Positions 1-64,000 of a stretch of 64,000 nt of DNA are shown here, one piece after another (within the stretch, counting starts at the first letter, position 1; each line of letters starts with the position of its first letter). The notes beneath the pieces are model-generated. The model did no database searches and was not told the DNA's origin. It saw nothing but the letters and a program-made list of their open reading frames with translations. Location of the stretch: assembly GCF_000420065.1 (NCBI RefSeq), contig NZ_ATUF01000002.1, positions 248,001 to 312,000 of the forward strand, written 5' to 3'. This DNA comes from Varibaculum cambriense DSM 15806. GTDB taxonomy: Bacteria > Actinomycetota > Actinomycetes > Actinomycetales > Actinomycetaceae. The translations under genes and the position numbers were made by a program.

Positions 1-1231
1 TACTCACGCCCGTGTCTTTCAAACGGGGAGCAGCTTTCTTGCTCTTATTAGGTTGCACTGCGGTTCCATATTCCACGATCTGGGTCTTGGCCGCGGTCTT
101 GACTACGTCTCCGGTAGCTTCATCTTTGACGATCTGTTCGGCACCGCTGGCATCTAGGTAGAAGTACTTGAGCATGGGGGTCACTTCACTTCCCAGGACT
201 CCCTGCTGCACAATCCGCTCTTGCCCTTTCGCTAGTTTGGGGTTAGCGCGGCGCTCTACCTTAAAGGGGAGAGCCTTCTTGGCCTGGTATGTCTTTTTCT
301 GCAGCTTGGATTTCAGCTCAATCTCCCAGCCATCGAGATCATTGCCGGTGACATTTAGCGAATAGTAGGGCGCAGCCGCCACCTCTTTGTCCAGGAACTG
401 TACTTTTAGGAAGTAGTCCCTGTTCTTGCCCACATACTGGTTCCAAATCTCGAACCTATCTCCGCCAGGAGTTAGCCGCCGGAGAACTTTCTCCCCTTTC
501 CGGTTAGGCAGAGTAAGCATTGAGAATTTCTTCCCGTCCTCGAAATTGAATACTCCCTCAAACTCGGTCACTCTCCTGTTCCCAGAGCCGTAATGTTTGC
601 GTTGCTCGCCCTTCTTCTGTACATCGTAACTGGCCGCTACCTTTAGCTTGCCTTCGTGCCAGGGCGCAATCATCCCCGTCAACTTGGTATTATTTACGTC
701 CTGATTCGCCTGCTGCACAAGCGAAATCCAATGGGTGTCCCCTTCTTCCAAAAGGTTCGCAGAACCCTTAACTCTTCCCCGGACATCCTCACCATTCACA
801 GACCAGTAAGCTTCAATATTGTTGAGATCTGTTGGCTTCGCTAAGTTAGTATAGGTCGCGTCTCCTTTGAAGTTTTCTACCTCTTGCAGGGTTATCTTCT
901 TGATTTCGCAATAATTTATCTCCGGGGTAAGGCGACGGGACCAAAAATTCTCGATTTCCCCAGTTTTCTTATTTTTTCCGCTGAGCCTGAGTGAAAAGGA
1001 GATTTTGCCGGCAGACTTTCCCGCTTGCTCCGGGTTGCAGGCTTTTTTCGCATCGGCAGGTTCGGCGTAAGTAGTCCAACGGAGACCAATATTAAGAGTG
1101 CCGTCACCGTCGGCAGCGGTGGCGCTAGGGCCGGCGGCCACAATCCCAACGGCAGTAAGTGCTATCGCCAGCAAAGTTACGAGGACGCCCCCGAGCTTAC
1201 GCGGCATCGCCTTAGCGATTACAGAGTTCAA
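1..1231 (-). CDS. Secreted surface protein with G5-like module (partial, runs off left edge)
   Basis: Only the N-terminal ~410 codons are present; the reading frame is still open at base 2. A TTG at 1229-1231 is preferred as start because AAGGAAATAAG lies just upstream; an ATG eight codons inside (1205-1207) has no comparable site. A Sec-type signal peptide follows (basic MPRK, hydrophobic LGGVLVTLLAIALTAVG, cleavage near SATAAD). Residues ~320-390 resemble a G5 module (QQGVLGSEVTPMLKYFY, then KTQIVEYGT), a fold found in Gram-positive wall proteins and adhesins. The middle shows no recognised domain. The wall anchor, if any, lies outside the window. It is divergent from the LPRTG adhesin at 1491, and together they look like a surface-protein pair. 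The secreted nature is well supported; the G5 call is moderate. Confidence 0.75.
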   Translation of the reverse strand, partial: MNSVIAKAMPRKLGGVLVTLLAIALTAVGIVAAGPSATAADGDGTLNIGLRWTTYAEPADAKKACNPEQAGKSAGKISFSLRLSGKNKKTGEIENFWSRRLTPEINYCEIKKITLQEVENFKGDATYTNLAKPTDLNNIEAYWSVNGEDVRGRVKGSANLLEEGDTHWISLVQQANQDVNNTKLTGMIAPWHEGKLKVAASYDVQKKGEQRKHYGSGNRRVTEFEGVFNFEDGKKFSMLTLPNRKGEKVLRRLTPGGDRFEIWNQYVGKNRDYFLKVQFLDKEVAAAPYYSLNVTGNDLDGWEIELKSKLQKKTYQAKKALPFKVERRANPKLAKGQERIVQQGVLGSEVTPMLKYFYLDASGAEQIVKDEATGDVVKTAAKTQIVEYGTAVQPNKSKKAAPRLKDTGVS

Positions 1232-1455
1232 CTTATTTCCTTCCCTCAACGCGGAGCTGGTCAACCGGGTATTTTACGGTTCCCAGCTCCCAGACCGCTC
1301 TGATTTTTCCGCGAGTAGCGGTTTCCGAAATAGCAGCCTGTTTGCTTTCTTAACTATTCGTGAATAGTCTTTCAGATACATTACTGCACTGCAACCGGAA
1401 TATCGCCTCTACCTGCAAATACGCTTAACTATGAATGTAGGCACATAGAAATCCA

Positions 1456-1490
1456 TTGCAATCCCTCCCCCATTTACATAAAATGAAATA
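1456..1490 (+). promoter_or_regulatory. Predicted sigma70-type promoter giving a leaderless mRNA
   Basis: TTGCAA (1456-1461), a 17-bp spacer and TAAAAT (1479-1484) lie exactly 6 nt before the GTG start at 1491. No Shine-Dalgarno sequence precedes that GTG, so transcription is predicted to begin at or next to the start codon. Confidence 0.55.
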
Positions 1491-4040
1491 GTGCTAATCA
1501 AGAAAAAAGTTTCCTCCGTTTTTCAGTTCCTAGCCACCCTCGCGACCCTCGCGGTGATTGTGGCGCTGGGTTCAACCAATCCGGCAGCGGCCGAAGGCGT
1601 GACCACCTGGGACGATCTAGTGGCTAAAGCCGCTTCCGGGCAAAATGACCTGACTGTCACCGGCAACCTCACCCTGGATGAGCAGTCACAACCGCTGGTA
1701 GTTCCTCAGGGCGCAAAGCTCACCCTGAAGGGAGCGGGCACAGTTACCGGAATTAACAAGACGGCAGTGGAAGTGAAATCCGGCGGGAAACTGAACCTGG
1801 CCGGTCCCTCCTTCACCAAGGCACAGTTCACGGTAAACGGAGACTTAAACTTTAGCGCCGGATCCATCCACGATTCCGACCCCGCCGGTCCGGTGATTTT
1901 CGTTAATGGCGGCAACTTCACCATGAGCGGGACTGCCGACTTCTCGAAGAACACCACCCCAGAGGGGAAAGTAGCTAACGCTGTCACTCCCGAGGGTGTA
2001 GATGCCAAAAAGTTAGCTCCCATCACCATCTATAACGGGAAGGCCAGCATCAATGGCGGAACTATTAAGGCTAATCAAGGCGTCCTTAGAGGTGGAGCCC
2101 TGGGACTCTGGGGAAGTGAAGAAAAACCCGCCATCCTTAACATTAAGGCCGGCGAAATCTCTGATAACAGCGTTCAGCATTCCAGATCTAACGGATATGG
2201 CGGTGCCATCTTTGGTGATCACACTAATGTAAATATCTCGGGTGGGAACATCCACGACAACTTCACCGAGCGTGGAGGCGCACTAGCCCTGGAACACGGA
2301 TCGCTGGTAATGAGCAACGGAAACCTACATGATAACAAGGCTAGCCGCGACTTCTCCGGTAACGGCGGAGCCTTCTATTTAGATGATTCAAAATCTCAGA
2401 TTTCGGGCGGTACTTTCAAAAACAATGCGGCTAATGGTTTCGGCGGAGCGTTAGTTACCCTCGGCGGCAACCACACCATCGACGGTGGAGACTTCCGCGA
2501 TAACCAGGCACAAAAATGGGGCGGCGCCTTTCTCGGCAATGGTGGCAAAATAACTATCAATGGCGGTTCATTTACCGGAAACAGTGCCGGAACATCCGGA
2601 GGTGCTGCCGCTTTTGGCGGTAAAGCGGAAGCCACAATTAATGCCGCTTATTTCTCGGAAAACAAATCCGCAGGCTTTTGGGGTGGCGGTGCCATTTATA
2701 ATGACAAGGGTTCCCACCTCACCATCAATAATGCCTTGATCAGGAATAACACGATTAAAGATGCATTTTTAATCGGCGCCGGGAAACACCCCATCAGCCA
2801 GCAAGGCGGTGGGGTCTGGAACTGCGATACTGGCCACACTACTCTCCACATCACTAAGGGAGTAGCTCTGTTTGGCAACACCGCACCAAATAGGGGTGAT
2901 TTAAGGGGAGCCGGTGACGATTTTGTCAGTATCACCAAGCATAAATACGAGAAAGATTTCGATGGCGGACGACCTGTTTCCATTAGCCCCCGAATGCTAG
3001 GAGGCGGGCAGCGCCTCTGGTATCAGGATGGATCTATCTACAGCTACCACTCCAACTGGGCGCCAGACAGACAGCTTCCTCGATATAAAGAGGGCGGCAA
3101 AAACACTCGTATCCCGTACGACCAGGAAATTAACGAAAATAAAGCATACAAGTCGCTGCCCAGTGAAGACTCAAAGCAACTCGCTGAAAAACTCGCCCGA
3201 GTAATTATCGAAAACAATACTGCTACTGGTACAGGCATCAGTGGCGGGGGAATAGCCAATAACGGCGATTTGTTTTTCGGCAAGTCCGAAAGGTGGAAGC
3301 TTCAGGTGAAGAAGGCTTGGCAAGGCGATGACCCGGAGCAGCGTCCCACCAAGATAACCCTGGACGTGCTAGTCGGCGGTTATAAGGTCGACCAGGTGGA
3401 ACTGAGCAAAGAAAAGAACTGGACGGCCACGCTTGAAAACTTCCCCGATCCCGACACCCTGCTCGATGCGAAGACCGGCGAGAAACTGCCGATTACTTTC
3501 AGGGAACACGACGGAAGTGGCAATCAGCTGGATGGCTACCAGCTCGTCGTAGACAATGGAACCAAAGACCAGAAAAATCTGACCTACACGATTTCGGTAG
3601 TCAACAAGATGCCCACCAAGGTCGAGGTAGTTAAGAAATGGGCGAACCCGGATGGTACTTGCCCAGCAGCCGCCCAGATCGAGGTAAAGCTGCTAGCAAA
3701 CGGGAAAGCAACCGATAAGAAGCTCACTCTAAACGCTGCCAACTCCTGGAAAGGCAAGTTCGAGGATCTGCCGAAGTATGTTGACGGTAAACTCGCCGAA
3801 TACACCGTTTCCGAGGTAGAAATCAAAGGGTACCGCAGCGAAGTAAGTGGTGACGCCACCAAGGGATTCACGGTTACCAATACTTGTACGGTTCCTCCGC
3901 CAGGACATACTCCTCCGCCCCCGAAGAAGACTCCCCCACTGCCTCGTACCGGCTCTGGAATTAGTGCGGCTCTAGCGCTGGGGATCTTGGCGCTCGCTGC
4001 CGGAGTTGTGCTGGTGCGCCGCCGGCTGCAAAACGGCTAA
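1491..4040 (+). CDS. LPXTG-anchored beta-helix adhesin with Cna_B domains
   Basis: This 849-aa wall-anchored protein starts at GTG with no Shine-Dalgarno site but a promoter ending 6 nt upstream. Residues 1-35 form a signal peptide (basic LIKKK, cleavage near NPAAAEG). Residues ~50-480 contain many short glycine/asparagine-rich turns (NGG, GGA, NISGGNIHDN), typical of a right-handed parallel beta-helix of the polymorphic or pectate-lyase-like type. Residues ~600-795 form two Cna_B/SpaA-like beta domains (KLQVKKAW; KVEVVKKWANPDG). A proline-rich wall spacer precedes LPRTG at residues 817-821, then a membrane helix and an RRRLQNG tail. It should be anchored to peptidoglycan by a housekeeping sortase encoded elsewhere. 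The ligand is unknown; the adhesin role is inferred from architecture. Confidence 0.88.
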   Translation: MLIKKKVSSVFQFLATLATLAVIVALGSTNPAAAEGVTTWDDLVAKAASGQNDLTVTGNLTLDEQSQPLVVPQGAKLTLKGAGTVTGINKTAVEVKSGGKLNLAGPSFTKAQFTVNGDLNFSAGSIHDSDPAGPVIFVNGGNFTMSGTADFSKNTTPEGKVANAVTPEGVDAKKLAPITIYNGKASINGGTIKANQGVLRGGALGLWGSEEKPAILNIKAGEISDNSVQHSRSNGYGGAIFGDHTNVNISGGNIHDNFTERGGALALEHGSLVMSNGNLHDNKASRDFSGNGGAFYLDDSKSQISGGTFKNNAANGFGGALVTLGGNHTIDGGDFRDNQAQKWGGAFLGNGGKITINGGSFTGNSAGTSGGAAAFGGKAEATINAAYFSENKSAGFWGGGAIYNDKGSHLTINNALIRNNTIKDAFLIGAGKHPISQQGGGVWNCDTGHTTLHITKGVALFGNTAPNRGDLRGAGDDFVSITKHKYEKDFDGGRPVSISPRMLGGGQRLWYQDGSIYSYHSNWAPDRQLPRYKEGGKNTRIPYDQEINENKAYKSLPSEDSKQLAEKLARVIIENNTATGTGISGGGIANNGDLFFGKSERWKLQVKKAWQGDDPEQRPTKITLDVLVGGYKVDQVELSKEKNWTATLENFPDPDTLLDAKTGEKLPITFREHDGSGNQLDGYQLVVDNGTKDQKNLTYTISVVNKMPTKVEVVKKWANPDGTCPAAAQIEVKLLANGKATDKKLTLNAANSWKGKFEDLPKYVDGKLAEYTVSEVEIKGYRSEVSGDATKGFTVTNTCTVPPPGHTPPPPKKTPPLPRTGSGISAALALGILALAAGVVLVRRRLQNG

Positions 4041-4101
4041 AACAGTTCAGATTCTGGCAGTGATTTACGGGTCAAAAGCCCTACAGGCGTAGACTGCCGC
4101 T

Positions 4102-5331
4102 ATGGCTGCGGAAAGAAGCGATAGCGGTGGCTACTCCCGGGGAGACCCCGAATATCGGCGCATTGAACTCGCGCTATTTATTGCCGCGTTCGTCAGTTTC
4201 GCGCAAATGTACGAAACCCAGGTGTTACTGCCCGAAATCTCGGAGCATTTTCACCTAGATCCTTCGGCTGCGTCCCTGACGGTTTCCCTGACCACCGGAG
4301 GCTTAGCACTTGCCTTATTCCTGGTCGGCCCCTCCTCCTAACGGCTGGGGCGCAGGCCAATAATGCTGACCTCAATTTTGGTAACCTCCCTGGTGGGCAT
4401 GATCCTCGGCTTTGTCCCTACCTGGCATCTGTTACTCGCCGGACGTTTCCTGCAAGGTCTAGCGGCTGCCGGTCTGCCCGCAGTTGCGACCGCCTACCTG
4501 GCCGAGGAAGTGTGCGCCAAGGATTTACCCCGGGCAGCTGGGGTTTATATCGCTGGCACCGGCCTGGGCGGTCTTTTCGGGCGTATCCTCAGCGGCGTCA
4601 TCTCCCATTTCCTGCCCTGGCATTGGGTGTTAACCGTGATTGGCGTGGCCGGAGTCTTATTCTCGCTGTTAGTCTGGCGGCTGTTGCCTCCCCAAGAAAA
4701 CTTCCAGAAGTCTCCCCCGGGCTTAAAAACCTTGATCGCCCACACCAAAGCGGTGTTCACTGAGCCGGGATTAGCCTTGTTATTCCTGATTGGCGCCCTA
4801 ACTCTGGGAGCCTACCAGGCGATTTTCAATATGGTGCCCTATCGTTTCAGCGCCGCCCCCTACCTTTTCCCCGCGTGGATAGTGTCCGGGTTCTTCCTAG
4901 TCAACGCCTTCGGTTCCCTGGCCGCCTCGGTGAGTGGCAACCTAGTTGCCCACTACGGCAGGCGGCGAGTAATGCCCATGGCGGCGCTGCTGACTTTAAT
5001 CGGCCTGGTACTGACCATTTTTGAAACCCTGTGGATCGTGATTCCCGCACTGATAGTTTTCGCTATCGGATTCTTTGCGGTTCATGCCACCGCCTCCGGC
5101 TGGGTAACCGCCCGCGCCGTGGCGGGAGTGGGTGCTGCCGGGCAAGCCGCCTCCGCCTATTCCATTTCTTACTACCTGGGAGGCTCCTGTTTCGGCACTG
5201 TAGGAGGTATCGCCTGGTATCACTGGGGTTGGTCAGGTTTAGTCGCCCTCACCGCCGCCCTGATTGCCCTAGTAGTAGTGTTCGCCCTGCTCCTGAGAAA
5301 AATCCCGCCCCTACAAAAATCCGGTTACTAA
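4102..5331 (+). pseudogene. MFS efflux transporter broken by an in-frame stop codon
   Basis: The frame is open from ATG 4102 to 5331 except for a single TAA at 4339-4341. That stop falls inside the MFS signature loop after transmembrane helix 2: the code reads VGPSS-stop-RLGRRPIM where the family normally has a G-x-x-(S/A)-(D/E)-R-x-G-R-R motif, so a GAA-to-TAA change explains it. Both flanking parts are in the same frame and continue as a normal ~410-aa, 12-helix major facilitator (AraJ/YdhP-like sugar or drug efflux). An internal ATG at 4363 could at most give a 322-residue product lacking helices 1-2. A TAGACT box sits 6 nt before ATG 4102 and there is no Shine-Dalgarno site. It is either a recent pseudogene or a sequencing error. 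Confidence 0.85.
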
Positions 5332-5350
5332 CCTCTTTCCGTACCTGTTC

Positions 5351-5556
5351 GTGCACTGAGCGTAAAAGTACTCGGGGGACCCCGGTGAGCCTTGCTTCGC
5401 TCGGCTCAAGCCCCCTCTCGCATCTTTTACGCTCAGCACACAAGTACGCGAGAGGGATAGGTTTTATCCGAGTAGGCGCGGTGGGCATAAGAAATCGGGG
5501 AGAGACTATATCTCTCCCCGATTTCTTGGGCGGGAGGAAAAATATATTCCCCGCGC
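5351..5556. repeat. Palindromic intergenic element, copy 1
   Basis: This is a two-domain palindrome between the convergent 3' ends of the MFS pseudogene and the large pilin. Domain A is closed by TGAGCGTAAAAG (5357-5368) pairing with 5424-5435, with GTGC/GCAC extending it beyond a 2-nt bulge. Inside are a GGGGG/CCCCC pair and a TGAGCC/GGCTCA hairpin. Domain B is closed loosely by ~5448-5465 with ~5539-5556 and contains a perfect 17-bp hairpin (5489-5505 with 5511-5527). The second copy at 27294-27498 shares the linkers, but its stems are different and still paired. I recognise no named RNA family or IS. Confidence 0.8.
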
Positions 5557-5604
5557 AAAGCAGAGACTACGGAGCGCTTTTACCGCCCCGTGCCTGAGGA
5601 TGTA

Positions 5605-8600
5605 TTACCGCTGTTCGCGGCGACGTAGGATTAGGTATCCTCCGGCGAGGCATGCCAGCATGGCACCTAACGCCACGCTAACTTGCGCACCAGTCTTTCC
5701 TAGCTTCTTATGCAGGTCACCCGGCTTACCCGGAATCTTGGTACCCGGTTCTGGTTCGTTGGGCACATACAGATAGGCACCATCGTACTGCTGGGTTTCA
5801 TCCGCAGGATTCTTCCAAATGGTGAAGGTCAGCGGCTCTTCTAGTAGCTTGTAGCCTTTAGGAGATTTCACTTCTTTCAGCTGGTACTCGTACTGGTTTT
5901 TCTCGTCGCTAACCAACAGTGACCACCCGAGTTTATCCTGGTCGCCCCTAATGGTGACTTCCCCATTCTTATCGGTAGTGAACCGCAGGGGCTCCGCTTT
6001 TTCCTGATCTTCGCTGAGCTTACCGACTACCGGCTGCGGCTCACCCTCAACGATCCGGTAGAGCTCAAACTCGGCGCCTTCCAGCTGAGTGGTCAAGTCA
6101 CGGGAATCGTGTTTGTGAATAGTGATTCCGGGGTTGGGGGCGCTACCTCCCGCAGCCATCCGCACTGCCACGGAAGCTTCGACCTTGGACTGTTCGTGTC
6201 CGACCTCGACCTCGTTACCGTAGTTAACCAGGTCTTTGCCGATTACTTTGGCTTTGTAGGTGACTACGACTTTCTGTTTGTTCGGCACCTGCATAGTGAG
6301 CACCCCGTCCTTATACACCGGACGATAATCATAATCGGCGGGGGTCATCTTTAAGGTCTCCGGCTGCAAACGCAGATTTGTCATCTGGTCTTTGAAGTTC
6401 GCAGCCAGCGCCCCATTAGCAATATCTAGCGCGCCGGGGTTGATGGTGACCGTAAAGGACGCCACATAGTTGTTACTTAAAGTAGGCTTGTCAGTTAGCT
6501 CTTTGGTGAGCGGGGCATACTTGTATTCGGCATCCACAGCTTTCGTGGTCACCGGCCCCCAAGTGGCGGTGTTGCTGACCTTTAAGCTTTCCGGGTTCTT
6601 ATTGATGGCATCTAGCGCTGCCCGACTAACCGGAATTAGCGAGTAGTCCAGGTAATAGATTGATTTTATTTTGCCGTCTGAATCCTTCGGCAACTTATCA
6701 GTCTGCATCTCGAAGTTAATCACGCCATCTTGCTGTGTGATCTTTAGGTTCTTTTCGCCGGAAACATTGGGCGCCGGGTCGTCAGCCAGCTTTAACAACT
6801 TGGCATCGAACGTGTCAGTAATCTGGAAGGCATCTTTTTCATATTTATCCAGTCCTTCTAGGCGTAGCCGGTAGTTGAACACCGGATAGTCAACCCCGCC
6901 GATTTCCTTGAATTTAATGCCGTTGAAGGTTTTGTGAATACCTTCGGGATCCGGGGTTGCCGCTGCCGAGGCGGTCCGGTCAATTTTATTGGCGGTAGCT
7001 TTCACCCGGTTTACGTGCCGGTAGAGGCTCTCGTCACCGGCGCGGTAAGCCTTTACCCATTCCTGGTCGTTGGTGGTAGTGAAAGTGACCTTAACCGTGC
7101 GCTCGATGGGCTTGCCATCTTTATCTGTTTCGGTGTTTTCCAGAAGTCCTTCTACTTGTTGCTCTTTATTTTTGAAGAACTTAATGGTGAACCCTTTTTC
7201 CGGGTTCTTTTCGTCTTTCACGAACGTCCAACCCTCGCCCGGCAACAGACCCTCGACCTTGATATCTTTTTCAGGATGTTCAGGGTCTTCAGGAATAAAC
7301 TTGTCCTGGAAAGATTTGTCGCCACTCTTGGCCGCGGGCAGAGTATCCGTCAATACTAGGGAGTCATAGCCCTGCGGCACCACATTGACGGCCACCTCCC
7401 AAGTAACCTTTTCTGGATTGGCGGAAAAGGCTTTCTTTTCAACGTTAAAGATATGGGGAGGATTGAGGCCGACGGTGGGGGCCACCACTTCCTCCGGGGC
7501 ACTCGTATTATTAGGAGTACGGCTGGAAGCACCGTTCTTCACCGAAGTCGGCACAATCTGCTTGGTGACATCTACCTTAGTGGTGTAGGTGATTTCGTAG
7601 CTAGAGTTTGCCGGGTCAGTATCGGGCAACAGATATGACCACTCGAACTGTTTATTCAAGTCTGTGATTCCAACGTCTGCCCATTTAATTAATTTCGCGG
7701 GTTGCTCAATAGAATTCCCGTCCGCGTCTTTTCTACCCTTGTTTACCACGACCGTAATGCCGTCTCCCGAGTACTTCATCATCTTTTGGAATTCTTCGGG
7801 AATGGAGTCCTTGACAGTATTACCTGCCACTTTCAGCTTCCAGTACTTATTAACGTCCAGTGTCCAGGACTGCTCGTAGATTCCGGACTTAGGAGCCGTT
7901 TCTTTAGCTGCACCGGTATTCTTGGTGATAGTACCGATCTTTAGCTTATGCTCCAGGTCATTAGTGGTCTCTTTGGGGGCGGGAATCTGGTCAGAAACCA
8001 CGTTTGCTTTATTGGTGGTCTGCTCTGCGGTGCCGGCCTTGTCCGGATCGATCTTGGAGTAATCAACGCTGGCGGAGTACTCGACCGTGACCCGCTCCCC
8101 GTGCGTCATCTTCGGAATGGTCAGCTTAAACCCATTATTTTCAAAGACCGGTTGCCCAGGTTTGGGGGCTTGCTTATTCGAGGACTTGATCTTGAATGCT
8201 TTCGGGTTTTTGTCCAGGTGAAGCGCGGTGTCGTCACCTTGGATCTCGTCAGAAATCACCACATTTTCGTTAGTGTTTATGGAGTTAACAGTCAGGGTGT
8301 AGAACACTTTCCCGGCAGCAAAATCATGGCGTGCACTCTTGGTGATAGACAGGTCAGGATCGTTAGAAATCACCACATCCATATGGACGCCATTTTTCAG
8401 GTCGATCTTGGAGGCATCTTTATCGAACTTTACATCCAAGGTGACAAAGAACTTGGCCTGTTGGGACTCTTTTAGTTTCTGATTATCAGCTAACTTTACA
8501 TGGATTTTATTGTCTTTTGTTACCCAAAAGATATTGCCCCCAACGTTTTCCCCCTGAGCGTCGATAGTGAACTCCAGCGGATTTTTGGTGGGAAAAGCCT

Positions 8601-9117
8601 GCAGCGCGGCAGGTAAAGCGTAGACGAGTTCTTTAGCGCTAGGTATTTGCCCTGCATCACCCGGCACCTCTTCGAAACCCAGTTTTAGCTGGTAGGGAGT
8701 ATCTGGGTGGACTTTATATTTCCCTTCCTCATCTTTCTTAAGTTCAGCGCCACCGTATGACAGCGTCGCATCATCAGTCAGGAACTTGGTGAGGTCAAAA
8801 GTGTCGCCTGCTGGATCCGGAGCAGGCGCGCCCGGTGTATTCGCGGGACCTGATTGCTGCGTCGGGCTTGCGGGAGTAGTGCCCTCGCCCGGCGAGGTCG
8901 CGGGGGCGCCGGCAGGGGTAGGCGAAGTAGTAGTGACAACGGGATCGCTGGTTGTCTGCGCGGGCGTGGAAGTACCATCCTCACCAGGCTCGGCATAGCT
9001 GACCCCGGCTTGCGGCCCGAACCCCAGCAGCAGCGTAAACGCTAACAAGGGAAGCAATAGTTTTAAGGCACGATACTTCCTTTTTTGCCCCATTGCACGA
9101 GTGGATCCCGTTTTCAT
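5605..9117 (-). CDS. Large sortase-anchored pilin-like adhesin (isopeptide domains)
   Basis: This 1170-aa surface protein starts at ATG 9117 with GGGAGAG 7 nt upstream. A signal peptide (KRKYRALKLLLPLLAFTLLLG, 21 residues written here as KRKYR then ALKLLLPLLAFTLLLG) ends near SYAEPG. A Thr/Pro/Ala-rich linker covers residues ~45-110. The long middle is a chain of beta-sandwich modules of the isopeptide-forming fimbrial type, with repeated VTYxAxV/VTFTT-like strands. Near residues 1010-1125 is a SpaA/Cna_B domain (ITIHKHDSRD, then EYQLKEVKSPKGYKLL with the E-box glutamate). The C-terminus has the sorting signal LGKTG, a membrane helix and an RRREQR tail. No sortase gene is adjacent, so anchoring probably uses one encoded elsewhere. 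A perfect inverted repeat lies in its 5' untranslated region. Confidence 0.87.
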   Translation of the reverse strand: MKTGSTRAMGQKRKYRALKLLLPLLAFTLLLGFGPQAGVSYAEPGEDGTSTPAQTTSDPVVTTTSPTPAGAPATSPGEGTTPASPTQQSGPANTPGAPAPDPAGDTFDLTKFLTDDATLSYGGAELKKDEEGKYKVHPDTPYQLKLGFEEVPGDAGQIPSAKELVYALPAALQAFPTKNPLEFTIDAQGENVGGNIFWVTKDNKIHVKLADNQKLKESQQAKFFVTLDVKFDKDASKIDLKNGVHMDVVISNDPDLSITKSARHDFAAGKVFYTLTVNSINTNENVVISDEIQGDDTALHLDKNPKAFKIKSSNKQAPKPGQPVFENNGFKLTIPKMTHGERVTVEYSASVDYSKIDPDKAGTAEQTTNKANVVSDQIPAPKETTNDLEHKLKIGTITKNTGAAKETAPKSGIYEQSWTLDVNKYWKLKVAGNTVKDSIPEEFQKMMKYSGDGITVVVNKGRKDADGNSIEQPAKLIKWADVGITDLNKQFEWSYLLPDTDPANSSYEITYTTKVDVTKQIVPTSVKNGASSRTPNNTSAPEEVVAPTVGLNPPHIFNVEKKAFSANPEKVTWEVAVNVVPQGYDSLVLTDTLPAAKSGDKSFQDKFIPEDPEHPEKDIKVEGLLPGEGWTFVKDEKNPEKGFTIKFFKNKEQQVEGLLENTETDKDGKPIERTVKVTFTTTNDQEWVKAYRAGDESLYRHVNRVKATANKIDRTASAAATPDPEGIHKTFNGIKFKEIGGVDYPVFNYRLRLEGLDKYEKDAFQITDTFDAKLLKLADDPAPNVSGEKNLKITQQDGVINFEMQTDKLPKDSDGKIKSIYYLDYSLIPVSRAALDAINKNPESLKVSNTATWGPVTTKAVDAEYKYAPLTKELTDKPTLSNNYVASFTVTINPGALDIANGALAANFKDQMTNLRLQPETLKMTPADYDYRPVYKDGVLTMQVPNKQKVVVTYKAKVIGKDLVNYGNEVEVGHEQSKVEASVAVRMAAGGSAPNPGITIHKHDSRDLTTQLEGAEFELYRIVEGEPQPVVGKLSEDQEKAEPLRFTTDKNGEVTIRGDQDKLGWSLLVSDEKNQYEYQLKEVKSPKGYKLLEEPLTFTIWKNPADETQQYDGAYLYVPNEPEPGTKIPGKPGDLHKKLGKTGAQVSVALGAMLACLAGGYLILRRREQR

Positions 9118-9134
9118 ACTTATCTCTCCCTAAG

Positions 9135-9179
9135 TTAATGCGGCTATTTCCCCTGTTCACAGCGATTAAGCCGCATTAA
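9135..9179. promoter_or_regulatory. Inverted repeat upstream of the large adhesin gene
   Basis: TTAATGCGGCT (9135-9145) is repeated exactly inverted at 9169-9179 with a 23-nt loop, starting 18 nt upstream of the ATG at 9117. It could be a hairpin in the leader RNA or an operator. No regulator is identified. Confidence 0.5.
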
Positions 9180-9452
9180 TTATGTTCTCATATACCACCC
9201 TACTATATACCCTCTACCTTTAGAAATACAGAGAAACATTTTATTTCCCAAACGCTTTTTGATGCTAAAAAATAGCGACTTCACGTTTTTTACTTCACCG
9301 CCCTAACCTCAAGTTTCCCGGGAGCCATCCCAGCCACCCTAGCCGCCCTCAGAACTCCAGTGCCCGCCCTCCCCACGTAGCTTCGCGCACCTTCATTTAC
9401 AGCCACAGAGCCCCCAAGACATCTGAACCACCCGCCCCCCTTATTTCGCGCT

Positions 9453-9553
9453 GGAGGGTGCTTCTGTTCCGGGAGGGTGAAAACGTCACCCCTCACCACC
9501 TCACATAACAAAACCCCATACGAAATTACCCTCCAGCGATAAAAGCACCCTCC
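9453..9553. repeat. 19-bp-period GGAGGGTG repeats, inverted array 1
   Basis: GGAGGGTG occurs at 9453 and 9472 (19 bp apart), and its complement at 9527 (last base changed) and 9546 (19 bp apart). The array therefore has two forward and two inverted units around a ~47-bp centre. The pair with its spacer (GGAGGGTGNTTCTG, ACC/TCC, then GGAGGGTG, then GTCACC) matches units of the larger array at 56395-56602. It lies between the divergent adhesin (9117) and amidohydrolase (9655) genes. I see no gene in 9118-9654. Confidence 0.75.
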
Positions 9554-9654
9554 ACAGATAGCGAAATCAGCTAATTTGTCGCCCCACCCCCCAACCGGGA
9601 GGCGATTTGGCGGCGGGAGCAAAATAGAGTTAAGAAAAATAGGAGGAGTTTAAG

Positions 9655-10872
9655 ATGAGCGATTTTGATATTGCGGAGGCCGTAAAAAAGCTAGGTTCCT
9701 GGCAGGAGGAAACCTACAAGTGGCTACATCGGCATCCTGAGCTTTCTATGGCTGAAACCGAAACCTGCGATTTTATTTATCAGCAGCTGCAAGATTTTGG
9801 TTATCAAACCCAAAAAATCGGTGGCGGCGTAGTCGGGGTACTGCAAAACGGCAGTGGTAAGACCACGCTTTTCCGCGCCGATATCGACGGACTACCGGTA
9901 AAGGAAGAAACCGGGCTGGAATACGCCTCCACTATTACTCGGCGTGATAAGAACGGGAATGAAGTACCCACGATGCACGCCTGCGGACACGATGTGCATA
10001 TTACTGCCGGTCTGGGGGCAGCCCGGGTACTATCCGAGAACCGGCAATCCTGGAGTGGCACCCATGTTGCGCTTTTTCAACCTGGCGAAGAAACCGCTGA
10101 GGGCGCAAAATCGATGGTTGCCGACGGGCTCGTGGAGAAAATCCCGCGCCCCGATGTGGCTTTTGGCCAGCACGTCCTCACTGGCCCCATGCCCACCGGT
10201 TCCGTTGGCACCCATGTGGGCGCCATCCTCTCTACCGGTGCATCCTTGAAAATTACGGTACATGGTAAAGGCTCGCACGGGTCTATGCCTCACATGGGGG
10301 TTGACCCGGTAGTACTGGCCTCGGCGATTGTGCTACGCCTGCAAACTATTGTGTCTCGCGAAATCGACCCTTTTACGATGGCGGTAGTAACCGTAGGTTC
10401 GCTGCAAGCCGGTTCCAAGTCGAATATTATTCCCGAACGCGCCACCTTGCTGGTCAATATCCGCGCCTACGATATGCAGGTGCGCAAGCACCTCTTGGCG
10501 GCAATTAAACGGATGGTGAAGGCCGAATGCGATGCAGCCGGAAGCCCCGAGCCTGCCGAGTTTGAGCTCTACGATTCCTATCCGCTGACCAATAACGATG
10601 CCGAAACCACCAAAACGGTGACTGACGCGTTTATAGCGCATTTTGGATCTGAGCGCGTAGGTGATTGCGGAGAAGTCCCGGCCTCGGAAGATTTCAGCAC
10701 TATCCCGGATGCGTTCGGGATCCCCTATTGTTATTGGGGATTAGGAGGATTTCGCGAGGAGAATCCGGGGTTCCCCAACCACAACCCCAAGTTCGCACCC
10801 ATCATGCAACCCACGCTGGCCACCGGAACTGAAGCCGCCCTCGCTGCCATCTTGGCTTGGCTGGGGAAGTAG
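9655..10872 (+). CDS. M20-family amidohydrolase (N-acyl amino acid / hippurate hydrolase-like)
   Basis: This 405-aa cytosolic metallopeptidase-like enzyme starts at ATG 9655 with GGAGGAG 7 nt upstream. The metal-binding motifs of peptidase family M20D are present: the HACGHDVH motif near residue 104, a GEETAEGA motif near residue 143, and HGSMPHMGVDP in the lid domain near residue 208. It should remove an acyl group from an N-acylated amino acid or a related amide; the exact substrate cannot be read from sequence. Length and motif order are normal for the family. It has no operon partner, and directly downstream lies a relE-type remnant. Confidence 0.88.
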   Translation: MSDFDIAEAVKKLGSWQEETYKWLHRHPELSMAETETCDFIYQQLQDFGYQTQKIGGGVVGVLQNGSGKTTLFRADIDGLPVKEETGLEYASTITRRDKNGNEVPTMHACGHDVHITAGLGAARVLSENRQSWSGTHVALFQPGEETAEGAKSMVADGLVEKIPRPDVAFGQHVLTGPMPTGSVGTHVGAILSTGASLKITVHGKGSHGSMPHMGVDPVVLASAIVLRLQTIVSREIDPFTMAVVTVGSLQAGSKSNIIPERATLLVNIRAYDMQVRKHLLAAIKRMVKAECDAAGSPEPAEFELYDSYPLTNNDAETTKTVTDAFIAHFGSERVGDCGEVPASEDFSTIPDAFGIPYCYWGLGGFREENPGFPNHNPKFAPIMQPTLATGTEAALAAILAWLGK

Positions 10873-10873
10873 A

Positions 10874-11005
10874 GACTTGAGCGCTAACCTATCTAGATAA
10901 TGGCGTTACCGGGTAGGTAGCTATCGCATACTTTGCGATATCAAAGATCAGGAACTGGTCGTGATCGCAATCGAAATCGGACACAGAAGCCGCATTTACC
11001 GCTAG
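10874..11005 (+). pseudogene. RelE/ParE-type toxin C-terminal remnant
   Basis: Directly after the amidohydrolase, the frame reads DLSANLSR, a TAA at 10898-10900, then WRYRVGSYRILCDIKDQEL and VVIAIEIGHRSRIYR to a TAG at 11003-11005. The W-R-Y-R-V-G-x-Y-R core and the G-H-R-x-x-(V/I)-Y-R ending are characteristic of RelE-superfamily toxins. The N-terminal half and the antitoxin are missing, and the in-frame TAA disrupts what remains. Confidence 0.7.
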
Positions 11006-11067
11006 AGACCTGGTTCCCTATTGGGGAGTAATTCGATTAACGATAGGTTTCTCTGCAATATTCTCGG

Positions 11068-11277
11068 CTACTGGCTTGCTAACAGATGGCGGGCATCGAG
11101 GAGTTCTTTTCCTCGCCAGTGGGCTAGACCGCCAAAACCTGGGTGCAGCGGATATCCACTCTTCGATAAATAAGCTTGGATCTGGTGACCTACACAGACG
11201 TCCACGCTAATCTCGGGAATTAGCTGCTCGAGCACCTCCATTTTCCAGGGGAATTTCTTGTCACTGCGGCTGCCCCA
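11068..11277 (-). pseudogene. DUF1643 gene, 3' part (split by the tet(O) element)
   Basis: These 69 codons (WGSRSDKKFPW to LLDARHLLASQ) form the C-terminal part of a DUF1643-family protein, ending in the family's conserved G-x-P-x-H-P region (SGYPLHPGFGG). Joining base 15479 of the 5' part to 11277 restores one uninterrupted ~206-aa frame reading VVHLM-WGSRSD. The insertion, not point mutation, separates the halves. The function of DUF1643 is unknown. Confidence 0.8.
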
Positions 11278-11446
11278 CATCATTCGTCCATCGGTAAAAC
11301 CGCCTGTTGGAATTGAAGTCTGCCCTGTCCGCCATGCGTATCTGCTCAATGGTCGCTTCATCAACGCCGCACTCACGCAGCAGCTTTTCCTCCGCTTCTT
11401 TCCAGATACGCCATTTCCTGTCCTCCCGTCCGTGGTTGTATGCCAT
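11278..11446 (-). pseudogene. 5' fragment of an element-borne sigma factor-like gene
   Basis: ATG 11446 has GGAGG 7 nt upstream and starts MAYNHGREDRKWRIWKEAEE, the N-terminus typical of small sigma-70-like regulators on Firmicutes conjugative elements. The frame runs into the element's left end at 11282 after about 55 codons and stops at 11261 inside the host gene. The helix-turn-helix half is missing, so the element is truncated here. Confidence 0.7.
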
Positions 11447-11540
11447 TCTTACTTCCTCCAATCAGAATTGATTGAGAGGGCAGAGAAAAGCCCCCTCATC
11501 TTCCCAAAGGAAAAAACAAGGGGGCTGAACGCCTTAAATT

Positions 11541-12052
11541 TTAATTTTCTATTATCTTTCTTAGTTTTATTAGGATTCTGGCTTTGCGTTTGTTTACAAC
11601 GCTCTGGGTTATGCCCAACCTCGCCCCGACTTCACGCTCGGAAAGTCCGTCAAAAAAATTGCCTGTATCAGCTCCTGTTCACTATCCGACAGCAAAGGCA
11701 GGGCGGCTTTCAGCCTGTCCACCATGACCGCATTGACAACGGTTTCTGCAATGTCCACCGCTTCATCAGTGATAAAGTCCAGAGGATTCCCCTCGCTGTC
11801 CGTAAATCCGTCGAGAGATAGCAGTCTATTCTTTGTATCTAATTTTTGCAGATAACGCCACCGTTCCTTGTCACGGTAGAAGTCTGTGTATTGCTCCCTC
11901 ACGACTTCAAGCAGACAGCCTTGAATGGGGATAAACAGCTTGTCCATATAGGTCTGGTCGGATTCCCTGCAACGGCAGAACTCCGTGTAGGATAATTCCA
12001 CATAGCCGCCACTTTCTCTGATATATACCTTTCTTGGTGCATATTTCACCAT
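11541..12052 (-). pseudogene. Sigma-70-like regulator of a mobile element, frameshifted
   Basis: ATG 12052 (MVKYAPRKVYIRESGGYVEL) has GGAGG 7 nt upstream. The frame runs as a ~170-aa sigma-70-like protein to LIQAIF and then leaves frame at a run of seven T (seven A on the plus strand, ~11652-11658), stopping at 11609. With one more T the frame continues as DGLSEREVGARLGITQSVVN, then KRKARILIKLRKIIEN and TAA at 11541-11543, a proper region-4 helix-turn-helix. This is either a real one-base deletion or a homopolymer sequencing error. Such proteins are thought to control transfer or excision genes of integrative elements. Confidence 0.8.
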
Positions 12053-12159
12053 AAATACCTCCCATCTGAATTTTTGAAATGTAAAAAATCCAGATGGAGA
12101 GGCGGAGAACGACACCGCATATCAGAAACAGCCCTACGGCACTTTCCAACAAAAATCGA

Positions 12160-12198
12160 CAAAAGAAAAACCGCAAAGGCTCTGTGACCTTTACGGTT
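12160..12198 (-). terminator. Rho-independent terminator inside the element
   Basis: On the minus strand AACCGTAAAGG (12198-12188) pairs with CCTTTGCGGTT (12179-12169) with one G-U and is followed by a T-rich tract. It separates the small ORF from the sigma-factor gene. Confidence 0.75.
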
Positions 12199-12242
12199 AT
12201 AGGAAATAGTAATTCTATTGTATGGAGATTGTACTTCTACTT

Positions 12243-12371
12243 TCAAGGTGAGAAGTACCGTTGCACTGGCAGAAATTTTTTTAACTGGTTTCCTGCCGTT
12301 CTCTGATATGCTATGTATTGATAAATTTTGCTTCGTATGAGCAGATAGATAACTGCCCGAAAAAAGGACAT
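12243..12371 (-). CDS. Small ORF of unknown function, 42 aa
   Basis: ATG 12371 is preceded by a good ribosome binding site (GGAGGG, 7 nt). The product starts MSFFRAVIYLLIRSKIYQYI and ends KKFLPVQRYFSP, a short hydrophobic then basic peptide. It lies between the tet(O)/KTR terminator and a second terminator. I recognise no family. It may be a true micro-protein or the decayed start of a larger gene. Confidence 0.35.
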   Translation of the reverse strand: MSFFRAVIYLLIRSKIYQYIAYQRTAGNQLKKFLPVQRYFSP

Positions 12372-12482
12372 AAAAAAATCCCTCCAAATTTAAAAACAAA
12401 TTCAGAGGGTAATTTAGGGTATAACAAAATAACCCACCCGAATATCGTTTTTTTATTTGGTGAGTTTGTTCTTTCAAATACG

Positions 12483-12533
12483 AAACAAAAAGAGCCGATG
12501 ATTCGTGAATTGTTCCACAATTTCATCGGCTCT
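12483..12533 (-). terminator. Terminator of the tet(O)-KTR transcript
   Basis: AGAGCCGATGA (minus 12533-12523) pairs with TCATCGGCTCT (12501-12491) and is followed by a T tract, 6 nt after the KTR stop codon. Confidence 0.85.
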
Positions 12534-12538
12534 GCGTC

Positions 12539-12712
12539 TTAAGCGTCTGGCTCTTTGATGACAGTTATCTTCAAGTTGTCAACTTTAATCAATCTTTCTT
12601 GTCTGCATTTTGGACAATAAAGGGGATAATTCTCCAAAACAGTGTCCTTCCTAATTTTATTACGGGTTTTGCTCCCACAAACAGGACACAATATCCATTC
12701 GCATTTCATCAT
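12539..12712 (-). CDS. Cysteine-rich KTR-domain protein
   Basis: This 57-aa protein has two CxxC zinc knuckles (CPVCGSKTRNKI and CPKCRQE) and ends in VIKEPDA. The SKTR core is the signature of the Cys_rich_KTR family, usually encoded just downstream of ribosome-protection tet genes on Firmicutes elements. Start ATG 12712 (a double ATG) has only a weak, distant AAAGGA. It lies 51 nt after tet(O) and shares its terminator. Its function is unknown; a small zinc-ribbon role is inferred. Confidence 0.85.
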   Translation of the reverse strand: MMKCEWILCPVCGSKTRNKIRKDTVLENYPLYCPKCRQERLIKVDNLKITVIKEPDA

Positions 12713-12763
12713 AATTAGTCTCTAATCCTTTCAAATCTCATTTTATATGACTTTTGCAAGCTG

Positions 12764-14683
12764 TTAAGCTAACTTGTGGAACATATGCCGAACCTTATCT
12801 ATACGGCTATTCGGGCGGCGGGGTTGGCAAATAAATTTACCAATAGCTGGCTGGTATCCTTTTAACTCTGTCAAGCAGACTCCCTGCCCATTTGTGAAAT
12901 AAGTTAAATCGTTCCTGTATTCTTGAATACATCTAGCAGGGATTTCTCCTTTCAGAATGACCTCGTCATTCTTTATCTGAGTACTTACAATATCTGCACA
13001 ATACCTTGGAGCATCATGATACGCCCGTGAGAGATATTCCTGCGGTGCATAAATTTCAAAGTGGAGATATGGCTCTAATAGTTCTGTCCCTGCTTTTTTT
13101 AAAGCCTGCTCCAATACGATAGGGGAAAGCAGCCGAAAGTCTGCGGGGGTACTTACAGGACTATAATACAATCCATATTCAAAACAGATTTTACAGTCTG
13201 TCACTTTCCATCCATACAGCCCCTGCTCGCAGCCATAAAGAACCCCCTCCATAACCGCATTTTGGAACGATTGATTTAAATATCCAAGTGAAACTCTGCT
13301 TTCATACTGCACTCCGCTTCCAATAGGGAGCGGCTCTATGGACAACCCGACAGAAGCCCAGAAAGGATTTGGCGGGACTTCTATGTGGATGGTATATTCT
13401 GCTTTTCTAAGCGGTCTTTCCATATATATAACAGTAGGCTCTTTTATTTCTGCCTCCACATGATATTTTTCCTCAAGGATGGCACAAATGACTTCCATCT
13501 GCACATTCCCCAAAAAAGAAAGTATAATCTCATGCGTTGTAGTATCCAAATAATATTTTAAAAGAGGGTCGCCATCTGAAATTTCTGTAAGTGCCCCAAG
13601 CAATATTTCCCGCTGTTCAGATTTCTTTACTGCAATCGTTGTTTGGAGCATAGGGAGAGGATTTTCAATAAATTTTCTCTGCGGCAACAGTATTTCGTTC
13701 CCCAAAATACTGTTTAGCTGCAAAACATCATTTGGTAAAATTACAATATCACCAGAGCAGGCTGTATCGGATGAATATAATTCACCGTTTGTCGGAACAC
13801 ACATCTCTGTGATTTTTATTTTCTCTTTTTCAGATATTCTAATAACATCCCTCAAATGCAATGTTCCGCTATATATACGCACATAAACAAAACGCCGCCT
13901 TTTCTCTGAATATTCAATCTTAAAAACCTGCCCGCATAGTTCAGATTGACCTTCAGGCGTTGATGAATAAAATTTACTGGCAATTACTTCTATAAGCTGC
14001 CGAATCCCCAGATTGTTTTTAGCGCTTCCGTGATAAACGGGAAATAACGTTCCGTTTTGGAATCTCCTGTTTTCTTCCTGTTCCAGTTCTGACATTTTAA
14101 ACGGTTTCCCTGACATATATTTCTCTAATAGTTCATCGTTTCCCATAATTACCGCATCCCACTGTTCCATATCGTCATTGTCCGTTACATTTATATGGGG
14201 ATGCTGCCCAACCTTTTGCTTCACTATAATTTCCGAAGAAAGCTTTGCTTTCATTTCCCGATATACCATTGGCAAATCAATCCCCTCTTGGTCAATTTTA
14301 TTGATGAAAAAAATTGTCGGAATCTTCATTATCTGTAGTGCATGAAACAGTATACGGGTCTGTGCCTGTATGCCATCCTTTGCAGAAACTAATAATACTG
14401 CTCCGTCTAATACGGATAAAGAACGGTATACTTCCGCCAAAAAATCCATATGGCCTGGCGTATCTATAATGTTGACTTTTACATCCTCCCACTGAAAAGA
14501 TGTCACTGCTGTCTGGATAGTGATTCCCCTTTGACGCTCCAAATTCATTGTATCTGTCCTTGTTGTGCCTTCATCTACGCTCCCTAGTTCTGCAATTGCA
14601 CCACTGGTATACAATAAGCTTTCCGTTAATGTTGTCTTTCCTGCGTCAACGTGAGCCAGAATGCCTAAGTTAATTATTTTCAT
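12764..14683 (-). CDS. tet(O): Tetracycline resistance ribosomal protection protein Tet(O)
   Basis: This 639-aa EF-G-like GTPase binds the ribosome and releases tetracycline from the 30S subunit. GTPase motifs are intact: AHVDAGKTT (P-loop, residue ~10), DTPGH (~74-78) and NKID (~128). The C-terminal EF-G domains IV and V are complete, ending in [18 protein letters not shown]. From memory of the family, the sequence fits Tet(O) (start [31 protein letters not shown]) much better than Tet(M) or Tet(W). ATG 14683 has AGGAGG 8 nt upstream. Expression is probably controlled by the upstream attenuator leader. It is clearly acquired: it is AT-rich and sits on the inserted element. Confidence 0.97.
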
Positions 14684-14922
14684 GTGATTTTCCTCCTATC
14701 AACACCCAAAAAAGGGCATAAAAATACCCAGTGATAAATACTCCTATCACTGGGTAAATAACTCCAATAGCCCCAAAACACTTATATGTTTTCGGGCATA
14801 TAAAATTACATGATAAAAGTATTCTTAAACTGGGTACAAAAAACTAAGCCCCATATTAAAAGTGAAACGGGACTGCTACTTTTTGTTCCCACTATCAAAT
14901 TGACAGTTTATTTAAGAATACC
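14684..14922 (-). promoter_or_regulatory. tet(O) leader with attenuator hairpins
   Basis: The leader contains a 12-bp hairpin (minus TACCCAGTGATA 14756-14745 with TATCACTGGGTA 14736-14725) followed by a T-rich run, forming an intrinsic terminator before the gene. Further upstream a long arm pair (14921-14904 with 14832-14819, GTATTCTTAAA/TTTAAGAATAC, bulged) encloses a 9-aa leader ORF. This is the tet(M)/tet(O)-type arrangement in which ribosome pausing under drug favours read-through. Confidence 0.8.
14825..14854 (-). CDS. Putative tet(O) leader peptide, 9 aa
   Basis: ATG 14854 to TAA 14827-14825 encodes MGLSFLYPV. Its stop codon overlaps the descending arm of the large leader stem, as expected if translation of the peptide influences folding. 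No strong ribosome binding site is visible. Confidence 0.4.
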   Translation of the reverse strand: MGLSFLYPV

Positions 14923-15049
14923 TTGCCGCATATTTATTAACTCCTTGTATAATACTGAATCTAATTATATTCCTTAACCCTTTATTTGTCAAGCTGACAA
15001 ACTAAAGCAGAAAAAGCGGCAGGATTTCCCCCTGCCACTAATCATCTGT

Positions 15050-15424
15050 TTATGCAAAAATAATTTCCTTTTCCACAATCTCCCTCGCACAAGCCCTTAT
15101 GTTATTGAGGCATCCTGTCCATTCTAAGGCGTTTTCTGCCTTTAGCTGTTCCGTTATGCCCTGTGCCTGTTTCATACCCTCTATGAGCCTTTCAAAGCGT
15201 TCCTGTGCCTGTCTGTTGATGTCGGCAAGGTAGGCGTTTAGCCTGCCGCTTGTAAGAAGATTGGTGTATGTAACTTTACGGTACTGTTTTAGATAATCTA
15301 AATGCCGTTGCCCCCAGATGCCTATTGCCTGTTCTTCTTCGGCGGGTACAGTTAAGCACGGTATCAAATAATCCCCTTGCCTTTCGTATTTGCCGCCCAG
15401 TTCCTCAAATAATGATTTTGCCAT
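15050..15424 (-). CDS. tnpV: TnpV family transposon-encoded protein
   Basis: This 124-aa protein starts MAKSLFEELGGKYERQGDYL and carries the TnpV-family YLKQYRKVTYTNLLTSGRL core, ending IVEKEIIFA. ATG 15424 has GGAGGT 8 nt upstream. TnpV proteins are found in Tn4451-like elements and many clostridial integrative elements; their role is not established. It lies only 53 nt from the right end of the element, where a tnpX-type recombinase gene might be expected but is missing. Confidence 0.85.
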   Translation of the reverse strand: MAKSLFEELGGKYERQGDYLIPCLTVPAEEEQAIGIWGQRHLDYLKQYRKVTYTNLLTSGRLNAYLADINRQAQERFERLIEGMKQAQGITEQLKAENALEWTGCLNNIRACAREIVEKEIIFA

Positions 15425-15478
15425 TGTCTGTTACCTCCACATTCTTTTTTATTTTGAATGTCCGCAAAATCCGTCCTA

Positions 15479-15943
15479 CATCAAGTGAACCACCGGGCAT
15501 ACTGGAAGAACCTCTTGAAATATCTGCCTGGTGTTTGTTAGGGAATCAAGAATCTTTTGATGACCTAAAGCATCATTCCAGTCAGGTAGGTCACCAGACT
15601 GCCCGATAAAAGGAACCAGATTGAGGATAGTCATTGAACGCCAATCTCCCGGTGCTCCCTCAGCGTTTAGACTGAAAAACTTCAAAATCATTTCAGTTGT
15701 CGGATCCCCACCATATTTTTGAGTAGACAACCGGGTCGCACTTGAGGGGTTAATCCCAATGAAAACCAAGTCTCGACTGTTTTCAGGATTCACTGGAGTA
15801 CGTAAAAACCAACGCTCGCCGACTAGTTTAGGATCAGCAGGAAAAACCAAATCTCCGCTGCGCCACGCTTGTTGGAATCCTGCATCCACAACTACATTCT
15901 AATCCTCAGGGATTACCACCCCGGGATACACCGGATTTTTCAT
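15479..15943 (-). pseudogene. DUF1643 gene, 5' part (split by the tet(O) element)
   Basis: The frame from GTG 15889 encodes WRSGDLVFPADP, GERWFLRTPVN, LVFIGINPSSAT and DPTTEMILKFF, matching the DUF1643 core (F-x-x-x-N-P-S-x-A and D-P-T). It ends artificially in a TAG at 15478-15476, supplied by the inserted element. In the same frame, upstream, an ATG at 15943 starts MKNPVYPGVVIPED followed by a TAG at 15901-15899, so the true start may be that ATG with an amber mutation, or the GTG at 15889. The 3' part is at 11068-11277. Confidence 0.8.
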
Positions 15944-16007
15944 ACTCACGTTCTTCTCACCCTCCCCTAGCTAACTTTCAGATAGCTGCAGCCTTTAGCG
16001 CCGATTA

Positions 16008-16178
16008 TTAACGGTAAACGTCTTTACGATGCCCCAGATCAACCAGAACAATAATCAGTTCGCGGTCCCGAATTTCAGTAATGAGCCGATAGTTTCCCAC
16101 CCGGTAACGCCAGTAGCCACAAAATAATTCCCAAAGCTGGCGATCATAACGCCTAACCAGCACCGGCAAACAGCTAAG
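16008..16178 (-). pseudogene. Second RelE/ParE-type toxin remnant
   Basis: The minus-strand frame reads RRYDRQLWELFCGYWRYRVG, NYRLITEIRDRELIIVLVD, then LGHRKDVYR and TAA at 16010-16008. This is a C-terminal RelE-superfamily half (WRYRVGxYR and GHRxxVYR). There is no start codon, N-terminal half or antitoxin. It differs enough from the remnant at 10874 that the two are separate decayed toxin loci flanking the DUF1643 gene. The rest of 15944-16248 holds nothing else I can support. Confidence 0.7.
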
Positions 16179-16248
16179 CTACTAATATTCGCAGGTCGGC
16201 TAGACGCAGCAATCGACTACCCCGCCAGCGTTAAAGATCGGAGAAGTA

Positions 16249-17382
16249 ATGAAATTTGTCCTTGCTCCAGACTCGTTCAAGGGAACCATGAGCGCTGCTA
16301 CGGTCGCCACTACCATGAGCGCTGGCGTTCGCGACGTTTTCCCCGATGCCGAATGTATCGAGGTTCCCATGGCTGACGGCGGAGAAGGCACCACCCGCTC
16401 CTTAGTTGATGCACTCGGCGGTGAAATGCGTTCGGCTCAGGTAGCCGACGCATTAGGGCGCCCGAGGACCGCATACTTCGGATGGATAGCGGCGAAAAAG
16501 CTCGCAGTCCTCGAAATCGCTGAAGCCGTCGGGATTGAACATTTAACTACAGAAGAGTTAGATCCTCATCAAGCCACGAGCGCGGGCGTCGGGCAGCTAC
16601 TCAATCAGATACTTGAACTTTCGCCTACCAGCCTGATTGTTGGTTTAGGTGGCTCTGCCACTAACGACGGCGGCTGGGGAATGGCGCAGAAGTTGGGAGC
16701 AGTTGCTAAAAATAGCTCCGGTCACCTCATCGACAGATACCCACTCGCCTTAGCTGATGCTGCCAGCCTAGATATCAGCAACCTCAGTAAACGCTGGCAG
16801 AAAATCGCGGTCACTCTTGCTTGCGATGTCGATAACCCGCTCACCGGAAAATGGGGTGCCACCGCAGTTTTCGGCCCTCAAAAGGGGGTCTCCCCTGAAG
16901 AAATCGCCCTATTCGATGCAGCGTTAGCGCAATGGGGAAACCTGCTAGATAAAACCAGCGGGCGTCCCGTTAGTCAAACTCCCAGCGCAGGCGCCGCAGG
17001 CGGTTTAGGCGCAGCTTTTATGGCATTGCTAGGCGCAAAACCGCAAAGCGGGGTCAACGTGGTAATCGATGCTGTCAATCTAGAAGATCATCTTGCCGGG
17101 GCAGACTTTGTTTTCACTGGAGAAGGTTCCATGGATTACCAAACGAAATTTGGTAAAACTCCCTGGGGAGTTATGCTCACTGCCCGCAAACATAACATCC
17201 CTACTATCGCGTTCACCGGCAATTTAGGGCGCAACGCAGATTCATTACACGAAAACGGCTTTGCCGCCATCATCCCGACAGTGCGCGAAGTAGGGAGCTT
17301 AACAGAGGCTCTCGAAAAAGCTCAGTCATCACTAAGGGAAACAGTGCGTATGACCTGCCGGATACTTGCTGCGCGACAATAA
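16249..17382 (+). CDS. Glycerate kinase (GlxK/GarK type)
   Basis: This 377-aa cytosolic kinase of the glycerate kinase type 1 family phosphorylates D-glycerate for entry into glycolysis. The N-terminal MKFVLAPDSFKGTMSA and EVPMADGGEGTTRSLVDALG are family hallmarks, as are VGLGGSATNDGGWGMAQKLG (residues ~126-145) and FTGEGSMDYQTKFGKTP (~286). ATG 16249 has GGAGAAG 4 nt upstream. Length is normal (370-385 aa). It has no adjacent operon partner; the next feature is a convergent tRNA. Confidence 0.93.
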   Translation: MKFVLAPDSFKGTMSAATVATTMSAGVRDVFPDAECIEVPMADGGEGTTRSLVDALGGEMRSAQVADALGRPRTAYFGWIAAKKLAVLEIAEAVGIEHLTTEELDPHQATSAGVGQLLNQILELSPTSLIVGLGGSATNDGGWGMAQKLGAVAKNSSGHLIDRYPLALADAASLDISNLSKRWQKIAVTLACDVDNPLTGKWGATAVFGPQKGVSPEEIALFDAALAQWGNLLDKTSGRPVSQTPSAGAAGGLGAAFMALLGAKPQSGVNVVIDAVNLEDHLAGADFVFTGEGSMDYQTKFGKTPWGVMLTARKHNIPTIAFTGNLGRNADSLHENGFAAIIPTVREVGSLTEALEKAQSSLRETVRMTCRILAARQ

Positions 17383-17396
17383 TTATTCTCCCGTGG

Positions 17397-17469
17397 AGCC
17401 GACTATCGGACTCGAACCGATGACCTGCTGTTTACAAGACAGCTGCTCTACCAACTGAGCTAAGTCGGC
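17397..17469 (-). tRNA. tRNA-Thr (anticodon TGT)
   Basis: The minus strand gives GCCGACT...AGTCGGC as acceptor stem, D arm GCTC/GAGC, anticodon stem GCTGT/ACAGC around loop CTTGTAA (anticodon TGT), and T arm ATCGG-TTCGAGT-CCGAT. It is 73 nt with discriminator T. The CCA end is not encoded. Confidence 0.96.
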
Positions 17470-17802
17470 GGGTACGCAATGCGTACAGAGGGCGCGGTTC
17501 GTGCGTAACGCACGCGACCCTTACGAAACCTGTGCGTTGGGTAGGTATCCCGTACCCGCAGCACTCGCCTCGCGTCCTCGAAAGTGAAGACGCCCTTTAG
17601 TTTGTCACGGCTTTAGTAAATGAACAAAACCGCAGCTAGATGCGACCCGGTTCTTAAGGTTTTCTTGAGCAGCTGCAAAGTAGTTCTCACTAATCTACCG
17701 CTGGGACAAACCTGATCCCTACCTAGGTGAGACCCACCTACTTCGCCCCGAGTTGCTACTGACTGAGACCTAATCCCCGTTCAGCCTCCAGCCCCAGACC
17801 TA
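17470..17802. other. Intergenic stretch with two odd-centred palindromes
   Basis: No gene is seen here. GTACGCAATGCGTAC (17472-17486) and CGTGCGTAACGCACG (17500-17514) are each perfect 7+1+7 palindromes, directly upstream of the minus-strand tRNA-Thr. They could be operators or small hairpins in its precursor. The remainder holds nothing recognisable. Confidence 0.45.
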
Positions 17803-18708
17803 TTACTTCCCGAGCAGCACGTCCTCGTTAAAACTTCCATCCTGGTTAATCGGGTTCTCAACCAACTTCCCATTGGAGGCAAACATCGGGGTACCTACCT
17901 GTTGGGTTTGCTTACCCGCAGCATCCGCCCACTGCTTTTGCCACTTCTCCAGCAGCGCCGATTGGGGCTCTGCCTTGAAGGAGCTAATGATCTCGTCTTT
18001 AACCCCAACCTTCTTGGCAACTTCCTTAATTTTTTCTAGCGACTTACCCGGATCGGTCATCAGCGTGGAGTTACCCTGATCCTTCCAGCCTACTTCCTCA
18101 CCCTTGGCGAACATCACTCCATATCCGGCAGCAATCAACGCTTGGTGGAAAGCCAGCGCCTTGTCTGGCTGACCTGCCGCTACCTGCATAGAAGCATTCC
18201 CGGCGATGATCGTCCACGGCAGGGCGTGAGTAGCCACCGGATGCAGCACCAGATTGGCTTTACCATCTTTAGCAAAAGCCAGGATCTTATCCCCCAGCTG
18301 ATGCTCCAGATTCAAACAGGCAGGACACCCATAGGAAAACCACATCTCAATCGTGGGTACTCCCGAGGTAGCCTGGTAAACACCTTTTTCACTAAGCAAA
18401 ATCCCCTGCGCCGCATCAACGGCTTCCTGGCCGGAGAGGGTAGCAATTTTTTCTGGGCGCTTACCGGAAAGCACGTCCCCATTAGCTTTATTATTTCCAC
18501 TTTGGGCAACCAGGTATCCGGCGAGGGCGACTGCCGCCACCACTAGTACCGCAATTATCCCAATCACTAACCGTTTCACGGTTTGCTGACGCCGCGCGGC
18601 TTCCCGCTGCGCTTCTACCTGCTTCCAAACTTTTTGTTGGCGATTTTTTTCGTTTTTCGCCGAGCTTTTACCCTTAGCGGCCTGCATTTTGCCTTTTTTC
18701 TGTGCCAT
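17803..18708 (-). CDS. Membrane-anchored DsbA-like thioredoxin-fold protein
   Basis: This 301-aa protein uses ATG 18708 (MAQKKGKMQ) because GGGAGAG precedes it; the frame is open 18 codons further upstream without a ribosome site. It has a highly basic cytoplasmic tail (~65 residues), one transmembrane helix (LVIGIIAVLVVAAVALAGYLV), then an extracytoplasmic thioredoxin-fold domain with CPAC active site (WFSYGCPACLNLEHQL), and the cis-Pro region QVGTPMFASNG near the C-terminus. It matches actinobacterial DsbA/DSBA-like oxidoreductases that make disulfides in exported proteins, plausibly including the pilins of this window. Partner VKOR/DsbB is not in the window. Confidence 0.88.
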   Translation of the reverse strand: MAQKKGKMQAAKGKSSAKNEKNRQQKVWKQVEAQREAARRQQTVKRLVIGIIAVLVVAAVALAGYLVAQSGNNKANGDVLSGKRPEKIATLSGQEAVDAAQGILLSEKGVYQATSGVPTIEMWFSYGCPACLNLEHQLGDKILAFAKDGKANLVLHPVATHALPWTIIAGNASMQVAAGQPDKALAFHQALIAAGYGVMFAKGEEVGWKDQGNSTLMTDPGKSLEKIKEVAKKVGVKDEIISSFKAEPQSALLEKWQKQWADAAGKQTQQVGTPMFASNGKLVENPINQDGSFNEDVLLGK

Positions 18709-18827
18709 GACTCTCCCGCTATTACTTTCCTGCGACTTTCCTAAATTACTTGCTTTAAGCATAGATGAGGACGCGCCCGGCTCCCACCTTATCCGGGATT
18801 CTCACCAGTAAAAGTTACAAACTTCTC

Positions 18828-20576
18828 CTACCAGTACCCGCCTACTACCAGATATTGCGCACCTACCCCGGCTGCCAGCGCCACCAGACACCAAAAGAAA
18901 CGCGCCCCGGCTCCACCTAATAAGCGCACTATGGAGCCAAATCCTACGCGGAAAGCCCGGGAACAGAACGCAACAATCATCCCGAACAGGGAATACCCCA
19001 AGTACAAAAAGGCTCTATAAACTTCCGGTCTCTCCCGTAATCCTTCCGGCAAAACCGGGTAGCTGACATTCACTAGCGGCTGGTAACCGAACTGCCCCAG
19101 CAGTATCACCCCTAGCCCTACCAGCACAGTCACCACTACTGCCCCGATTAACGGCGCCAGCAGAGGTTGGGCTCGCAGTGCCGCCCGGGGAGGTTTCAGC
19201 AACCCCGAGGCCAGCTGGGCATCCCGCAGGCGCGCCCTGAAGACCCCGAAAAACGCGGAAATCGCCACCAGCAGCATGAGTACTGCCGCATACAGATCCG
19301 ACTCTACGACCATTTGGGGATCATTTTGGTGCAGGAATGCCCCCACCCCAAAACACAAGGCCAGCATCAACAGCAAACAGGATAGCCAAGCCTGCGGTAA
19401 CTTTTGGGGGAGATAACGCGGCTGCCATTGCACCTCCGCCGCCGCTAACTGCTCCGCTTGCCTACTGCCGGGCACACCCAATGGCGAAGCCCCCTGCGGC
19501 TGATTAATACTGGCGTCGCTAGGGTTACTCAAATAGCCGCCATTTGCTTCCCAGAATCTATCGGCTTCACCCCTGATCGCTGGCGCCTCAGGAGGATAAC
19601 GCCGAGTTTCCTGACCAGGCGGATCCACTCCCAGATTTACAGCTTGCCTCCGGTCTTCTTGCTTGAGATGTGGAGAAAAACTCGGGGGAAGCGCCCCGGA
19701 TTCGGAAACTGCGGTAGCTGATGTTCCTTCCGCCCCTGGGGCGTCTCCCGCCGCTAAACCGGCAGATAAATAAGGCGTGGGATCTTTGCCCTCGTTTACC
19801 GCCTGCAACGCCGCTATCAGTTCCTGGGGAGAGGTTCTACGCTCTGGATCCACCTGGAAACCAGCCGCAAAAACCCGTTGCCAGGACTCGGGTAGCCCTG
19901 ATAGGTCGGGATTACCAGTGGTAATCCTCCCCAACACCACCTCCACCGGGCCGGAACCAAAGGGCGGATGCCCACTGGCGCAATAAAGTAATACACACAG
20001 CCAAGCCCACCAGTCATCACGCGGGCGCGCATCCTCGCCGTGAATAAGCTGCGGGGAAATATAGCCGGGAGTCCCGGTAACCAGGCCGGTGGCGGTCAAA
20101 CGTTCAGCACCGGGAGTTTGAGAAATCCCAAAGTCAATCAGCACTGGCCCCTGTTTGGCGATCATGATATTAGCGGGTTTGATATCGCGATGCACCACCC
20201 CGGCGCGATGCAACTCCCCCAAAATTTTTGCTAGCCATTGCGCGAGGTCAATCAAGTCTGGCAAATCCCAAGTGCCATTGGCGCTCACGTCCTCGGCAAT
20301 AGTTACTCCCCGAATTAGTTCCATAGCCACATACGGGGTTTGCCCGGCGGTGTTTACCTCAAAAACTTTCGCCACCCCGGAGGAGCTGACTCGGTTAATC
20401 GCATCCGCCTCCCGTTGCAGACGCTTGCGAGCATTGGGGTCATTAGCAATCTGCGGATGCAAGAACTTCAGCGCTACCTCGCGACCAGTGGGGGATTCAG
20501 CTTGATAAACTGAAGCCATCCCCCCTGCCCCCAAGGCCTTAAGTACCTTGTATCCGCCGATTTCCTGCTCGAGCAC
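18828..20576 (-). CDS. Serine/threonine protein kinase with C-terminal membrane domain
   Basis: The 582-aa protein has an N-terminal Hanks-type kinase domain (residues ~8-265): glycine loop LGAGGMASVY, lysine in VALKFL, catalytic VVHRDIKPANIM, DFG in LIDFGISQ and the TGTPGYISPQ activation segment. A long low-complexity linker (~265-375) leads to four or so hydrophobic helices at ~395-580. There are no PASTA repeats, so it is not PknB-like; the sensor is presumably the membrane domain. It is divergent from the DUF4032 kinase-like gene, with 111 nt between start codons. Confidence 0.92.
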   Translation of the reverse strand: MLEQEIGGYKVLKALGAGGMASVYQAESPTGREVALKFLHPQIANDPNARKRLQREADAINRVSSSGVAKVFEVNTAGQTPYVAMELIRGVTIAEDVSANGTWDLPDLIDLAQWLAKILGELHRAGVVHRDIKPANIMIAKQGPVLIDFGISQTPGAERLTATGLVTGTPGYISPQLIHGEDARPRDDWWAWLCVLLYCASGHPPFGSGPVEVVLGRITTGNPDLSGLPESWQRVFAAGFQVDPERRTSPQELIAALQAVNEGKDPTPYLSAGLAAGDAPGAEGTSATAVSESGALPPSFSPHLKQEDRRQAVNLGVDPPGQETRRYPPEAPAIRGEADRFWEANGGYLSNPSDASINQPQGASPLGVPGSRQAEQLAAAEVQWQPRYLPQKLPQAWLSCLLLMLALCFGVGAFLHQNDPQMVVESDLYAAVLMLLVAISAFFGVFRARLRDAQLASGLLKPPRAALRAQPLLAPLIGAVVVTVLVGLGVILLGQFGYQPLVNVSYPVLPEGLRERPEVYRAFLYLGYSLFGMIVAFCSRAFRVGFGSIVRLLGGAGARFFWCLVALAAGVGAQYLVVGGYW

Positions 20577-20687
20577 TGTCTCCCTACCTGTTTTCTAACT
20601 CTCTTTATCTGAGTTTAGCTAAATGCGTTCGCACTTACCCAACCCCCTATGTCAGAATTGTCTTAGCAATTGCGAAGAGGAGGAAAA

Positions 20688-21968
20688 TTGCCAAACAAGC
20701 AGAAAATTCGGGTTACTACCTCTGGTACTTCCTCCTTCTATTCTTTAGTTCCTACTCTCCCCTGGTCGCTGCCTTTAGAGGATTGGCCCAATGAGCTCCT
20801 CGCTGCCCTTCCGCGGGGAATCTCCCGCCACGTGGTGCGTTTTATTAAGGCAGGGGGCGCGATTTTCGCAGTAAAAGAGATCTCTGAGCAGGACGCGCTA
20901 CATGAATATCAAATGCTGCGCCAACTGCAAAGTAAGGAACTGCCTACCGTATCCGTGGCCGCGGTGGTGGCGGGAAGAGTCGATAAAAACGGCGAGGATC
21001 TACCGGCCGCCCTCGTCACTCACCACCTGCAATATTCCCTTCCCTATCGGGTTTTACTATCCAAACATTTATCTCAAGACAACCTCAATCGGGTGCTTGA
21101 TTCCCTAGTTGCGCTGCTGGTTCACCTGCATCTAAACGGTTTTTACTGGGGTGACGTGTCCCTTTCTAACACCCTTTTCCGCCGTGATGCCGGCACCTAT
21201 GCCGCCTACCTGGTAGATGCAGAAACCGGACGCTTTTATGACAGTATTTCCGACCGTTCCCGCGAATATGACGTGTCTTTAGGTGCCATGAATATCATCG
21301 GGGAACTAATGGATTTGCAGGCCGGAGGCCTGGTAGATGAAGACTTTGACGCTACTATTGTTGGCGACTACCTGGAGAAACGCTACCACGACCTCTGGAA
21401 TGATTTAACCGGAGCCGAACGTATCCCGGCCGATGAGATTTGGCGAGTAGGAGCGCGTGCCGAGCGGCTCGGGCAACTCGGGTTCGATATCGGTCAGGTA
21501 GAAATCGAAAGCGACGAGGACGGAGATTTCCTCAGCTTCGCGCCACGAGTAGTCGAGGCCGGGCATTTCCAGCGGCGCGTAAAAGATTTAACCGGTCTGG
21601 AAGTTCAAGAAGAACAAGCCAAACGGATCTACACCGATATTTTGACCTATCAACGCCGCAAGAAAATGGAGAAGCTACCGCTACGTCTAGTGGCAACCAC
21701 CTGGCTAGAACGGGTTTACCTCCCCACTATTAGCGCGATCCCCGATGATTTACGTTCAAAGCTAGAGCCAGCACAGATCTTCCATGAGGTGTTAGAACAT
21801 CGCTGGTTTATGTCCGAAAAAGCAGGACATCATATCCATACCCGCGAAGCGGTTAAAGACTACATCCGCACCCAACTGGCAGTCCGCCCCGATGAACAGG
21901 TGGTCTTGCCGATGCCTTTGACAGCAACGGCGGATGCTGCCGACTATCTGGACCTAAATGAGCTGTAA
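20688..21968 (+). CDS. DUF4032 protein with kinase-like fold
   Basis: A TTG at 20688 is chosen as start because GAGGAGG lies 4-5 nt before it; this gives 426 aa beginning MPNKQKIRVTTSGT. The N-terminal half carries kinase-like landmarks: lysine in AVKEIS, a catalytic-loop equivalent WGDVSLSNTLF and a metal-loop equivalent LVDAETG, as in LPS-kinase-like/DUF4032 proteins of actinobacteria. The C-terminal half is the DUF4032 domain. The substrate is unknown. Its head-to-head position with a Ser/Thr kinase hints at a shared signalling role, but this is inference. Confidence 0.82.
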   Translation: MPNKQKIRVTTSGTSSFYSLVPTLPWSLPLEDWPNELLAALPRGISRHVVRFIKAGGAIFAVKEISEQDALHEYQMLRQLQSKELPTVSVAAVVAGRVDKNGEDLPAALVTHHLQYSLPYRVLLSKHLSQDNLNRVLDSLVALLVHLHLNGFYWGDVSLSNTLFRRDAGTYAAYLVDAETGRFYDSISDRSREYDVSLGAMNIIGELMDLQAGGLVDEDFDATIVGDYLEKRYHDLWNDLTGAERIPADEIWRVGARAERLGQLGFDIGQVEIESDEDGDFLSFAPRVVEAGHFQRRVKDLTGLEVQEEQAKRIYTDILTYQRRKKMEKLPLRLVATTWLERVYLPTISAIPDDLRSKLEPAQIFHEVLEHRWFMSEKAGHHIHTREAVKDYIRTQLAVRPDEQVVLPMPLTATADAADYLDLNEL

Positions 21969-22078
21969 CCAGTAGCATTGGCTGCAGTAACCCAGTATTT
22001 ATTACGGAAATAATTAGTCGGGGTATGCCCACGCCCAGACTTTGGCTCCAATGGTTTCCGCCTGCCAACGATTTTGAG

Positions 22079-23401
22079 TTATTGGCGCCCGTGGCGGCGC
22101 CCCACCACCACTAATCCTCCCTGTGGCAAGAGCCGATCCGGAGACATGGATTCGGAAACCGCTGAGAGAGAAATCGTAAATACTACCGGCTGGCGACTGG
22201 TGAGCTCGATACGCCCGCCATCCGCCTCTATGAGATCTTTCGCGAGCGCCAGTCCGATGCCACTGGAGCCATGACCGCTAACCCCGCGCCGGAAAATATG
22301 GGGAGCTATTTCTTCACTCACGCCCTCGCCCTCGTCGGTAACTTCCACAAATATGGAGCGGCTAGAAACCCCTTTGCGAGTAGAAACCGTGACCGTGCCC
22401 GCCCCATATTTCAAGGAGTTCTCCACTAAAGTAGCGATTGCCTGCGATAATGAAGAAGGAGTGGCTAGTGGCAAGCGATCGGTTACCTGGTTTTTGAAAA
22501 CAATTTCCCGGCCGACTGCCGCAAACTGCGCCTCCCACTCATTCTTTTGCTGACGGAAAATATCATCTATCTTCACCGCCTGAGCATTCCCATGATTGGC
22601 TTGCGCGGCGCGTTTCTTTAAGTCCTCTACCACCTGGGTGATTCGTTCTACCTGCTCTAGGCAAGCTTCGGCTTCGCTGCGTACTTCCTGGTCATCAGTG
22701 AGATATTCAATCTCTTCAATTCGCATAGACAGGGCAGTCAGGGGGGTGCGTAACTGGTGCGTAACATCGGAAGCAAATTGGCGTTCCTTGGCGATCCGAC
22801 CAATAATCCGTTCCCCGGAACGAGATAGTTCCTCGCTGACCAGATCTATTTCTTCAATCCCGGTAGGTTGGATGCGAGCTTGGACTGCCCCCGACCCAAC
22901 TTGCTCAGCCTGGGCGGAAAGATAGATAAGGGGTGCCGCTAAGCGTCGAGAACCGCGAAATGCGAAGGCGGTACCCGCCCCCAGGGCAACTGCTCCACAA
23001 ATCAGCACGGCACACACTGCCCCTACCGCGGACCAAATCACCGGCACCGCCGAGGAACGTAACGAAACGTAGAGACCACCGGCACTGCGCGCATGGGAGT
23101 ATAGCTGCCAGTTAGCATCTACCGCTCCCGAGTGGTAGATCCGCCTTTCCTGTTGATCAATACTGATCTCTGATTCGGGCACATAAACCCGCTGCCAGTT
23201 GGAGACCGCTTGCCGAGTACGTTCCAGGTCGCGGGTACCAATCTGATCCAGGTAACGAGAAAGATTAACCGTGAGTTGATCCTGGTTCGCCTGACTAGAC
23301 TGCCACACATAGGAGGGGGCTAGAATCGCCAGCGGCAACCCCAGTAGGGTTAGGGAAACCAGAACCGACTGGAAAACCATTAACAGCGCGCGCCGGCGCA
23401 T
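22079..23401 (-). CDS. Two-component sensor histidine kinase
   Basis: The 440-aa membrane kinase has an N-terminal helix (~12-32), an extracytoplasmic sensor (~33-125), a second helix (AVGAVCAVLICGAVALGAG), HAMP-like linker, HisKA dimerisation domain with phospho-acceptor in FASDVTHQLRTPLTALSMRI, and HATPase boxes N (VENSLKYGAG), G1 (VTDEGEGV) and G2 (SGIGLALAKDLIEADGG). It starts 6 nt after its response regulator ends, in one operon. The signal is unknown; the arrangement resembles actinobacterial envelope-stress pairs. Confidence 0.93.
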   Translation of the reverse strand: MRRRALLMVFQSVLVSLTLLGLPLAILAPSYVWQSSQANQDQLTVNLSRYLDQIGTRDLERTRQAVSNWQRVYVPESEISIDQQERRIYHSGAVDANWQLYSHARSAGGLYVSLRSSAVPVIWSAVGAVCAVLICGAVALGAGTAFAFRGSRRLAAPLIYLSAQAEQVGSGAVQARIQPTGIEEIDLVSEELSRSGERIIGRIAKERQFASDVTHQLRTPLTALSMRIEEIEYLTDDQEVRSEAEACLEQVERITQVVEDLKKRAAQANHGNAQAVKIDDIFRQQKNEWEAQFAAVGREIVFKNQVTDRLPLATPSSLSQAIATLVENSLKYGAGTVTVSTRKGVSSRSIFVEVTDEGEGVSEEIAPHIFRRGVSGHGSSGIGLALAKDLIEADGGRIELTSRQPVVFTISLSAVSESMSPDRLLPQGGLVVVGRRHGRQ

Positions 23402-23407
23402 GGCAAG

Positions 23408-24088
23408 CTACTTTCGTTCAGTCTCGAAACGGAATCCCATTCCCCGTACTGTCGAAATGTAATAGGGGTAGGCGGCGTCATCGCCCAGTTTGCGACGCAG
23501 CCAGGAAATATGCATATCGAGGGTCTTGGTGGAACCGGCCGGATCCGAGCCCCAAACTTCCTGCATAATCACTTGCCGGGGCACCACGTTGCCGGCTTCC
23601 TTAATCAGGATCCGCAGCAGATCGAACTCTTTGGCGGTTAGCTGCAGTTCCCGCCCATTTTGGAAGGCGCGGTGAGCAGAAACATCGATCTTAATATCCT
23701 GCGCTTCCAGAGTGTCATCCTGGAAGTCACTTCCGGCACGGCGCAGCAGGGCGCGCACTCTGGCCAGTAACTCTGCCAAACGGAAGGGCTTGGTTACGTA
23801 ATCGTCAGCACCAGCGTCTAAGCCGACCACCATGTCGACCTCGTCAGTACGGGCAGTAAGTACCAGAATCGGCACGGATGAGCCTTGGGAGCGAATCTCC
23901 CGAGCCACATCTAAACCGTCCATATCGGGCAGACCCAGATCCAAGACCACCAGATCGGCTCCTAGAATATCGCCGAGGGCTCCCCGACCGGTGCCGTGGG
24001 CGCGCACTTCGTAGCCTTCTCGCCCCAGGGCTCGTGCCAAAGGTTCGGAGATTGCCGGGTCATCTTCAACAAGTAAAACTGTAGTCAT
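23408..24088 (-). CDS. OmpR/PhoB-family response regulator
   Basis: The 226-aa protein has an N-terminal receiver (LVEDDPAISEPLARAL; phospho-acceptor Asp in LVVLDLGLPDMDG; KPF lysine in VTKPFRLAEL) and a C-terminal winged helix (LTAKEFDLLRILIKE; DMHISWLRRKLG; ISTVRGMGFRFE). It is the first gene of a two-gene operon with the histidine kinase. Its targets are not evident from the window. Confidence 0.95.
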   Translation of the reverse strand: MTTVLLVEDDPAISEPLARALGREGYEVRAHGTGRGALGDILGADLVVLDLGLPDMDGLDVAREIRSQGSSVPILVLTARTDEVDMVVGLDAGADDYVTKPFRLAELLARVRALLRRAGSDFQDDTLEAQDIKIDVSAHRAFQNGRELQLTAKEFDLLRILIKEAGNVVPRQVIMQEVWGSDPAGSTKTLDMHISWLRRKLGDDAAYPYYISTVRGMGFRFETERK

Positions 24089-24148
24089 ATTCCCATGCTA
24101 ATCTAAAAAAAACTTTGTCGCTACTACAGCGAACTGAAACTAGCTTTA

Positions 24149-25249
24149 CTATTTTTTTACTGGCGAAGAAGCTATCTCTAGGGTGCTGCGATGGATAAAA
24201 GGCTGCTCGCCCTGCTGAGCCTGTCCGCGGGTAAGCAGCCATCCTTCCACCTCACCCAACCCTTGTAGGTCTCTAGTGGTAGCCGGCCTGACCGCGAAAT
24301 ACCCTTTTTCATCAATAGCTTGCAGCTGCTTGGCGGAGTTAGCATCCATCAAGATTTGTCCCCGCGGTGCAATATCTACCAAACGCGAAGCCAAGTTAAC
24401 TGGGGGGCCGAAAATGTCGCCAGAACGGGAAACTACCCGTCCGTGAACTAAGGAGGCACGCACCGGTAAAATCTCCGGCCGGGATTTTAGGAGCTCGACA
24501 ATGGCACAGACAATATCCGCGGCCACCAGCAGATCGTCCGCAACATACAAGACCGCATCTCCCAGGGTTTTAACCACCCGCCCTCCGCGAGTAGTAATTA
24601 CATCCCGGCAGGCCATTTCAAAACTTTGCACCAGATCAGCCAAGGCGGCTCCGCTCATAGTAGAAGAACGGCGCGTATAGGCCACCATGTCCACAAATCC
24701 CATAGAGCGCTCTAAAGGATAGGAATCGGTAGCAGCGGCTTTGCCTTCGCGCATTTCTACTTCCCGGTTAGTATTTAGCAACAGATATGCCATCTGTCGG
24801 CGCCACGCATACCCCAGTTGTGACTGCAACAGGTCGATGTATTCGTCGATTTTGTCTAAGACGAGCAAGCGGGCGGAAGTATCATCCAGATTCATGCGTT
24901 CTTGAAAATCCGTAACAATCGCCTCTAGTTGCCATAACACTAGGCGATCAGCCATATAGGACTGTGCACGCAGTAGGGAGGTCACGGTATTGCGCCCCAG
25001 GGCTCCCTCACCAAATTCTTGACTCCATTCCCCGATTGCCTGCGCATCTTGCTCGGTAAACATATAGGTATCGGGATCAGCCTTCGGAAATCCACAGGAA
25101 ATCCAAAAATGGTCGATTTCTGCAACACTGACTCCCAGTTGCTGCGCCATCTCCCGCATAGTCATGGTGGGAGCACCCCCGATGAGTTTCCACACCGGGC
25201 GCATCACGGTGTTGCGCGCTATCTGGGCTGCAGATAAGGATTCACTCAC
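24149..25249 (-). CDS. Class III adenylate cyclase with N-terminal regulatory domain
   Basis: The 366-aa cytosolic protein has a C-terminal class III cyclase domain (~180-340) with both metal aspartates (GFVDMVAYT and KTLGDAVLYV) and the asparagine/arginine pair in FGPPVNLASRL. The N-terminal ~170 residues resemble the autoinhibitory pH-sensing domain of Rv1264-type mycobacterial cyclases (MTMREMAQQLGVSVAEIDHF; DKIDEYIDLLQ). It should make cAMP from ATP. It lies 60 nt upstream of, and on the same strand as, the two-component operon, so co-transcription is possible. No cAMP receptor is present in the window. Confidence 0.9.
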   Translation of the reverse strand: MSESLSAAQIARNTVMRPVWKLIGGAPTMTMREMAQQLGVSVAEIDHFWISCGFPKADPDTYMFTEQDAQAIGEWSQEFGEGALGRNTVTSLLRAQSYMADRLVLWQLEAIVTDFQERMNLDDTSARLLVLDKIDEYIDLLQSQLGYAWRRQMAYLLLNTNREVEMREGKAAATDSYPLERSMGFVDMVAYTRRSSTMSGAALADLVQSFEMACRDVITTRGGRVVKTLGDAVLYVADDLLVAADIVCAIVELLKSRPEILPVRASLVHGRVVSRSGDIFGPPVNLASRLVDIAPRGQILMDANSAKQLQAIDEKGYFAVRPATTRDLQGLGEVEGWLLTRGQAQQGEQPFIHRSTLEIASSPVKK

Positions 25250-25462
25250 CCCTCAACCTTAAGGTGAATGACCTCACTTTTTCCAGCAGACCCGGCAATC
25301 TCCGTCCAATAACGGAAACTTCCCCGGCACTTAGTAGCGCCAATTTGCCCTTGCCCGCCCTTTATCATTTCCGGTTTCCGGTCTGCTGCCTAACAGCTAG
25401 CCAGCGCGTAACCCAATTCGCAGTTCTACAGTTTCCGGATTACGCTTCTTAAAATAGGTTCT

Positions 25463-26185
25463 ATGACCAAGCGCCTTGTTTTAGCTTCTGCCTCCCCAGC
25501 TCGCCTGAAAGTTTTAACCCAGGCGGGCGTTACCCCTCTTGCCTGGCCGGCAAATATTGACGAGGACGCAGTGCGCGCCGGACTTAAAACCACAGATCCA
25601 TCGCAGGTAGTTACCGCTTTAGCTCAAGCGAAAGCTCGTCATATCGGGCAGTTACTAACCACCCCGGAGAGATTTTGCCCTGATAATCTTTCCCAAGCAA
25701 ACACGGTACGAGAAGAGCTTAAGAATCTCCCCGTGGGCGAACGCTTTGCGGTGGTAGGTTGCGATTCTATGCTGCTACTTAACGGCAAGTTGCGGGGAAA
25801 ACCCCACAGCTTTGAACGGGCTCTGCAGCAGATCAATGAGCTTTCAGGAGCAACTCCCATTTTATTTACCGGTCACTGTGCTCTAGCTTTAAAGCGTTCT
25901 ACCACCGGCTTTACCTTTGAAAATGAAGTAGCAGGTCATTCGCAAGCCACCTTATATTTTAGCGAGATTAGCCCGGAGGAAGCTCGTGCCTATGCCAAAA
26001 CTAAGGAACCGCTGGAAGTTGCCGGAGGTTTTACGATCGATGGACTAGGCGGGGCATATATTGAATCAATTGAGGGCGACCCCCACGGAATTATTGGGAT
26101 TTCTTTACCCTTAGTACGTAAACTATTAAATGAACTTGGCTTTTTTTGGCCAAACTTATGGAAGGTCTTACCAAAAAAATCCTGA
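25463..26185 (+). CDS. maf: Maf-like nucleotide pyrophosphatase
   Basis: The 240-aa protein starts LVLASASPARLKVLTQAGV, the Maf signature, with GERFAVVGCDSMLLLNGKL and GGFTIDGLGGAYIESIEGD carrying the catalytic acidic residues. Maf enzymes hydrolyse non-canonical or modified nucleoside triphosphates and affect septum formation. The protein is longer than the usual ~200 aa because of an insertion near residues 55-90. ATG 25463 lacks a Shine-Dalgarno site; a TAAAAT box lies 7 nt upstream, so it may be leaderless. dapD follows after 17 nt. Confidence 0.9.
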   Translation: MTKRLVLASASPARLKVLTQAGVTPLAWPANIDEDAVRAGLKTTDPSQVVTALAQAKARHIGQLLTTPERFCPDNLSQANTVREELKNLPVGERFAVVGCDSMLLLNGKLRGKPHSFERALQQINELSGATPILFTGHCALALKRSTTGFTFENEVAGHSQATLYFSEISPEEARAYAKTKEPLEVAGGFTIDGLGGAYIESIEGDPHGIIGISLPLVRKLLNELGFFWPNLWKVLPKKS

Positions 26186-26202
26186 ACGGATAAGGTTGAA
26201 TT

Positions 26203-27186
26203 ATGAGTGAAAGAAAAGCACGCGGGGTAGGGCTCGCAACCGTAAGCGAAACCGGTCAAACCCTAGACGTTTGGTATCCGCGTCCCTACCTAGGTGATCA
26301 GCCAAACGAATCAGATGCCCAGTTAATCGAAAAGCTAAGCCAGATTGAGGGGCGCGACGACGGACGAGGGGTTAACCGCACCGCTACCGTGGTATCGATC
26401 GATCTGGACGAATCTGCCCGCTCCACCGCCGATGCCTACCTGCGTCTACATTTACTTTCCCACCGCCTGGTAAAGCCAAACACCATTAACCTCGATGGAA
26501 TTTTCGCTCGTCTACCTACTGTTGCCTGGACAACCGAAGGCCCCTGTGCGGTCGAGGACTTCGAAAATACCCGTATGCGGATGCGTTTAAGCTTCGGCCA
26601 TCCAATTCACCTACTTAGCGTAGATAAATTCCCACCGATGGTTAACTACATTATCCCTTCCGGGGTGCGCATCGCCGATGGCGCAAAAGTACGTCTAGGC
26701 GCCTATTTAGCACCCGGCACCACCGTGATGCATGCGGCTTTCGTTAACTTTAATGCCGGCACTTTGGGGGCTTGTCTGATTGAGGGACGAGTAGCGCAAG
26801 GGGTAGTGATCGATGACGGCTCCGATATCGGAGGCGGCGCCTCTACCGCCACCACGGTTTCCGGTCAGACTGGGAAACAAATTTCTTTAGGAAAACGTTG
26901 CCTGCTAGGCGCCAACTCGGGGCTAGGAATCGCGCTGGGTGATGACTGCGTGGTGGAAGCGGGATTAAACCTGACCGCCGGTACCAAAGTATCGGTTCTC
27001 CCCCACGCCGGAGTGGCTCCCTCAGCCGAAGGCTACTTTGCGGAGCCGGTAGTGGTGGCCGCCTCGGAACTCTCGGGAGTTTCCGACGTAATCTTCCGGC
27101 GGAACTCCCAATCCGGTCGCGTAGAGGCGCTACCCCGGGCAGGAAAAGAAATCAAGCTAGCCGCCACCTCCCGCATAAACCCGTAA
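26203..27186 (+). CDS. dapD: Tetrahydrodipicolinate N-succinyltransferase (actinobacterial type)
   Basis: This 327-aa trimeric left-handed beta-helix acyltransferase transfers succinyl from succinyl-CoA to tetrahydrodipicolinate in the lysine/diaminopimelate pathway. An N-terminal alpha/beta domain precedes hexapeptide coils (residues ~150-285: IPSGVRIADGAKVRLGAYLA, DDGSDIGGGAS, LGANSGLGIALGDDCVVEAG). ATG 26203 follows an AAGG site and lies 17 nt after maf. Size fits the actinobacterial DapD subfamily (~315-330 aa). Confidence 0.93.
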   Translation: MSERKARGVGLATVSETGQTLDVWYPRPYLGDQPNESDAQLIEKLSQIEGRDDGRGVNRTATVVSIDLDESARSTADAYLRLHLLSHRLVKPNTINLDGIFARLPTVAWTTEGPCAVEDFENTRMRMRLSFGHPIHLLSVDKFPPMVNYIIPSGVRIADGAKVRLGAYLAPGTTVMHAAFVNFNAGTLGACLIEGRVAQGVVIDDGSDIGGGASTATTVSGQTGKQISLGKRCLLGANSGLGIALGDDCVVEAGLNLTAGTKVSVLPHAGVAPSAEGYFAEPVVVAASELSGVSDVIFRRNSQSGRVEALPRAGKEIKLAATSRINP

Positions 27187-27293
27187 TTTTTATCCCGCCG
27201 CCCGCAGGCTCGCTGCTCCGCGTTCGACTTGCATGAGCGTTCTTCTTCCCGGCAGGGCTTAAACAACGCGGATCTAGACTGTCATCCTGGTAC

Positions 27294-27498
27294 GGGTTGG
27301 GCTGTAAAAGTACTCGGGGGACCCCGGTGAGCCTTGCTGCGCTCGGCTCAAGCCCCCTCTCTCGCATCTTTTACAGCCCAACCCTTATGCGCGGGGGTTA
27401 GGTTTTATCCGAGTAGGTGCGGTGGGCATAAGAATTCGGAAAACGTCGCTACGTTTTCCGATTTCTTGGGCAGGAGGAAAAACCTAGCCCCCGCGCTA
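27294..27498. repeat. Palindromic intergenic element, copy 2
   Basis: This copy has the same two-domain architecture as 5351-5556, again between convergent 3' ends (dapD and the NarL-type regulator). Domain A is closed by a perfect 17-bp stem (27294-27310 with 27368-27384), whose outer part (GGGTTGGGCTG) is unrelated to copy 1 but still paired. Domain B is closed by an 18-bp stem with one G-U (27389-27406 with 27479-27496) and contains a 17-bp hairpin (27430-27446 with 27451-27467, one mismatch) of different sequence from copy 1. Linkers such as TATCCGAGTAGGYGCGGTGG and TTTCTTGGGC are conserved. Confidence 0.82.
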
Positions 27499-27588
27499 AC
27501 CAGATGCGAAAAAAGGCTAGGTTCCGTGTGCCAATTTCGCACAAACTCCCCGAGTACTTTTACCACCCGCCCCTTACCCAGGGACTGA

Positions 27589-28254
27589 CTACGACTGATG
27601 GCGCCAAGCGGCGGAGCGTTGACTGGCCACCCAGGCAGCCACCTGCGTGCGACGCTGCAGCCCCATTTTGGCCAGCAGCGAAGTGATGTGGTTCTTTACA
27701 GTTTTCTCCGCGACCCCGAGTTTTTCACCGATTTCTCGGTTAGAAAGACCATCTCCAATTAGGTTTAATACTTTGCGTTCTGCCGGCGTCAGATTCGCGG
27801 TGGGGTCTTCGTTCCCGGCACGGCGACGGGTTACGGTACGGTCGTCCAGCAGTACCCGTCCTCCTACTACCGCCCGAATAACATCGGTAATTTCGGCTCC
27901 GCGTACAGTTTTCAATACGTAGGCTTTCGCCCCGGCCTGCAGGGATTCTGCTAAGGCATCGTCATCATCAAAACTGGTAAGCACAATTGCCAGGGAATCC
28001 GGCGATACTTCCCGCAATTGTTTCATCACATCAATGCCGGTTCCATCGGGCATTTGTAAATCTACGAGCACCACATCTGGACATACCAGTTCGGCGCGGC
28101 GTACCGCATCCTCCACGGTTCCCGCTTCGGCCACTACCTCCATGCCGACAGTGCGATCTACGATTTCGGCAATCCCCCGACGCACAATTTCATGGTCATC
28201 AATAATCATTACCCGCGTGGGTTCTTCTACTGTCTGCGATTGCTGCATCTTCAC
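27589..28254 (-). CDS. NarL/LuxR-family response regulator (orphan)
   Basis: The 221-aa regulator has a receiver domain (VMIIDDHEIVRRGIAEIV; acceptor Asp in VVLVDLQMPDGTG; lysine in AYVLKTVRGAE) and a C-terminal LuxR helix-turn-helix (LTPAERKVLNLIGDGLSNRE; LGVAEKTVKNHITSLLAKMG). It resembles DevR/DosR-type actinobacterial regulators. No histidine kinase gene is adjacent, so its partner is encoded elsewhere. Its 3' end faces the palindromic element copy 2. Confidence 0.92.
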   Translation of the reverse strand: MKMQQSQTVEEPTRVMIIDDHEIVRRGIAEIVDRTVGMEVVAEAGTVEDAVRRAELVCPDVVLVDLQMPDGTGIDVMKQLREVSPDSLAIVLTSFDDDDALAESLQAGAKAYVLKTVRGAEITDVIRAVVGGRVLLDDRTVTRRRAGNEDPTANLTPAERKVLNLIGDGLSNREIGEKLGVAEKTVKNHITSLLAKMGLQRRTQVAAWVASQRSAAWRHQS

Positions 28255-28406
28255 TCTTTGATTCTACCTAATCCTCTCAGCAGGCAAATAACCTTTCCGC
28301 AAAGTTGCACCTAGTGAGGTAGAAAAAACTCCAAACACTCAGGTACTTCCGGGTAACGGTGGCTTTTACATTTACCAAACCCAGATTACAAGCTTTAGGG
28401 GGACAG

Positions 28407-29315
28407 CTAATCCTGCAGTGGTTGACACTGCGGACAGTAGGTGGCGGTACGTCCAGATTGTTGCAGTTTCTCCAAGGTGGTGCCACAAGTTTTACAACTC
28501 TCACCACCGCGTCCGTAAACCTTTAATTCTTGCTCGAAATACCCGGGGTTGCCGCTGGTGTCCACATAAAGCTCATCGAAAGAGGTTCCGCCGTGTTTGA
28601 TTGCGGTTTTCATGATTGCTCCGGCGGTTTTAAACAGTTCTTGGATCTGTGCTTCCGAAAGCGAATCTGCTCTTTGCCCCGGGTTGATTCCGGAAGCGAA
28701 CAAAGTTTCATCAGCATAAATATTGCCGATTCCCGAAACTAACTTTTGATCCAATAAGGAGTGCTTAATAGAACTCTTCCGCTTGCGAACCGTGGAGGAA
28801 ATTTTTTCTAAATCGACATTGGGATCGAGGGCGTCCCGGGCAACATTCAATTCCACATTGCGGGGAACTAGGTGGGATCCTGCTCCCAGTCCTCCCGGTT
28901 TCTTATCCCTGGTCTCTACCAGGGGTTCTACTACCATCCGTCCGAAAGTACGCTGATCTACAAAATTGACGGTTCTGTCGTCTTCCATAGTCAATCGCAC
29001 CCGCAGATGTCCCTGGTTTTTGTGGGACAGTTCTATCTGCGGTTGGTTAATCAGCAACTGACCAGACATTCCCAAATGAATCACTAAAGAATACAGGGTT
29101 TGTTGGCCTTCTCGATCCTCACCGAGCAACCACAAAAACTTACCGCGCCGCACTGCAGCGGTGATAGTCCACCCTTCTAGAGCAGCACAAAATCGTTTAA
29201 TGTCCTGGCCACGCAAAGAACCGGGAAAGAAAACTTCGACTTCTTTTATTTTGGCGCCCAGCAGCTGTTTTTCTAAGCCGCGCCGCACGACCTCAACTTC
29301 TGGCAATTCTGGCAT
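28407..29315 (-). CDS. mutM: Formamidopyrimidine-DNA glycosylase (Fpg/MutM)
   Basis: This 302-aa base-excision repair enzyme removes 8-oxoguanine and formamidopyrimidines. The catalytic N-terminus is intact (PELPEVEVVRRGL after Met; Pro2 and Glu3). A helix-two-turn-helix region follows (DQKLVSGIGNIYADETLFAS), and a C-terminal zinc finger has CKTCG and CPQC cysteine pairs. It lies 55 nt after rnc on the same strand, a usual actinobacterial order (rnc-mutM). Confidence 0.96.
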   Translation of the reverse strand: MPELPEVEVVRRGLEKQLLGAKIKEVEVFFPGSLRGQDIKRFCAALEGWTITAAVRRGKFLWLLGEDREGQQTLYSLVIHLGMSGQLLINQPQIELSHKNQGHLRVRLTMEDDRTVNFVDQRTFGRMVVEPLVETRDKKPGGLGAGSHLVPRNVELNVARDALDPNVDLEKISSTVRKRKSSIKHSLLDQKLVSGIGNIYADETLFASGINPGQRADSLSEAQIQELFKTAGAIMKTAIKHGGTSFDELYVDTSGNPGYFEQELKVYGRGGESCKTCGTTLEKLQQSGRTATYCPQCQPLQD

Positions 29316-29370
29316 TTTTCAGTTCCCCTCAAAACCTAAAGTAACCATCTAACTTTGATTGACAAACGCC

Positions 29371-30090
29371 TTAAAAACCTAGGGGGGTGGTTACCCCGTG
29401 TTCTTCCCGCAAGGCCATAACCGCCTGGCGGGCGGCCTCATGTTCCGCTACTTTTTTGGAACGTCCCTTGCCGGATCCAATGACCCGGTCCCCGATTAGA
29501 GCTCGAGCCGTAAAGCGCCGGTCATGATCTGGACCGGTACCTTCTACCGCGAACTCTACACTACGTACCCCTAACTGACCAGTAAGTTCTTGTAAAGTAG
29601 TCTTCCAGTCCATGACTGCTCCCCGCTCTAGAGCGTGATCCAGCAAGTCCTGCAACAAGTTTTCAACTACTTTGCGAGTGGCTTCTAATCCATGGCACAG
29701 ATAGGTAGCCCCAATCATCGCTTCTACCGTGTCGGAAAGAATCGAATCTTTTTCTCGACCTTTGGTTTTTTCTTCTCCCCGCCCTAGCAGTATGAATTCT
29801 CCCAGATTGATATCGCGGGCGACCCGCGCCAACGCGGGCTGTGAAACCGTGGCCGAACGCATTTTTGCTAAATGCCCCTCGGGGTGAGTGGGATAGGTTT
29901 GGTAAAGACGTTCGGTAACTATTAGCTGTAAAACCGCGTCTCCCAAGAACTCTAGACGCTCATTATTGGGCAGATTATCTTGCTCGTGTGCAAAAGAACG
30001 ATGAGTAAGCGCCAATACCACCATCTCGGGGTCTAGCTCGATCCCCCATCTGGTTAGCAGCTCCGCTAAATCTTGCGAACCGCGACTCAT
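29371..30090 (-). CDS. rnc: Ribonuclease III
   Basis: The 239-aa double-strand-specific endonuclease matures rRNA and processes mRNA. The catalytic motif NERLEFLGDAVL (residues ~42-53), the second acidic cluster SDTVEAMIGA and a C-terminal double-stranded-RNA binding domain (DWKTTLQELTGQ; SKKVAEHEAARQAV) are present. Its ATG overlaps the stop of the DUF177 gene by 4 nt (ATGA), so the two are translationally coupled. No rpmF lies between them, unlike in many bacteria. Confidence 0.96.
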   Translation of the reverse strand: MSRGSQDLAELLTRWGIELDPEMVVLALTHRSFAHEQDNLPNNERLEFLGDAVLQLIVTERLYQTYPTHPEGHLAKMRSATVSQPALARVARDINLGEFILLGRGEEKTKGREKDSILSDTVEAMIGATYLCHGLEATRKVVENLLQDLLDHALERGAVMDWKTTLQELTGQLGVRSVEFAVEGTGPDHDRRFTARALIGDRVIGSGKGRSKKVAEHEAARQAVMALREEHGVTTPLGF

Positions 30091-30677
30091 TCGTCCTTTT
30101 TCTCCTGTTCATCAAATAGGTTCGCTAGCACCGACCAACGCGGATCGATCTTTTCGTGGTGATGACCCGCTTCAGCCTTTGCCAGCATGATTCCACATTC
30201 GGGGCAAAGACCCGGACAGTCGGGACTACACAGCACCGAATAGGGAATCTGTGGCACGATGGCGTCTATCAACAGTGGCTCGAGATCCAAACGCGAATCT
30301 GGCTGCACCTGATAGGCCTCGTCCAAATCAGCATACACGCTTGAGTCGTCACTCACCTCATTTAGCAGGTGTGCGAGTTCCTCGGGATAGTAGTAGACCC
30401 GACTCAAGGAAAAATCCAGGGATTTTTCTAGCGGTTGCAGACAGCGTACGCACTTCCCTTCCGCGCGGGCAGCTCCGTTAACGCTCAGGGATACGCCCTC
30501 GGAAATTGCCACCGCCAGCAGCTGTAACTCTAGGGACTGTCCAGCCGGAACCGCCATATCTTCGGTACCAATCGCCTTAGGTAAAGTTACCTGCAGCTGC
30601 CAAGTTTTACTATCCCCCTCGCTAGAACCTAAACCGGTTAGCTCCAGCGGGATCGTGGCTTTCTTAACTTGCTTCAT
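30087..30677 (-). CDS. DUF177/YceD-family protein
   Basis: The 196-aa protein contains the DUF177 cysteine pattern: CVRCLQPL near residue 78 and CSPDCPGLCPECG near residues 154-166. YceD-family proteins are linked to 23S rRNA and large-subunit maturation, and usually sit beside rpmF and rnc. Here the gene overlaps rnc by 4 nt, with rpmF absent. Start ATG 30677 encodes MKQVKKATIPLELTGLG. Confidence 0.9.
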   Translation of the reverse strand: MKQVKKATIPLELTGLGSSEGDSKTWQLQVTLPKAIGTEDMAVPAGQSLELQLLAVAISEGVSLSVNGAARAEGKCVRCLQPLEKSLDFSLSRVYYYPEELAHLLNEVSDDSSVYADLDEAYQVQPDSRLDLEPLLIDAIVPQIPYSVLCSPDCPGLCPECGIMLAKAEAGHHHEKIDPRWSVLANLFDEQEKKDE

Positions 30678-30732
30678 GCCCCTCAGCCTAAGGGGTATTC
30701 TGCCGTGGCGCCAGCAAGCCCACCCTCAGTTA

Positions 30733-31422
30733 CTAGAACTGGGGGCGCTCCTGGCGTGAAAACTGGGCACGCCCGTTATGGGTTTGCTCTGCAATTGCTC
30801 CCAGCAGTTCCTCCAGTTGAGAAAGTGCCTGGTTGACGTATTGGTCAGACTGATCCATAAAATCTTTGGCTTCCGCGCGAGCGCCATCGATGGTCTGCTC
30901 CGCTGCTTGTTTCGCCTCGCGGTAAACGTTCTCTTTAGAAATCAACTGGTCGGCACGCTGACGTGCCTCCTGCAAAATCTGCGCTGCCTGCTCATTGGCT
31001 TGGGCCACGGTCTCTTCCGCCTGGGCACTGGCATGCGCAATCGCCGATTCTGCCTGCCGGTTGGCGTCAGCGACAGTCTCCTGAGCCTGCGTATTTGCCT
31101 GCGCAATAGTCTGTTCTGCGTTCTGGTTCGCTTCGCTAGTTACCCGTGCCGCTTCCGCGCGCGCATCGGAAATCGTCTGCTCTGCTTCTTCATCGGCGGC
31201 ATCTAGCACCTTATTAGCATCGGCCACAATCCGATCCGCGTTAACCAAGTCAGCCGGGAGTGCCGCGCGCGCATTATCGAGCAGCTCCACCCCTTCGGCC
31301 TGATTAATCATTACCGAAGCAGAGAAGGGAACGCTGCGTCCCGCCTCAATCATCTCGGTGAGCCGGTCAAGGACTGCAATCACATCTGATGGTGCGTACT
31401 GGGGTTCTTCCTGGGGTTCCAT
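30733..31422 (-). CDS. DivIVA-like coiled-coil protein (SepIVA-like)
   Basis: The 229-aa protein has an N-terminal VIAVLDRLTEMIEAGRSVPF segment typical of SepIVA/Rv2927c-type actinobacterial division proteins. Residues ~60-200 are an Ala/Gln/Glu-rich coiled coil built of ~11- to 14-residue repeats (AEQTIxxAxAQA). The neighbourhood (coaD upstream; DUF177 and rnc downstream) matches Rv2927c-Rv2926c-Rv2925c in mycobacteria. A role in septum and side-wall growth is inferred by family. ATG 31422 has AAGGAAGG upstream. Confidence 0.82.
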   Translation of the reverse strand: MEPQEEPQYAPSDVIAVLDRLTEMIEAGRSVPFSASVMINQAEGVELLDNARAALPADLVNADRIVADANKVLDAADEEAEQTISDARAEAARVTSEANQNAEQTIAQANTQAQETVADANRQAESAIAHASAQAEETVAQANEQAAQILQEARQRADQLISKENVYREAKQAAEQTIDGARAEAKDFMDQSDQYVNQALSQLEELLGAIAEQTHNGRAQFSRQERPQF

Positions 31423-31437
31423 ATTTTTCCTTCCTTT

Positions 31438-31962
31438 TTAGGCTGACGGGTTCGCTAGTTCGCGGGTAGGGTTACCATTTTCCGAGGACGCATCGAATTC
31501 TCGCTGCAGTGCCTGGGCTACTTCGGGGGGAACAAATCCGGAAACGTCTCCTCCATAAGCAGCTATTTCTTTAACTACCGAGGACGAGATCAAAGCATTT
31601 TCGGGAGAAGTGGGAATCAAAATAGTGTCAATCCCGGAAAGTTGCCGGTTAGCGAAAGCCTGAGTCATTTCACTGTCAGTGTCTTTAGAGTTACGAATCC
31701 CTTTCACCAGCGCTGCTGCCTGATAGCGGGTTGCGAGGTCACAAGCTAGCCCCTCCCAGGTAACTACCTGCACATTCGCTAGATCCTCGGTGGATTGGAC
31801 TATAAACTCTTCGCGTTTGCGGGCGGGGAAAAGGTAGGTCTTCTTGGAATTTTTGGCTACCGCCACGATCACGCGATCAAAAATATTGGCTGCGCGGGTA
31901 ATAACGTCCAGATGCCCAAAGGTAAGGGGGTCGTAGGATCCTACGCAGACAACAGTACTCAT
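31438..31962 (-). CDS. coaD: Phosphopantetheine adenylyltransferase
   Basis: This enzyme catalyses the penultimate step of coenzyme A synthesis. ATG 31962 (MSTVVCVGSYDPLTFGHLDV) is preferred over a GTG at 31986 because it aligns with the family start and gives 174 aa, against a usual ~160. The nucleotidyltransferase motif T-x-G-H and the ISSSVVKEIA motif near residue 125 are present, as is KGIRNSKD for substrate binding. It lies 64 nt after rsmD on the same strand, the common rsmD-coaD order. Confidence 0.95.
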   Translation of the reverse strand: MSTVVCVGSYDPLTFGHLDVITRAANIFDRVIVAVAKNSKKTYLFPARKREEFIVQSTEDLANVQVVTWEGLACDLATRYQAAALVKGIRNSKDTDSEMTQAFANRQLSGIDTILIPTSPENALISSSVVKEIAAYGGDVSGFVPPEVAQALQREFDASSENGNPTRELANPSA

Positions 31963-32025
31963 AGCTTCCAAAATACCGGTAAGCACTCACTGTATGCGGC
32001 GTCCCACGCGGGTAGATAGGGAAAA

Positions 32026-32628
32026 CTAGGCTTCTCCTACCCCATTTTCCGGGTATTCGAGGGCGGGACGCAGAAGGTATACCGCACTTTCTCCGTACAG
32101 TTTGCGCGATTCCTCCTCCCAGTGCTCCGTTTGCCAATCGGGAGCCTCGTCTCGCGCTGAACGTTCCACCACTATCCAGGCATCCGGGTCACAAAGCGGG
32201 TGCAGCTGGTCTAACACTTCCAGAATTTCGCTATTTTTCATAGCATAGGGCGGATCAATAAAAACCAATTCCCACTGCGGGTTGGGGTTGGCTCCTAGAA
32301 GCCGCGACCCCAAGAAAGTCAGAGCTGATTGCACATAGAGCTTTGCGGGGGCAAAAACCGGGGAAGAGCCACGATTCTTGCGGATTATTTTGGCGGCACT
32401 TTGCGCGCGATCTACCAAATCCAAGCTGAGCGCCCCGCGTGATAAAGACTCAAAACCGTAAGCTCCTGACCCGGCAAAAAGATCCAAAACGCAGGCATCT
32501 TCCGTGGCTCCGCGAGATTGCAGGGCAGAGAAAATTGCTTCCCGAACTCGGTCTTGAGTGGGGCGCGTACCCGAGGAGGGTACGGCTAGCTGAGTACCTC
32601 GGGCAGTTCCAGCTATTATTCTCATCAT
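32026..32628 (-). CDS. rsmD: 16S rRNA (guanine966-N2)-methyltransferase RsmD
   Basis: The 200-aa Rossmann-fold methyltransferase starts MMRIIAGTARG (the second ATG may be the true start). The SAM-binding motif VLDLFAGSGAYGFESLSRGA and catalytic DPPY in FIDPPYAMK are intact. RPTQDRVREAIFSAL is the family's N-terminal signature. It is in line with recG upstream and coaD downstream. Confidence 0.95.
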   Translation of the reverse strand: MMRIIAGTARGTQLAVPSSGTRPTQDRVREAIFSALQSRGATEDACVLDLFAGSGAYGFESLSRGALSLDLVDRAQSAAKIIRKNRGSSPVFAPAKLYVQSALTFLGSRLLGANPNPQWELVFIDPPYAMKNSEILEVLDQLHPLCDPDAWIVVERSARDEAPDWQTEHWEEESRKLYGESAVYLLRPALEYPENGVGEA

Positions 32629-32694
32629 GATGACAGTTTAACCCTAGCTAGGTTCATATTACAGCGGCTCCCGGTTATAACTTTCAAGGCACCG

Positions 32695-34932
32695 CTATCC
32701 GCGCTCTAAAAATTCTTGTTCTTCTTCGCTAACCCGTCGGGAGATCGCCTGCTGTAGCACTTGATGCTGTTGTAGCTGCGGATCGGCTTCCACCAGCCTC
32801 TTTGCATCTTTACGCGCCTGGGAAATAACTTTCTCGTCAGCCAGCAGATCCAAAATTTTTAGCGAGGACGCTCGACCCGATTGACTGTCTCCCAGAATGT
32901 TTCCGCTTTCGCGCAGCTGCAAATCAATAGCCGCCAGTTCGAAACCGTCGGTAGTTTTGGTGAAAGCATCGAGGCGGTTGCTGGCAAGAGTATCTGGCTG
33001 CGCCCCCGACCAGACCAGGCACACTCCCCCGAATTTGCCCCGCCCGATCCGCCCGCGCAGCTGATGCAACTGGGCGAGACCGAAACGGTCAGCGTCTAGA
33101 ATCACCATCATCGTCGCCTGGGGGACATCTACTCCCACTTCAATTACCGTGGTAGACACCAGTAGCGGCGTTTTCCCGCTAGTGAAATCAGCCATGGCGC
33201 GATCTTTTTCTTCCGCATCCATTTGTCCATGTAGCATCCCGATTTCGATTCCAGCTAACACCGGTAGTGCCTGCAACTGCCTGACGGTATCGTAAACGTT
33301 CGCGAGGGGTTCTTTTGCGGCTGCTGCAATATTCTCTGCGGCATCCTCGTCCTCTAAGAGGGTAGTACCCTCTTCGCTTTGCGCGCCGGGTTTAATCGCC
33401 GGACACACCACAAACACGCGATGACCAGCTTTGATTTCTTCGGCGGCGCGCTGCCAGGTACGTGCTGTCCAGCTCCGATTAGCGGTATTTACCCGGAAAG
33501 TCGCTACTTTTGCTCGCCCTGGAGGCATTCCCTGCAAGGTCATGAAATCCAGATCCCCAAAAGAGGTCATAGCTACGGAGCGCGGTATCGGGGTTGCGGT
33601 CATCACCAGCAAATGAGGAGTGCCCGATTCTGCCTGCCGCAACCGATCACGCTGCCGCACCCCAAACTTGTGTTGCTCGTCGATAACCACCACTCCGGGG
33701 GAGGTAAGTATTACGCGTTTAGAAAGCAACGCATGAGTTCCCACAATCAGCGCTGGCTGCCCCGTTTTAAGGGCATCTAAAGTGCGGCGTTTTTCCGCAG
33801 TGGGCATCGAGGAAGTCAGGCGGTAAATCGGGACTCCCTCGCCTCCGCGCAAAGTGAATCCTCCCGGCTGAGCATACTGCCCTAGCAGATTAGTGAGGGT
33901 AGAAAAATGCTGTTGTACCAAAACTTCGGTGGGCGCCATGAAAACCCCTTGCCGGCCACCATCTACAGCTCGCAGCATCGCCAGCAGCGACACTACGGTT
34001 TTACCGGAGCCCACATCCCCTTGTAATAACACATTCATCGGACGCGCAGATGCTATCCGCTGGCCAATATCGGCTAAAGCCTGCTGCTGGGAATCAGTTA
34101 AAGCAAAAGGCAACGTGGAGGCGACCTTCTCGGTAAAACCCTCGGATACCTCCTCTAGAATCGGGGCATCTTCGGCGAGTTCTTGACGCCGCTCGGCTAA
34201 AGCCGCCTGTAATACAAAGGCTTCTTCATAGCGAAAACGGTTGCGTGCTGCCTCGTAGTGCCCGCGAGTTTGCGGACGATGGATCTGCTCTAGAGCCGTA
34301 TTTAGTTCCAATAGTCCTTGCTCCACCCGAATATCGGCAGGGAGAGGATCATCCAAAGGTTGGGACTTTAATAACTCTAAAACCACGGCAATCGCTTTTT
34401 GCGTGGTCCAAGTCGGTAGCCCCGCCTTCGCGGGATAAATCGGTTCGGGACGCTGTGCCTGCACTTTAGCTGCCTGGTTGCTGGCGGCGTCCAGATTTTC
34501 ATCTTCTACCTCTTGATAGGAGGGGTGGGACAGTTGCAGACGTCCACGGTAAAGACTGGGGCGACCAGAAAATAGTTTTGTTTGCCCCACCTGCAGTTGT
34601 GAGGACATCCAGTTGATGAGATGCTGGCTTTTTGCCCAAAACACCGCATCCATCAGGGTTTCCCCGTCGCTTAGTTGCAGGGAAAGCATCCATTTTCCGC
34701 CGCGCGTGCGCCTTCGAGAAGAGTCAGCGATTTGGGCGATTACCGATTGCTCTTCCCCTAAAATGAGTCCAGAAAAAGCCGTGAGCTCCCCTAACTCGTG
34801 ATAGCGCCGCGGAAAGAAATACAGCAGTTCCAGGGGAGTTTTAATCCCAAATTTTTTTTCCAGTTTCCCGGCTGCCCGTCCCAAAATATTCTTTAGAGAT
34901 GCACCAGCTAGGGAGTTAGATTTGTTGCTCAC
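32695..34932 (-). CDS. recG: ATP-dependent DNA helicase RecG
   Basis: The 745-aa helicase remodels stalled replication forks. It has an N-terminal wedge/OB domain (residues ~60-180) and two RecA-like domains: Walker A LLQGDVGSGKTVV, Walker B/DExH as VVIDEQHKFG, motif III MTATPIPRS, and the late motif QLRGRIGRGKFGG. The GTG start overlaps the stop of the DAK2 gene by 4 nt (GTGA), indicating translational coupling. The product is slightly longer than typical (~690-740 aa). Confidence 0.96.
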   Translation of the reverse strand: MSNKSNSLAGASLKNILGRAAGKLEKKFGIKTPLELLYFFPRRYHELGELTAFSGLILGEEQSVIAQIADSSRRRTRGGKWMLSLQLSDGETLMDAVFWAKSQHLINWMSSQLQVGQTKLFSGRPSLYRGRLQLSHPSYQEVEDENLDAASNQAAKVQAQRPEPIYPAKAGLPTWTTQKAIAVVLELLKSQPLDDPLPADIRVEQGLLELNTALEQIHRPQTRGHYEAARNRFRYEEAFVLQAALAERRQELAEDAPILEEVSEGFTEKVASTLPFALTDSQQQALADIGQRIASARPMNVLLQGDVGSGKTVVSLLAMLRAVDGGRQGVFMAPTEVLVQQHFSTLTNLLGQYAQPGGFTLRGGEGVPIYRLTSSMPTAEKRRTLDALKTGQPALIVGTHALLSKRVILTSPGVVVIDEQHKFGVRQRDRLRQAESGTPHLLVMTATPIPRSVAMTSFGDLDFMTLQGMPPGRAKVATFRVNTANRSWTARTWQRAAEEIKAGHRVFVVCPAIKPGAQSEEGTTLLEDEDAAENIAAAAKEPLANVYDTVRQLQALPVLAGIEIGMLHGQMDAEEKDRAMADFTSGKTPLLVSTTVIEVGVDVPQATMMVILDADRFGLAQLHQLRGRIGRGKFGGVCLVWSGAQPDTLASNRLDAFTKTTDGFELAAIDLQLRESGNILGDSQSGRASSLKILDLLADEKVISQARKDAKRLVEADPQLQQHQVLQQAISRRVSEEEQEFLERG

Positions 34933-36863
34933 GAAGAGAGCACCCCCACTACAGTGGCTCCTCTTTGCCCGCCGCTGATAAGTTCGATCCGGATTCCCGG
35001 GGCGCCTTGGAAAAGCGCGTTTTGCACCCGGGAGATCATTTCGGAGTCTTCTCCCCGCCCACTCAAAATTCTTGCCTGCACATCATCGCGGTTTACCGAG
35101 GAAGAAAGCATTTCAAAAGGCATTTCTGGGGTAACGCTGAAGGTGCGTTGCCTCGCTAAGGAGTCAAAAGTGCGCGAACGCTGCAACTGGATTAAATCGG
35201 GACACGCAATTGCTGAAGAAACCACTTGCGTGAGGGCGCGCGCGGCTTCCAATACTTGCAAATCGTCTTGCGTGGGAGCCACCATCAGCTCGATACCTTG
35301 ATCTTTGGCAGGTCGTACCATGTTGGCCAGCTCCGCGGCACTTACCTGGTCACAGGGTAAGACTTGTACTACTTCTTGTTCCATTTCCGCAATCACTGGC
35401 AGTACCTGTGGGGAGATTCCGGGACGCGAATAGACTACCGTAGCCCCCAAGTTAGCTATGTCTGCTACCAATCCGGGAGCCGAAGCATAGGCTAACACCG
35501 CTGGTCTAACCGGATGAATGGTATGCGAAGACCCCAGACTCACCAGATTGGAAGCGGAGGCCTCAGTTTCGACTGGTAAGGGCGGGCGGATCAACACCAT
35601 CCCCGAATTTTCGGGTAAAAGCTCGATTACTCTCCGTGGATGCCGGCTGCGCACCAGCAACATGCGAGGCCCAATCCCCAGCATGTCGGCCCTACCGGTC
35701 ATCGCCCCGTAAACCCCGTTTTCTTCTAGTTGCTTACGTAATTGCTGGAAGCGTGAGTTATCGACTTCCCCGCGCCAGGTAAGCATTAAAGAGTTCATTC
35801 GCGTGGGCGCGTGCACCCCCGGGTGAGAGGCAGGAACCATGTCCCGTATCATCTGCAAACTGGTGTTGACTGCTCCGATCTCTTGCTGGTTTTCCCGGGA
35901 ATAAGTTTCTAGCATGGCCGCTATGAGCAGCATCAACACCGCTGCCCGCGCGTCGGGACGCCCGCGGTTATCTTCCGCGCCCTCAACTAAAGCCACTTGG
36001 CTAGCCAGCCAGGCACGAGAAAGAATATCTTCGATCGACATTTGGTCTGGCTGGGTTTCCAGCTCTGCGTTTACCTCTTCTATCAGCCCCGAGAGGGTGG
36101 GCGGATCCAGGCGTTCAACTGCGGGGAGCAGGCAGCGCTCAGAACAATCTCTGCTAGAACGCAATATTTTTAACAGCTGCACCGGGTTCAAGGAGGGCGA
36201 GCTGGTCGCCCCGGCAGCAACGCTGGCTAACTCGGCGAGTACAATCCCGATCATTCCCCTGGCTCCCGCCAAGGAGGAATCGGCAACTGCCTCTAGAACC
36301 CAACGAGCGTCTTTATCGGCACCGGCAGGTAATCCCGCAACTGTCAGCGCCACCTTATCCCAGGTCAGTAGGGCGTTTGAACCGGTATCAGAGTCAAGTT
36401 CACTCTGTAAATCCATAGCATCTAAGGCTGGCTGCCCAGCCTGTAGAACTTCCCCGCTAATCTTTACCCAACTGCGAATATTGGCTCCGGTAACTAGCAG
36501 GTCTACCCGTTCGGCAGATTCCAGAGTTTGCGCTACATTTTCCCGTTGCCGTTTAGTTTTGGGTTTCGCGGACTTCGGCACTACCTGCGGCACTTCAAAA
36601 TCAAGTAAGCCGGTGGTTCCACTGGGCTCGGCGTTCTGCTGCGGTTGCGCCCCGCTTTCTTTTTTCCCCTGATTCCGAGGGCGCGGGAAGGTTTTGCTCT
36701 TCTTTACGCTTTGGTTTCCGCTATCAGTTATTTTTCCCCACTGATAATCATCCGGTTGCGAAGCAGCTGCCGGAGTAACAGTTTTAACCGATTTTTTCTC
36801 CCGGGCGGCACGAGCGAAATCCGCAAAAGAAAACAGATCTGCTAGGGGTTCTTCTTCTCCCAC
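34929..36863 (-). CDS. DAK2/FakA-like (YloV-type) protein
   Basis: The 644-aa protein occupies the position of the DAK2-domain (YloV/FakA-like) gene upstream of recG. Residues 1-110 are a low-complexity basic linker unusual for the family. The DAK2 domain begins near residue 115 (LVTGANIRSWVKISGEVL) and has DTGSN in DLQSELDSDTGSNALL, where most members read VFPVPDGDTGxN, so the leading metal-binding aspartate is shifted or lost. SLAGARGMIGIVLAE is conserved. The C-terminus matches the YloV C-terminal domain (QVLPCDQVSAAELANMV; GAPGIRIELISGGQ). Family members phosphorylate fatty acids; activity here is uncertain. Confidence 0.8.
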   Translation of the reverse strand: MGEEEPLADLFSFADFARAAREKKSVKTVTPAAASQPDDYQWGKITDSGNQSVKKSKTFPRPRNQGKKESGAQPQQNAEPSGTTGLLDFEVPQVVPKSAKPKTKRQRENVAQTLESAERVDLLVTGANIRSWVKISGEVLQAGQPALDAMDLQSELDSDTGSNALLTWDKVALTVAGLPAGADKDARWVLEAVADSSLAGARGMIGIVLAELASVAAGATSSPSLNPVQLLKILRSSRDCSERCLLPAVERLDPPTLSGLIEEVNAELETQPDQMSIEDILSRAWLASQVALVEGAEDNRGRPDARAAVLMLLIAAMLETYSRENQQEIGAVNTSLQMIRDMVPASHPGVHAPTRMNSLMLTWRGEVDNSRFQQLRKQLEENGVYGAMTGRADMLGIGPRMLLVRSRHPRRVIELLPENSGMVLIRPPLPVETEASASNLVSLGSSHTIHPVRPAVLAYASAPGLVADIANLGATVVYSRPGISPQVLPVIAEMEQEVVQVLPCDQVSAAELANMVRPAKDQGIELMVAPTQDDLQVLEAARALTQVVSSAIACPDLIQLQRSRTFDSLARQRTFSVTPEMPFEMLSSSVNRDDVQARILSGRGEDSEMISRVQNALFQGAPGIRIELISGGQRGATVVGVLSS

Positions 36864-37057
36864 CGCCGTCTCCTTCCTTCTCAGCTATGCCCGGGGTCCT
36901 CGCCTACCCGCTCTCATAGTCTAGCGAGTTTTCAGTGAAGCCTGGCACAATAACCACCTGGTAGTTGGCTGTTGCCCCCCGAATCGGTTAATCTGGTCGG
37001 GTTGCCGATATCTGGGTTATTAGCCCAGAACTAGAAGAATACTTGAAGGAGACTATC

Positions 37058-37243
37058 GTGGCTGCCACCTGTGACATCTGCGGAAAAGGCCCCGGTTTCG
37101 GGAAGAGCGTTTCGCACTCCCACCGGCGCACGAACCGCCGTTTTAACCCGAATATTCAAAGCGTGCGCGCCGTTGTTGGTAGTGGCCGCAAGCGCATGAA
37201 TGTTTGCACCAAGTGCCTCAAGTCTGGGCGTGTTGCTCGCTAG
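37058..37243 (+). CDS. rpmB: 50S ribosomal protein bL28
   Basis: GTG 37058 is chosen as start because AAGGAG lies 7 nt upstream; the product ([20 protein letters not shown]) is 61 aa, the normal size. It has zinc-binding CDIC and CTKC pairs, so it is the zinc-containing form. It stands alone and is followed by a strong terminator. Confidence 0.95.
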
Positions 37244-37259
37244 CTGAGGGGAAAATCAG

Positions 37260-37292
37260 CGCCGTCTGCCTCTGGCAGGCGGCGTTATTTTT
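37260..37292 (+). terminator. Terminator of rpmB
   Basis: CGCCGTCTGCC (37260-37270) pairs with GGCAGGCGGCG (37274-37284) with one G-U and is followed by TTATTTTT. Confidence 0.88.
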
Positions 37293-37382
37293 ATGCCCAC
37301 CCGGAAAGTTATTCCACCTGAACGTGAGATTCTATGTAAAGTTAATAATGATTTCTCGTCCATTAACAGCTAAAGGATTCTC

Positions 37383-37955
37383 ATGAGCCAGAACAACCCA
37401 AACCAATACGGTGATTTCCCCAACAACTCAGGGCAGTCTCCCGCTGCTAACAATCCGGATAGCTCTTTAAATCCGGGAGCTCCTGGTGGGCAATTCCATC
37501 AGATTCAGCCCTACCAGCCCCAGCCGGGCAGCCAGAGTCCGATACCTCCTGCCCCAAATAGTGGCAACTACCAGTGGAATAGTTCTGGGCAACCCCAGGG
37601 ACAGCCCTTCCCGCAAGCCCCCGGTAACTACCAGCAATATCCGCCTATTCCTGGGCAGCCGGCTCCGGGCATGGCCTCTCCTATGCCGAATCCCATTCCT
37701 GGGCAGTACCCGAATCAAAAGTCAAAAATGGCAGCCGGTCTGCTCGGTATTTTCTTGGGCGGTTTAGGGGTGCACAATTTCTACCTAGGAAACACCGGAA
37801 AAGCAGTAGCGCAACTACTGATTTCGCTACTTTCTTTGGGATTCCTAGCTGCCATTTCAGGTATCTGGGGTCTAATCGAAGGCATATTAATTTTGACGGC
37901 AAAACCAGGATCTTCTTGGGCAGTCGATGCCGAGGGGATACCTCTACGTGACTAA
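37383..37955 (+). CDS. TM2-domain membrane protein with Pro/Gln-rich tail
   Basis: The 190-aa protein has an N-terminal ~110 residues rich in Pro, Gln, Asn and Gly, then a TM2 domain: KSKMAAGLLGIFLGGLGVHN and FYLGNTGKAVAQLLISLLS, with two helices and the conserved G-x-x-x-G-x-H-x-F-Y-L-G turn. A final hydrophobic helix ends in GIPLRD. ATG 37383 follows AAAGGA. The function of TM2 proteins in bacteria is not established. Confidence 0.85.
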   Translation: MSQNNPNQYGDFPNNSGQSPAANNPDSSLNPGAPGGQFHQIQPYQPQPGSQSPIPPAPNSGNYQWNSSGQPQGQPFPQAPGNYQQYPPIPGQPAPGMASPMPNPIPGQYPNQKSKMAAGLLGIFLGGLGVHNFYLGNTGKAVAQLLISLLSLGFLAAISGIWGLIEGILILTAKPGSSWAVDAEGIPLRD

Positions 37956-38217
37956 CTAGCATCGAGCCGGTTTCTTTTGGTTCCCAGCACCAAGTGTGCC
38001 CACAGGGAAAACTACCACTGATTGCGCTTCCGGTTTTCCCATGTGAGGAAGTTCAAAGATCCTCGGAACACTCTCAGCTTCCCTTAAGGCGATCTGGTCT
38101 GCTAGATTAGGTAGTAACCGACCAGGAAACTGGTACGAAAGTGGAGGTTTTCCCACCTGGATGCTCGCGGGTATCGGGTAAGAACAGATGTTTAAAGCAT
38201 CTGCGCGTTTTTTCGCT

Positions 38218-38260
38218 GCCTCCGCTCAATAAGCGGAGGCTTTTCTTGTTTAAAGCCTCC
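38218..38260 (+). promoter_or_regulatory. infC leader: terminator and alternative hairpin
   Basis: GCCTCCGCT (38218-38226) pairs with AGCGGAGGC (38232-38240) followed by TTTTC, forming an intrinsic terminator. The 3' arm plus the T run, GGAGGCTTT (38235-38243), can instead pair perfectly with AAAGCCTCC (38252-38260). The two hairpins exclude each other, so this looks like an attenuation switch upstream of infC-rpmI-rplT. Regulation by L20 or by translation of infC is the known theme in this operon. Confidence 0.7.
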
Positions 38261-38284
38261 AGAAAACTCAAGCAAGGAGTAGCT

Positions 38285-38941
38285 ATCAGCAACGAGACAC
38301 GCATTAATGACCGCATCCGGGTGAAAGAAGTACGCCTAGTTGGTCCCAGCGGGGAACAAGTAGGGGTAGTCCGGATCGAGGATGCATTGCGCCTAGCCAC
38401 CGAAGCTGGCTTGGATCTAGTAGAGGTCGCCCCCACGGCGAAACCTCCAGTTTGTAAGTTGATGGATTACGGCAAGTTCAAATACGAAGCCGCACAAAAG
38501 GCTCGTAATGCCCGTCGTAACCAGGCAAACTCCCAGCTAAAAGAGATTCGTTTCCGCCTCAAGATCGACGACCACGACTACGAAACCAAGAAAGGTCACG
38601 TAGTGCGGTTCCTTGAAGGCGGGGACAAAGTGAAGGTCATGATTATGTTTCGCGGGCGCGAACAGTCTCGCCCCGAACTGGGCGTAAAACTTTTAGAACG
38701 CCTAGCTGAGGACGTAACCGAGATGGCCACCGTAGAATCTATGCCCCGCCAAGACGGGCGCAATATGACTATGGTGCTGGCTCCCACGAAACGTAAACAC
38801 CATACTAAGTCGGATCAGCGTCGCCGCCGCGATCAGCAAAGTGGCGAGACTATGAACCGGCAACAACTTAAGGATGCCCGTAAAGCGCGGAAAGCCAAAG
38901 AGGCTCAGGAAGCTGCAGCCGCCGCCAAAGCAAAAAAGTAG
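38285..38941 (+). CDS. infC: Translation initiation factor IF-3 (ATC start)
   Basis: IF-3 binds the 30S subunit and checks start codon pairing. The family start ([20 protein letters not shown]) aligns with an ATC at 38285-38287, preceded by AAGGAG at 5 nt, while the nearest upstream ATG (38141) would add 48 residues translated through the attenuator. Rare start codons (AUU/AUC) on infC are a known autoregulation device. The 218-aa product has the N domain, the linker and C domain ([20 protein letters not shown]). A ~30-residue Lys/Ala-rich tail extends beyond the usual end. rpmI and rplT follow. Confidence 0.92.
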
Positions 38942-39003
38942 GGACGTCCGAACCGCCTAAGAAATAGGCAGAACCACCGGCGTGCCGGTAGAGAGGAAAA
39001 ATA

Positions 39004-39204
39004 ATGCCGAAGATGAAGACGCACTCCGGTGCGAAGAAGCGCTTCCGCAGAACCGGAAGCGGAAAACTAATGCGGGAAAAGGCGGGTAAACGCCACCTGC
39101 TAGAACACAAATCTTCCAAACAGACCCGTCGCCTCAGCCGTGATCAGGTAGTGGCTCCTGCCGATACCAAGCGCGTAAATAAGCTGCTGGCTGGCAACAA
39201 GTAG
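39004..39204 (+). CDS. rpmI: 50S ribosomal protein bL35
   Basis: The 66-aa basic protein starts [20 protein letters not shown] after Met, the bL35 signature. ATG 39004 follows GAGAGGAAAAATA. It lies 62 nt after infC and 21 nt before rplT, in the canonical infC-rpmI-rplT operon. Confidence 0.97.
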
Positions 39205-39225
39205 GCAAGGAGAGGATTAAGAGAG

Positions 39226-39606
39226 ATGGCACGCGTAAAACGAGCAGTTAATGCTAAGAAGAAACGTCGCACCGTACTGGATCGCGCCTCTGGCTACCGT
39301 GGTCAGCGTTCTCGCCTATACCGTAAGGCCAAAGAACAGCTGCTACACTCGGGCGTTTATTCCTACAACGATCGCCACAAGCGCAAGAATGATTTCCGGA
39401 AACTGTGGATTCAGCGGATCAATGCCGCTTGCCGCGCCCAGGGCATGACCTACAACCGGTTTATCCAGGGTCTGCGCCTAGCGGAAATCGAAGTTGACCG
39501 CCGGATGCTCTCCGAGCTAGCGGTTTACGATATTGATACTTTTAATCAGCTGGTAGAAAAAGCGAAAGCTGCCCTACCGAAGGACGTAAACGCTCCGGCT
39601 GCTTAA
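39226..39606 (+). CDS. rplT: 50S ribosomal protein bL20
   Basis: The 126-aa protein starts [20 protein letters not shown] after Met and contains [20 protein letters not shown], both typical of bL20. It is last of the ribosomal part of the operon and a likely regulator of it through the leader. Confidence 0.97.
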
Positions 39607-39651
39607 AGCCGCTAATAAGAAGTTAGCTTATTGCTTAATCTACGCCTAGAC

Positions 39652-40461
39652 ATGATTGATAATCCTCGCTCTCAGCGAGTGCGGATTCTAGTCAATCTGT
39701 CTAGGCGTAGTTTTCGTTTAAAGCAAGGATTACTCCTAGTAGAAGGGCCGCAAGCCTGCGCCGAACTGCTGCGTTTTTACCCGGAAGCGGTGCGGGATGT
39801 GTATCTCCATAACCGTGCCCCCTCCCCCGCTATCCAGGTGGCGCGGGAGGCGCTAGGAATTACTTCCTGGGTACATCCGGTAACCCCATCGGTAATGAAG
39901 TTATTCGCGCCCTCGGCGCAAGGAATTGCGGCCACTGCCCAGCTTTCCCTGCTCCCTAGCGATAAGCTTCCGCCCGCGGAGGCTTTGAAAGAGGGCGCTT
40001 GGGCGGTATGCGCGCGGGTACAAGATCCCGGCAACCTGGGGACCATCATTCGGATTGCCGATGCTTGTGGCCTGGCGGGGGTACTGGCTTTGGAAGGCTG
40101 CGCCGATGCCTCGAGCCCCAAAGTTATCCGCGCCAGTGCCGGGAGCCTGTTTCACCTGCCGGTTTACTCCGGTGCCTCCTTCGGTTCTTTAGCGGGGGTG
40201 AGCGCGGAAAACAATGGCTGCCTAGTGGGCCTGTCAGGAGCAGCCGAAACATATCTCCCGGCTTTTACAGCCTCGGATTCGGTGGCGGCCTCACCGCTGT
40301 TTATCTGCCTGGGTAATGAAGCCCAAGGTTTATCTAGCGAGGAAATCGCCCTCTGTAATGAAACCATCGCCATCCCTATGTGGGGAAGGGCCGAGTCCCT
40401 AAACGTGGCAACTGCCGCCGCGATCGCCCTACACGCCATCGCGAGTGCCCGCATTCGCTAA
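39652..40461 (+). CDS. TrmH/SpoU-family RNA 2'-O-methyltransferase
   Basis: ATG 39652 (MIDNPRSQRVRILVNLSRRS) is taken as start because it matches the family N-terminus; a TTG at 39631 is also in frame. The 269-aa protein has the knotted SPOUT motifs: NLGTIIRIADACGLAGVLAL, LGNEAQGLSSEE and IPMWGRAESLNVATAAAIAL. It follows rplT by 45 nt and is probably in the same operon, a common actinobacterial order. Whether it acts on tRNA or rRNA is not resolvable. Confidence 0.92.
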   Translation: MIDNPRSQRVRILVNLSRRSFRLKQGLLLVEGPQACAELLRFYPEAVRDVYLHNRAPSPAIQVAREALGITSWVHPVTPSVMKLFAPSAQGIAATAQLSLLPSDKLPPAEALKEGAWAVCARVQDPGNLGTIIRIADACGLAGVLALEGCADASSPKVIRASAGSLFHLPVYSGASFGSLAGVSAENNGCLVGLSGAAETYLPAFTASDSVAASPLFICLGNEAQGLSSEEIALCNETIAIPMWGRAESLNVATAAAIALHAIASARIR

Positions 40462-40485
40462 ACAGGCGAAGATCCTCCGCAAACC

Positions 40486-40887
40486 TTATCCCGTTGATTT
40501 ATCCGTGCAGTCGGCACACAGGCCAAATACATCTGCCATATGTTCAATATCGCTGAATTGATAGCGTCGGGAGATCTCGGCAATCCACTGTTCTAACTGG
40601 TCATCTTGAATATCTACGGTATAGCCACAATTTCGACAAACTAGGTGGTGATGGTGGCGCTGCGCAGCGCAGCGCCGATAGAGGGTTTCGCCCTCTTCGG
40701 AACGTAAACTGTCAAGCTCCCCACCCTCAGTCAGGATCTGCAAATTCCGGTAAACAGTAGCCAGCCCCACGGTTTGTCCGGCCGTCACCAGGGCAGCGTG
40801 TATCTGTTGGGCAGATCGAAAATCTGTTTCATCAGCCATGATTGCCATAATGGCGTCCCGCTGCCGGGTTTTTCGCTGCATTGCCAT
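40486..40887 (-). CDS. Fur-family metalloregulator (Zur-like)
   Basis: The 133-aa regulator has a winged-helix N-terminus (RQRDAIMAIMADETDFRSAQ; GLATVYRNLQIL), a histidine cluster (AAQRHHHHLVCRNCG) and structural zinc cysteines CRNC and CADC. The pattern fits Zur/FurB of actinobacteria better than Fur, but metal specificity cannot be read with certainty. A TAATAC box ends 5 nt before ATG 40887, with no Shine-Dalgarno site. It lies just downstream of holA and convergent with trmH. Confidence 0.88.
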   Translation of the reverse strand: MAMQRKTRQRDAIMAIMADETDFRSAQQIHAALVTAGQTVGLATVYRNLQILTEGGELDSLRSEEGETLYRRCAAQRHHHHLVCRNCGYTVDIQDDQLEQWIAEISRRYQFSDIEHMADVFGLCADCTDKSTG

Positions 40888-40917
40888 TGTTTGTATTACC
40901 TACTTTCCTGCATCGCC

Positions 40918-41886
40918 TCAGTTTTGACGCAAAAGACAGATTTTCCTAACTGCCGCCTCCAGCGCGTATTGCGGATCCCGGCTAGCACCTTTCGCATCTT
41001 CATCAGCTTGCGCAATAATCTTAATCGCCTCCGCCAGGTGGGCATCGCTCCATCCGCGTACTTCTCGCCGGGCTTTTTCCATCTGCCAAGGCGCCATTCC
41101 CAGCTGAGCAGGGCTTATTCCCCGTGCGCTAACTTTTGCCAGGTTGCGAAATTTGAGGGCGAGCGCGCCTCCAATCGCGACCGGCTCCACCCCGGAAGAA
41201 AATGCTTGCCGCAGCAACACCAGGGCACGCGCAAGATTCCCCACCGCGGCGGCGTCAGCTACGTTAAATCCGGTAGCCCCTACCCGCGAACCGTAGAACT
41301 GTTGCACTGCCTGCAAAGTTACCGCCTGCGGATAGTCAGAAACTAACTGGCGGGCAGCTCCGATTAGCTCCGCCAAATCCCCACCGAGCGCATCTACTAG
41401 CAGCTGCGCTCCAGCGGGCTCAATGCGTCCGCCCGCCGTGCGGACTTCTTCGACCACTAAGGATAGTTTGTCGCGCGCATTTTTTATCTTCGCGACTTTT
41501 ACCTCGCGCGCCCCTGCTTTCTTGATCTTGTCTACCTGGCGTTTTCCTTTATTCGAGCCATCGTGCATGGCTACCACCCAGCAATCTGCTTGCGGCGCGG
41601 CTAAGTAACTTGCCAGATCCTGTCCTAAATCCTCATCGGCGGATTCAAAATCGGGTATCACCACCAGGCGGGCTTCTCCAAACAATGAGGGGGAAGTCAA
41701 GGAATCTAGGGAACCTGCCTGATAGCCGTTAGCAGTCACCTCAGTCACCGCTAGAGAGGGGTCTTGGTTTCGCCCCAGCTGTTTTAAACGCGCCAGGGCG
41801 CGATCTGCTAGCAGCTTCTCGGGGCCGCGAATCAGCACCCCGGAGCTTAAAGTGCAATCGCGCCAACTCATCTGCTTTGAGGCCAT
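40918..41886 (-). CDS. holA: DNA polymerase III subunit delta
   Basis: The 322-aa clamp-loader subunit matches HolA: N-terminal domain with LIRGPEKLLADRALARLKQL and VVIPDFE, domain II with WVVAMHDGSNKGKRQVDKIK, and C-terminal helical collar domain (LRQAFSSGVEPVAIGGALAL; LAEAIKIIAQADEDAKG). Its start overlaps the end of comEC by 19 nt, matching the comEA-comEC-holA order common in Gram-positive bacteria. rpsT, which often follows, is absent. Confidence 0.92.
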   Translation of the reverse strand: MASKQMSWRDCTLSSGVLIRGPEKLLADRALARLKQLGRNQDPSLAVTEVTANGYQAGSLDSLTSPSLFGEARLVVIPDFESADEDLGQDLASYLAAPQADCWVVAMHDGSNKGKRQVDKIKKAGAREVKVAKIKNARDKLSLVVEEVRTAGGRIEPAGAQLLVDALGGDLAELIGAARQLVSDYPQAVTLQAVQQFYGSRVGATGFNVADAAAVGNLARALVLLRQAFSSGVEPVAIGGALALKFRNLAKVSARGISPAQLGMAPWQMEKARREVRGWSDAHLAEAIKIIAQADEDAKGASRDPQYALEAAVRKICLLRQN

Positions 41887-43496
41887 GCTTTAACATTGCC
41901 ATTTATCTTCCTTTTTGGAAAGTAGCAGCGGTAAATATAGGTCAGCCCCACCACCACTATCCCCAAAGCTAGGATCCCTGGTCCACCCGCTGGCCACGGC
42001 AAAATTGCGAGCCGATTGGAGGCGAGAGCCCGGGCAACTACCATCACCCAGGTACACCCGATTCCCAGTATTTTTGCCAACAGCGTTCCCGGCAGTGGCA
42101 AAAATGTTAGGCAGGCTCCACCCCAGATCAACAGAGTCACTACCGGAGCGATAGCCACATTAGCGAGCACGGTCAAAGTGTTTATTCCGGGACGGATTAG
42201 CAATTGCCCCGGTAGACAGGCTAGCTGCGCTACCAAGCTAACTGCGCTTACAGAGAGGAAAGCAGATAAAAACTTTCTAAAAAATGGAGGATATTTTCGC
42301 GTTAGCAGTAGAGGGATTCGCCCGCTCCCCTGTATTTTTGCAGTCTCGATTCCCTTTTGCAGCCTTTCCTCTAATGGCTTAGCTACCAGTACAATTGCCG
42401 CAGTAGCACTAACTGAGAGCAAAAAACCGGTATCGGCTCCGAATCCGGGTTCAAAAATTAGCAGACCGATGATCGCAATTTCGAGGGCGGTAAAAGAGTA
42501 CGGCTCTCTGCCCCTAGCTAAAGCCAGAAGGGCAACCATTCCCATGACCGCCGCCCGTAGCAGCGAAGGAGAAGACCCTAGAAGCAGGCAGTATCCCACT
42601 AACAAACTGGCGCACGAAAGCAGACGCCAGCGGCGTTTCAGCCCCGCACTAAGTAGCGCTACCAGGGAAAGTAGTACCGAGATATGCATCCCGGACACAC
42701 AGGTAATATGCACGATCCCGGCAGTTTTTAGGGCTTCGGTATCCGCAGACGCATCGGCGCGGATCCCCAGTATCATGGCCGGCAGCAGCGTAGCTGCTGC
42801 CGGAGAATCTGCAGCTACCAGTTTTTCTTCCAATCGGGCCGCGAACTTTTGTTTAAGGGCCGCCGCCCCGCGCGGCCCGGCTCTTACCTTTGGGGTAGCG
42901 ATAATTCTTCCTGGGATCTCCAATAGAGTATTTGCACTGATTACCGTGGTTAAATCTTGGCTAGATTCCCCGGCGTTAGATCTCCCGGCACGGGACGGTT
43001 TTTCTAGCTGCAAGACAGTTTCCACAACAGTTCCCCGAGGATATTTGGGCAGGTGTTGACCAAAGGCCACCACTTTCAGACCAGTTTTTACTGCTGGCGC
43101 AGGTGGCAGGCGGGCTGATAATAGGCGTAGCTGGGTTATTTGTTGATCGCTTTCGGCGGCGTATTTTCGCGGCGGCGTCTCTACCTCTGCTATTGCCTGG
43201 ACTTTATCGATCTGCCCCTGCCAGGCGCGCGCTAGTGGGTCAGCGGCTATCACCCGCGCTGCCTGGCTGATCGACACTGCCACCCCGCCCAGCGCTCCTA
43301 AAGCCAGCGCACACCCCAGGATAATCCCGGGGAGAACTTTCCAGTAGCTAACCAGCAACAGTAAGACAGCGCCCCCAAGGGCTAAGGCACCGATAAATGG
43401 CACCCATGCTAAGGGAAGAGCTGGTAAAAGCCAGGCACCCAGCCAGACAATAATGGCTGCTGGCGTTAAGCGTAAATCTAGGATTCGCCCCTGCAT
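41868..43496 (-). CDS. comEC: ComEC/Rec2 competence channel, short form
   Basis: The 542-aa membrane protein has N-terminal helices, an OB-like extracellular region (~65-220, the DUF4131 area) and the competence domain with signature ITCVSGMHISVLLSLVALLS (~residues 270-290) and many helices. It ends soon after the last helices, without the metallo-beta-lactamase domain (usually 200+ residues) found in B. subtilis ComEC. It would form the DNA channel in the cytoplasmic membrane together with ComEA. ATG 43496 lies 8 nt after comEA. Confidence 0.9.
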   Translation of the reverse strand: MQGRILDLRLTPAAIIVWLGAWLLPALPLAWVPFIGALALGGAVLLLLVSYWKVLPGIILGCALALGALGGVAVSISQAARVIAADPLARAWQGQIDKVQAIAEVETPPRKYAAESDQQITQLRLLSARLPPAPAVKTGLKVVAFGQHLPKYPRGTVVETVLQLEKPSRAGRSNAGESSQDLTTVISANTLLEIPGRIIATPKVRAGPRGAAALKQKFAARLEEKLVAADSPAAATLLPAMILGIRADASADTEALKTAGIVHITCVSGMHISVLLSLVALLSAGLKRRWRLLSCASLLVGYCLLLGSSPSLLRAAVMGMVALLALARGREPYSFTALEIAIIGLLIFEPGFGADTGFLLSVSATAAIVLVAKPLEERLQKGIETAKIQGSGRIPLLLTRKYPPFFRKFLSAFLSVSAVSLVAQLACLPGQLLIRPGINTLTVLANVAIAPVVTLLIWGGACLTFLPLPGTLLAKILGIGCTWVMVVARALASNRLAILPWPAGGPGILALGIVVVGLTYIYRCYFPKRKINGNVKAWPQSR

Positions 43497-43503
43497 AGCT
43501 TGT

Positions 43504-44277
43504 CTAGAGCCTGATCATTCCGGACAAGGCCGCATATTTTTTCTCCCCGATTCCGGAAACATTCCTCAAATCTTCCAGGTTTTGGAAACGTCCCTGCGTT
43601 TGGCGATAATCTACAATCCTTTGCGCTAGCGATTCTCCCACCCCTGGCAGTTGCTCTAACTGCTGCTTCGAAGCCTCATTAATAGAGATTTTCCCGCCGC
43701 CCGCACCGGCGACACCGCCCTCATCGGCCGATTGTCCACTGCTTCCGGCCGCGCCTGCTTCCGCCGCCGCCTCGGCCCCCGCCCCACTGCTTTCCTCAAT
43801 TCCCACCCGCAGCTGTTCCCCGTCGCTAAGACGGCGCGCGAGATTTAGACCCGACAGATCTGTACCCGGAAGCGCTCCTCCAGCGGCTTTAATCGCGTCT
43901 TGTACCCTCGCAGAAGCCTCTAGGCGTACCACTCCCGGTTTTTTCACTTTACCCACCACATCCACCAGTACCTCTCCGGTAACGCCAGGTGCCCGCCCTG
44001 GCGCGGCGCGGGTAGGAGAACTAAAACTAGGGATTGCGGGAGAACCCCCGCTACTGAGAGTCTTACCTTGCGCCCACCCCGCCATCACTGCCACAATCAC
44101 CACTGCTATTAGCGCTGCCGACACGATTCGCGGGGAAGGCGCCCAACGCAGGCGGAGACCGCGGGGATCAGAACGCAACCGGGTTTCCGCCGCTTGCAAA
44201 AGCTGGTGCGCCCGGGGAGCCTGGGAGGACGCCTGGCGAAACTGAGAGCGGGTATAGCTGGGTTTTTCTGGAGCCAT
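43504..44277 (-). CDS. comEA: ComEA-type DNA receptor
   Basis: ATG 44277 (MAPEKPSYTRSQFRQASSQ) is preferred because a TTGCCG-17-TATTTT promoter ends exactly 6 nt before it; an in-frame GTG at 44349 has no ribosome site. The 257-aa protein has a cytoplasmic tail, one membrane helix (IVSAALIAVVIVAVMAGW), a SLBB domain (EVLVDVVGKVKKPGVVRLEA) and two helix-hairpin-helix motifs at the end (ISINEASKQQLEQLPGVGES; LEDLRNVSGIGEKKYAAL). It binds incoming DNA for ComEC. Confidence 0.9.
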   Translation of the reverse strand: MAPEKPSYTRSQFRQASSQAPRAHQLLQAAETRLRSDPRGLRLRWAPSPRIVSAALIAVVIVAVMAGWAQGKTLSSGGSPAIPSFSSPTRAAPGRAPGVTGEVLVDVVGKVKKPGVVRLEASARVQDAIKAAGGALPGTDLSGLNLARRLSDGEQLRVGIEESSGAGAEAAAEAGAAGSSGQSADEGGVAGAGGGKISINEASKQQLEQLPGVGESLAQRIVDYRQTQGRFQNLEDLRNVSGIGEKKYAALSGMIRL

Positions 44278-44283
44278 AGAGCG

Positions 44284-44312
44284 AAAATAGGTTGCTGCTG
44301 CGCCCTCGGCAA
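44284..44312 (-). promoter_or_regulatory. Predicted leaderless promoter of comEA
   Basis: On the minus strand TTGCCG (44312-44307), a 17-bp spacer and TATTTT (44289-44284) end 6 nt before ATG 44277. There is no Shine-Dalgarno site. Confidence 0.5.
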
Positions 44313-44372
44313 GCTTTAAAAAGTTCGCAACAGGAAAAGGTAACTCCACCTAGGACGGGGGACAAACCGCTA

Positions 44373-45293
44373 TCAGAATCCGCGGTGCAAGCGGGTTAAT
44401 ACGTCCTCTAAATCAGCGGGTAAAGGGGCCTGAAAACTAATTTGCTCACCGGTTACCGGATGGACAAACCCCAAGGTCACCGCATGAAGCCACTGCCGGG
44501 TCAACCCCAGTTTCTGCGCTAGGTGCGGATTTGCCCCATATATCGGATCACCTACGATCCCATGCCCAATTGCTTCCATATGCACTCGAATCTGATGCGT
44601 CCGCCCCGTCTCCAGCTGCACCTCGAGCAGTGACGCCCCCGGTAAAGACTCCAAGGTGCGGTAATGGGTTATGGCCGGTCTACCCCCGGCAACTACCGCC
44701 ATTTTGAAATCGCGGGAAGGATGCCGCCCAATCGGGGCATCAATAGTTCCCGCAGGCGGATCTAGATAGCCTTGCACCAAAGCATGATAAATCTTCTTCA
44801 CCCGGCGCTCGCGAAAATCATCCTGCAACCGGCCATAGGCTAACTCCGACTTGGCCACTACCATAGCCCCAGAAGTTCCCACGTCTAAGCGGTGAACGAT
44901 TCCTGTCCGCTCTATCGGACCGGAGGTAACGATTTCTTCTCCCGCCGCCAACAGGGCACCAACAACCGTCGGCCCCTGCCAACCGGGAGCAGAATGCGCC
45001 GCCATCCCCACCGGTTTATTGACCACCACGATATCGGCGTCCCGATACAGAATCGGAAGCGGCGCCGGAGTTTCTAAACTCTGGGGGGAGGTATCGGGCA
45101 GCAGCACTTCCACCTGGTCACCGCGAGCTACCTCCGCCGATTTTCGCGAAACTACTCCGTTAACCTTTACCTCTTTTTGTTTAATCAGTTTGGCAACCAG
45201 GGAACGGGAAATCCCCAGTTCAGCTGCTAATACTTGGTCAAGGCGCTTGCCGTGCGCACCTTCTGGGAGCAGTATCTGAACCCGTTCACGCAT
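44373..45293 (-). CDS. rluD: 23S rRNA pseudouridine synthase, RluD type
   Basis: ATG 45293 overlaps the lspA stop by 8 nt (ATGCGTGA) and gives 306 aa. It has an S4 RNA-binding domain (RLDQVLAAELGISRSLVAKL) and the RluD catalytic motif HRLDVGTSGAMVVAKSE with the active aspartate. QVQLETGRTHQIRVHMEAIG-type residues (LETGRTHQIRVHMEAIGH) follow. lspA-rluD is a standard gene pair. Confidence 0.93.
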   Translation of the reverse strand: MRERVQILLPEGAHGKRLDQVLAAELGISRSLVAKLIKQKEVKVNGVVSRKSAEVARGDQVEVLLPDTSPQSLETPAPLPILYRDADIVVVNKPVGMAAHSAPGWQGPTVVGALLAAGEEIVTSGPIERTGIVHRLDVGTSGAMVVAKSELAYGRLQDDFRERRVKKIYHALVQGYLDPPAGTIDAPIGRHPSRDFKMAVVAGGRPAITHYRTLESLPGASLLEVQLETGRTHQIRVHMEAIGHGIVGDPIYGANPHLAQKLGLTRQWLHAVTLGFVHPVTGEQISFQAPLPADLEDVLTRLHRGF

Positions 45294-45828
45294 CCTTGCC
45301 CCGCACCCGCTCCGGTTTGTAGGAGTGATTACCACTAACCGAGGGGACGCCCAGCACCACTAGCACCACTACGGCCACTACCCCGACCACAATCGCGATA
45401 TCCGCAATATTTCCGACGAACATCGAACGGTAGTTCAAAAAATCAATCACGTGCCCGCGGAAGATTCCCGGAGGGCGAATGAGGCGATCAACCAGGTTTC
45501 CCAGCGCCCCTCCTGCCAGTAGCCCAAGAGAAAGTTGCCAGGCACGATTAGTCATCGCGCGTCCACTCCAAATGATAATGGCCAGCACCACCGCCGCTAT
45601 TACCGAGAACACCCAAGTAAAGCTTTCTGCCAGCGAAAAGGCCGCCCCGGGGTTGCGCACCAGTTGCAGACCAATGAAATTACCGATTAGAGGTTTTTCG
45701 GGTGCCCCTATTTCCAGCACGCTGAGCGCCCAGGCTTTGGTGACTTGGTCAATGATTAACACCGGTAGCGCTACGAACGCGAATATCACCAGGAGCGGCG
45801 CCTGCTTTTGTTTTTTTCGCTGATTCAT
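45286..45828 (-). CDS. lspA: Lipoprotein signal peptidase
   Basis: The 180-aa membrane protease has four helices and both catalytic aspartate motifs: LVRNPGAAFS (conserved N and G), GGALGNLVDRLIRPPG (first Asp) and VIDFLNYRSMFVGNIADIAI (second Asp region). It removes signal peptides from prolipoproteins. It is coupled to rluD by overlap. Confidence 0.95.
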   Translation of the reverse strand: MNQRKKQKQAPLLVIFAFVALPVLIIDQVTKAWALSVLEIGAPEKPLIGNFIGLQLVRNPGAAFSLAESFTWVFSVIAAVVLAIIIWSGRAMTNRAWQLSLGLLAGGALGNLVDRLIRPPGIFRGHVIDFLNYRSMFVGNIADIAIVVGVVAVVVLVVLGVPSVSGNHSYKPERVRGKDA

Positions 45829-45861
45829 TTTCTTTCCAGGTCGGTTGAGTCTATTCCTAAA

Positions 45862-45907
45862 TTTAATAAAAAAGTAGCGGCGCCACCACTTACGTGATGG
45901 CGCCGCT
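45862..45907 (-). terminator. Terminator downstream of divIVA
   Basis: Minus strand AGCGGCGCCATCAC (from 45907) pairs with GTGGTGGCGCCGCT (to 45876, one mismatch/wobble), followed by ACTTTTTTATT. It separates the division cluster from lspA-rluD. Confidence 0.9.
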
Positions 45908-45952
45908 CTAATCCTCCTTGGCTCTTAGGAGGAACTACGTTTAAATCGCTAG

Positions 45953-46753
45953 CTATGCCTCTTGCGCATCTAGCTGACCGATCAAAGACTGTAGGTGCTC
46001 GCGCACCTTCTGGCGATAATCGTTTTCGAAGGCCTTGAGGTCATCGACCCGGGACTCGAGATCTGCACGCTCAGATTCTAGCTGCTCGAGGACGCGACGA
46101 CGCTCATCATTGGCTTCCCGTACGATCTGGTCACCCTTGAGGCGGGAGTCTTCCAGAATCTGGTCAGCTTCTTGCTGCCCGTTGCGCACGTATTCGTCGT
46201 GTACCCGCTGTGCCAGCGCCAGCATAGAGGTGGCATCTTCTGGCTGTTCCGCACTGGACTGCGGCGCAGCCTGCGACTTTTGCTCCGCCTGTGCCAGTTG
46301 CTCCCGCAATTGCTCGATTTCTGCCTCGGCCTGCTGGGTCTCAGCCTGAGACTGCGCCAGCGCCGCCTGGGCTTCTTGCTGAGTTTGCGCCAAATGTGCC
46401 TGCAGAGCCTGGATTTGCTCTCCGGCTTGCGGATCGCCCTCGGCGGCGGCCGCCTGGTACTGCTGTACCTGCGTCTGCATTTCGGCAATCTGCGCATTAG
46501 CCGTCTCGAGCTGCGCCTTGAGAGCGGCAGTTTCTTCACCGCTATCACTGGGTGCTACTACCCCACCGGCAGCTGCCTGCTGGCGAACTTCGTCTAGTTC
46601 AGATTTTAAGGAAGCGTTTTGATCCTGCAGAGTCGCGATAGTCTCTACGACCTCATCGAGAAATTCGTCAACTTCTTCCTGGTCATATCCTTCACGGAAC
46701 TTAGTCGCCTGGAATTGCTTCCAGTGGACATCTTCAGCAGTCAGCAGAGCCAT
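45953..46753 (-). CDS. divIVA: DivIVA / Wag31 polar growth protein
   Basis: ATG 46753 (MALLTAEDVHWKQFQATKFR) follows GAGGTG at 6 nt; an in-frame GTG lies 3 codons upstream. The DivIVA N-terminal motif with EGYDQEEVDEFLDEVVETIA is intact. A long Gln/Glu/Ala-rich coiled coil (~30-260) contains an insertion of Q/A repeats (~75-165), and the C-terminal segment VDDLKAFENDYRQKVREHLQ is typical of Wag31. It organises polar cell wall growth and septum placement. It is last in the ftsZ-pgeF-sepF-yggT-divIVA cluster. Confidence 0.94.
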   Translation of the reverse strand: MALLTAEDVHWKQFQATKFREGYDQEEVDEFLDEVVETIATLQDQNASLKSELDEVRQQAAAGGVVAPSDSGEETAALKAQLETANAQIAEMQTQVQQYQAAAAEGDPQAGEQIQALQAHLAQTQQEAQAALAQSQAETQQAEAEIEQLREQLAQAEQKSQAAPQSSAEQPEDATSMLALAQRVHDEYVRNGQQEADQILEDSRLKGDQIVREANDERRRVLEQLESERADLESRVDDLKAFENDYRQKVREHLQSLIGQLDAQEA

Positions 46754-46935
46754 ACCTGTCACCTCAGTTATCTATCGTGTTTTTCCCGAGGTAGGTGCTC
46801 TACCTGCCAGCGGGAACTTCTGCGCTATAGGTTGCAGTTGGAAACAAGCATACCGGAGATCTGCTCAACTTCCACATCTTCAACAATAGTAACATCTATG
46901 ATTTTGAGCAACACTTTAGGCAATTTTCTGCAGTT

Positions 46936-47265
46936 TTATCTTTGTAAAAGAATCAGCAGCGCGTTAATCAGGTGAATCCAAATATTTATCAATACTGTGA
47001 CCAGCAAGAACAGTACAATAAAACTCAAATCTAGGGCGATAGTCCCAAGCCGCAGAGGTTTAATGAATCTCCCTAAAAATCGTAAGGGCGGATCAGTTAA
47101 TCCAAAGACCAAGTTACAAAGAAAAAGCGTAACCGAGTTCTTTGGCCGCCAACTGGGATTCAATGCCATCACCCAAGACAGCACCGCCCGCACTATCAAC
47201 GCCAGAATATAGAGCTGGAGAAGCCATCTGCCTATCTGGCCAACCCAATAGACTAAAGTGAGCAT
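46936..47265 (-). CDS. YggT-family membrane protein
   Basis: The 109-aa protein has two or three hydrophobic helices and the YggT signature (PLRFLGRFIKPLRLGTIALD). It lies 3 nt after sepF. YggT proteins are almost always encoded beside sepF/divIVA; their function is poorly known. Confidence 0.9.
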   Translation of the reverse strand: MLTLVYWVGQIGRWLLQLYILALIVRAVLSWVMALNPSWRPKNSVTLFLCNLVFGLTDPPLRFLGRFIKPLRLGTIALDLSFIVLFLLVTVLINIWIHLINALLILLQR

Positions 47266-47268
47266 CTA

Positions 47269-47733
47269 TCAGCTTTGGTTGAAAAAGTCTCGCTTAGATC
47301 CCAGCGAAGATTCACCCTCGTCTACCTGTACCGATTTCGGAGAAAGTAAAAATACCCGGTTAGTAACTTTTTCAATTCCCCCGTCGAGGGCGAAGCTGAG
47401 ACCCGCAGCAAAATCAATCATCCGCCGCGCTTCCAGGTCATTCATTGCCCCCAGATTCATAATCACCGGGGTGCCGTCTTTGAAGGCTTCCCCAATGTTT
47501 TGCGCCTCGTTATAGGTGGTAGGCCGGATGGTCACAATCCGCTTAAGCTCTGCAGCTGCTTCCGGCTGGGAACTGACTGTATGTGGGAAACGCAATGCCG
47601 GTTCTACTATCCGAGGACGGGGGGTGGGAACTTCAGAATCCGGAACTGTGCTTTCCAGCTCATCGCTGAATTCTTCGTTCTCTTGCGGTTCGGACAGGCC
47701 TAAATAGTCCATCGTCTTCCTCAAAGCGCCCAT
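47269..47733 (-). CDS. sepF: Cell division protein SepF
   Basis: The 154-aa FtsZ membrane anchor starts MGALRKTMDYLGL (amphipathic membrane-binding helix), then a disordered acidic linker, then the SepF domain (VTIRPTTYNEAQNIGEAF-like IVTIRPTTYNEAQNIGEAFK; PVIMNLGAMNDLEARRMIDF; AAGLSFALDGGIEKVTNRVF). It is the essential FtsZ tether in actinobacteria lacking FtsA. Confidence 0.95.
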   Translation of the reverse strand: MGALRKTMDYLGLSEPQENEEFSDELESTVPDSEVPTPRPRIVEPALRFPHTVSSQPEAAAELKRIVTIRPTTYNEAQNIGEAFKDGTPVIMNLGAMNDLEARRMIDFAAGLSFALDGGIEKVTNRVFLLSPKSVQVDEGESSLGSKRDFFNQS

Positions 47734-47842
47734 CAGGTTCTCCTTCTTCTAATACTGGTCTACAAAAACGTTAAACGGGACTGGCTTTTTTTCGAAGCAT
47801 TAACGCGGCGTGTTCCCAAAACTAGGTACCTAAATGCGCAGT

Positions 47843-48589
47843 TCAGCCGGCTGGAACTTCGCGCCTACCCACTACAATTCCCGCAAACCTACCGGTAGCC
47901 CCATCACGACGATAGGAATAAAGGTTGCGGTCTTCAAAAGTGCAGCGTTTAGAAGCGAAAGTAATCCGGGCTCCCGCCGCTCTAAGCTGGGAAATTACGC
48001 CCGCTTGGAGATCCAAACCGGGGCTTCCCACCCGAGTACGCGACCAGGCAGCTGGCACATGCCCGGTCACATGGGTTCGCATCGCCTCGGGGACCTCGTA
48101 GCAGGCTCCACAGATAGCAGGCCCAATAGCGGCATGAATCTTGCCGCTCTGGGCTCCCAGTCTCCGTAAAGCCAGCACCGCTTCACGCACAATCCCGGTA
48201 ACCATTCCGGCTCTGCCCGCATGCACGGCGGCCACCAGCAGACCATCATCGGAAGCCAGTAGCAGAGGCACACAATCGGCCACCATCACTCCCGCCGCCG
48301 GGGTGGTTAGTCCCAGTTCTACGAATTCGCGAGTGTCGATGATGATCCCGTCGGCCTCTACCGGAGCATTGGTATGACCGGGACGGACTTGCACTACCCG
48401 GTTGGAATGGGCCTGATGCATCCAGACCACTTTCCGCCCGATCGCCTCGTCAACGATTCTCCGGTTTTCCGCTACGGTATCGGGGTTATCTCCGACGTGA
48501 TCTCCCAGGTTGAGGGTAGCGTATGTTCCGGAGGAGTGCCCCCCGATCCGGTTGGTAAAAACCGCCTGCGCGCCACCAATGCGAAACAT
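47843..48589 (-). CDS. pgeF: Polyphenol oxidase family / PgeF (YfiH) protein
   Basis: The 248-aa protein belongs to the multicopper-oxidase laccase-like (DUF152) family, with the VWMHQAHSNRVVQV histidine motif, ADCVPLLLASDDG (Asp-Cys) and AAVHAGRAGMVTGIV (His). Members edit peptidoglycan precursors or act as purine phosphorylases. It starts 6 nt after ftsZ, in the conserved position. The neighbouring yggS, frequent in this cluster, is absent here. Confidence 0.9.
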   Translation of the reverse strand: MFRIGGAQAVFTNRIGGHSSGTYATLNLGDHVGDNPDTVAENRRIVDEAIGRKVVWMHQAHSNRVVQVRPGHTNAPVEADGIIIDTREFVELGLTTPAAGVMVADCVPLLLASDDGLLVAAVHAGRAGMVTGIVREAVLALRRLGAQSGKIHAAIGPAICGACYEVPEAMRTHVTGHVPAAWSRTRVGSPGLDLQAGVISQLRAAGARITFASKRCTFEDRNLYSYRRDGATGRFAGIVVGRREVPAG

Positions 48590-48595
48590 CGCGGC

Positions 48596-49936
48596 CTACC
48601 GCATGAAGTCGGGTACATCTAGACCCGACTCTTGATCGTCGTCCTCGAACACTCGCGGCACGGTTAAGGTGCTATCGTCCTCGCTCTTGCGGTTTACCCC
48701 AAAGTTATCGCGGTAGCTGCTGCTAGGGGTGTCATTTTCTTTACGATTAAAGGCGTCGCGCGAGGGTGGGGTTACCGGCAGCCGGTGCGCTCCTCTGGTA
48801 ACGCTGGTACGCGGTAGATCCCCGACGCTGCGTTCGTCCTCTTTAAGCACTGCGCGGCGCGGGAAGGCCGGGATAGCGGAAGTTACCGTGGAGTCCTCCC
48901 CGGTTTTTTCTTTTACGGAGGAGGCGGCGGGTTCGGAGGCCGGCTCGGGCGCAGCTTTCTTCTCTACCCGCGCGCTCTTTTTACCCTTCTTAGGATCATC
49001 AAACCCGGCGGCAATAATGGTCACCCGAATCTGGTCACCCAAAGATTCATCAACGTTGGCACCGAAAATAATATTGGCTTCGGGGTGCACCATTTCGCGT
49101 ACCATATCGGCAGCGCGATGCACCTCCAGCAATCCCATATCTGAGCCGCCTTGGAAGAACATCAACACTCCCAGCGCTCCGTCGATATCGGCTTCTAGTA
49201 GCGGGGACATAAAGGCGGCTTCGGCGGCGCGGATTGCGCGGTCTTCCCCGGTGGCCGAGCCAATCCCCATCAGCGCAGTCCCCGCCCCTTTCATTACGCT
49301 TTTCACGTCTGCGAAGTCCACGTTAATGAGGGCGGAAGTGGTAATCAGGTCGGTGATACCCTGCACGCCGGAATGTAGAACTTCGTCAGCCGCGGAGAAG
49401 GCATCCACCATGGTGATGTTTTGATCTGAGATTTCCAGGAGGCGATCGTTGGGAATCACGATAATGGTATCTACTTCTTTGCGCAGCGCCTCTACCCCGG
49501 CTTCTGCCTGCGTATGACGACGCTTGCCCTCAAAGGAGAAGGGCCGGGTAACTACCCCGATGGTCAGGGCGCCCATTTCCCGTGCCACCCGTGCCACGAT
49601 GGGAGCGCCCCCCGTACCGGTACCGCCGCCCTCGCCAGCGGTAACGAAGACCATGTCCGCCCCTTCTAGGGTGTCTTTGATTTCCTCTTCGTTATCAGCA
49701 GCAGCGCGTTCACCCACTTTGGGATCGGCACCGGCGCCGAGGCCGCGGGTTTCTTCCCGTCCGATGTCCAGTTTCACGTCCGCATCTGACATCATTAGTG
49801 CCTGCGCATCAGTGTTAATCGCGATGAACTCTACGCCTTTGAGGCCGAACTCAATCATGCGGTTAACGGCATTTGCTCCGCCCCCGCCGATGCCTACAAC
49901 TTTAATATCTGCCAGGTTGGTATCTGGTACTGTCAC
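48596..49936 (-). CDS. ftsZ: Cell division protein FtsZ
   Basis: The 446-aa tubulin homologue has GTP-binding [17 protein letters not shown], the tubulin signature [20 protein letters not shown] and the T7 loop [21 protein letters not shown] variable linker (~330-430) precedes the conserved C-terminal peptide LDVPDFMR that binds SepF. GTG 49936 aligns with the family start. The gene directly upstream is the divergent HIT gene, not ftsQ/murC, so the dcw cluster is split here. Confidence 0.97.
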
Positions 49937-50129
49937 GGTCGCCCTCCGATCTAACCCTAAAGCTTTAGTTTAGAGTTAGGATTATTAGCCCTCTTGGTCA
50001 AACGAAAATCCTATGTAAAGAGGAGTTTTCAGCAAGCATTATGGGCGCGTGTTGCCCATTTCCCCATAAAAGTTTCCCGTTTGCTCTCCCGGCATATTAT
50101 TAGAGACAAGAAGTAACTCAGGAGGAAAC

Positions 50130-50558
50130 ATGCCCACCATTTTTACCCGCATTATCGCTGGAGAAATCCCCGGTGAATTCTGCTGGAAAGACGATATCTG
50201 TGTCGCCTTCGCCGACATTAACCCCATCACCCCCGGACACGTGCTGTTAGTTCCCCGCCGGGAAGTCGAAAACTACTGGGACGCCCCCACCGCAGAGCTA
50301 CAGCACCTAACGAAAGTGGCACAGATTATCGGGCGCGCCCAAAGGCAGGCGTTCGGCTCAGAGCGCTCCTGCCTGAGTATCGCCGGATTCGACGTCCCCC
50401 ATTTACATCTGCACCTAATTCCGGCCAACTCTATGGAAGACATTAAGTTCGCTCATGCCCAACCGGCCACTGCTGAGGAGATTGCTGCTGCTATGCAGAA
50501 GCTGCGCCAGGCGATTGCCGCCCAGGGACACGCCCGTGAGGCGGGAGCCCGCGCCTAA
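50130..50558 (+). CDS. HIT-family nucleotide hydrolase
   Basis: The 142-aa protein has the N-terminal FTRIIAGEIPGEFCWKDD, PGHVLLVPRRE and the catalytic histidine triad in VPHLHLHLIP. HIT enzymes hydrolyse nucleotide-phosphoramidates or dinucleotides. ATG 50130 follows AGGAGGAAAC. It is divergent from ftsZ and overlaps the convergent DUF6912 gene by 4 nt. Confidence 0.93.
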   Translation: MPTIFTRIIAGEIPGEFCWKDDICVAFADINPITPGHVLLVPRREVENYWDAPTAELQHLTKVAQIIGRAQRQAFGSERSCLSIAGFDVPHLHLHLIPANSMEDIKFAHAQPATAEEIAAAMQKLRQAIAAQGHAREAGARA

Positions 50559-51094
50559 GGGACAGCAATTTCTGCTAGCGCCCGGCGCAAATAATCAAGT
50601 TCACTGGCATCAAACCAGGAAAGAGGCTCTGCGGCCAGCTCTTCCCAAAGTTCCAGTGCTGGCGAGGTCGCTGCCGTTAGATCGTCACTTACCTCGCCAA
50701 AGTCACCGCGACACCACGCTGCGGCCTGCTCTGTGCCCATCTGCGAGCGCACCTTTGCGCAAAGCTCCCAGCTGTCGGAACTGTCTACCTGCAGGCTCAC
50801 TAAGCGCTGCCAGTCAAAGCCAGATTTAACCGCAAATACTCCGGGGGCGGTTTCCTCGCCCAATTCCTGAGGTTTAGCATCGAGCGCTGCGACTATTCTC
50901 CCCGGATACCCCGCTACTTCCCCCTGGAGGCAGGACATAGCGGACATGGTCATCGCCAAATCTTCCGCCGACTCACTGTCGAGGGGATCCAGCCCCCAAA
51001 GCTGACAAAATCCCGCATTGCCCTGCCAGGCGGAGGGGGAATACAGATGTGGTTCTAACAGGTCAGATACCGCGAGGGGAAGATAAATTCGCAC
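50555..51094 (-). CDS. DUF6912-family protein
   Basis: The 179-aa actinobacterial protein starts RIYLPLAVSDLLEPHLYSPS after the GTG start and ends SWFDASELDYLRRALAEIAV, both typical of the DUF6912 family near hit/secA in actinobacteria. There is no known function, signal peptide or membrane segment. GTG 51094 has no ribosome site, but a TACAAT box (51106-51101) ends exactly 6 nt before it, suggesting a leaderless mRNA. Confidence 0.75.
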   Translation of the reverse strand: MRIYLPLAVSDLLEPHLYSPSAWQGNAGFCQLWGLDPLDSESAEDLAMTMSAMSCLQGEVAGYPGRIVAALDAKPQELGEETAPGVFAVKSGFDWQRLVSLQVDSSDSWELCAKVRSQMGTEQAAAWCRGDFGEVSDDLTAATSPALELWEELAAEPLSWFDASELDYLRRALAEIAVP

Positions 51095-51386
51095 CTGACA
51101 ATTGTAGCGGCTAGCCCGGGAATCTCAGGCCCTTAAGTGCTGTGTTGCACAAATACCTGATTGTCAACCAGCTCCCACCACAAAAACCCCGACAAAAACT
51201 CACTTTTCTTTAACCTTTTCTTAATTGCTTTTTATTATCAGACCCCCATAAACGGCTTTAAAAGATATAAATATTTGCGTATACCTGTTTAAACAGTTCG
51301 AGAACGCACATTGGCAACGGAGCCTCCATTCCCCCGCTTCTCTAATGAATTAGCATTTTCCTCTAATATTTAAAGGATTTGAGTCG

Positions 51387-52010
51387 ATGAGTTTAGCAGC
51401 GCAAAGCCTCCTCCCCCAGGAGGTAACAGAAACAGATGTTGTCCCGGAAATAGACAAGGTAAACCGGGGGCAAGAGCTTTTTCCGCCCGGAAAACCGTTA
51501 GTAACAATCTGTCCCCAAGACGGCGATACTCCTGGCCCCTGCGCGATAATTTGTCCTGAACTGCCGCGGATTCCCCTAAGCCCCAAATACGGCCGCCTCG
51601 AAGTACAGACTCTGCTACCTCGCCCCCAAGCGAGTAAGAACCCAGCTACTAAACCGGCAGGCACACCCCTATCGTCATTACCTCAGATAAAACCGTGGGT
51701 AGCAACCGCCGTGAAAACCATATTCGAAGTGTTCTCTGGCCGCCGCTCCGCGCAGGCGGTAACTAACTGGTTTACCCCGGACTTAAAGAGGCCTTTTCTG
51801 GCATTAGCGCGCAGTGAACGACATCGTCCCCTGCCCACAGCGATTCAGATCCGCCGAATTCTTTGTCGCAAAGTCGGGATCGGGACTGAGGGTGGCGGCG
51901 CCTTCGAAGTCGCGGTCAGTATCAGTGACGGGTCTCGGGTACGGGCAGTGGCGATGCGTATCATCCCCTGCGGGAAAAAATGGAAAATCTCGGCGCTCGA
52001 GATCGGATAA
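51387..52010 (+). CDS. Rv3235-family protein
   Basis: The 207-aa protein has a Pro-rich, variable first half and a conserved C-terminal region (residues ~105-205: AVKTIFEVFSGRRSAQAVTN; FEVAVSISDGSRVRAVAMRI) matching the Rv3235/DUF6459 family, encoded beside secA across actinobacteria. The function is unknown; a Pro-rich tail suggests protein interaction. ATG 51387 follows AAAGGA. It is convergent with secA, and the 51095-51386 spacer is AT-rich with no other gene. Confidence 0.82.
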   Translation: MSLAAQSLLPQEVTETDVVPEIDKVNRGQELFPPGKPLVTICPQDGDTPGPCAIICPELPRIPLSPKYGRLEVQTLLPRPQASKNPATKPAGTPLSSLPQIKPWVATAVKTIFEVFSGRRSAQAVTNWFTPDLKRPFLALARSERHRPLPTAIQIRRILCRKVGIGTEGGGAFEVAVSISDGSRVRAVAMRIIPCGKKWKISALEIG

Positions 52011-52159
52011 ACGACTAATCCGGTGGCTGCCGACAAACTATCAGTTCTATCCGCGGTTTGCCCCTAAACCTCTCCCCCAGTTGCCGAAAATCTGCAGCAG
52101 CCAATAGAAGTTCCAGAAAGTGCCGCTAGCCTTAGCGCTAACGGCACCTCCGGGAAAGT

Positions 52160-54937
52160 TTAGCGACGTTTTTGGCGCTTCTTTTGCGCGCGGCGCTGAG
52201 CACGGTTACCGCCTTGCGCGGCGGTTTGCCGCGCGGCCTCGGCACCAAAAGCTGAGCCTTGCCCAGCTGCTCCCGCACCAGCCGGTACCGTTTCCGAGGA
52301 TTCCTTATGTCCGGTATCCCCCATTACCGAGCCTTCCGCCAGTGCCTTCTTCTTGGCTTGCTCCGCTTGCTGCTTTTCTACCTCTAGCTGCTGCTCATAG
52401 ACCTGCTGGAACTGGTGGGAGAAATTGAAGATCCCGGTGACAGTATCTTCCCTCACCTGTCCCATCATGTTTTCGAACATTAGCGCGCCCTCGGACTTGT
52501 ACTCCACCAGGGGGTCACGCTGCCCCATTGCTCGCAGACCAATACCTTCTTTGAGGTAGTCCATCTCGTAGAGGTGCTGTTGCCACAGGCGGTCCACCGT
52601 AGCCAGCAGCACCCGGCGTTCCAGTTCTGCCATCGGCTGGTCACCCAACTGATCAATCGCAATCGGGTTCTCGTTTACCTGATCCAGAATTTCTTCATAG
52701 GCATCGGCAATATCGTTTTGCAGCATATGTTCTAGCTCAGTAGCCGAAATATGCAGGAAGGAGCCGTCCTCGTCTTTGAGCTCCGAAAGCGAGGCACGCA
52801 CCGGATAAACCGCGCGCAGGTTGTTCCACAGTTTTTCCAAATCCCATTCGTTAGAATCGGCGCCTTCACTGGTGGCGTGGGTAACCGCCTCTTTAATCAA
52901 AGTCCGCAGGTAAGAAGGAATCAGCTCATCGAGATCGATTTCTTTATGTAGCACTTCTTGACGTTCGGTGTAAATCAGGTCACGCTGATCAGTCATCACG
53001 TCGTCATATTTGAGGACGTTTTTACGGATCTCGAAGTTCTGCGCTTCCGTCTGGTGCTGCGCGGACTGGATACGCCCGGAAACCATCTTGGATTCGAGCG
53101 GTAGATCCTCGGGGTAGAGCGAAGAGTTCATGAACCGGGTAACGAACGCCGCCATGTTCTTCATCATCAACGGGTCATCCATCGCCAGATAGAAGCGGGA
53201 TTCCCCGGGGTCACCTTGACGTCCCGAACGCCCGCGCAACTGGTTATCAATGCGGCGAGCATCGTGACGTTCGGTACCGAGGACGTAGAGTCCACCCAGT
53301 TCAACTACCTCTTCGTGTTCGTCGGCTACCTCGGCCTCGGCCTCGGTAAGGGCGTCCTCCCAGGCTTCCTGCCATTCGGAGAGGTTCTCCTCCGGATCCA
53401 GGCCACGCGCGCGCAGTTTCTGATCCGCGATATGTTCCGGGTTGCCGCCGAGCATAATGTCGGTACCACGCCCGGCCATATTGGTGGCCACGGTAACCAT
53501 GCCTTTACGTCCGGCATCGAACACCACCTGGGCTTCATGGGCGTGCTGCTTGGCGTTGAGCACGTTGTGAGGCACCCCGGCCTCATCTAGCAGGATGGAA
53601 AGTTCTTCCGACTTGGCAACATCGGTGGTGCCTACCAGAATCGGCTGGCCTTTTTCGTAACGTTCTTTAATATCGTTAACTATTGCCTTGAGCTTGCCGC
53701 GCCGGGAAGGGTAAACCAAATCCGGCTGATCAATGCGGATCATGGGCTTATTGGGCGGAATTGGGATTACCCCGATCTTGTAGGTGTTCATGAACTCGGC
53801 CGCCTCGGTTTCCGCGGTACCGGTCATGCCCGAAAGTTTGTTGTACAGGCGGAAATAGTTCTGCAAAGTGATGGTAGCCAAGGTCTGGTTCTCGGCTTTC
53901 ACCGGAACGTGTTCCTTGGCTTCAATCGCCTGGTGCATGCCCTCGTTGTAGCGTCGACCCTCCATTACGCGCCCGGTATGTTCGTCAACGATTAACACTT
54001 CCCGGTTGCGGACAATATAGTCCCGATCCCGTTTGAACAGCTCTTTTGCCTTAATAGCGTTGTTGAGGAAGCCAATCAAGGGGGTGTGGGAGGCTTCGTA
54101 GAGGTTCTCGATTCCTAAGAAATCCTCGACCGCGGCGATCCCCACATCGGTGACCCCCACGGTACGTTTCTTTTCGTCGACCTCGTAATCCATATCTTTT
54201 TCTAGGCGGGTTACCAGGGATGCGAACTTGTTGTACCACTGATCAGCCTCGCCTTGGGCGGGACCGGAAATAATCAGCGGGGTTCGCGCTTCGTCAATCA
54301 GGATAGAGTCGACCTCGTCGACAATCGCGAAGTTATGTCCGCGCTGCACAATGTCTTCTACTCGCTGCACCATATTGTCGCGCAGATAGTCGAATCCGAA
54401 CTCGTTATTGGTGCCGTAAGTAATATCTGCTTGGTATTGTTTTACCCGCTCTGTGGGGGTTTGACCGTTGACAATACAACCTACGGTTAGTCCCAGGAAG
54501 CGATAGACGCGCCCCATCAGTTCACTTTGGTAACTGGCGAGGTAGTCGTTAACCGTGACTACGTGCACGCCTTTGCCGCTAAGAGCGTTGAGGTAGCTGG
54601 GCATGGTGGCGACCAGGGTTTTACCTTCACCGGTTTTCATTTCGGCGATATTGCCATTATGGAGGGCGATACCTCCCATCACCTGCACGTGATAGGGCTT
54701 TTGTTTGAGGACGCGCCAGGCGGCCTCCCGCACAGTCGCGAAGGCGTCCACCAGGATTTCATCCTCACTTGCCCCGTTTGCCAGCGCCTCTTTGAATTCA
54801 GCGGTCTTGGCTTTTAGCTCTTCGTCGCTGAGGGCAGCGTATTCTTCCTCTTTCGCCACAACTTCGTGAGCTGTCCGGTCTAGGCGTTTGAGAATCCGTC
54901 CCTCACCCATCCGCAGGATCTTTTCAAAAAACGACAT
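52160..54937 (-). CDS. secA: Preprotein translocase ATPase SecA
   Basis: ATG 54937 ([20 protein letters not shown]) is used because GGGAGA precedes it; a longer frame upstream has no site. The 925-aa motor drives export through SecYEG. Walker A is [20 protein letters not shown], with [20 protein letters not shown] (DEAD-like motif) and [20 protein letters not shown] (motif VI). The C-terminus is basic ([14 protein letters not shown]) and lacks the zinc-binding SEC-C motif, as in other actinobacterial SecA1. It would export the signal-peptide-bearing adhesins and pilins in this window. Confidence 0.97.
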
Positions 54938-55100
54938 TAGTTCTCCCGTGTGTTCGCTCCGTTTACCGATTCTATATGGCTGCGGCAAAAAGCACGATTA
55001 GTTATTTTAGTTTTTCCTCTCGGCGTAGCGCCTGGTGGTACTGGTTTTAAGGCTCCAAGCTTGACCGGCTGATGGTCCCACCCCAGCTTTGCCCGCTGTT

Positions 55101-56294
55101 TCACGCCCCTAACTTTGCCCGTAACTCCCGCGCCACATCGGTATCTTCCCAGGTAAACCCGGAACGTCCGAAATGCCCGTAGGCGGCGGTACGAGAATAG
55201 ATAGGTCGGCGCAGCGACAGACGATCGATAATTGCTGCCGGTCGCAAATCAAAGGTCTCTCGCACGGCCTGAAGGATCTGGGCTTTATCCATCTTTTCGG
55301 TGCCGAAGGTTTCCAGTTCTATCGAAACCGGGTGCGCCGAACCGATAGCGTATGCCACCTGCAGTTCCGCCCTATCCGCAAGTCCGGCCGCCACTACGTT
55401 CTTGGCTACCCACCTGGCCGCATAGGCCGCGGAGCGATCAACTTTAGAAGCGTCTTTTCCAGAGAAGGCGCCTCCACCGTGGCGCGCCATTCCCCCGTAG
55501 GTGTCGACGATTAGTTTGCGACCGGTAACTCCGGTATCAGCAGCTGGGCCTCCCAAGATGAAGCGTCCCGCTGGATTCACGAGGGTACGGAAATTGCTAT
55601 CTTCAATCCACGGAACCTGGGCAATGACCGGGTCGATTACGGCGGCTTTTACTTCTGCTCGCAGGTCTTTGAGGTTTGCGGAGGCGCGATGCTGGGTGGA
55701 GAGCACGATGGTGTCTAACCCTACCGGGCGCCCGTCCTCGTAACGTACCGTTACCTGAGTTTTCCCATCAGGGCATAGGTAGTCGAGGATTTTTTCCCGC
55801 CGGACTTTTTCGAGTTGCTTAGATAAGCGATGCGCCAGCCAGATCGGGGCGGGCATTAAATCGGGGGTTTCGTTGCAGGCATAGCCGAACATCATCCCTT
55901 GGTCGCCGGCTCCTTGCTGGTCAAAAGCATCTACCGCTGATCCTTCGCGAGTTTCCCAGGAGTCTTGCACTCCTTGAGCAATATCGGGGCTCTGACGGTC
56001 GATAGACACCAGCACTCCACAAGAATCTCCATCGAAACCAATATCAGAGGAGTTGTAACCGATTTCGTTAATGGTCCCGCGCACTAGGGTCTGCAGGTCA
56101 ACGTAACCAGAAGTGGTGATTTCGCCGGCCAGATGCACCTGCCCGGTAGTGGCCATCACTTCCACGGCAGACCGCGCCTCCGGGTCTTGCTCTAGCAAGG
56201 CATCCACGATGGTGTCGGCGATGCGGTCACAGACTTTGTCGGGGTGTCCGCTGGTGACGGATTCAGAAGTAAAAATCGACTGCTTTGCGCTCAT
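55101..56294 (-). CDS. metK: S-adenosylmethionine synthetase
   Basis: The 397-aa enzyme makes SAM from ATP and methionine. Signatures are [20 protein letters not shown] at the N-terminus, [17 protein letters not shown] and [23 protein letters not shown] 56294 has GGAG 4 nt upstream. No SAM riboswitch is visible upstream. The GGAGGGTG repeat array begins about 100 nt upstream of its start. Confidence 0.97.
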
Positions 56295-56394
56295 AGTCTC
56301 CAGTTTATGGCAGCGCTGGCGGTTGCGGGAAATAGGAGGGACTTAAGCAGAGTTAAGCGTTAGAAGTCACCATAATACGCCCTTAAACGTCGCC

Positions 56395-56602
56395 GGAGGG
56401 TGATCTGGTACCGGGAGGGTGTTTATGTCACCTTCTCCGCGCCGGAGGGTGTTCTGATACCGGGAGGGTGATTTTGTCCGTGGAGGGCGATTCTGCACGC
56501 CCTCACAAGCCACTACAGGTACAATGCCGACATTTCCACCCTCCAGAGACGATTACACCCTCCCGCGACATTTCCGCCCCCCCTAGGACACTTCCACCCT
56601 CC
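56395..56602. repeat. 19-bp-period GGAGGGTG repeats, inverted array 2
   Basis: Forward units start at 56395, 56414, 56444, 56463 and 56482 (spacing 19, 30, 19, 19). Complementary units lie at 56537, 56556, 56575 (CGCCCCCC variant) and 56595 (spacing 19, 19, 20). Each unit reads roughly (C/T)GGAGGGTGNNNNTGTC. The array thus has five forward copies, a ~47-bp centre, then four inverted copies, and could fold into a long imperfect hairpin. It lies between metK and the stress-protein gene. A smaller array with the same period is at 9453-9553. Confidence 0.8.
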
Positions 56603-57277
56603 AGAGTGAATTGTTGAAAAGTCAGTTCCAGATCCTGCGCGGCGTTGAAGAGACGAGAGTACGGGGTGCTTAAAAACGGCAATAAGACAACAAATATCTG
56701 AGCTTTATCCAGATTTGACGATCTGTCCTGGTGCCACAACACCGGCATATCTGACGACAACCTGTGGATAACTTTGTTGCGTAATTCATCGAAATTGAAA
56801 TTAGAAATGCGACAGGAAAATTCATTAAATTAAACACTTAATTTCCATTATTTTTAAATACAACTAAGTATTCTTTTGTAACTTTTATCGCGAAATTGGC
56901 GTTTTTAAATGCTTTTAAGCATAAAACAGCACATTTTGGGCGTTGGGGCGACATTCGCGCCCCATAAAAGTCCCGCAACACCACTTTCACGACACATAGC
57001 TAACTTATGGTGTATTTCATATAAACCTTTAATTGCCTGCACGTTCACTAGGAGGCTGCGGCACCAACAAACCAAAGAAAGAAGAATATCCGCAGGTAAG
57101 ACGGGTAAGCACCAGGACGATAAAGCTTGCGGCAGACAGTAGAGTCTCGGGAACCAACACGACGGAGCCAGAAAAACTCATTTTGATTCGAAAAAATACA
57201 GATTTAATACCTTAATTGCGTGTATAAAATCGTTATTTTGGGGGTCTGATCAGGGGCTATACCTCTTTAAATTCGCT
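56603..57277. other. AT-rich intergenic stretch, no supported gene
   Basis: This ~675-bp stretch is clearly more AT-rich than its flanks. Open frames are short and without codon bias or ribosome sites. The reading near 57033-57215 contains CGTNKPKKEEYPQV, vaguely like a lipoprotein start after cysteine, but it has no signal peptide in frame. I see nothing I can name. Confidence 0.4.
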
Positions 57278-57580
57278 TTGGCAGCATATTACGTAAAGAG
57301 TGCTTGTAATCGACCAGTTTGTGGTGTGTGCGAACATAAGCTCGTGAAGAACGGTAAGAGGAGAACAAAACTAGGAAGAATCCTGCGGTTTGCGCTGCAA
57401 CGCAAAGCGCAACGAAACCATTTGCGTTGCACTTGCGCTTCTAATGCTCAGTTTTCAGTGCTGACTACGCCACCACATAACACAGCGAACAATACAATCC
57501 GAGACAAGCAGCTATCCCCTGCCCTGTACCACAACGACACCCTGCTCGCCTTGATTACCCAGCACCCGACCAGAATATGA
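57278..57580 (+). pseudogene. Probable IS transposase N-terminal remnant
   Basis: The reading begins around CNRPVCGVCEHKLVKNGK, the C-x-x-C zinc-ribbon start typical of IS1249/IS256-type transposases (CxxCGxxLVKNGxTxxG). Shortly after, the expected R-x-R-C-x-x-C part appears only in another frame (CAATQSATKPF). It stops without any catalytic domain. It is treated as a frameshifted, truncated IS fragment; terminal repeats were not found. Confidence 0.45.
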
Positions 57581-57622
57581 CGCTACCTGTGGCAACAGAC
57601 CGCTAGCACCCAGTAGCCGCCA

Positions 57623-58528
57623 CTATTCCTCGGCACTGGATTCGCGGTCGCCAGTGGGTACTACCATTACGGGGCAGGCGGCATGAGCCAAGATAGATTG
57701 CGAGGTGGAACCCATTAGCGCACCTGCGAATCCTCCGCCTCCACGAGTACCTACCACCACCAGGTCAACGGCGGTGGAAAATTCCGTCAGCAACGCCGCC
57801 GGATTGCCGTCTAGGGCGTGAGAATGTACTTTCACCCCGCTATCAGCGGTTTCTTCCTTACAAGTTTGTTTAAGTTGGTCACGTACATCCCGCAAAATGC
57901 TGTCGCGATCTACCGTTGCCGGCAACCAGGACAAGATCCCGGCGGATGATGCCAGGGGAACCGCATCCACGGCGGTTACTTCCGCGCCCCAGACTTGGGC
58001 TTCTTTGATAGAGCAGCGCAAGGATTTGCGGGAACGCGTGGAACCGTCAAATCCAATCACGATTTTCTTTACTGGCACGAATTGGTCATCCGCACCCCGC
58101 CGCGGTACTACCACTACTGGACAGCGAGAATAGGCAGGCAAAGCCGAAGAGGTCGCCCCCAATAACCGGTCAGTGAACCCGCCGCCTCCCCGGGTACCGA
58201 CCACAATCAGATCGACTTCCTGCGACAGTTGCACCAAAATCGCGGTGGGATCACCCGCCTCCACCCGCCCTTCGGCCTGATAGCCTAGTTTTTTGAGATG
58301 GGCGATAGCTTCGTCAACTACGGTTTGCGCACTTTCGCGAATCGCATCATTGTCTACCACTGCGAATCCGGAATCCATGGAGGCTGCCGTATAGGAAGGC
58401 AGGGCGTAGGCACATAATACTTGCAGCTTGCTGCCGCTTTGCTGGGCGCGCACACCCGCCCATTCCGCGGCCTCTAAAGATTCTGGGGAGCCGTCAACGC
58501 CCACTAAAATAGTTTCTTTTCCCGACAT
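57623..58528 (-). CDS. Universal stress protein, tandem UspA domains
   Basis: The 301-aa protein has two UspA domains (residues ~4-143 and ~150-292). Each carries the ATP-binding pattern G-x-x-G-x-x-G/x9/G-S/T (VVGTRGGGGFTDRLLGATSS and VVGTRGGGGFAGALMGSTSQ). The form is typical of actinobacterial tandem USPs that respond to hypoxia or stress. ATG 58528 has AGAAGGGGG upstream. It is a single gene, downstream of the pilus operon on the same strand. Confidence 0.93.
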   Translation of the reverse strand: MSGKETILVGVDGSPESLEAAEWAGVRAQQSGSKLQVLCAYALPSYTAASMDSGFAVVDNDAIRESAQTVVDEAIAHLKKLGYQAEGRVEAGDPTAILVQLSQEVDLIVVGTRGGGGFTDRLLGATSSALPAYSRCPVVVVPRRGADDQFVPVKKIVIGFDGSTRSRKSLRCSIKEAQVWGAEVTAVDAVPLASSAGILSWLPATVDRDSILRDVRDQLKQTCKEETADSGVKVHSHALDGNPAALLTEFSTAVDLVVVGTRGGGGFAGALMGSTSQSILAHAACPVMVVPTGDRESSAEE

Positions 58529-58644
58529 GATTTGTCCCCCTTCTGCTGCGCCTATGCCTGCTGACTCCTATTTTATAGACCTGAGGGCGCCTTTACTCTG
58601 AAATGAACCGTGCGCGCTGAAACTAAGGCCGAAACGGATGGTGT

Positions 58645-59685
58645 TCAGGTGAAGCTTTTTTCTTTTTCCTGAAGAGACGTTTGGTGGCTTTTTGCGCCGG
58701 TCTTGCTAGCTTTGGGGGCGCGAGCGGAATTACGCGACCCTGCGGAATGGCGCGATGCTTTACGTTTACGCGATTCCCGGAACTTCTTTGCTCTTTCCGC
58801 CCGGGTTAATCTACCTATTTGCGCGAGATTTTCTGCTTCCTCGAGGTTATCTTCTTCATCGTCTTTTTTACGGCCGTTTCGCAGGTACCGCGCCACGATA
58901 GTCCCTCCCACTGCGGAAATAAGTATCGGGAGGATCATCCACCAGCGCAACGCATCCCACCAGGTGGGTCCTTCTTCGTTCATCGGGGGCGCTGTCTTGA
59001 GGGGGATACGTTCGGCGGTAACTACCAGGCGGTGGGTGTTAGTGCCGTAGGGGGTGCAGGTGAACAGGGTCAGGATATCTTTGCCCGGTACGGGATGGAA
59101 TAACTCTAACTGGGTGGGTTTGATTACGTGGATAGCGCGGACTTTATAGGCGAGCTTTTTTCCTGCCACCTGCACGTAGGCAATATCGCCGACTTTGACA
59201 TCGTGAAGCCCGTCAAACAAACTGGCGGTTCTCATCCCGGAATGGGCGGTGAGGACGGCGTTTACTCCTTTACCTCCAACTGGCAGTCCGGTACCGAAAA
59301 GATGCCCGGCGCCACGGGCAATCGCGTCATCTTCGGTGCCGTGCCGCACCGGTAGGTCGATTTTTGCGGAGGGCACTACTAGCCGCGCCATCACGTCTCC
59401 AGGGAGGGTCGCTAGGTATTCTTGATATTCTTCCGACCCGGTTTTAGTCATCTGGTAGAGGTAGGGGTCAAGAATGGGGATGCCACGGATATTGTGGTTA
59501 TATTCGTGTGCCGCTTTCAGCAGCGCCTGAGACTGATCAGGATGGGCAGACATCTGTTTCATTTCTTGCGCTTGCATGCGCGAGATTTCCCCAATACGCA
59601 CGTTGCCAATGAAAATAGCGACTACCGGATACAGCAAGAGCAGGGCTCCCACTGCTGTCAAAATGATGATTAAAGTTTTTCGCAC
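58645..59685 (-). CDS. srtC: Class C (pilin-polymerising) sortase
   Basis: The 346-aa membrane transpeptidase has an N-terminal helix (LIIILTAVGALLLLYPVVAI), a lid region with DPYLYQ (the DP-aromatic lid of class C enzymes), catalytic His in VLTAHSGM, Cys in LTLFTCTPYG and Arg in THRLVVTAER, a second C-terminal membrane helix (WWMILPILISAVGGTIVARY) and a basic tail. It should polymerise the backbone pilin encoded just upstream. A strong hairpin lies between the two genes and probably lowers its expression relative to the pilin. Confidence 0.95.
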   Translation of the reverse strand: MRKTLIIILTAVGALLLLYPVVAIFIGNVRIGEISRMQAQEMKQMSAHPDQSQALLKAAHEYNHNIRGIPILDPYLYQMTKTGSEEYQEYLATLPGDVMARLVVPSAKIDLPVRHGTEDDAIARGAGHLFGTGLPVGGKGVNAVLTAHSGMRTASLFDGLHDVKVGDIAYVQVAGKKLAYKVRAIHVIKPTQLELFHPVPGKDILTLFTCTPYGTNTHRLVVTAERIPLKTAPPMNEEGPTWWDALRWWMILPILISAVGGTIVARYLRNGRKKDDEEDNLEEAENLAQIGRLTRAERAKKFRESRKRKASRHSAGSRNSARAPKASKTGAKSHQTSLQEKEKSFT

Positions 59686-59890
59686 CGCGGTTCCCTCCCC
59701 TCGTTTTCTTAGCTGTTTACGCCTTACTATTCTTTTAGCTGGCTCGGTATTTTCTTAACCCAACTCGGATGCTTGAGCTTCCCGCAGTCTACATCGGGCT
59801 TTTTGCTTGTTTAGTTAGCTGCTTCTCCCCTAGTCAGCTGGTCTGCTTTCTGCCGCTTTCTCTGGCACGCAGTTTCCATTTTGAGGGCGC

Positions 59891-59930
59891 AAAGAGGGGG
59901 CGGTGCAGCCATCTGCACCGCCCCCTCTTT
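59891..59930. terminator. 18-bp perfect hairpin between pilin and sortase genes
   Basis: AAAGAGGGGGCGGTGCAG (59891-59908), loop CCAT, and the exact complement at 59913-59930. Only three T follow on the minus strand, so it may be a partial terminator or an mRNA-stabilising hairpin rather than a full stop. Confidence 0.85.
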
Positions 59931-59980
59931 GGTCTTAGGGGCTATTGTTCACTCTATTAGTAGTTTTCCTAGACTTGCGC

Positions 59981-61552
59981 CTAGTCCTTACGGCGTTTAA
60001 CGGTTAGTACCACGCCGATGGAAACTAGGATTAGTCCCAGAGCCGAAACGAGTAGAATCCCCTGCGCACCAGTCAGCGGCAGCCCCAGGTTCTTGTGGTT
60101 GGTAATCTGCACGAAGTTACCGTCACCCGCTTTGGCGGTAGACAGATCAGTAACCGTTCCCGGCTTAGTAAGCGAGAACTTAATAGCCTGCGGCAGAATC
60201 TGGTAACCAGCCGGAGCTTGTTCCTCAACGAGGCAGTAGGGTACCTGGTTCGCTTCCGGTACTTCTACCCCATCAATCCAGTCAGTCATCTGCAAATCAG
60301 AGATCTTCGCTAGACCATCTGCCCCGGTCTCATTCGAGGTCTTGATAGTCGGGCCATAGCTGGAGCAATCTTTCTTGGCCGAGGTATCCAGGTGGACACT
60401 GAAAATAGCGCCAGCCAGAGGCTCGTCCGCGCTGTTAACCTTCTTGATTACGATATCGCCGTGCCGGGTCTCAACCTCCGGAGAGTTAATCGGCTTATCG
60501 TTCTTCTTAGACCAATCATTCGGGAACAACTTACCGGTGTTCTTGGTCAAGCCATCAGCCGGAACGCTCTTTAGCTTAACGTGTAGAGTAACCTCGATCT
60601 TGGCACCCCCAGCAATAGTGTTTAGACCGGCACCCTTGAAGGCGACGGTGACGGTGGTGCGTTCGGGAGTACCATCCTTAACGGTCGTGGCATCAAAATC
60701 GGTTGTAGTCTGGTCGTTAATCTTGGCGGTAGTCTTTACATACTCCACATTGGCGGGCAGCTGGTCGACAATCTGGTATAGATTACCCAGGTCAGCGGCA
60801 TCCATCTTGCCATCGCCATTGACGTCAGCGCCCGTGGACTTGGTGGTCAAGACATACTTAAACTCATCCATACCGTTTGCAGCGCCCTGATTCAGGGTAG
60901 TAACGCCCTTGTCTACAACCTTCTTATCCAGTTCATTTTCCTGGTTCTTGGGGTAGACGTGTACGTCGCTATTCCAGGCCTTGCCATCGGGATTGGTCAT
61001 CGGCAAAGTAACTGCGAAGGGGGCAATCGGAGTGATTTTTTCCTTCTTAACCTCTTTACCTGCAGCCTTAATCGTGCCTGATCCGGCTAGATCCTCTACC
61101 ACGACGTACAGACCCCTGGGTACAGAGGAAAACTTAGCTTCCCCATTAGTGCCAGTTGTCATAGTCGTCGGGTTAGCGGCCAGCTTGTAAGTGGTAGCTC
61201 CAACTGTGATCCCGGTGGTGACTACATCGTCCTTCAAAGAAACTTCCCCAATTTCTTGAGCCAGTTTCAGACCGTCATTGGTAGAAACGTCAACGCCCTC
61301 AACCTTGTAGAGCTTAAAATTAACCCCTTCCAAAGGTGTTTTACCGGTAAGCTCGGCAGCGTCAATCGCGGTACCATCGTGTTTCAAATTCGTAGTCGCA
61401 CCCAGATACTTATGCACCGTCAAAGATGCGGTAGTGGGCTGCGATGCACCCGGGGTCAACGTAGTATCAGCACTGGCGGCGCCGACGCCTGCCAGGCCCA
61501 TAAAGGCCATCACCATGCCGGTTAGCACGGCTAATAACTTTTTCTTACTCAC
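59981..61552 (-). CDS. Backbone (shaft) pilin, FimA/SpaA type
   Basis: GTG 61552 (VSKKKLLAVLTGMVMAFMGL) is the likely start: AAAGGAAGAGAA lies just before it, and it overlaps the preceding gene's stop by 8 nt. The 523-aa protein has a signal peptide (cleavage near ASAD), the pilin motif WNSDVHVYPKN (residues ~178) whose lysine is linked by sortase, Cna_B-type domains with an E-box (CLVEEQAPAGYQILP), and a sorting signal LPLTG plus a membrane helix and KRRKD tail. It is the major subunit of type-2-like fimbriae. Confidence 0.94.
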   Translation of the reverse strand: MSKKKLLAVLTGMVMAFMGLAGVGAASADTTLTPGASQPTTASLTVHKYLGATTNLKHDGTAIDAAELTGKTPLEGVNFKLYKVEGVDVSTNDGLKLAQEIGEVSLKDDVVTTGITVGATTYKLAANPTTMTTGTNGEAKFSSVPRGLYVVVEDLAGSGTIKAAGKEVKKEKITPIAPFAVTLPMTNPDGKAWNSDVHVYPKNQENELDKKVVDKGVTTLNQGAANGMDEFKYVLTTKSTGADVNGDGKMDAADLGNLYQIVDQLPANVEYVKTTAKINDQTTTDFDATTVKDGTPERTTVTVAFKGAGLNTIAGGAKIEVTLHVKLKSVPADGLTKNTGKLFPNDWSKKNDKPINSPEVETRHGDIVIKKVNSADEPLAGAIFSVHLDTSAKKDCSSYGPTIKTSNETGADGLAKISDLQMTDWIDGVEVPEANQVPYCLVEEQAPAGYQILPQAIKFSLTKPGTVTDLSTAKAGDGNFVQITNHKNLGLPLTGAQGILLVSALGLILVSIGVVLTVKRRKD

Positions 61553-64000
61553 TTCTCTTCCTTTCAAATAGAGTGACTACAATAGCAATCCCTAATGCCA
61601 GGCACCCTAGAAGTAACACTTCTAAAGCACCGGCGTATCCCGACAAGGGAAGTTTCCCTTCCGGGTAGTTAGTGACAGTCAGGGATCCATTCCCGCCACT
61701 AACGGTATTTACATTTCCTTTTCCACTGATAATGGTCACGTTCCCGCTACCGTCTACCGTGAAGTTCACCGGCTGCGGCAATAGGGCGTAACCCCTGCTG
61801 GTTTGGGTTTCCTTTAAGGTGTAGTTTTGTCCAGGTATCACCTTGAACTTAACTTTCCCGTTCTTATCAGTAGTCAAAGTCTGAGCAGCTCCGCTCGCGC
61901 CCTCCTGAGAAAGCTCGAAGACCACTCCCTCTATTGCGGTACCGGCATCGGAGACTTTATTAAGCTCCACCTCGGTCTCGGATAGTTGGTTATAGCGCTT
62001 GAAAGTTATTAGCGGATTGTCGCCGGTCAGGGTAACTTCTGTTCCTTCATCAGTGGTCATATAACCCGCCGGAGCCTTAGTTTCCTGAATCTTATACTTC
62101 ACGCCGAAAGTAAGGCCGGTAAAGGTGGCGAGGCCGACCTCGTTAGTAACCAGCGTCTTCTTGGTTCCATCAGGCGCCGTTAGGGTGAATTCCGCACCCG
62201 CCAGCGGCTTACCGGTTTCTTTCGATAGTTTCGAAACCGTGATCCTGCCGGTGTCCTTAGTGTTAGGCACCTCCATAGTGATCAGTCCGGTAAACCCTTC
62301 TAGCAGGGCATAGTCGGATACTTTCACCGAAATTGGGTTAGATTTCAGGATATAACCGCTGGGAGCTTGAATTTCCTTCAGCTTATAGATCTTGTTCGGA
62401 TCCAGCTTCACGGTTGCCGGCAGGTTAACCAAACCGTCACTACCAGTAACCAGGTTGGTAGCCACTTCCGTCGACTCGTCCTCTTCATACAAGGTGAACT
62501 TGGCACCGGAAAGCGGAATCACCACATTGAAGGTGCCTGCCACCTGGCCTGGCACTTTAACCGCGCCGGGAGTGCCCGACACCACCTTGTCCGCTGCCGC
62601 TTCATCAATCGACTTCACCAGGGGTTCGAACTTGAAAACCCGCAGGCGAGAAGGATTATTATTGGCCGTCCAAGTAAACTGCTGCGCCTTATAATCATCA
62701 ACTATGAAATCGTATTGCGCCTGGGGGTCAACATAGTACCCGATGGGAGCTTTCAGCTCTTTCACCCGGTAAATACCGCCATCCAGTTCGGTGAACTCTG
62801 CTTGCCCGGTATCGACTGTAGTTGCCTTCTTAATCGGCTCGGCGGGCCAAGAACCATCGTCGGCCTGCTTGAATAGGCCGAACTCGGCGCCAGCAAGGTT
62901 GCGGGCATCGCCGGTAACATTGGGGTCAACCTTGGTGACTACCAGCGAAGACTGTTGCTTTTGTTCCTCATTGGGCACCAGTAGCTCGCTTTGCTCGAAC
63001 AACAGATGCCCGGCAGCATCCTTAAGCTTGCCGGCCTCATCAATCTGGAACTGCAGCGGGGCATCGTTCTTGACATATCCGGCAGGAGCCGTGATTTCTT
63101 TCAGAGTATAGACCTGGTTAATCACCAGATCCTTCAAGATGGCATTAGCGTCTGGTCCCCCGGTGGTTACCTGCGTAACCAGGTTGGTAGCCGAAGCAGT
63201 ATTGCCTTTATAGAGGGCGAAGGTCGCGCCGGGTTTAATCACCCCGTCACCGCGCTTCCACTGGCCAAAGGACTTATTCTTATCAGCCATGCCGCGCACG
63301 CCTAGCTTCGACAAGGACACCGAGCCTTTATCGTTAAAAACCAGACCAAGATCCCCGAAGCCGAACGTCAGATTCAACCCACGGAATTGAGTACATCCCG
63401 TGGAACAACGAGTAATCGTAAAGTCAATCGGAGCAATCGGCTGCAGGTGACGATCACCCGGATTCTCGGTTAAGCGCCATTTACCGGCAGGAATGCCATA
63501 GAACTTTACGTCACCGTCATCGTTAGAGCGCACCGTCCTCGGAGCTGAGTTCGGCACAAACATGGTGCCATCGTTCTGTTGCACCGGTAGCGGAGTAATC
63601 GTGAACTCGATTCCCGCTAAGGGTTGACCGTTCTTATCCACCTTTTTAAACTCGGCGGTACCACGAATCGGCTCGACTGGATACCATTTGCCCATGTTGG
63701 TAACATCAGGCGCTTTAATCTGGTAGGTGCCGGTAGCAGAATCAAAATTAGTCGCACTAAAGTCGGTGGCGGACAGCATAAATGCTCTATCGCTTACTGC
63801 ATACCCGGTCGGAGCCTCGATTTCTCGCACTGTCCAACCCGGGGCGGCATTCACATTCGTAAACCTGACTTTGCCGTTAGAGCCAGAGATAGCGGTGGCT
63901 TTGAGCGCGCCCTCTTTATCATAGAGGCCAAACTTGGCTCCTGCGAGCAGTTTCTTCTGCGCTGACTGTAAGGGCTCGGCTTTGTATCCGTACTTTGTCA
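61545..64000 (-). CDS. Pilus tip/adhesin with many Cna_B repeats (partial, runs off right edge)
   Basis: The frame is open to the right edge, so only the C-terminal ~818 residues are seen. It consists of about seven consecutive SpaA/Cna_B-like modules of ~90-110 residues, each with a start such as VTKVDPN or FKKVDKNGQPLAGIEF and an E-box (VREIEAPTGYAV, LKEITAPAGYVK, VKELKAPIGYYV, LKEIQAPSGYIL, IQETKAPAGYMT, LKETQTSRGYAL). It ends with LPLSG, a membrane helix and ERKRSE. It precedes the shaft pilin with an 8-nt overlap, so it is the tip or ancillary pilin of the same operon. Confidence 0.93.
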   Translation of the reverse strand, partial: TKYGYKAEPLQSAQKKLLAGAKFGLYDKEGALKATAISGSNGKVRFTNVNAAPGWTVREIEAPTGYAVSDRAFMLSATDFSATNFDSATGTYQIKAPDVTNMGKWYPVEPIRGTAEFKKVDKNGQPLAGIEFTITPLPVQQNDGTMFVPNSAPRTVRSNDDGDVKFYGIPAGKWRLTENPGDRHLQPIAPIDFTITRCSTGCTQFRGLNLTFGFGDLGLVFNDKGSVSLSKLGVRGMADKNKSFGQWKRGDGVIKPGATFALYKGNTASATNLVTQVTTGGPDANAILKDLVINQVYTLKEITAPAGYVKNDAPLQFQIDEAGKLKDAAGHLLFEQSELLVPNEEQKQQSSLVVTKVDPNVTGDARNLAGAEFGLFKQADDGSWPAEPIKKATTVDTGQAEFTELDGGIYRVKELKAPIGYYVDPQAQYDFIVDDYKAQQFTWTANNNPSRLRVFKFEPLVKSIDEAAADKVVSGTPGAVKVPGQVAGTFNVVIPLSGAKFTLYEEDESTEVATNLVTGSDGLVNLPATVKLDPNKIYKLKEIQAPSGYILKSNPISVKVSDYALLEGFTGLITMEVPNTKDTGRITVSKLSKETGKPLAGAEFTLTAPDGTKKTLVTNEVGLATFTGLTFGVKYKIQETKAPAGYMTTDEGTEVTLTGDNPLITFKRYNQLSETEVELNKVSDAGTAIEGVVFELSQEGASGAAQTLTTDKNGKVKFKVIPGQNYTLKETQTSRGYALLPQPVNFTVDGSGNVTIISGKGNVNTVSGGNGSLTVTNYPEGKLPLSGYAGALEVLLLGCLALGIAIVVTLFERKRSE

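Follow-up and report, generated by a model that had tools for sequence, protein, structure and literature searches.

How is the infC-rpmI-rplT operon controlled in Varibaculum cambriense, where the gene for initiation factor IF-3 appears to start with a rare codon placed just behind competing hairpins? We addressed this using the window (the entire stretch of 64,000 nucleotides of V. cambriense DNA that was analysed) together with related loci from the organism's class, which we take to be Actinomycetes. The three genes lie on the forward strand, in the same direction and in the order infC, encoding IF-3 (38285-38941), rpmI, encoding ribosomal protein L35 (39004-39204), and rplT, encoding ribosomal protein L20 (39226-39606). 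This gene order suggests that the levels of the three proteins may be coupled. Further upstream, ahead of the infC leader and in the same orientation, are the genes for L28 (rpmB) and a TM2-domain protein (37043-37955).

An earlier note, made from the sequence of the window alone, had assigned infC an ATC start behind a good Shine-Dalgarno sequence and had concluded that no ATG, GTG or TTG would fit. Both points hold. ATC 38285-38287 is the first codon of the frame carrying the Pfam domains IF3_N and IF3_C, the Shine-Dalgarno sequence AAGGAG (38274-38279) precedes it with a 5-nt spacer, and the closest named IF-3 matches are from Actinomyces species. A longer frame starting at GTG 38141 is not conserved in members of the genus and was rejected; read back from the RIN codon, the frame stays open for only 51 nt in L005 and 120 nt in L002, two of these members. 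We then parsed the homologous place in actinobacterial infC loci (206 used; 13 in which the parser did not find the start were dropped). ATG, GTG or TTG occurs there in none of the 193 parsed loci. Behind the Shine-Dalgarno sequence, 175 loci have ATC and 17 have ATT, with one locus unassigned, and a start of the AUU/AUC/AUA type is thus found in 192 of the 193. The rare start therefore characterises the whole class; it is ordinary in actinobacteria and nothing special to the window.

The infC gene of Escherichia coli starts with AUU, and E. coli IF-3 discriminates against such non-standard start codons. By analogy with E. coli, IF-3 probably discriminates here against its own AUC start, which would provide a second layer of control. 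In Staphylococcus aureus the infC start is AUA (PMC13009471). The actinobacterial loci resemble those of E. coli and S. aureus in using a codon other than AUG, GUG or UUG behind a good Shine-Dalgarno sequence but differ in that this codon is AUC or, less often, AUU. In a reporter selection performed in Mycobacterium smegmatis, ATT and ATC scored 9.8% and 0.2%, values that are low yet above background, with a Shine-Dalgarno sequence present (PMC4633059).

The start codon is preceded by a leader of about 170 nt, whose 5' end we place near 38115. The earlier note had drawn the regulatory element at 38218-38287. A terminator-like hairpin is indeed present there, but this interval covers only the 3' end of an element that reaches back to about 38115: alignment of six members of the genus revealed a near-invariant block upstream of 38218. 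The leader core has the form AAGYGGAG...CUCCCACC...GGGU. As an exact pattern (AAGYGGA, 4 to 14 nucleotides, TCCCACCY) it precedes infC on the same strand, at a distance of 86-245 nt, in 54 of 58 infC-bearing genomes, drawn from a sample of 59 relatives that includes the V. cambriense genome itself. Elsewhere in this sample it gave 7 further matches, comparable to the 11 of a reversed-pattern control. In a larger sample from the class the exact pattern is found in 192 of 296 genomes, and some of those without it carry variants. If one mismatch is allowed, the core is present in 113 of 116 representative leaders compared with 3 of 348 shuffled leaders; when two are tolerated it is found in all 186 unique leaders (the 193 parsed loci less 7 duplicates by leader), but also in 35 of the 348 shuffles. 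The stretches sampled include 120 taken from lists of limited length for their spread over families, 8 of which (L229-L236) were chosen for carrying the core. A further set fetched by pattern (L087-L116) was excluded from the leader counts.

A covariance model of the leader was built from a 50-leader alignment with anchored parsing, in which rows were chosen by the length and folding of one of its hairpins (P3, see below) and three mycobacterial rows were dropped because their P3 had been anchored wrongly. Of 136 unique leaders kept out of the model, 109 are matched at E ≤ 0.01 and 27 fall short; some held-out leaders are close kin of model rows (L002-L006 of L001), and three of the eight core-chosen leaders are among the 136, one of them (L236) as a match. 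In the V. cambriense genome there is a single match (E 0.004; the next has E 1.6). In a sample of 149 genomes from the phylum, searched under strict filters, 12 are matched and all 12 belong to the same class as V. cambriense; 117 no-match genomes are not listed individually, and members of the class may have been missed. Named records carrying the leader family range from Actinomyces to Streptosporangium and Mycobacterium. Three mycobacterial leaders (L076, L084 and L085) have a compact core, AAGTGGAGTCCCACTCCCACC, with a similar form in L212 and L217; this compact core is missed by the exact pattern and found by the covariance model. Searching with nhmmer and a profile built from the genus leader returned no more than weak, partial matches and was set aside.

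The domain itself is predicted to contain three hairpins and the conserved box. P1 (38119-38137) is a predicted fold whose length differs among clades; the stretch ahead of the box is predicted to fold a little more stably than shuffled sequence (mean z -1.1, with z < -1 in 65 of 116 leaders). The box, AAGUGGAGG (38139-38147), is defined by core conservation and by the pairing tests described below, and would form the 5' strand either of P2 or of an antiterminator. In P2 (38143-38153) GGA pairs with UCC, the helix being longer in other species, and in P3 (38155-38179) ACCUG pairs with UCGGGU, with additional inner pairs. Both are supported by covariation. In the 50-sequence alignment 92.7% of P2 cells are paired and 3 of 5 pairs are changed on both sides, while for P2 and P3 together the values are 89.9% and 10 of 15. 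None of 500 shuffles reaches any of five covariation measures, and these fall sharply when the partners are slid; since the alignment rows were selected for P3 folding, this comparison is biased toward P3. Selection-free comparisons gave the same direction: for the inner strands of P3, true partners pair better than swapped ones (0 of 2000 permutations against, 115 leaders), and the same is true of the P2 extensions (0 of 2000, 81 leaders). A closing helix, P0, is weak and no more than suggestive (13 of 1000). Over the wider interval 37990-38310, part of which is untranscribed, the predicted fold is more stable than in shuffles (z -3.29). When the domain of the window is folded alone, the modelled P2 register has a probability of 0.12-0.18 and P3 one of 0.24-0.30, and the lowest-energy fold is in a shifted register. 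This counts against the switch proposed below: with P2 at so low a probability, a ligand would be needed to hold it.

Between the domain and infC lie two hairpins of the terminator type. T1 (38185-38203), followed by a T run to 38213, is paired in 6/6 genus members, although the T run is shorter or broken in some of them. T2 (38218-38240; GCCTCCGCT-CAATA-AGCGGAGGC) adjoins infC and is followed by a T-rich tract from 38241. A terminator scan of 37600-39800 gave 6 terminator-like sites compared with a shuffle mean of 2.6 (sd 1.8). As the earlier note had pointed out, GGAGGC at 38235-38240 can pair in two ways, with 38218-38223 in the terminator or with GCCTCC at 38255-38260 in an alternative hairpin (38235-38260). 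Both pairings are largely kept in the six genus members, a set too small to show covariation of either: 78 and 168 of 500 shuffles equal or exceed the observed scores.

Folding of growing transcripts points to a different competitor for the terminator. With transcripts beginning at 38117 and ending anywhere from 38226 to 38236, an antiterminator between 38140-38148 and 38218-38226 has a probability of 1.00 and P2 one of 0.00. Once the 3' arm is complete (end at 38241), the terminator replaces the antiterminator in the folds. In the full-length readthrough RNA the terminator has a probability of 0.76 and the antiterminator 0.24; the 38235-38240:38255-38260 hairpin is also at 0.24 and, on this modelling, is an accompaniment of the readthrough fold, not the switch. 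Antiterminator and terminator share 38218-38226 and are, in the models, mutually exclusive. The leader thus has, as judged by sequence and folding, the two parts of an intrinsic-terminator attenuator, a terminator in the 5' UTR and an upstream antiterminator exclusive of it. The attenuation that the earlier note had proposed is therefore supported, but its antiterminator partner was wrong, the upstream box at 38140-38148 fitting better than 38255-38260.

The same arrangement is seen across the class. A terminator-like hairpin between the domain and infC is present in 58 of 116 representative leaders compared with 11 in shuffles, and under a looser rule in 88 compared with 32. The first scan finds no terminator of at least 8 pairs in 59 of the 116 and the looser scan misses 28; terminators in GC-rich species are hard to score. 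The box and a variable extension of it are complementary to the 5' arm of the terminator adjoining infC. For the 57 representatives with a strong terminator, the mean pairing energy of box and arm is -15.8 kcal/mol with their own partners and -12.8 kcal/mol after exchange of boxes between species (0 of 5000 permutations; here as in the other permutation tests, representative leaders were used and a kinship tree was not). The extension alone gives -6.5 compared with -4.5 (0 of 5000), and in 40 of the 57 the 16-mer of the domain that pairs best with the arm falls at the box. Figures from the unreduced set of 84 leaders agree with these, and leaders with looser terminators give -13.9 for their own and -11.8 for swapped partners (0 of 3000). 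In 21 of the 59 representatives that lack a strong terminator, the box finds a better partner downstream than in any of 8 shuffles, where 6.6 would be expected. Before the 3' arm exists, at least 5 nucleotides of the box are paired with the terminator arm in 44 of the 57 leaders, compared with 18 of 57 for swapped arms; the nascent folds of the other 13 do not show the antiterminator.

A candidate -10 box, TAGATT (38103-38108), with TGC before it, is kept in the six genus members with one change. This would place the transcription start near 38114-38116, and the RNA probably begins at the conserved domain. Similar signals are common in the class: 95 of 116 representative leaders have TANNNT 30-75 nt before the conserved box, where 40 would be expected. 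A sigma-70 consensus scan of 37600-39800 returned no promoter. A separate motif, TGTGAGGAAGTTCAAA (38042-38057), lies 45 nt upstream of the -10 box. It is present in 6/6 genus genomes, once in each and upstream of infC, and is a possible operator or upstream promoter element.

From these comparisons and folds, the leader is very probably a transcription attenuator. The explanation that we favour, and consider somewhat more likely than not, is that the box passes between P2 and the terminator arm under the control of a ligand-stabilised domain for which L20 is the likeliest ligand. The ligand would hold the P1-AAGY-P2-P3 domain, and with the box (AAGYGGAG) locked in P2 the terminator would form and the genes would be off. 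Without ligand, the box would capture the terminator 5' arm, a pairing that excludes P2, giving readthrough with the genes on. L20 is proposed because it is encoded in the operon and because the operon is controlled by L20 in Bacillus, by attenuation of the infC operon, and partly in E. coli, where rpmI-rplT is controlled at translation and infC itself is outside L20 control (PMC10931766). The chances that L20 is the ligand are about even. An L20 site is marked by an AA dimer and two G-C pairs (PMC7247131); the AAG beside GG:CC in the leader is a loose match. A stretch of the organism's own 23S rRNA shares the 6-nt sequence AGTGGA with the box, an identity that chance can give.

The switch could also be the same and the ligand another, namely IF-3 itself, L35 or a non-protein signal. 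We regard this as possible, at rather less than an even chance. The position of the leader directly before infC would suit it. To our knowledge there is no precedent for the binding of IF-3 to a leader aptamer. RNase Y cleavage in Bacillus ties the level of IF-3 to RNA decay and uncouples it from L35 and L20 (PMC3997798), and IF-3 can thus be regulated independently; on the other side, L20 is the known regulator of this operon in two phyla (PMC10931766). That the leader is passive, imposing a fixed partial termination without sensing, is improbable: the completed terminator does win at equilibrium in the window folds, but it is difficult to see why P2 and P3 should covary, and the core be almost invariant, if nothing binds the domain. 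A translated leader peptide acting by ribosome-mediated attenuation is very unlikely. The window has a mini-ORF over P3 (38161-38181; ATG CTC GCG GGT ATC GGG TAA) whose start and stop are kept in the six genus species, but short ORFs preceded by a Shine-Dalgarno sequence are not enriched (16 of 116 leaders compared with 21.5 expected), and with a count below expectation we rejected this as a general mechanism. The downstream antiterminator of the earlier note, 38235-38240 with 38255-38260, hardly comes into consideration despite its pairs being kept in the six genus members, and was rejected on transcription order and weak class-wide pairing: RNA polymerase has already left the U-tract behind when its 3' strand is transcribed, so that this hairpin cannot decide termination at T2, and its own pairing is -10.5 compared with -9.9 for swapped partners (53 of 3000 permutations, 57 representatives).

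The ligand-sensing attenuator that we prefer does not correspond to any family in Rfam 15, which gave no family at gathering score or at E ≤ 5 over 37800-39700 (tRNA alone being found in the window) and, at gathering score, no match to the leader in 20 further infC loci. The nearest system in function is the Firmicutes L20 leader (RF00558) of the Bacillus subtilis infC operon. This precedes the same operon, is likewise located upstream of infC and adopts two alternative structures, one of them an intrinsic terminator (PMC10931766), but its core differs from that of the actinobacterial leader; the RF00558 covariance model matches 4 of 14 control genomes, including B. subtilis, and gives no match in the V. 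cambriense genome. The gamma- and deltaproteobacterial L20 leaders are also tied to L20 genes (PMC7247131, PMC10931766), but control in E. coli is translational and leaves out infC (PMC10931766), and the leader of the window has no Rfam match.

In the literature, a survey of ribosomal leaders names L20 leaders in the Gammaproteobacteria, the Firmicutes and, newly, the Deltaproteobacteria (PMC7247131). The word infC is absent from the main text of a 2010 attenuation survey (PMC2965389) and from a Corynebacterium glutamicum small-RNA paper (PMC4046766). No comparable infC or L20 leader from actinobacteria appeared among the matches listed from open PubMed Central, outside which most of the subscription literature lies; within it we found no description of infC-rpmI-rplT control in actinobacteria, and an earlier account may exist. 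The nearest published case among the matches listed is the long infC 5' UTR of M. tuberculosis, which is similar to the infA UTR (PMC3207917). It measures 326 nt, with a UTR to coding sequence ratio of 2.6 in exponential and 4.9 in stationary phase (PMC3207917), an excess that is compatible with premature termination. It shares length and abundance with the leaders described here, and the mycobacterial leaders L076, L084 and L085 match the covariance model. The excerpts of that paper on which we draw report abundance, the likeness to infA and a suggested common recognition site, and contain no such structure or switch (PMC3207917).

It is about an even question whether the leader represents an undescribed RNA family, a class-wide ligand-sensing attenuator of infC-rpmI-rplT with its own fold, which would have arisen separately from the L20 leaders of Firmicutes and proteobacteria and would act together with discrimination by IF-3 against AUC. 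In practice, gene callers limited to ATG, GTG and TTG will misplace the infC start, since it is AUC or AUU in the parsed loci. The leader would also be a concrete candidate RNA for L20 or IF-3 binding. If the attenuator is class-wide, it would add another independent way in which infC-rpmI-rplT is controlled.
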